A stretch of 20,170 bases of DNA, taken from IMG/VR virus record IMGVR_UViG_3300036832_001011, positions 1 to 20,170 of that record, one strand, 5' to 3'. The notes beneath the pieces were generated by a model. That model made no database searches. It saw only the letters and a program-made list of their open reading frames with translations, and was not told the origin of the DNA. The translations under genes were made by a program, and so were the position numbers. This stretch comes from a virus. Below are positions 1 through 20,170 of this stretch, piece by piece; positions within the stretch are counted from its first letter, which is position 1, and each line of letters begins with the position of its first letter.

Positions 1-1272
1 TCTCCTCGTGAGGGCGTCGAGGTCGCGTTCGGACTGGGTGAACAGCTTGAGCAGCGTGGTGGCCGGCCGCCCGAGCACCAGGTCCACGTCCTCCTGGCCG
101 TCGTCGCCGATGTTGTAGGTGATGCCGAGCACCCGCTGGGCCGTGTTCACGGCCAGGCGCCCCGAGGCGATGACGAGCGGCACGTTGTCGCCCATGTTGG
201 GGGACCCCCAGACGTACCAGCCCGGCGTAAGCGTGACCACGTAGGTCGGGGTCAGCACGCCGTAGATGCCGACGTTGCCCGCCGCCATGGCGGCCAACCA
301 TGTGGCGTCGGGAGTCGTCGCCGACGCCGAGTCTCCGGTCATGAAGAGCCCGACCACCGTGCCGTTGGCGTCGGAGTTCCACGCCTCGCCGTAGGTCTGG
401 ACCGCGGCCATGCTCGAGCTCTGGTTGTTGCCGAGCGTGCGCCAGTAGTTCGAGTAGTCGGCCGAGGTCACCTGGCGCTGCACTTTGGAGACGCTCGAGC
501 CGTAGGCGAGGACGATGTCGTTGCGCAGGACCCCTTGGCCGAAGCCGCCCCAGAAGATCCGCAACGCGTCGCGTGTCGCGCTGTTCGTCGCCACCTGCGC
601 GCCCAGGTTCGTGCCCATGCACAAGGGCTTGACGTCGTAATCGAAGCCGTTCGAGAGCTTCGCCAGCTTGTCGAACTCGGCGAGGATGTTCATGTTGCCC
701 TCGGCCTGCCAGTTGCGCAGGACATTCGAGTCGGCGCGCTGGGTCCCGTTGGGGTTGGCCAGGAACGTCACCAGCGGGAGGTAGCCGCCACCGAATGGGT
801 TTTGCGTGCCGTCACTCGACGGCCGCCAGAGGGCGTTATACCGCCAGTTGTCGGCCATGTTGTCCTGGGTCATGTTGCTCACGAGGTTCCACGTCGTCGA
901 GGTGCCGATGCGCCGGTTGAACATGGCGAGGTAGTCGTGGCAGGTGAACGTCACCGTGTGGGACTGCTCGTCGATCTGATCGTCTGAGGCGTCGACCATG
1001 CCGCGAAAGACCGGGACGTCGGCCCCGCTGTTCTCGTCCCAGCGCCAGGCGATCACGTCGTGCTGGAGCTCGGCGACCAGGGCGGTATCACCGGCGCGTC
1101 CGTCCATGTCGAAGGTGAGCACCGCGGGCATGTCCCACGCCTGGACGAGCTTGCGACTGCGCGCACTGTCGAGCTGGGCGATGATCGTCTGGCCCCACGT
1201 CTGGTCGGTGAACTGGCGCTTGTGTAAGGTCAGGCGCCAACGACCCCGTCCGGCCGGTATGGGCGTGGCCAT
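1..1272 (-). CDS. Tail-tip / minor tail protein, 3' end cut by window edge
   Basis: The frame starts at ATG 1272 and stays open to base 1 (424 codons), so the C-terminus is missing here. The ATG overlaps the distal tail gene's stop as TGATG. The N-terminal half has a beta-rich, hub-like pattern (FRGMVDAS, then HTVTFTCHDYLAMFNRR at roughly residues 85-120). This resembles the ReqiPepy6 Gp37-like tail proteins that follow the distal tail gene in actinophages; the family call is from pattern and position. It probably forms part of the tail tip or hub that links the tube to fibres. If base 1 is joined to base 20170, the frame continues for 24 more codons to a stop at 20096, giving 448 aa. A virion structural role is fairly sure; the exact family is moderate. 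Confidence 0.75.
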   Translation of the reverse strand, partial: MATPIPAGRGRWRLTLHKRQFTDQTWGQTIIAQLDSARSRKLVQAWDMPAVLTFDMDGRAGDTALVAELQHDVIAWRWDENSGADVPVFRGMVDASDDQIDEQSHTVTFTCHDYLAMFNRRIGTSTTWNLVSNMTQDNMADNWRYNALWRPSSDGTQNPFGGGYLPLVTFLANPNGTQRADSNVLRNWQAEGNMNILAEFDKLAKLSNGFDYDVKPLCMGTNLGAQVATNSATRDALRIFWGGFGQGVLRNDIVLAYGSSVSKVQRQVTSADYSNYWRTLGNNQSSSMAAVQTYGEAWNSDANGTVVGLFMTGDSASATTPDATWLAAMAAGNVGIYGVLTPTYVVTLTPGWYVWGSPNMGDNVPLVIASGRLAVNTAQRVLGITYNIGDDGQEDVDLVLGRPATTLLKLFTQSERDLDALTRR

Positions 1273-2129
1273 CAGACGAGGTATCCGTCCTGCCAGGTGG
1301 CGGTCAGGAGCGCGCTGGCGTCGTTGCCGCTCCCGAGGAGCTGAAGATTCGTGTACGCGCCGGCGGTGCAGACGAGCACCGGCCAGGTCGTCTGGGTCCA
1401 GTCGATCTGGTTGAGCACCGACGCCCCGGCAAGCGTGGCGGTGTGCGCGGCACAGTCGACGGTGACGACCTGGGTACTCGGGATCGCGAACGACGACACG
1501 AACGCGATGTTCACCACGGCGATGACGCCACCGCCGGCGTCGCGGTTGTTGCCGTTTATCCGTGCCGCGGTGAGCGCCCCGGTGATCGCGAAGACCGGGC
1601 GCACCGGCACGTCGCCGGCGCTGGTTATCGAGCCCAGGCCGACATGCCAGCCGGCGCTCACGCTATGGACGGTCGGGTCGTACGCGATCGGGTTGGCCGC
1701 GATCCACTGCAGGGCGATGTCACGCTGGGCCGCGCCCACGATGGGCCAGTCGTAGGCGTCGGGGCGCAGCGTGAGGGTGCGTTCGGGCGCCCCGGGGCGG
1801 TCGAGCACGTAGTGCAGCACCGGGCGCTGGCTCGGGACCATGTAGGGGGCGAAGCTGGCCGCCACGGCGTCGATCTGGGCGCCGGCGCCGGTGAGGGCCG
1901 TGATGGCGGCGGTGACGGTCCGTGCCCCCATGTACTGGGTGCGGTCGATGATGCCGTCACGGTCCGGGGCGTTGCTCATCACCGTGCGCATGATCGGGGT
2001 GCCCAGATCGAGGCTCTGGCACATCCAGCCGCCGGCCGGGTTGTCGAGCTGGATGGTGGCGCCGCCCAGCACGAGCCACGCCTTGCGCACACAGGTGGGC
2101 ATCCCCGAGATAGCGGTGTCGATGGTCAT
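1272..2129 (-). CDS. Distal tail protein (Dit-like)
   Basis: This 285-aa protein follows the tape measure and starts at ATG 2129, whose ATGA overlaps the tape measure stop. The N-terminal region (about residues 15-70: AWLVLGGATIQL, LDLGTPIMRTV, then a DRTQYMGARTVTAAI strand) matches the phage distal tail family. In that family the N-terminal domain forms the hexameric ring capping the tail tube. The C-terminal half is beta-rich, with a carbohydrate-binding-like feel, as in evolved Dit proteins. A longer open frame extends upstream through the tape measure gene but is only an out-of-frame shadow there. The downstream tail-tip gene overlaps by one base. The role is inferred from family pattern and the fixed order tape measure, Dit, hub. 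Confidence 0.82.
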   Translation of the reverse strand: MTIDTAISGMPTCVRKAWLVLGGATIQLDNPAGGWMCQSLDLGTPIMRTVMSNAPDRDGIIDRTQYMGARTVTAAITALTGAGAQIDAVAASFAPYMVPSQRPVLHYVLDRPGAPERTLTLRPDAYDWPIVGAAQRDIALQWIAANPIAYDPTVHSVSAGWHVGLGSITSAGDVPVRPVFAITGALTAARINGNNRDAGGGVIAVVNIAFVSSFAIPSTQVVTVDCAAHTATLAGASVLNQIDWTQTTWPVLVCTAGAYTNLQLLGSGNDASALLTATWQDGYLV

Positions 2130-3805
2130 ATCCGGTTCCTCGCCACCCAGGCGGCGCGGCGCATGAAGGCGTCGACGTCGATGCCGCTGGAGAAGTGGGC
2201 GTTGTTGACGACCACGGCCGGGCCGCTCGAGCTCGACGCCATGGCCGGGCTCAGCGCACCACCGGCGCTGATGCCGCCACCGCGGGCCGGTGTGAGGGCG
2301 GCGACGGTGGCGTTGAGCGCCGGCTGCACGTGCTGGTTGAAGCCGGCGGTGATCCCGAGGCCGAGGCCCTGCATGATGGAGGCGCCCTGCTCCATCATCA
2401 CCTTGGAGGGGCTGAAGATCGACAAAGGGTTCTTCAAGAAGTTGCCGATCTTGGAGGCCACGTTGCCGAGCCACCCGGTCACTTGGTTCCACACGTCCTG
2501 CATGCCACGCCACAGGCTGTGCAGGATCGTCGAGCCGATGCCGTAGAGCAGGTTCGTCACGTCGCCGATGGCAGCCACGATCTTGCCGGGGATGCCGGTG
2601 AAGAAGCCGACGAGGGTGTTCCAGTTCGAGATGATGAAGTAGACGGCCAGGCCGAACGGGCCGGTCAGGATGCCGAGCAGCAGCGGCCAGTTCGCCTCGA
2701 TCCAGTTGACCACGCCCATGACGGCGTTCTTGATGGCGTCGAAGCCGACCACGACGGCGTTCCATACGTCGAGCACCACAGCCTTGAACGTGTTGAAGTG
2801 CGTGACGATGAGGATGATGGCGCCGACGAGCACCACGCCGATGAGGGTGGCGATCAGTACGACCGGGTTGGCCTCGAGGGCGAGGTTCCACAGCCACGTC
2901 GCCGCCGTGGCGATACCGGAGGCGACCGCCTGGGCGGCCTGGCCGATCTTGAGCAGGTTCACCGCGTTCTTGGTGATTTCTATGGCTGAGCCGAGGCCGG
3001 CCATGGCGATGCCCGCCGTGGAGATGGCCGGGCCGTACTTCTGGGCGAACAGCGAGACGTGGTCGGTGATCTCGGCACGCATGGCGTGGAGGTGGCCGGT
3101 GAACGTGTTGGCCTGTGCCGAGGCCTGGCCGCCGAGGCTGTGGCCCAGCTGGTCGACCGCCCCTTTGTAGTCCTTGGTGCCGTCCTTGTTCTTGGTGACG
3201 ACGATGCCGAATTCCTTAAAGATGCGGGCGCTGCCGTTGTAGGCCTTGCCGAGCTGGCCCGCCGCCGACGTCAGATCCTCGTGCTTGGCCGCCGCCAAGT
3301 CGGTGGCCGTGTTGAGCAGTTTCAGCGCCTCGGTCGGGTCGTGGGTGGCAGAGGTGAGCACGCGCAGCGCGCCCTGGGTCTCGTCGGCCGTGTTGCCGAA
3401 CTTCTCCTGGTGCCCGATGGCCTCCTCGACCTGTTTGGAGTACTGGCCGTAGGAGTGACCCGTGGCCGTGATCGACGCCTGAAGCTGGGCGTGCGCCGCC
3501 TGGTCCTTGGACCCGAGGGCAGAGAGCGCGAGCCCGACGCCGGCCGCCGCGCCGCCGACGCCCGCCATCTTGAGGCCGGTGCTCTTGGCGTGCTCGCCCA
3601 TGTTCTGCATGGACTGGTCGGCGGTCTGCAGTGCGTTGCCGAACGGCCCGAGCGCGCCGGTGCTGTTGAGCGTGCCCAACATGCCGCTGAATGCGCTGTG
3701 CATGCCCTGAGCGGCGCTCTGGCCCTTCTGGCCGGCCGACTGGAAGGACTTCCCGAGCCCGGTGACGTCGCCCAGGATCTTGACCATGATCGACGGGCCG
3801 GCCAT
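2126..3805 (-). CDS. Tail tape measure protein (short)
   Basis: This 559-aa protein sets tail length and is carried inside the tail tube. The first ~300 residues are Gly/Ala/Gln-rich and helical, typical of the tape part. Hydrophobic segments lie at about 312-335 (PVVLIATLIGVVLVGAIILIV) and 372-393, consistent with a membrane-active region used at DNA entry. Near residues 457-485 there is the common actinophage motif FLKNPLSIFSPSKVMMEQG. The start ATG overlaps the chaperone extension's stop as TGATG and the stop overlaps the Dit start as ATGA. It is the longest structural gene in the tail block but short for the family. At about 1.5 angstrom per residue it predicts a tail of roughly 80-85 nm. 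Confidence 0.92.
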   Translation of the reverse strand: MAGPSIMVKILGDVTGLGKSFQSAGQKGQSAAQGMHSAFSGMLGTLNSTGALGPFGNALQTADQSMQNMGEHAKSTGLKMAGVGGAAAGVGLALSALGSKDQAAHAQLQASITATGHSYGQYSKQVEEAIGHQEKFGNTADETQGALRVLTSATHDPTEALKLLNTATDLAAAKHEDLTSAAGQLGKAYNGSARIFKEFGIVVTKNKDGTKDYKGAVDQLGHSLGGQASAQANTFTGHLHAMRAEITDHVSLFAQKYGPAISTAGIAMAGLGSAIEITKNAVNLLKIGQAAQAVASGIATAATWLWNLALEANPVVLIATLIGVVLVGAIILIVTHFNTFKAVVLDVWNAVVVGFDAIKNAVMGVVNWIEANWPLLLGILTGPFGLAVYFIISNWNTLVGFFTGIPGKIVAAIGDVTNLLYGIGSTILHSLWRGMQDVWNQVTGWLGNVASKIGNFLKNPLSIFSPSKVMMEQGASIMQGLGLGITAGFNQHVQPALNATVAALTPARGGGISAGGALSPAMASSSSGPAVVVNNAHFSSGIDVDAFMRRAAWVARNRI

Positions 3806-4011
3806 CAGCGCGTCCTGTTCGCTCTAGCGATCTCCTCGGCCTCGGCGGTCATATACCGGACCATGGCGGCGAAATCCTCGTCACAGAGCTCGTCGATCTG
3901 GTCCGGTGTCATCCGCCAGTAGCGGCAGAAAGCGGCCCGGGCGTCGGCGAGCTGCCGTTCATAGGGTTTGCGTCCTCGACCTCCACTTCGACGTCGTAGG
4001 CGTGCATCCAC
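3805..4011 (-). CDS. Tail assembly chaperone, -1 frame extension (GT-type)
   Basis: This frame overlaps the 3' end of the upstream chaperone and is open from 4011 to a stop at 3805. It is probably not translated independently: its only start is a GTG buried in the upstream gene. Instead it is entered by a -1 ribosomal shift at the slippery heptamer AAACCCT (3963-3969). From the shift it adds 52 residues (YERQLADARAAF...EEIARANRTR), giving a fusion of 152 aa. In lambda-like siphophages the frameshifted protein (G-T) binds the tape measure and recruits tail tube subunits during assembly. Its stop overlaps the tape measure start by one base, fitting this role. Confidence 0.83.
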   Translation of the reverse strand: MDARLRRRSGGRGRKPYERQLADARAAFCRYWRMTPDQIDELCDEDFAAMVRYMTAEAEEIARANRTR

Positions 4012-4262
4012 AGCGACGTCGGGTCACGCTCGGGGTAGTCACGCAGCAAGGCCCGGAAGGCCACGATGCGGAACGGCGCGTTCTGCGCCAGCGCGGCGAA
4101 GTCGACGCCCTCGATCTTGGTGATGAGGTCGAGCACGCGCTGGCTGGGCAGCCGGGCGCTGAAGGCCTGGCTGACAGACACCAGCGTCGGCAGCGGTTCC
4201 TCGGCCGAGATAGCCGAGTACTGCTGGGTCGGCGGCTCGGCGTCGTAGGGCTGGTCAGTCAT
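3909..4262 (-). CDS. Tail assembly chaperone, zero-frame product (G-type)
   Basis: This 117-aa protein starts at ATG 4262 (MTDQPYDAEPPTQQY), eight bases inside the end of the gp10-like gene. The body is acidic and helical. The last 18 residues after the slip site (MNGSSPTPGPLSAATGG) look disordered, typical of the unshifted short form. Frame 0 reads GCA AAC CCT ATG across 3963-3969, which permits A-AAC-CCT to re-pair as AAA-CCC. Position just before the tape measure and the overlapping -1 frame identify it as the short tail assembly chaperone, which is not part of the mature virion in characterised phages. Sequence identity alone would not identify it, since this family is poorly conserved. 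Confidence 0.85.
   Translation of the reverse strand: MTDQPYDAEPPTQQYSAISAEEPLPTLVSVSQAFSARLPSQRVLDLITKIEGVDFAALAQNAPFRIVAFRALLRDYPERDPTSLWMHAYDVEVEVEDANPMNGSSPTPGPLSAATGG
3923..3969 (-). promoter_or_regulatory. Programmed -1 frameshift site with stem-loop
   Basis: The heptamer AAACCCT (3969-3963, minus strand) fits X XXY YYZ exactly in the reading frame of the upstream chaperone. Five bases further (spacer ATGAA) a perfect 6-bp stem begins, CGGCAG (3957-3952) pairing with CTGCCG (3928-3923) around a GC-rich 23-nt loop. The spacing is in the usual range for a stimulatory structure. The shifted frame is open to the tape measure start. Confidence 0.85.
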
Positions 4263-4692
4263 GCACGGCCTCAGCGTTGGTGGTCTCGTTGCTCCAAGGG
4301 AATGAGTCAAAGGCCCGCTGCGCCCCGGCGCTGTAGAGCTCGGCGGCTTGCGTGGCGAGCGCGGTGGCGGCGGGGAACAGGTAGCGCCCCGTCGCGACGT
4401 ACTCGCGCCCCGCGGGGTAGCCGCCGAAGTCGACGGGCCCGGCGTAGGGCAGCGCGGCGCTTCCGACACGCACCGCGGCGCCCGAGCGCGTGCCGCTCGC
4501 CCGCACGCTGCCCGCCAGGCGCCCGCTCACGGTCGGATAGCTCGAGCGCGCCTGGGCGGCCACCGGCTCGGCCGCCTGCTTGCCCGCCGCGCTCAGAGCC
4601 TTGTTCAGCGGGCCGGCGTCGGCACAAAGGCGGTTCGCGTCTCGCACCAGAGCACGCAGGCCGACGACGTCGACCGTAGGAGTCGTGGGCAT
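4255..4692 (-). CDS. HK97 gp10-like tail/neck protein
   Basis: This 145-aa protein shows the HK97 gp10-like pattern. A helical N-terminal region of about 55 residues leads to SGRLAGSVRASGTRSGAAVRVGS, then ALPYAGPVDFGGYPAGREYVATGRYLFPAA, followed by a C-terminal helix. Members sit at the head-tail interface or act in tail completion. The ATG directly follows the stop of the preceding 30-aa gene (TAGATG), and the 3' end overlaps the chaperone start by eight bases. It lies after the major tail protein here, whereas in most HK97-type phages it lies before it, so this neck gene has been moved. Confidence 0.8.
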   Translation of the reverse strand: MPTTPTVDVVGLRALVRDANRLCADAGPLNKALSAAGKQAAEPVAAQARSSYPTVSGRLAGSVRASGTRSGAAVRVGSAALPYAGPVDFGGYPAGREYVATGRYLFPAATALATQAAELYSAGAQRAFDSFPWSNETTNAEAVHD

Positions 4693-4785
4693 CTAGTGCC
4701 GCCCGACGCCCAACCACGCCAGCGTTGTCACCAACGCGATGACGCCCACCTCGATCAGCAGGACGACCCACTCGGTATCGGTCAT
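4693..4785 (-). CDS. 30-aa single-span membrane peptide in tail operon
   Basis: This tiny gene encodes a short polar N-terminus (MTDTEW) followed by one hydrophobic span (VVLLIEVGVIALVTTLAWLGV) and GRH. Its reality is supported by packing. The ATG overlaps the major tail protein stop as ATGA (4785-4782), and its TAG stop directly touches the ATG of the gp10-like gene, so the frame fills its slot exactly. The likely location is the host inner membrane. I do not recognise a family. It might modulate lysis, superinfection or membrane assembly. A chance ORF that bridges two genes for translational coupling is the alternative. Confidence 0.65.
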   Translation of the reverse strand: MTDTEWVVLLIEVGVIALVTTLAWLGVGRH

Positions 4786-5504
4786 GCCTTGCCGACCACC
4801 CAGGCCGTACCCGACCAGTGCGCCCCGATGAGGTCGGCGGTGATGACGTACTGGCCCGTTGCCCACGCCGTGGTCGGGCTGGCCGTGATGCCGGTCAGCG
4901 CGGCCAGGTTGGCGGGCACCACCGCGCCGCTCGGGCTGTAGAAACCGGGGAATCCCGCGGTCGCGGTCGTGGCGGTGATGGCGCCGTTGTTGACCGTCGG
5001 CGGGGCGATCATGTTCCAGTCGATGGCGACTTCTGACGCCGCGCCGGCGTCGCCGATCAACAGCTCGAAGGGCATAGGGATGACCTGGCCCGTGATGATC
5101 GGGTTGTTCGCGCTCGCCACGAGGCTGGCGTGCGGGCGCGCCTTGAAGGTGGCCGGCGTGCCGCCGCTGAGGTAGGCCTGATAGGCGGCGTTGAGCGTCT
5201 GGTAGGTCGCCCCGGTGTCGAAGGACTGGTAGAACGTCAACTTTTGGTGGTACTTGGTGACACCGGGATAGTCGGTTTCCGCGCAGAAGCTCGTCACCGT
5301 GACGAGCTTGTTCTCGGGGATGATCTCGATGTGCTTGACCAGGCAGCGCAGGTTCACCCAGTTGAGCTCGTAGTAGGCGTCGTTGAGGATCAGCGGGTTC
5401 GCGGCTGGCGGTACGGGGTCGCCGGTCGCGGTCAGGCTGGCGTCGAGCAGTCCGACACCCGCGCTGGCGACGGCGGGGCCGCCGTTCTTGGCTTCTGGGC
5501 TCAT
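4782..5504 (-). CDS. Major tail (tube) protein with C-terminal add-on domain
   Basis: This 240-aa protein has the position and size of a tail tube protein, between the tail terminator and the chaperones. It starts at ATG 5504, ten bases after the upstream stop, with a good ribosome site AAAGGGG. Residues ~40-180 carry the tube-like core (NLRCLVKHIEIIPENKLVTVTSFCAETDYPG; LTFYQSFDTGATYQTLN; IITGQVIPMPFELLIGDAG). Residues ~185-240 form a separate module (PANLAALTGITASPTTAWATGQY...HWSGTAWVVGKA). To my recollection, similar modules decorate various phage capsid and tail proteins and would face outward from the tube. The tube role is from family pattern and position; the decoration role is inference. 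Confidence 0.83.
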   Translation of the reverse strand: MSPEAKNGGPAVASAGVGLLDASLTATGDPVPPAANPLILNDAYYELNWVNLRCLVKHIEIIPENKLVTVTSFCAETDYPGVTKYHQKLTFYQSFDTGATYQTLNAAYQAYLSGGTPATFKARPHASLVASANNPIITGQVIPMPFELLIGDAGAASEVAIDWNMIAPPTVNNGAITATTATAGFPGFYSPSGAVVPANLAALTGITASPTTAWATGQYVITADLIGAHWSGTAWVVGKA

Positions 5505-5514
5505 GGTTCCCCTT

Positions 5515-5910
5515 TCACATTCGGATCTCGAGGGTCAGGTCGGCAGCCAGCACGTTGACGTTGGTGCTGGCGATGGCGACACGGCGCCAGTTGGATTGCG
5601 TCGTCGGCACGAGCGATTGCACCACCCCGCCCAGGCCCGGATCGACCGACAGAGCCGCTCGGGCCTGGGCCAAGAGCTCGTCGAGGGTGTCGGGGTCGTT
5701 CGGCCCGGCGTAGGCGCCCACGATGTACTCGACGAGGTCGACGCCGAAGCTGCTCAGGTCGTACTGGACCGTCCGCGGATAGGCGCAGACATAGGCCGGC
5801 GGATTGAGCGTCTCGGGTGGCGTGGCGAAGCTCGCCACGTTCCAGCCGTCGCCCGCTGTCGACAACACGTCGGCGATGGCCGCGGCCACCGGGGCGCGCT
5901 GCCAGCTCAA
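5515..5910 (-). CDS. Tail terminator protein
   Basis: This 131-aa product fits actinophage tail terminators, which cap the finished tube and dock it to the head. Recognisable features are PPAYVCAYP, a YDLSSFGVDLVEYIVGAY strand, an LDELLAQARAAL helix and a final DLTLEIRM. The best start is TTG 5910, overlapping the connector's stop as TTGA (MSWQRAPVAAAIADVL). The alternative is a GTG a few codons inside. No in-frame ATG exists near the start. Stop at 5515, ten bases before the major tail gene. The order connector, terminator, tube supports the call. Confidence 0.78.
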   Translation of the reverse strand: MSWQRAPVAAAIADVLSTAGDGWNVASFATPPETLNPPAYVCAYPRTVQYDLSSFGVDLVEYIVGAYAGPNDPDTLDELLAQARAALSVDPGLGGVVQSLVPTTQSNWRRVAIASTNVNVLAADLTLEIRM

Positions 5911-6239
5911 GAAAATACCAGCGGGGCATAGAGCGCATAGAGACGTTCGGTGTCCGGATCGGCGCGTCCGACGCGGACCACACCCATGTCCCCCCACGCG
6001 ATCGTCCCGTCGAGAGAATCGCGCCGGCGATAGATGCGGCCCGCGTCCATGACGCACGCCTGGAACACGGCATCGGGCAGGGTGGTCGTGTCGGACAACC
6101 ATTGTGAACCCGTCCGCCCGATGCCGTATTCGATGGCGGCGAGGCGGCACTGGTCGATGACGGCGTCCTCGGCGGCGTCGGGCTGCAGGCGCAGCCACGA
6201 CCGCACGTCGGCGAGTCTCGGCCAGTTGCCGCTCGCCAT
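5907..6239 (-). CDS. Head-tail connector (gp6/gp15-like adaptor)
   Basis: This 110-aa protein begins three bases after the capsid stop (TAG ACC ATG). It is largely helical (LADVRSWLRLQPDAAEDAVIDQCRLAAIEYG; DAVFQACVMDAGRIYRRRDS) and ends with GDMGVVRVGRADPDTERLYALYAPLVFS. This is the usual pattern of the small adaptor that rings the portal and carries the neck. No separate head-closure (stopper) gene follows, since the next gene looks like the tail terminator. The neck therefore seems reduced or rearranged. Confidence 0.8.
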   Translation of the reverse strand: MASGNWPRLADVRSWLRLQPDAAEDAVIDQCRLAAIEYGIGRTGSQWLSDTTTLPDAVFQACVMDAGRIYRRRDSLDGTIAWGDMGVVRVGRADPDTERLYALYAPLVFS

Positions 6240-6242
6240 GGT

Positions 6243-7598
6243 CTAGCGCCTCCGGGCCTTGGGCGTGCCCGGTCCCGAGCCCGGCTCTTCGGCGTCGGCC
6301 TGGACCTCGTCGGCCTCGTCGGCCTCCGCCACCGTCGGCAGAGTGCCCACCACGGTGAGCGGCACGAAGCTGGTCGTGTCGAGCGTGCCGAACGCCACGT
6401 AGCCGCCGTAGGCGACCTGGACGCCGAGGATCGACGGCTCGATGACGCTGAGCAGCCCGATGACCTCCTCGTAGACCTCGTAGAGCGTCGAGGGCCCGAC
6501 GATGAGCGTGCCGCTGGCGAAGGTGGGCACCACGATGCGGGGCAGGCCGAACAGGTCGCCGGCGAACATGCCGAGCTGGCTGGTGCCCGGCGCGCCCATC
6601 TCGCGGGTCGTGTCGACGGGCAGGACGACGCGTGTGGTGTCGACCAGGGCCCCGAGGGCAGCCCATACGTCGAGGCTGCACCAGATGCGGTCGGGCATGC
6701 GCCGGGCCTGCTGGTAGGAGTGCATGGCCGCGGTGTAGAGACCCGTCGCCCACTGGGAGAGCGTGACGGGCTGGGCCGCCGTTCCCACCGAGATGGCGGT
6801 GCCGGTCGCCGCCGTCTTGAAGTTGGCCGCCACCGCCGTCTCGGTCTGCACCGAGTACACCTCGGCCAGGTCGCGCACGACGATGTCCCACGCCGCGGGG
6901 CTCGTCCAGTCGATGTCCTGGCGGCTGATGTCGACGTAGCCGCCATAGGTGGCCTTGGTGAAGGTGACCGGACTCACCACCATGGCTTGGGAGCTCAGAG
7001 CCGTCTTCTGCGTCGCCTGCACGCCGACCGTCGTGTGTGTGGTGACCTTGGGCCGGGTGAAGGTGGCGCCGGGGATGCCGCCCAATCCTCGAGCTCCACC
7101 GAGGCTCGTGATCAGCGGGCGGTACGAGTCGATGAGGCTGACCACCTGGCCGATGATCGGCGTCGGCAACAGGCCGGGCGTCTGGGTCGTGGTCATGTCG
7201 GCGCGCTGGGCGTAGAAGTTGCCGAGACGTGATGCCGCCTGCTCGTCGCGCACCGAGCGGTCGATGATCGAATTGCCCCGGATGTAGTCCACGATGAACT
7301 CGCCGGGCGTCGACCACGGCGAGGGACGCGTCGGTACGGCTGCGGCGCGTACGGCGGCCGTCTCGGGCCGGGGCAGCGCGGACACGGTGTCGTTGTGTGT
7401 CGCTCGCAGGGCCTCGAAGCCGGCCAGCGGCTCGATCTGGGCGTCGATCTCGTTGATGCGCTGGCGGGCCGCCTCGAGCAGGTTGCGCTCGGCGTCGACC
7501 AGGTCGCGTTCCTCGCCTACCTGGCCGAGAATGGCGTCAATGGTCGAGATCTGCTCGTCACGCTGCTCGCGCAGACGGTCAAGGACAACGTTGGGCAT
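6243..7598 (-). CDS. Major capsid protein (HK97 fold) with N-terminal scaffolding region
   Basis: The start chosen is ATG 7598 (MPNVVLDRLREQRDEQI), with GGAAAGG about ten bases upstream. An upstream in-frame ATG at 7652 lacks support. The 451-aa protein has a coiled-coil delta domain at residues ~5-55 that serves as built-in scaffold, a linker, then the HK97-fold capsid core from about residue 100. Core strands include IPGATFTRPKVTTHTT, MVVSPVTFTKATYGGYVDISRQDIDW and LVGPSTLYEVYEEVIGLLSV. The delta domain is expected to be removed by the adjacent protease. The C-terminus is an acidic then basic tail (EADEADEVQADAEEP...KARRR). Confidence 0.93.
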   Translation of the reverse strand: MPNVVLDRLREQRDEQISTIDAILGQVGEERDLVDAERNLLEAARQRINEIDAQIEPLAGFEALRATHNDTVSALPRPETAAVRAAAVPTRPSPWSTPGEFIVDYIRGNSIIDRSVRDEQAASRLGNFYAQRADMTTTQTPGLLPTPIIGQVVSLIDSYRPLITSLGGARGLGGIPGATFTRPKVTTHTTVGVQATQKTALSSQAMVVSPVTFTKATYGGYVDISRQDIDWTSPAAWDIVVRDLAEVYSVQTETAVAANFKTAATGTAISVGTAAQPVTLSQWATGLYTAAMHSYQQARRMPDRIWCSLDVWAALGALVDTTRVVLPVDTTREMGAPGTSQLGMFAGDLFGLPRIVVPTFASGTLIVGPSTLYEVYEEVIGLLSVIEPSILGVQVAYGGYVAFGTLDTTSFVPLTVVGTLPTVAEADEADEVQADAEEPGSGPGTPKARRR

Positions 7599-7728
7599 GG
7601 GACCGGAACCTTTCCGTTCGTCGGATTGGGGCCAAGAAGGTGCAGGCGCCAAGGTGCCCCCACGGTGACCCGGCGGTGGGCGCAGAGCCCGGGCGCCGGG
7701 CCGGGCGTCGGAACGGGCCGGCCGCGGA
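7599..7728. other. Non-coding gap between protease and capsid genes
   Basis: This 130-bp stretch is very GC-rich and has no credible reading frame on either strand. It contains short GC hairpins (for example CCCGG-gcg-CCGGG), and near the capsid start the capsid ribosome site. It may raise capsid expression by RNA processing or hold a weak promoter, but I see no clear -35/-10 pair. Confidence 0.4.
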
Positions 7729-8388
7729 CTACTCGCTGGTGGCGGACTCTAATGCGGCGCGCCACGCGCGCCAAGCATCTACTTGACGTTCGGGACGCTT
7801 CACCTTCTGCTCGCGAATCTCCAACGCGTCCATGACGGTGCGCACCTCTGACACCCCGGCGTCGGTGAAGACCGGCGTGGGCGTCAGGCTCACCTCGACG
7901 AGACGCGACTCGAGGTGGGTCACCTTGTCCTTGTGCTCGGGGCCGCGGGCCGGATCCCATTCGTCCCACGCCATGAACTCCCATTCACTTTGCTGGGGCT
8001 GGAAGCCAACCGAGAGGCCGACGAGCAGGCCGTCGGCCGCTGCGTCCGCGGCGCGCTGTGCGTCGGCCGAGCTGGCGAGGCGCCACACCCCGCACAGCCC
8101 GTCGTCGTGCGACCACTTCTCGGCCACGCCGACGGGAATGCGCTGGCGGTCGTGGAACAACATGAGCGGCAACTTGGAGCCCGAGTTGCCAGAGGTCGAG
8201 CGCTTGAAGCTGTTCAGCGCGTGGCGCTCCATGAACATGCCGCAGTCGCCCCAGGTGTCATAGGGCACGGCGCGCCCTTCGAGCCAGCGATAGGGCGTTT
8301 TGCCCGTGGTCTCGGTCTCGACGAGCTCGAGGCGGGTGGCGTAGGTGCGGGCCTCGGGTGCGACGAGCATGGCGGCGTTGTTGGTCAT
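7729..8388 (-). CDS. Prohead maturation protease (HK97 family)
   Basis: This 219-aa serine protease (peptidase U35 type) matures the capsid by removing the delta domain. The expected catalytic positions are visible: His79 in LMLFHDRQRIPVG, Ser126 in VGLSVGF, and acidic Glu165 in SRLVEVSLTPTPVF. Early motifs include EGRAVPYDTWGD and FMERHALNSF. ATG 8388 overlaps the portal stop as ATGA. The basic C-terminal region (REQKVKRPERQVDAWRAW) is less conserved. The size is normal for stand-alone proteases, and the position between portal and capsid is canonical. Confidence 0.92.
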   Translation of the reverse strand: MTNNAAMLVAPEARTYATRLELVETETTGKTPYRWLEGRAVPYDTWGDCGMFMERHALNSFKRSTSGNSGSKLPLMLFHDRQRIPVGVAEKWSHDDGLCGVWRLASSADAQRAADAAADGLLVGLSVGFQPQQSEWEFMAWDEWDPARGPEHKDKVTHLESRLVEVSLTPTPVFTDAGVSEVRTVMDALEIREQKVKRPERQVDAWRAWRAALESATSE

Positions 8389-9605
8389 GGCTGGACTCCT
8401 CCGGTCTCGCCCGTATCGGGCGCCAGCGGTGCGTTGGGGTCGTCGGGTGACGCCGTCGAGGTGCCGCCGAGGTCGGCGGTCGCACCGACGGCGCCGAAGG
8501 TCTGGGGCGGCAGTCCCACCATGACGCGGGCTTCGGGGACCGACATGATGCCGGCGGCGACGCCGGCCACTGCGGCCGTCATGGAGGTGGCGAGATCCTC
8601 ACGGAGCAACTGGCTGCGCTGGAAGCGGATCGTGGTCCCGCGGGGCAGCCAGGCGTTGGACCAGACGTCCTCGAAGTCGGCCAGTACGGGCTCAAGCGAA
8701 GTACGCAGCACCTGCTGATACTGCGGCCCCGCCGTGCGGTACGTCATGCCGGCCACCGGGGCGCCGAGCCAGTACCCGTCGAGGTTGAACATGTTCGCCA
8801 CGTCGATGAGGGAGAGGCGGCGCGCTTCTGAGAGCTGGGTGTCGGTGGGCGACCACGCCAGCGGCTGGATCACCGTGCCGTTGGGCAGGATGACCGGCTC
8901 GCGCACGGGGCCGCTGAAGTTGGTCATCCACGTCGCCTTGGCCTGGTCGGCCACCTCCTGGGTCAGCGTCGCCTGCGGCGTGATGATGGCGGCCGAGGGC
9001 ACCGCGCCGTTGGCCAGCGCCCCGCGCTCGTACTCTTCCTCCATCGCCACGCGGTCGAGCGTGTTGAGGTATTCCTCGACCACGCCGACGCCGCGCACCG
9101 GGTAGAAGCGGTCCGCCCCGCGCTTGACGTGGATGACGTCATCGGTGACGAGCGGCTCGCCGAGGTAGTTGTACGACGCCGCGGGCCCGGTCGGGTCCAC
9201 CCAGTTCCACATGATGTTGACCCATTGCACCGGCAGCCAGACCACGCTCAGCGGCCAGCCGTCGGCGCCCCGGGCGGTGACGTAGCTGATGGCGTTGCCG
9301 TTGAGCAGGTAGTCCTCGACGTTGACCTGGACGAACCAGCTGCCGGCGTTGTCCATGTCGGGGCGGGCGAGCATGCGGGGCTGGTTGTCGAGGCGCTGAT
9401 AGCCCCGGTAGGCCTCCATCGGCATCTGTTTGCACATGCCGGCGTAGAGCTGGAGCGCCCGCCCTACCGCGGGCACCTGGCGTGCCGTCGAGGCGTCGAC
9501 CACGTAGGGCCCGACGCCGGCGAGCAGGCTCACCCCCGGCGGCATGGCGCTGCGCGCCCGGGCGCTGGTGATCATGGGCCCGCTCGGGGTGGCGGTCAGC
9601 GTCAT
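8385..9605 (-). CDS. Portal protein (HK97 family)
   Basis: This 406-aa portal forms the dodecameric ring at one capsid vertex through which DNA is pumped. Typical motifs are present: AVGRALQLYAGMCKQMPMEAY near residues 45-65, NVEDYLLNGNAISYV near 95, TDDVIHVKRGADRF near 155, and a long helical stem with LSLIDVANMFNLDGYWLG near 270. ATG 9605 has only a weak ribosome site. An open frame from upstream (9661-9602, minus) ends on it with an ATGA overlap, which could be chance. The protease gene follows with a 4-bp overlap. Confidence 0.92.
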   Translation of the reverse strand: MTLTATPSGPMITSARARSAMPPGVSLLAGVGPYVVDASTARQVPAVGRALQLYAGMCKQMPMEAYRGYQRLDNQPRMLARPDMDNAGSWFVQVNVEDYLLNGNAISYVTARGADGWPLSVVWLPVQWVNIMWNWVDPTGPAASYNYLGEPLVTDDVIHVKRGADRFYPVRGVGVVEEYLNTLDRVAMEEEYERGALANGAVPSAAIITPQATLTQEVADQAKATWMTNFSGPVREPVILPNGTVIQPLAWSPTDTQLSEARRLSLIDVANMFNLDGYWLGAPVAGMTYRTAGPQYQQVLRTSLEPVLADFEDVWSNAWLPRGTTIRFQRSQLLREDLATSMTAAVAGVAAGIMSVPEARVMVGLPPQTFGAVGATADLGGTSTASPDDPNAPLAPDTGETGGVQP

Positions 9606-9645
9606 TGGCGCGTCAACGTTCCCGCGTCAGGGCAGTTAAAGCAAG

Positions 9646-9651
9646 TATTCT
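9646..9651 (+). promoter_or_regulatory. Candidate -10 box for the rightward 54-aa gene
   Basis: TATTCT (TAnnnT) lies nine bases before ATG 9660, in a locally AT-rich patch (GTTAAAGCAAGTATTCT). Transcription would start at or just before the ATG. I see no good -35 box, so support is limited. Confidence 0.35.
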
Positions 9652-9659
9652 GCGTCGCC

Positions 9660-9824
9660 ATGTGGCACTTTCGCATTGTCCGCGTACAGCTCGAGAGCGA
9701 GCTCGACGAGGTGACGCTGCCGGCCGACTGGGAACCGTTCCAAGCCGAGCCGGCCACCGAATCGGGCGCCGGCTGGGTCGTGTACCTGCGCCAGGACGAC
9801 ACGCTGGTCAAGCCGCCGACTTAG
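9660..9824 (+). CDS. 54-aa acidic protein on the opposite strand (moron-like)
   Basis: This short rightward gene sits between the leftward terminase and portal genes. The product (MWHFRIVRVQLESELDEV, then TLPADWEPFQAEPATESGAG, WVVYLRQDDTLVKPPT) looks like a compact beta-rich acidic protein with three Trp residues and no membrane span. Third codon positions are mostly G or C, as in the other real genes. The opposite-strand frames over the same bases are Ser/Thr/Arg-rich and look like shadows. It has its own candidate -10 box and a small hairpin at its stop. I do not recognise its family. Isolated opposite-strand units like this are often morons. Confidence 0.6.
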   Translation: MWHFRIVRVQLESELDEVTLPADWEPFQAEPATESGAGWVVYLRQDDTLVKPPT

Positions 9825-9838
9825 GGCGTTCACCGCCC
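9824..9838 (+). terminator. Small hairpin at the end of the 54-aa gene
   Basis: GGGCG and CGCCC flank a 5-nt loop, beginning on the last base of the stop codon. There is no T-run, so it is only a weak terminator candidate. Confidence 0.25.
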
Positions 9839-9878
9839 GGCGCACCGGAGGGGGAGATTGGGACGCCGGACGGCACCC

Positions 9879-11312
9879 CTAGTAAATCCGGAACGCCCCG
9901 AGCGCGGCCGGGGCGTGGTCGTAGGCCCACAGCGCGACGGTGGCCGCGGTGAGCGTCGCGATCGACGTGGCGGACTGGCGCCGGCCCCATGCCCACGCGT
10001 CGGCGACGCTGCGACGTGCCGCCGAAGCCGCGGCGGCGTCGAGCGCGCGGTGCGGCCGGATGCGCAGAGTGCCCCCGCAAATTTGTTCTAAGAGCCCCTG
10101 GCACGCCGCGGCGTATTCCCGACCCTTGAGGCCGTCGAGGGCCACAGCGTGGCGCTGCAGTACGTCTGCGACGTCGATGGCGGGCCCCGCCGCGTCGTAG
10201 GCGAAGCCGAGCGGCGCCCAACGCTCGACGAGCTCGAGGGCGCGTTCGGTCACCCAACCGACGCCCGGGCGGCAATCGGCGATCTCGATGTGCGCGACGC
10301 CGGCCTCGTCACGCCAGGCCGCCGCGATGGCGGCCTCCGAGCGGTCGAGGGCCACGTCGAAGCCCAGAGCAACGTGGCCGCGCTGGGGCATCGGGGCCTC
10401 GGGATCCGCCGCCGCGCGCCAGGCGGCGACCGGGATGACCCGCTCGAGGGTGGACACCCACTTGTTGCCATAGGCGCGGGCGAAGTCGTCGGGGCCGAGC
10501 ATGGCGAGGGCCGCATGCATCGAGGAGGCGCCGATGGTGCGCCCGTAGGCGGGGTGGTAGAGCGGCCAGGAGTCCGGGTCGCCCGGGTCGAGCTCGTCGG
10601 GACAGGACCACTCGAAGAAGGCGACGCCCGCATTCTTGCCCGCCAATGCCGCGGCCCGGCCGGCCTCGACGGTGCCGAGCCACCACAGCGCCGCCGCGTC
10701 GCCGGCGGTGGAGAGCTTCCACACCTGGGCGTTGGGACGCGTCGCCTGTGTTGGGACTATCGCCTGATCGAGCTGGGAGCCCTTCATCTGGTCGAAGGCC
10801 CAGCACTCGTCGATGACCACGATGTCGGAGACCTTGCCGTGCAGGCCGGTCGGATTCGGAGGGAAGGGCCGGATCATGCCGCCTGAGACGTTCCAGCGGA
10901 TGTCCTCGGAGCCCGCCATGCGGCGGAGCCTCGCCGCGTCGGCGAAGGGGGCGAGCAGCGGCCAGTGTTCGTTCGTCAGCCAGTCCACCGCGTCCTTCTG
11001 GGTCTGCATCGTGTACCAGGCCCGACAGCGCGGCACGAGCAGCGCACGGTGGTCGAGCACGAGGCCGAAGAGACTTGTCTTTCCGCTTTGCCGAGGGACG
11101 GTCACGACAACGAGCTGGTAGCAGAACCGCCCGTCTTCGTCGATCTCGAGCGCCACATCGGCCACGTAGCGCTGCCAGGGCATGAACGGCTTGCCCACGG
11201 CCCCAGCGAGCCGCGCCACCGCGGGCCCGAAGGTCGCCCGGCTAGTCGTTCGCGGGCTTGCTATCGCCGGGGGTGGCCCGCAGGACGTCGGCCATGAGCG
11301 AATCCCAGGCAT
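9879..11312 (-). CDS. terL: Terminase large subunit (TerL)
   Basis: This ATPase-nuclease cuts concatemers and drives DNA into the prohead. From ATG 11312 it has 477 aa. Walker A is PRQSGKT (73-79), Walker B IVVIDE (164-169), and the coupling motif is KLSTAGD (~199-205). Nuclease-domain acids are seen in GFDVALDRSE (D319) and AYDAAGP (D373). The start is uncertain. GTG 11219 gives 446 aa without overlap, but residues just upstream (SPRTTSRATFGPAVARLAG) look like family sequence before MPWQR, so I chose ATG 11312, which overlaps the small subunit by 71 bases. A GGAGG lies 14 bases before it. Motifs make the function near certain. Confidence 0.93.
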   Translation of the reverse strand: MPGIRSWPTSCGPPPAIASPRTTSRATFGPAVARLAGAVGKPFMPWQRYVADVALEIDEDGRFCYQLVVVTVPRQSGKTSLFGLVLDHRALLVPRCRAWYTMQTQKDAVDWLTNEHWPLLAPFADAARLRRMAGSEDIRWNVSGGMIRPFPPNPTGLHGKVSDIVVIDECWAFDQMKGSQLDQAIVPTQATRPNAQVWKLSTAGDAAALWWLGTVEAGRAAALAGKNAGVAFFEWSCPDELDPGDPDSWPLYHPAYGRTIGASSMHAALAMLGPDDFARAYGNKWVSTLERVIPVAAWRAAADPEAPMPQRGHVALGFDVALDRSEAAIAAAWRDEAGVAHIEIADCRPGVGWVTERALELVERWAPLGFAYDAAGPAIDVADVLQRHAVALDGLKGREYAAACQGLLEQICGGTLRIRPHRALDAAAASAARRSVADAWAWGRRQSATSIATLTAATVALWAYDHAPAALGAFRIY

Positions 11313-11541
11313 CGACAGCTTTGGTTCCTCCTGCACTGAGTCCAGCAGCTTGACGGAGCTGCAGGTACACCGCGTTCGCCCGGGTGACGGCGTCGGGATC
11401 CGACGCCGATTCCGCCCGGTCGAGCGCCCGGGCCTGCACGCGGAGCGCCGAACGCTCGGCCGGGCCGATGTCATGGCGGGTCACCAGATCCCGGTTCAAT
11501 CCGCCCTCGACTCGGCCGACCTGGAACGGCTTGGACTTCAT
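11242..11541 (-). CDS. Small terminase subunit (TerS-like)
   Basis: This 99-aa protein lies directly before TerL. It has a polar N-terminus (MKSKPFQVGRVEGGLNRDL), then two helices (IGPAERSALRVQARALDRAESA; AVTRANAVYLQLRQAAGL) resembling the oligomerisation helices of short actinophage TerS proteins, and a flexible end. TerS recognises the packaging site and loads TerL. The function is assigned mainly by position and helical pattern, since TerS sequences diverge quickly. The upstream gap contains a terminator and a perfect palindrome that could be its binding site. Confidence 0.68.
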   Translation of the reverse strand: MKSKPFQVGRVEGGLNRDLVTRHDIGPAERSALRVQARALDRAESASDPDAVTRANAVYLQLRQAAGLSAGGTKAVDAWDSLMADVLRATPGDSKPAND

Positions 11542-11599
11542 CGCCCTATTTCAGCCCCCTGGCCAGCGGTTTCGAAAAAAATCCGACAGTTGGCCCTGG

Positions 11600-11620
11600 C
11601 TGGACAGCGTCGCTGTCCAG
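11600..11620. repeat. Perfect 9-bp inverted repeat upstream of terS
   Basis: CTGGACAGC and GCTGTCCAG flank three bases. On the minus strand it is not followed at once by a T-run, so it does not look like a terminator. A T7 run follows about 15 bases later. It could be a protein-binding site, either a cos/TerS site or an operator for the terminase operon. Confidence 0.6.
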
Positions 11621-11655
11621 AAAAACGAACCCCCCACCCGGTGGGTGGGTGGGGG
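11621..11655 (-). terminator. Rho-independent terminator after HNH gene
   Basis: On the minus strand a 9-bp stem CCCCCACCC / GGGTGGGGG (11655-11647 and 11639-11631) with a 7-nt loop is followed by GTTCGTTTTT. This fits an intrinsic terminator for leftward transcription. The complementary strand is G-rich (GGTGGGTGGGTGGGGG) and might also form a quadruplex. Confidence 0.6.
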
Positions 11656-11715
11656 TGAGGTCGACCGGTGCCGGCGAAGTCGATGGCATTGGTCGAGTTC
11701 GCGTTTTGAATTCAT

Positions 11716-11991
11716 TCACAGGCGCACCTCGTAGGTGGGCACGCTCCTGCGCACACCACCCCGCCGGTGGTTGGCCCGGCCGGCGTTGCACGAGCGACAC
11801 GACGCACGCAGGTTGGCCATGTCGTAGACCGACCCCCCGTCCATGCGGGGTATGACGTGGTCCACCTCGGTGGCGTAGCCCTTGCACCCGGGCCCACGTA
11901 CCTGGCACGTCCAGCGATCACGGTCGAGGACCAACAGTCGCAGTCGTTTGTAACCCCGAGTCCAGAGCAACCGGTCGGTCGGACCTGGCAT
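11716..11991 (-). CDS. HNH endonuclease
   Basis: This 91-aa protein holds a complete HNH fold. CQVRGPGC (first zinc pair), VDHVIPRMDGG (catalytic His), DMANLRASC (Asn) and CRSCNAGR (second zinc pair) appear in order between about residues 30 and 75. The N-terminus is basic and rich in leucine (LLWTRGYKRLRLLVLDRDRW), typical of phage packaging HNH proteins. Such proteins act with TerL in cutting at cos sites (established for HK97-type phages), and the gene lies one gap away from terS-terL. ATG 11991 overlaps the preceding stop as TGATG. A homing role is less likely given size and location. Confidence 0.9.
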   Translation of the reverse strand: MPGPTDRLLWTRGYKRLRLLVLDRDRWTCQVRGPGCKGYATEVDHVIPRMDGGSVYDMANLRASCRSCNAGRANHRRGGVRRSVPTYEVRL

Positions 11992-12248
11992 CAGCGGCGT
12001 CCACGTCCACCACGTGTGGGTGTGTGGTGACGGGTGGCGATGCTCGGGTACTTACGGTTCACGGCACGCTCGACACGTGCATACGAACCACCGGTCTTGG
12101 ACTGGGCCGCACGTGACAGGGCGTTGCGTGCCCGTGCCTTGGTGTCTATGGGGTACGACTTGCGACCCTTGCCACCGACCGAAGACTTAGGACCGTAGAC
12201 GTACTGGCCGGGTTTCAGTGACGAACGCCGATTCGCTGAGATCGCCAT
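11991..12248 (-). CDS. Small basic protein with YPIDTKARARNAL motif
   Basis: This 85-aa very basic protein has the best ribosome site in the window, AGGAGG seven bases before ATG 12248. Residues ~30-70 (SYPIDTKARARNALSRAAQ...VERAVNRKYPSIA) resemble a short helical motif I have seen in actinophage proteins of unknown role, sometimes fused to capsid proteins. The C-terminus is Arg/Gly-rich. It could bind DNA or RNA or join the capsid. It is the first gene after the chain of overlapping early genes and overlaps HNH by one base, so it seems to open the packaging block. Function unknown. Confidence 0.75.
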   Translation of the reverse strand: MAISANRRSSLKPGQYVYGPKSSVGGKGRKSYPIDTKARARNALSRAAQSKTGGSYARVERAVNRKYPSIATRHHTPTRGGRGRR

Positions 12249-12254
12249 GACAAA

Positions 12255-12260
12255 CCTCCT
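12255..12260 (-). promoter_or_regulatory. Consensus Shine-Dalgarno AGGAGG
   Basis: Perfect AGGAGG placed six bases (TTTGTC) before ATG 12248. Most other leftward genes in this region rely on stop/start overlap, so this marks a point of independent, strong initiation. Confidence 0.75.
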
Positions 12261-12266
12261 GTTCGT

Positions 12267-12461
12267 TCACCCAGTATGTGTCTCGTCTTGAACGTGCTGT
12301 TGCCAGTCCTCGATCGCCATGGCCTCGGTGTCGCCCTCGAAGCAGGCGCCACAGCTGCAGTCGACGATCACGGTCACCGCGCTGACGTGATGGTCGCCTG
12401 CGGGCAGGAAGACGACGCGGTCAGAGCTTTGGTTTGGGCCGGTTCCGGAGTCGTGACTCAT
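12267..12461 (-). CDS. 64-aa protein with CSCGAC half zinc-finger
   Basis: Start ATG 12461 overlaps the preceding gene's stop as ATGA; a GTG three codons upstream is the alternative. The protein has a beta strand (AVTVIVDCSCGACFEG) with three Cys in CSCGAC and a later His (DWQQHVQDETH), which together could bind a metal. I do not recognise a named family. It is the last gene of the overlapping early operon. Confidence 0.68.
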   Translation of the reverse strand: MSHDSGTGPNQSSDRVVFLPAGDHHVSAVTVIVDCSCGACFEGDTEAMAIEDWQQHVQDETHTG

Positions 12462-12595
12462 TTGGGCCACCGCCCGAGGAGTCGCACGTGGGTGGCGCTC
12501 GGTCTACCGAGCTCGGGGTCTTCGACCTGCCAGTCGTAGACGTAAGGGCTGCGATGCCGGCGCCAGCGCCGCCACAGTGTGCGCAGACGGTTCAT
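12458..12595 (-). CDS. 45-aa basic small protein
   Basis: Starts at ATG 12595 and stops at 12458; both ends are ATGA overlaps with neighbours, which supports a real gene despite the length. The N-terminus is strongly basic and Trp/Arg-rich (MNRLRTLWRRWRRHRSPYV), followed by YDWQVEDPELGRPSATHVRLLGRWPK. It may bind nucleic acid or a membrane surface. No family recognised. Confidence 0.62.
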   Translation of the reverse strand: MNRLRTLWRRWRRHRSPYVYDWQVEDPELGRPSATHVRLLGRWPK

Positions 12596-12951
12596 GAGAC
12601 GCCCTCACACTGGCGACGGAACGTGCGCAGCTCGGGGTCGAACCGATACCAACAGATCATCGACTCGGTCGCTGAGATGAGATCGTCGGCAGGAGGGTGT
12701 TCGTCCACGGCGGTCGGCTTACCGCAGTGCGTACACTCGCCGCCGTCCATCACTGATTCCAGCAGGCGGAACGCGGCACGCCACGGGTCCATGCCGCCAG
12801 TGGCCTGCCAGACCTTGCCCCACCGAGCGCAGGCGATCCAGACAGTCGGGTTTTCTTCGTCGCAGTAACGAATCTGGAACTCGTTGCCGCCCATACGCCC
12901 GATCATTTCGACGACGGCCGCGAACTGTCCACCGTCGTCTGGCACATTCAC
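12592..12951 (-). CDS. 119-aa protein with a CTHC zinc knuckle
   Basis: The start is GTG 12951, overlapping the previous stop as GTGA. A longer frame upstream is an out-of-frame shadow of the neighbour. The protein reads like a globular alpha/beta domain (FAAVVEMIGRMGGNEFQIRYCDEENPTVWIACARWG; WRAAFRLLESVMDGG), then GGECTHCGKPTAVDE, then a C-terminal strand region with Trp and Cys. Similar short proteins of unknown function are frequent in actinophage early regions. CTHC alone is half of a zinc site; C98-type residues near the end might complete it. Confidence 0.72.
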   Translation of the reverse strand: MNVPDDGGQFAAVVEMIGRMGGNEFQIRYCDEENPTVWIACARWGKVWQATGGMDPWRAAFRLLESVMDGGECTHCGKPTAVDEHPPADDLISATESMICWYRFDPELRTFRRQCEGVS

Positions 12952-13190
12952 CGGCTGTACCGCCCCCGCGCCTTGTCGTGCAGGTACTGGTAGAAGCCGA
13001 ACGGCTCGGACGACTCGGCCAGGCCCATTTGCACGCGCTCTAAGCGCTGGACGGCCTTGCGGACGCGGTTGAAGTGCCATTCGACGCGGTCCCATTCGCG
13101 GCGCGTCATGGCGGCCTTCAGGGCGTCGAGGCGGCGTTCGAGTTCGAGGGTGGCGCGGTTCTCGGCGCGTTTTTCGACGGGCTCGGTCAC
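12948..13190 (-). CDS. 80-aa helical, charged protein
   Basis: Start GTG 13190, overlapping the initiator gene stop as GTGA. The product is almost entirely charged helix (KRAENRATLELERRLDALKAAM, then REWDRVEWHFNRVRKAVQRLERVQ), probably a coiled coil, ending with FGFYQYLHDKARGRYSR. Following the initiator gene directly, it could be a partner such as a helicase-loader-like accessory (inference from place only). No family recognised. Confidence 0.7.
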   Translation of the reverse strand: MTEPVEKRAENRATLELERRLDALKAAMTRREWDRVEWHFNRVRKAVQRLERVQMGLAESSEPFGFYQYLHDKARGRYSR

Positions 13191-13741
13191 GCCGGCGGCT
13201 TCTCGTCCTCGAAGAGAGGCTCGTTTTGGTACCCGTGTTTCAGGGCGGCCCGGATGTCGGCGACTTTGGCACCGATTTGTTCGGGCGGGGTCAGATCAGG
13301 GTCGTTCCAGTCGACTTTGAAATTGTCGCCAGCGCGGTTCTTGACGGTTATTGATGGTTCGGGTCCCACAGTGGGACTGTTTTTGTGTCTCTCTGGGACC
13401 CTTTTGTGTCTCTCTGGGACTGTTTTCGGTGGGTAATCAGTGTCTCTGTGGGACCCTTTTTCCCCACGTTCGGTCGGGTTATCCACAAGGATGATTCGGT
13501 ACAGATTCGTGTTGGATCGTCCGCCTCCGACGGTGCGCATGACTTCACCAGACTCTTCGGCGTACGCCAGCGCCCGATGGACCGAGCTGCGTGACAGGCC
13601 GGTCTTGTGGCAGAGCCGGTCGACCGACGGCCAGGCGTAGCCGTCGTGGTCGCAGTGGTCGGCCAGGGCGAGCAGGACCAGGCGCGGCACCGGCGGGAGT
13701 TGTGAGTGTTCGAAGACGGCGGCCATCACCCGGACGCTCAC
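13187..13741 (-). CDS. Winged-HTH replication initiator-like protein
   Basis: This 184-aa protein starts at GTG 13741 in a GTGA overlap; ATG 13726 is an alternative. Residues ~12-85 form a winged helix-turn-helix like HTH_36/phage replication O-type domains (RLVLLALADHCDHDGYAWPSVDRL, CHKTGLSRSSVHRALAYAEESG, wing VGGGRSNTNLYRI). Residues ~93-130 are low-complexity and hold the tandem VPERHK repeat, which at DNA level is an iteron array. The C-terminal part (WNDPDLTPPEQIGAKVADIRAAL) may contact a partner. Placement of origin repeats inside the initiator gene matches lambda O. The domain call is fairly sure; the initiator role is inferred. Confidence 0.78.
   Translation of the reverse strand: MSVRVMAAVFEHSQLPPVPRLVLLALADHCDHDGYAWPSVDRLCHKTGLSRSSVHRALAYAEESGEVMRTVGGGRSNTNLYRIILVDNPTERGEKGSHRDTDYPPKTVPERHKRVPERHKNSPTVGPEPSITVKNRAGDNFKVDWNDPDLTPPEQIGAKVADIRAALKHGYQNEPLFEDEKPPA
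13363..13454. repeat. Iteron-like direct repeats, putative origin
   Basis: TTTTGTGTCTCTCTGGGAC occurs exactly at 13381-13399 and 13402-13420. A one-mismatch copy of its 15-bp core lies at 13440-13454. A partial copy (GTGGGAC) at 13371-13377 belongs to a perfect inverted repeat, GTCCCAC-A-GTGGGAC (13363-13377). The TGGGAC ends are 22, 21 and 34 bases apart, near whole helical turns, and each is followed by two bases and a run of four or five T. Confidence 0.72.
13479..13487 (+). promoter_or_regulatory. Consensus DnaA box TTATCCACA
   Basis: An exact TTATCCACA lies 25 bases beyond the last iteron, inside the initiator gene. It suggests recruitment of host DnaA to the phage origin. Confidence 0.65.
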
Positions 13742-13902
13742 CAGCCCGCCTCGTCCTGCTTCTCGCCCCGCTGGGCCTCACGGAGCAGAGCGGCCTGTTC
13801 GGCCTTGTCCCACGCTTCGCGGACGGTGGCGACGATGTCAGGAGTGCCCGAGGTATTGACGAGGGCGATGTCGAGCTCGGAGTGGCAGACCGGGCAGATC
13901 AC
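13738..13902 (-). CDS. 54-aa protein with N-terminal CPVCH motif
   Basis: This frame exactly bridges its neighbours with GTGA overlaps at both ends (GTG 13902 and stop 13738), which strongly supports it. It starts MICPVCHSELDIALVNTS, a half zinc-finger, then a charged helix (DIVATVREAWDKAEQAALLREAQRGEK). It might bind zinc as a dimer or form part of the replication/recombination complex encoded on either side. No family recognised. Confidence 0.7.
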   Translation of the reverse strand: MICPVCHSELDIALVNTSGTPDIVATVREAWDKAEQAALLREAQRGEKQDEAGW

Positions 13903-14666
13903 GTGTCGTAGGTGTCGGCGTCGGTGATCGCCTCGTCCTCGAGCTTTCCGACATGCGCCGCCATGGCGGCAAAGTCCCGGAGCGTGGCCGGCGGCCAGTC
14001 CATGTTCAGCGAGCGGCGCCAGTCCTTGAAGGCCCGGCGGTAGTCGATGTCGAGACTGTTGAGCCGCGCCTCGAGCTCGGCGACGCCCTTGGCGAAGCCG
14101 GCGTCACTAGCGTTGTCGGGCCCCTCGTCGCGGCTCCCCGCCGAGTCGCGGCGCGGGGCAGATTGTTGCTGGCGGCGCCGGCCCAACCCCGAGGTCGGTG
14201 CCGCCTCGTCGGTCATCTCCTCGGCGCTGACCTCGCCGAGCCCGAACAGGTCACTGAAGGCGCGGTTCTTGGCTCGCGTATGCGCGGTGGCGGGGATGTC
14301 GTGCTCGGGGTTGTTGAACGGCCGCTCGTAAATCGAGGCGACGCCGAGCCCTTCGGTGGAGCGACCGTTCGGAGCGGTGGCGCGCACGCTGATCGTGGCC
14401 CGAACGATGCGGCCGTCCTCGTTACGTTTCGTGGTCTCTTCGAGCAGGGTGTCCGAAACGTTGAAGGCGGCGGCGAGCTTGCGCCAGGCGGACTTCTTCT
14501 TGTAGCGCTTGCCGCGGATGTTCTGGTAGTCGTCGTCGTCGAGCAGGGCGATGCACAGGTCGTGAAACGCCTTCTGCAGGGCGACGACGTCGGCGACCGG
14601 GGCAGCAGAAAGTAAGTCGGGGCGGGTAACCGGGACGATCTCGCCGGTTGTCGCTTCGATGGTCAC
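13899..14666 (-). CDS. Putative ssDNA-annealing / recombination protein
   Basis: This 255-aa protein starts at GTG 14666 (GTGA overlap). Residues ~25-150 form the conserved part: LCIALLDDDDYQNIRGKRYKK, SAWRKLAAAFNVSD, a strand pair VRATISVRATAPNGRST, and the signature HDIPATAHTRAKNRAFSDLFG followed by GEVSAEEM. I recall this pattern from phage proteins next to replication genes, where annealase-like roles are suspected. The rest is low-complexity, then a helical region, ending in an acidic tail (EDEAITDADTYDT) like tails that bind replication partners. Position between a possible nuclease and the initiator fits a recombination-replication role. The domain family is not certain. Confidence 0.7.
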   Translation of the reverse strand: MTIEATTGEIVPVTRPDLLSAAPVADVVALQKAFHDLCIALLDDDDYQNIRGKRYKKKSAWRKLAAAFNVSDTLLEETTKRNEDGRIVRATISVRATAPNGRSTEGLGVASIYERPFNNPEHDIPATAHTRAKNRAFSDLFGLGEVSAEEMTDEAAPTSGLGRRRQQQSAPRRDSAGSRDEGPDNASDAGFAKGVAELEARLNSLDIDYRRAFKDWRRSLNMDWPPATLRDFAAMAAHVGKLEDEAITDADTYDT

Positions 14667-15205
14667 TGGTTCGCCTTCCCGTCGATGATGCGCCGAGTTC
14701 GCTGGTTGCCGCTAAGACATGCGGCCGCCCATTCGTGGTGATCGCCTTGGCGCAGCAAGGCCCCAGCAGCCACCAGCTCGGGGATCGTGACCACGATGAA
14801 TCGGGTGCCGTCACCGTTGGGGATCGACTCGCGGGCCCACAGCGGCGGATCGGCGCGGTCAGCTATCCGGTAGACGTCGACCAGTTTTCCGGCCTTGGCG
14901 TAGCCGTCTCGGAACCAGATGAAGATCGCCAGCGGTGCATAGGTGCCCTGGGCGATCATCCGCGGCTCGGTCGTACGCAGGGTGATATCGGAGTCGGCCG
15001 CCCATATCGGCCGGTTAAATCGCGACCGGGTCTGAAGATCACAGTTCCCGTTGACGGTGTAACGCAGATCGACACCGCCGAAATCAGCAGGCAGATCGGC
15101 CTGTTTCAGTCGGATCGTGGCGGGGATCGCCAGGCGGATCATGTGCTCGATCTCGCGGCGGGTCGGCTCGTCGTAGCCGTATTTGGACTCCATGCCTGGC
15201 CTCAC
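14663..15205 (-). CDS. 180-aa protein of unknown function in recombination cassette
   Basis: Start GTG 15205 (GTGA overlap, with GAGGTGG upstream) or ATG 15193, each with a usable ribosome site. After an N-terminal helix (DEPTRREIEHMIRLAIPATIRL) comes a run of beta strands: GVDLRYTVNGNCDLQTRSRF, WAADSDITLRT, YAPLAIFIWFRDG, LVDVYRIAD, TRFIVVTIPELV. The layout of charged residues (DLQTRS, DSDITLR) faintly recalls PD-(D/E)XK nucleases, which would suit a partner of the putative annealing protein downstream. That is speculation; I do not recognise the family. Confidence 0.72.
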   Translation of the reverse strand: MRPGMESKYGYDEPTRREIEHMIRLAIPATIRLKQADLPADFGGVDLRYTVNGNCDLQTRSRFNRPIWAADSDITLRTTEPRMIAQGTYAPLAIFIWFRDGYAKAGKLVDVYRIADRADPPLWARESIPNGDGTRFIVVTIPELVAAGALLRQGDHHEWAAACLSGNQRTRRIIDGKANQ

Positions 15206-16239
15206 GCTGTTGCCACCTCAGCGCCCCAGGCCGTGAACCCGTCACGTTCATGGCGGGCAAACATGTCCAGCCGTGGCCCTGGCGATGCCTCGGTCACCCG
15301 CTCATAGAAGGCGTCGGGCTTGACCGAATGGCCGACGGCCGGGGCGTCGAAGCTGAGCCGTAGACCGTTGCGCAGCAGGGGTAGCGACTGCCCGAGACGG
15401 GCGAACAGCACGTGTTCTGTGTCGTACATCCACGAGTACGGCGTCATGCCGACGTTTTTGCGCCACGTCATCACGCACTCGTAACGGGCGCCCCATTGCT
15501 CGAGCAGGTCGAAGCCGTCGGGTAGGTGCTTGTGCGTCACCCACAGGTAAACGTGGCAACCGTCGGCGTCAGCCAGGCTGGCGACGGGGAGGTCGCCCAG
15601 CTCGTCAACCGTCATAGTGGCGTAGTCGAGCCAGGGCTCCTGATCCGGGGCCACATGACGCACGACGGTGGACATCTCCCAGGGTGGGTCGATCACGATG
15701 GCGCGGTAGCGGCCGTCAGGCAGCGGTGGCGTCTCTGCGGGTGCCGGCGGCGGCGACCACAGGATCCGCGATATGGCCGGGTCGTCCCATCCTCTCGGAT
15801 CGCCGTCGGGCTTGGTCGCCCAGCTGGCATGGAGGGCTGGCATGGTGACCCCAGCAGCCCGCTCGGCCCAGCGCTTCCACTGGGCGGCGGTGCTGTGGTG
15901 GATGCCGAAGTCGTCCGCCGAATAGGTCGCGGGTACCCCGCGACCTAACTCACCTCGATCCGGCAGCACGGCGGCGATCTGGCAGATGGCCTCGAGCCGG
16001 GCGAACGCCGCCTCGATCTCGATGCCGTAGACCTGGCGGGCCGCGTCCACGAACGCCGTGTCGTCGCGCTTAGCGGACTTCAACGCCTGGCGGAAGCGCT
16101 TGGCCCGATCAGCGATGGCGGCGGCGTAGTCGACAACAGCTGTCAGCTCGGCCGGGGTCTCGGCCTTCTCGAGCTGGCGCCGGAGACGTGCCACCTCGAC
16201 TGCGGCCGGGGCAGTCTCGGGAACCAGATCCCCGCTCAC
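15202..16239 (-). CDS. MT-A70 family adenine methyltransferase
   Basis: This 345-aa protein has an MT-A70 (N6-adenine) methyltransferase domain from about residue 178: AIVIDPPWEMS with catalytic DPPW at 184-187, CHVYLWVTHKHLPDGFDLLEQWG, YECVMTWRKN, and the C-terminal KPDAFYERVTEASPGPRLDMFAR. The N-terminal half is helical (VARLRRQLEKAETPAEL; a region ending DDFGIHHSTAAQWKRW that looks like HTH) and may guide DNA binding. Start GTG 16239 overlaps the upstream stop as GTGA; an ATG further up (16347) lies in the other gene and is rejected. It probably protects phage DNA from restriction or marks it for regulation. Target site unknown. Confidence 0.9.
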   Translation of the reverse strand: MSGDLVPETAPAAVEVARLRRQLEKAETPAELTAVVDYAAAIADRAKRFRQALKSAKRDDTAFVDAARQVYGIEIEAAFARLEAICQIAAVLPDRGELGRGVPATYSADDFGIHHSTAAQWKRWAERAAGVTMPALHASWATKPDGDPRGWDDPAISRILWSPPPAPAETPPLPDGRYRAIVIDPPWEMSTVVRHVAPDQEPWLDYATMTVDELGDLPVASLADADGCHVYLWVTHKHLPDGFDLLEQWGARYECVMTWRKNVGMTPYSWMYDTEHVLFARLGQSLPLLRNGLRLSFDAPAVGHSVKPDAFYERVTEASPGPRLDMFARHERDGFTAWGAEVATA

Positions 16240-16415
16240 GACGTCCGTTCCCGCCGTAAATCCTCGACGGCTCCGGGCTCGAAGAGCATTTGACGGTTGT
16301 CCAGGCGTACGGCCGGCTCGAGCCGCCCCCGCTCGACCAGGCGCCACACTGTCGACTGATCGACGCCCAGGCGCTTGGCGACCTGGCGCGTGGTCAGCAG
16401 TTGCGTAGCGGGCAT
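16236..16415 (-). CDS. Excisionase/Cro-like HTH protein
   Basis: Start ATG 16415 (MPATQLLTTRQVAKRLGVDQ) gives 59 aa. A longer frame upstream would run through the promoter and is rejected. It is a single MerR/HTH_17-type DNA-binding domain: TTRQVAKRLGVDQSTVWRL (helix-turn-helix), VERGRLEPAV wing, and FEPGAVEDLRRERTS. Such proteins act as excisionases or as early regulators. It is the first gene of the leftward operon, divergent from the repressor, so it would be made when repression fails. The transcript from the predicted promoter would start at or next to the ATG. Confidence 0.82.
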   Translation of the reverse strand: MPATQLLTTRQVAKRLGVDQSTVWRLVERGRLEPAVRLDNRQMLFEPGAVEDLRRERTS

Positions 16416-16422
16416 CGGCACA

Positions 16423-16450
16423 GTTTTATGCAAAAGCACAAATAGCGCAA
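16423..16450 (-). promoter_or_regulatory. Leftward early promoter (leaderless)
   Basis: On the minus strand TTGCGC (16450-16445), 16 bases, then TAAAAC (16428-16423). Seven bases later comes ATG 16415, so transcription would begin at the start codon. Its -35 lies in one arm of the shared inverted repeat. Confidence 0.55.
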
Positions 16451-16462
16451 GCGGTCTTGCGA
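16445..16462. promoter_or_regulatory. Candidate operator between divergent promoters
   Basis: Inverted repeat CGCAAG (16446-16451), four bases, CTTGCG (16456-16461), with matching TA/TA flanks two bases outside. The two arms include the leftward -35 (TTGCGC) and the rightward -35 (TTGCGA), so one bound dimer could cover both. A near-palindrome GCATAAGCTTGTGC lies over the rightward -10 (16478-16491). Confidence 0.55.
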
Positions 16463-16485
16463 TATCCACAGGGTGTGCATAAGCT
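16457..16485 (+). promoter_or_regulatory. Rightward repressor promoter (leaderless)
   Basis: TTGCGA (16457-16462), exactly 17 bases, then TAAGCT (16480-16485). ATG 16493 begins eight bases after the -10, so the message should be leaderless, as is common for cI-like repressors and in actinobacteria. Confidence 0.6.
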
Positions 16486-16492
16486 TGTGCGT

Positions 16493-16747
16493 ATGTCCGA
16501 ACTGACCATTCCGGTGTGGACCGTGGGCGACCGCATGGCCAAGTCCCGCAAAGCCGCCGGCATCCCCACCGCGGTGATGTGCGACTACCTCGGCATCCAC
16601 CGCAACTCGCTCAACGCGTACGAGGCCGGGCGCAAAGTGCCGCCCCGGGCCGTTCTGCGCCTGTGGGCCATGCGCACCGAAGTCCCCCTCGAATGGCTGG
16701 AGCCGCTATCTACCAAATGGTATCGGCACACGTTGGCAGCGGCCTGA
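16493..16747 (+). CDS. XRE-family phage repressor (short)
   Basis: Start ATG 16493 (MSELTIPVWTVGDRM) is favoured over an ATG at 16457 inside the promoter. The 84-aa protein is nearly all one HTH domain: RMAKSRKAAGIPTAVMCDYLGIHRNSLNAYEAGRKVP (two helices plus recognition helix, residues ~14-50), then VLRLWAMRTEVPLEWLEP. There is no cleavage or dimerisation domain of the LexA/CI type, so induction would not be by classic autocleavage. It lies divergent to the early operon and just before the integrase, as in a lysogeny switch. A Cro-like role is the alternative. Confidence 0.82.
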   Translation: MSELTIPVWTVGDRMAKSRKAAGIPTAVMCDYLGIHRNSLNAYEAGRKVPPRAVLRLWAMRTEVPLEWLEPLSTKWYRHTLAAA

Positions 16748-16776
16748 GGGAGCGGTTAGAAACACGCCCGTTGTAA

Positions 16777-16782
16777 GGGGGG
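16777..16782 (+). promoter_or_regulatory. Ribosome site of integrase
   Basis: AAGGGGGG ends six bases before ATG 16789 and fixes this start. There is no clear promoter in the 41-bp gap after the repressor, so the two genes are probably co-transcribed. Confidence 0.6.
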
Positions 16783-16788
16783 CGGACC

Positions 16789-17658
16789 ATGGAGACACTA
16801 CGGGGAGCGACGCAGCGTTGGCTCCGAGAAAGGGTGCTCGGTGGCGAGATCACCCCGCGCACCGCCCGGATCCTCGAGTACCGACTGGCCGGGCTCTTGG
16901 AACGCTCCGGCGACCTTTCCTTTCCCGACCTCGACCGGACGGCCGTGCGCGCCTGGGGACGGCGCATCGGACAGTTGAGCCCGGCCACACGCCGGCTCTA
17001 CCGCTCCACGCTGGTGTGCCTCTGCCGCTGGGCGCTCGAAGAGGGCATGCTCAGAGAAGACCCGAGCGCACATCTGCCCAAGGTGCGCGAACCGGGACGG
17101 GTGCCGAGAGCGCGCCCGGCGTCCGACGTCGCCGCGGTGCTGGGCGCCGCCACCCGCGCCCGCGACCGCCTCATCGTGGTGGTCATGGTGCAGATGGGCC
17201 TGCGCTGTTGCGAGGTCGCCCGGGCCGAGCTCGCCGACTACGACCCGGCTGCAGCGACGCTCTTGGTGCGCGGCAAGGGCGGTGAGGAACGGGTGCTCCC
17301 GGTGCCGCCGCCCGTCGTCGACGCCATCGACACCTACCGGGCCGAGATCGGCCGCGCCGCCGGCCCGCTCGTCTGCACCCTGCACTCGGGGCGCTGGGCG
17401 CTCAGCTCGGCCGCGGTGGCGCGGATCGTGACCAAGCTGCTGTACGCCAGCAGGGTCAAGACCGCCCCCGGCGACGGCATCACCGCCCACGCCCTGCGCC
17501 ACACCGCCGCCTCAGACGTGCTCGACCGCTGCGGCAACGTGCGCATCGTGCAGGGGATGCTGGGCCACGCCAGCCTGGCCACCACGCAGATCTACCTGCG
17601 CCGGGCCAGCCTCGACCAGCTGCGCGAAGCCATGGGTGGACGCGACTACGCCGCCTAG
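16789..17658 (+). CDS. int: Tyrosine recombinase/integrase, XerC/D-sized
   Basis: This 289-aa protein has a SAM-like core-binding domain (residues ~5-90) and a complete catalytic domain: Arg139 (QMGLRCCEVARAEL), Lys163 (RGKGGEERVLP), His234-Arg237 (HALRHTAASD), His260 (MLGHASLATT) and nucleophile Tyr269 (TTQIYLRR). The separate N-terminal arm-binding domain of lambda-type integrases is absent, so length and layout match XerC/XerD. It should integrate and excise the phage DNA with the repressor-adjacent control. It could use a simple core-type attP or a dif-like site. No attP is obvious nearby. It is convergent with the membrane-protein genes at 17767-18068. Confidence 0.92.
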   Translation: METLRGATQRWLRERVLGGEITPRTARILEYRLAGLLERSGDLSFPDLDRTAVRAWGRRIGQLSPATRRLYRSTLVCLCRWALEEGMLREDPSAHLPKVREPGRVPRARPASDVAAVLGAATRARDRLIVVVMVQMGLRCCEVARAELADYDPAAATLLVRGKGGEERVLPVPPPVVDAIDTYRAEIGRAAGPLVCTLHSGRWALSSAAVARIVTKLLYASRVKTAPGDGITAHALRHTAASDVLDRCGNVRIVQGMLGHASLATTQIYLRRASLDQLREAMGGRDYAA

Positions 17659-17666
17659 TTGGTGGC

Positions 17667-17714
17667 GCCGGCGGGCGGTCAGAGGAACTGGAGGCGACAC
17701 CGTCGCCCGCCGGC
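17667..17714. terminator. Nested GC hairpins between convergent genes
   Basis: An 11-bp inverted repeat GCCGGCGGGCG / CGCCCGCCGGC (17667-17677, 17704-17714) alternates with an inner GGCGAC-acc-GTCGCC hairpin (17693-17707). It sits in the 108-bp gap between convergent int and the leftward membrane-protein gene. No T-run follows, so it could be a U-less terminator or part of attP. Confidence 0.4.
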
Positions 17715-17766
17715 ACCGAGACGTGGAACCCAGGGAGATGCACGGAGGATGCCTCGTCCGCCCCGA

Positions 17767-17964
17767 TTATGGCCTGCCGTTGTCCCCGTTGCGATGGTTG
17801 CCGACGGGCAGGACGTTCACGATGATGGCCACGCCACCGAGCAGGGCGATGACCGCCAGGATGTCGGACGAGCCGTTCTGGTTGAGCACCCAGACGACGA
17901 TCGCTAGCGCCATGACGGCGACGCCCAGCACGATCAGAGTGGCGAGCTGGCGCGCTCGGCTCAT
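17767..17964 (-). CDS. Two-span small membrane protein (holin-like)
   Basis: This 65-aa protein has two hydrophobic spans (LATLIVLGVAVMALAIVVWVL, about residues 7-27, and ILAVIALLGGVAIIVNVLPV, about 35-54) joined by NQNGSSD, and a polar C-terminus (GNHRNGDNGRP). Start ATG 17964 overlaps the previous stop as TGATG. Such a shape at the end of the late operon, after the fibre, fits a class II-like holin, but no endolysin lies nearby, so the call is tentative. It is the last leftward gene before the convergent integrase. Confidence 0.72.
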   Translation of the reverse strand: MSRARQLATLIVLGVAVMALAIVVWVLNQNGSSDILAVIALLGGVAIIVNVLPVGNHRNGDNGRP

Positions 17965-18068
17965 CAGAAGATGGCGAAGGCCGCCACGACGAGGGCGAGC
18001 ACAACCACGGTGATCACCAGGGCGCCGACGAGCACCTCGTGGGGGTCGGGCTCACTCGCCATCGTCAT
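17964..18068 (-). CDS. 34-aa single-span membrane peptide
   Basis: Start ATG 18068 overlaps the fibre stop as TGATG, and its own stop overlaps the next ATG the same way, so the frame is packed exactly between neighbours. It reads MTMASEPDPHEVLVGALV then a hydrophobic span ending VAAFAIF. With the next two-span protein it could form a holin pair or a holin/antiholin set. The length is below that of most recognised holins. Function is inferred from place only. Confidence 0.66.
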   Translation of the reverse strand: MTMASEPDPHEVLVGALVITVVVLALVVAAFAIF

Positions 18069-19747
18069 CAAGCGACGCCGAAGCGCAACTCTCCGGTCAC
18101 CGTGGGCGTGACAGGGAGTCCGGTGGACACGCCGATGATCTTGTTCGACGTGGTGACGTTGGTGGCCAGGTAGGTCGTCGTCGAGTCGAGGTACAGAATC
18201 TGACCGGGCCCGATGCTGGCCACCGCTGCGTTCATCATTGCGATGCCGTCGGTGAGCACGACCACCATCGCGGTCAGCCCACCCGGCGCCGGCGTCAGTG
18301 CGACCCCGAACACAGGCTTGGTGCCGGTCGCCCGCTGCACCGTGCCGTTGGCCGCGCTCAGCTCGACGAGGTCGCCGGCGTTGATGACGGTTGTGGCGTT
18401 CATGCCGTGCGCGTTGCCGTACGCGGTGCCGGTCGCCTGGCCGGCGAGGGCATTGCCGTACTGCGCGACGAAACGAGCGCGCGCCCCGTGCGGCGCTGTC
18501 CAGTTGGCCGCGACGCCCGAGCCGTAGAAGTTGACCGGGGGGACGGTGTTGAAGACGCAGACCGGTGGCCCGAAGTTGGTCACCGTCATGTTCAGTACGC
18601 CGAGACCGCCCGCCGGCGGAGCCGTGCTGACCAGATGCTCCAGCCGCGCATTGTTGGCGGGCCCGCGGAGAATGAGCGTCCACGCCGCCTGGTAGGCGGG
18701 GTTGTTGAGGGGCGCGTTCGTCGTGAGCATCGCCGGGCTCCACGAGAACGGTTGCTCGCCGAAGATGCGCGTGCCGCCGCTCATCGTCGCGATGCCCGCC
18801 CCGCTCGACATGTCCAAGATCGCGGCATTGCCGATGCTCTCGAAGGCGAGGTCGCTCAATGTCGAGGCGAGGATCGCGACGGTGCTGGCCGCCGCGCCAC
18901 CCGTATAAATGGGGTTGCCCGAACCGTCCCAGCCGTTCTGGTGGTCGGTGCGCAGAATGCCGACCGGCCCGTCGCCGAGGTGGCACTGCTCCACTGTCGT
19001 CGCTTCCATGCGGTTGGCGGCCCCGATATGGATGCTGGCCAGGCCGGCGCCGGTGAAGTTGCACGAGAAATACGCCTGGTTCCCCACCGTCGCCGACGGG
19101 TCGGCGTAGTCCAGGTTGAAATAGTTCCCCGTGCTGTACACGTTGTGGAACTTCTCGTGGTTCGAGATGACCTCGAGGCCGGCGAAGAAGCCGCCGCCGA
19201 TGAACACATTGGACAAGATGATGCCCGACGCGCTTTGGACACCTGTCGTGTGCGATCGCACTTGGCCCGGCGTCGCGCCTGCGCCCGGGCCGCGTATCAC
19301 GAGGTCGGACATCTTGAAGCCATTGCCTTGTGGCAGTGTGCCCCCGGCCACGACGAAGTGGGCCGGCGTAGCTGAAACACTGTCCCACAGGTCAGTCGTC
19401 AGCTTGATCACCGACGCACCCGCCCCCGCCCCGCGCCACTCCGTACCAGCCCAATATTTCAGCTGTTGCGAACATTTGTAGGTGCCAGGTCCGAAGTACA
19501 CGACGCCGCCGTGACCAGTTGTGTTCGCCGTGCCGGCTGCGTTGATCGCCGCCTGCACCCCGGCGGTGTCGTCGTGCACGCCGTCACCGACGGCACCGAA
19601 CTGCTGGGGCGTGAAGTACCCCGCCATCGGCCCACCCGGCGGCCCCATCGGCCCGGTCGGCCCCATGGGGCCGATGATCCCGACGAGGTCGACGTTGGCC
19701 CGCTCGCCGAGCTCGACCTCGACCTGGGCACCATCGAGCATGGTCAC
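18068..19747 (-). CDS. Tail fibre/spike: collagen-like stalk, pectate-lyase-like domain
   Basis: From GTG 19747 (GTGA overlap; ATG 19741 is an alternative) the protein has 559 aa. After a short attachment segment comes a collagen-like stretch of four Gly-X-Y triplets (about 26-37), then a pectate_lyase_3 type start FGAVGDGVHDDTAGVQAAINAA and GGVVYFGPGTYKC. A right-handed beta-helix follows, with many Asn/Gly-rich turns, to about 420. The C-terminal ~130 residues (TKPVFGVALTPAPGGLTAMVVV) resemble DUF2190-like beta domains. It probably binds or trims host surface polysaccharide. The stop overlaps the next small gene by one base. Confidence 0.85.
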   Translation of the reverse strand: MTMLDGAQVEVELGERANVDLVGIIGPMGPTGPMGPPGGPMAGYFTPQQFGAVGDGVHDDTAGVQAAINAAGTANTTGHGGVVYFGPGTYKCSQQLKYWAGTEWRGAGAGASVIKLTTDLWDSVSATPAHFVVAGGTLPQGNGFKMSDLVIRGPGAGATPGQVRSHTTGVQSASGIILSNVFIGGGFFAGLEVISNHEKFHNVYSTGNYFNLDYADPSATVGNQAYFSCNFTGAGLASIHIGAANRMEATTVEQCHLGDGPVGILRTDHQNGWDGSGNPIYTGGAAASTVAILASTLSDLAFESIGNAAILDMSSGAGIATMSGGTRIFGEQPFSWSPAMLTTNAPLNNPAYQAAWTLILRGPANNARLEHLVSTAPPAGGLGVLNMTVTNFGPPVCVFNTVPPVNFYGSGVAANWTAPHGARARFVAQYGNALAGQATGTAYGNAHGMNATTVINAGDLVELSAANGTVQRATGTKPVFGVALTPAPGGLTAMVVVLTDGIAMMNAAVASIGPGQILYLDSTTTYLATNVTTSNKIIGVSTGLPVTPTVTGELRFGVA

Positions 19748-20091
19748 TGCGTCACCCGGCCCATGAGCTCGAGACGCCCGCCGGCCAGTGTGGTCACCAC
19801 CGCGCCCTGGGTCAGCGCGCAGTCCCACACACAGAGCTGGGGCAGCGCGGTCGAGGCGGCCGCACTGAGCGCGAGCGTCACCACGTTGACGTTGATCGTC
19901 GTCGTGAAGACGCCCGCCACCGTCGTCGAGGTGCGACTGGCACGGATCTGCGCTGCCACGCTGCCGCCGCTCAGGTCGATCGGGTTGCCGACCGTGTCGG
20001 TGACGGTGAGGGTCATGGAGAAGTCGTCGCCCTGGTACAGGCCGAGGTCGACGGCGGCCGGCAGGGCCTTGACGAGCGTGGAGGCGCCCAT
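19744..20091 (-). CDS. Tail fibre adaptor / baseplate Ig-like protein
   Basis: This 115-aa beta-sandwich-like protein has the frequent phage pattern LGLYQGDDFSMTLTVTDTVG-NPIDLSGG-SVAAQIRAS, then VVTLALSAAASTALP and VWDCAL, seen in BppU N-terminal-like or minor tail proteins that hold fibres. Start ATG 20091 lies four bases after the preceding stop; its own stop overlaps the fibre start. Order (tail-tip protein, adaptor, fibre) supports an adaptor role. The adaptor call is family pattern plus context. Confidence 0.78.
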   Translation of the reverse strand: MGASTLVKALPAAVDLGLYQGDDFSMTLTVTDTVGNPIDLSGGSVAAQIRASRTSTTVAGVFTTTINVNVVTLALSAAASTALPQLCVWDCALTQGAVVTTLAGGRLELMGRVTQ

Positions 20092-20095
20092 ATGG

Positions 20096-20170
20096 TCAGA
20101 CCCGGTCGGGCTTGCCGTAGAACTGAGCCGACCCGTAGGTGTAGAGGTCGCCGCCGTCGCTCAAGAGCCA
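20096..20170 (-). CDS. C-terminal fragment of a tail protein, 5' cut by window edge
   Basis: Minus-strand frame open from 20170 to a stop at 20096 reads 24 residues (WLLSDGGDLYTYGSAQFYGK, then PDRV). The frame phase matches the gene cut at base 1, so the two could be one gene of a circular genome. If not, it is the end of an unrelated gene. The short Gly/Tyr-rich sequence does not allow a family call by itself. Confidence 0.55.
   Translation of the reverse strand, partial: WLLSDGGDLYTYGSAQFYGKPDRV

Follow-up and report, generated by a model that had tools for sequence, protein, structure and literature searches.

A probable theta-type replication origin within the HTH_36 initiator gene of a small, probably actinobacterial phage

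Introduction

Replication origins within initiator genes are established for phages lambda, SPP1, P1 and Tuc2009. In lambda and the Stx phages, iterons and an AT-rich region lie in the middle of the initiator gene, and in lambda-type origins iteron changes that leave the O protein unaltered abolish plasmid transformation (PMC7466680). In SPP1, gp38 binds the oriL direct repeats within its own gene 38, beside an AT-rich unwinding region (PMC6316719). The rep gene of Lactococcus phage Tuc2009, of a DnaD-like family by annotation, is annotated as 'contains origin of replication'. For P1 oriL in repL, the abstract of one report describes an AT-rich region rather than iterons; synonymous changes in this part of the initiator gene impair replication there, and mutation of its DnaA sites has no significant effect (PMC9948254).

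Other arrangements place the origin beside the gene. HTH_36 Rep proteins are known replication initiators of plasmids, among them Paracoccus plasmids (pMARC3, pAES7, pMOS2 and pYEE7/8), and the pYEE REP regions were shown to be functional (PMC6209633). For plasmids with HTH_36 Reps, an oriV with iterons is described upstream, adjoining the rep start, and not in the linker (PMC3832669). The pri-rep-ori regions of PICIs have two iteron sets around an AT-rich region, with the origin located 3' of the rep gene (PMC6092414).

Here we describe a locus in a complete virus record of 20,170 bases, the whole of which we call the window. Like lambda, SPP1 and Tuc2009, it has repeats inside the initiator gene; as in lambda and the Stx phages these are mid-gene iterons with an AT-rich region, and as in the PICIs two repeat sets accompany AT-rich DNA. 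Its initiator belongs to the Pfam family of the Paracoccus plasmid Reps, whose upstream iterons count against the reading that we prefer. With a probability of roughly 0.87, we consider the region to be the theta-type origin that a small temperate phage, probably of actinobacteria, carries inside the gene of its own initiator.

Results

An HTH_36 initiator with a disordered linker

The window is linear and terminal repeats are absent. Its terminase gene (9879-11474) is nearest, at 36-41% identity, to those of some actinophages that are unusually small at 14-18 kb (Rhodococcus RRH1, Gordonia SallySpecial and the Arthrobacter Decurro group), and an integrase gene is also present (16789-17658); the source phage is likely to be a small temperate actinophage. 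GC skew climbs almost monotonically across the window, which on such a contig, with nearly all genes on the same strand, gives no origin call.

The 184-aa protein matched HTH_36 (PF13730; E=1.2e-13, 51.1 bits, above the curated cut-off of 25) and PHROG profiles for O-like replication initiation (phrog_8540 and related; E=5.3e-18, residues 1-100). Phage_rep_O (PF04492, the lambda O family) gave no match in this protein at E up to 0.1. The preliminary description had drawn a parallel to the lambda origin in gene O, with a different winged-helix (wHTH) initiator, and both the mid-gene iterons and the profile matches agree with it. An AlphaFold2 model showed a confident wHTH domain, a low-confidence stretch and a C-terminal helix, and it is the low-confidence stretch that encodes the repeats. 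A PDB sequence search and Foldseek returned only wHTH folds of a generic kind; the initiator entries 4pql and 4pt7 were among them, but no match had E<=0.001. The features of the locus are as follows.

13187-13741, minus strand: HTH_36 winged-helix replication initiator gene, 184 aa (Pfam PF13730 and PHROG profile matches)
13496-13741, minus strand: wHTH DNA-binding domain, about residues 1-82 (pLDDT about 85-94 over most of it)
13574-13576, minus strand: recognition-helix residue R56, first in the column scan for association with iteron similarity
13479-13487, plus strand: DnaA box TTATCCACA, between wHTH part and iterons
13298-13477, minus strand: predicted disordered linker encoding the repeats, about residues 89-148 (model residues 88-147, pLDDT <50)
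13440-13454, minus strand: iteron 1, GTCCCACAGAGACAC, preceded by AAAAAGG on the coding strand, in the KGSHRDT frame
13406-13420, minus strand: iteron 2, GTCCCAGAGAGACAC, read VPERH
13385-13399, minus strand: iteron 3, GTCCCAGAGAGACAC, preceded by AAAAGG, read VPERH
13363-13377, no strand assigned: iteron 4, the perfect palindrome GTCCCACTGTGGGAC, in the NSPTVGP frame
13352-13359, minus strand: AACCATCA, copy one of a constant, phased element (AACCRTCA pattern)
13342-13349, minus strand: AACCGTCA, second copy of the same pattern, 10 bp further
13332-13339, minus strand: AACCGCGC, degenerate third copy merging into a GCGC tract of a kind that often follows these arrays
13347-13447, no strand assigned: least stable 100 bp of the window by nearest-neighbour energies, candidate unwinding region

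Iterons, a DnaA box and the weakest duplex lie together

The linker contains repeats such as are expected of an iteron-type theta origin. As first reported, two exact 19-bp copies of TTTTGTGTCTCTCTGGGAC lie at 13381 and 13402 (spacing 21 bases), a third near copy at 13440 is 95% identical, and a fourth, partial copy lies in the perfect palindrome GTCCCACAGTGGGAC at 13363-13377. TTTTGTGTCTCTCTGGGAC is the longest exact direct repeat in the whole window with copies at most 125 bp apart; in eight first-order Markov sequences the longest repeats were 10-13 bp. The T-runs noted beside the units are present on the plus strand; read on the coding strand, they are A-tracts. The iteron pattern matched six times in the window against 1.3 expected, a count reached in none of 100 shuffles. 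Five of the six matches are in the array within the initiator gene; the sixth, at 950, has two mismatches, and no intact element lies outside the array region.

The DnaA box expected of such an origin is present as TTATCCACA, which is perfect as described and has no other exact copy in the window. Its occurrence here is improbable on codon usage, the product of codon frequencies (0.030 x 0.437 x 0.119) being about 0.0016. All elements had been placed within 125 bp; each of them is present, but the array runs on into AACCRTCA repeats (13342-13349 and 13352-13359), just past the iterons and outside the interval first described, and the probable origin in the window is larger than first reported.

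Nearest-neighbour energies also predict an unwinding region as expected of an iteron-type theta origin, at 13347-13447; the weakest 30-bp stretch of the window is at 13478. The second weakest 100-bp stretch (16421-16520) is AT-rich, lies between the divergent genes 16236-16469 (minus) and 16457-16747 (plus), and contains two one-mismatch DnaA-like boxes at 16462-16482.

The iterons could instead be sites at which the initiator acts in autoregulation, copy control or partition, and the phage would then have its true origin at another place. Repression of the own gene is common among wHTH proteins, and the pair of DnaA-like boxes in another weak AT-rich stretch near 16421-16482 would fit this view. 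We nevertheless regard it as unlikely: the repeats are mid-gene and not at a promoter, they fall beside a DnaA box where the duplex is weakest over 100 bp of the contig, and their layout matches that of lambda O and Tuc2009 rep, both of which have the origin in the gene.

The architecture is kept in relatives

A first contig scan for relatives with three sequences found none. Searches with tblastn gave no match against plasmids and six weak matches against phages, none of the six reaching 80% query coverage; the rep gene of Vibrio phage pYD38-B, a distant match, has neither the repeats nor AACCRTCA. For the family analysis, 219 unique homologs were aligned and cut to 104 below 85% identity.

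Six near relatives (L002, L003, L006, L009, L010 and L022) have a common layout of wHTH part, DnaA-type box and iterons, including palindromic ones. Their iterons (GGGTGGC, GGTCGCA, GGGTCTCA, GGGTTCA, GGTCCG and GGGTCCA) differ from that of the window (GGGTCCCA), and each is read in several frames. A conserved protein without repeats, named beforehand as a pattern that would speak against an origin, was seen in none of the six; all keep the architecture with differing iterons.

The palindrome and T-runs could also be taken for a transcription terminator or attenuator, with the direct repeats incidental, and a short T-run does follow the palindrome on the plus strand. In that orientation, however, a terminator would be antisense to the gene, T-runs recur at every unit, and the palindromic iterons of the relatives stand at the same position with other sequences, so that we hold a terminator to be very improbable.

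In five of the six relatives (L003, L006, L009, L010 and L022) TGTGGATAA lies 14 nt past the start of the same tyrosine codon, the L003 version of the DnaA-type box being TGTGGACAA; L002 has TGTGGATAT plus TTTTCCACA. Across the family, DnaA-like boxes number 22 against 3.3 expected, yet they occur in only 19 of the 104 homologs, which counts against the origin reading. It follows that DnaA dependence is not family-wide, and the distribution suggests that DnaA use is probably clade-specific. At the linker start of L046, DnaA-like boxes form the near-perfect inverted repeat CTGTGGATGATCCATCCACAG.

The repeats are DNA elements

Exact 7-mers recurring within 120 bp were scored wherever the offset was no multiple of three, and the counts were compared with random synonymous codons; such offsets were used because a repeated peptide cannot account for them. 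The window linker has 17 out-of-frame repeats where 1.1 are expected (p<=0.0002); of the 57 coding segments in the window, no other has p<0.01. GTCCCA/TGGGAC occurs five times against 0.17 expected. The linkers of 68 homologous genes hold 1594 such repeats against 113 expected, compared with 102 against 62 in the wHTH part and 149 against 105 in the rest. The linker reached p<0.01 in 82% of genes, the wHTH part in 1.5% and the rest in 0%; the roughly 18% of homologs that stayed above this threshold in the linker count against the origin reading. Lambda O and Tuc2009 rep, both with the origin in the gene, served as positive controls and were flagged in the expected part, while lambda P, cII and most neighbours were unflagged.

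The repeats of the window and of the family are DNA elements, and the initiator ORF contains them as in the lambda, SPP1 and Tuc2009 type of origin. The four linker iterons are read in all three frames, and these differing frames argue for selection on the DNA. The earlier proposal that the repeats encode VPERHK holds for two copies; the other two are in other frames (KGSHRDT and NSPTVGP). That the VPERHK protein repeat is primary and the DNA repeats its by-product is barely credible: two copies do share frame and hexapeptide, and in-frame repeats also exceed expectation, but the frame differs in copies 1 and 4, the window and the family both have far more out-of-frame repeats than the synonymous null allows, and the linker encoding the VPERHK copies is predicted to be disordered. 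Together, initiator family, DNA-level repeats, weakest duplex and DnaA box lend good computational support to the first proposal of a probable origin inside this gene.

Iterons covary with the recognition helix

Many iterons in the family have a common form, an A-tract followed by GGGT and then by three to four variable bases. When alignment columns were ranked as predictors of iteron similarity at matched overall identity, column 56 in the recognition helix was the best single predictor, first of 87 columns. Other high-ranking columns were 44, 51, 52 and 55 in the HTH and 68 and 73 in the presumed wing. Tyr-56 goes with GGTGCA in 19 of 19 genes and Arg-56 with GGTGAC or GGTGTC in 32 of 32, that is in 51 of the 51 genes scorable for these classes; the remaining Arg-56 genes, that of the window included, have other iterons. 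Small residues at this position go mostly with CCCGCA or CCCGAA.

On the best tree, built with the helix columns left out, three of three independent contrasts were concordant, one of them on well-supported branches, too few pairs for significance in a sign test. The helix-iteron association is strong in the aligned genes, though with few phylogenetically independent switches, and neighbouring helix residues surely also contribute. From this covariation we infer that the initiator would bind the repeated sites.

A constant phased array adjoins the iterons

AACCRTCA was found by unbiased 7-mer enrichment against a synonymous null. A slightly relaxed pattern gave 186 copies in the 104 genes against 47 expected, in all frames; neighbouring copies are 10-12 bp apart in 72 cases, with 2.7 expected, and the array is constant and phased. 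About two thirds of the copies are 3' of the last iteron match, typically at most 55 nt away. Lambda O, whose iteron sequence also differs, has no such array, and Tuc2009 rep has no AACCRTCA copies.

A motif-first scan of IMG/VR with the triple array alone, and no protein reference, gave at least 81 arrays. Among the matches listed, 63 of 81 triple arrays were inside an ORF with an HTH_36-type profile match, all on the coding strand and divided 32/16/15 among the frames. By inspection, further listed arrays comprised eight in similar-looking genes that are cut off or lie at an edge, seven low-complexity loci, one unrelated locus and one designated L315. Some of these loci are contigs already found earlier, which makes the motif-first set less than fully independent of the earlier one.

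In the window, AACCRTCA occurs five times against 0.77 expected, and three of these are lone AACCGTCA copies off the array, at 15607, 16291 and 18385. A GCGCG tract or short hairpin often comes after the array (77 occurrences over the 40 nt that follow, 31 being expected; for example L011, L076, L063, L262 and the window at 13332-13339). A hairpin test downstream of the array showed a weak folding trend only.

Discussion

From these computed features and the established biology of lambda and SPP1, we propose how the origin may work. The wHTH domain would bind iterons encoded by the disordered linker of the same protein. The A-tract and GGGT part of the iteron is common to most relatives, and the recognition helix, in the neighbourhood of residue 56, would read the next three to four bases. 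Assisted by host DnaA at the adjoining box, the bound initiator would unwind the weak region that covers the iterons and the phased AACCRTCA repeats, and a host helicase would be loaded there. A host helicase is proposed because no phage helicase or helicase loader was recognised among the window genes scanned. SPP1, by contrast, encodes both, and we liken the two by description, not by sequence. P1 oriL differs from the window in its AT-rich region without described iterons and in its indifference to mutation of the DnaA sites, as far as the abstract of that report goes.

For HTH_36 phage initiators in general, we lean slightly towards a bipartite linker origin, in which gene-specific iterons with a simple helix recognition code would be joined to an invariant, helically phased AACCRTCA array. 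Whatever recognises this array would itself be conserved from host to host, for example a replication factor of the host or an unvarying portion of the initiator. If this is true, the array would be a phage origin element without earlier description. In the literature searched, mostly outside subscription journals, we found no account of intragenic origins as a trait of the HTH_36 phage initiator family. The AACCRTCA array and the match between helix and iterons were likewise without an account there, and these two appear to be new.

Under the origin reading, a single gene would be enough to read the origin, the initiator and part of the binding specificity of many uncultured phages. Since origin and initiator would form one travelling cassette, specificity could change without separating them. 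The covariation would predict the origin that a given initiator fires, and a conserved origin component would be marked by the AACCRTCA array.

The L315 locus of the motif-first scan has AACCATCA every 10 bp on the minus strand at about 6925-6954. The gene there has no HTH_36 profile match and no Pfam match above threshold, and it possibly represents another initiator family that shares the AACCRTCA element.
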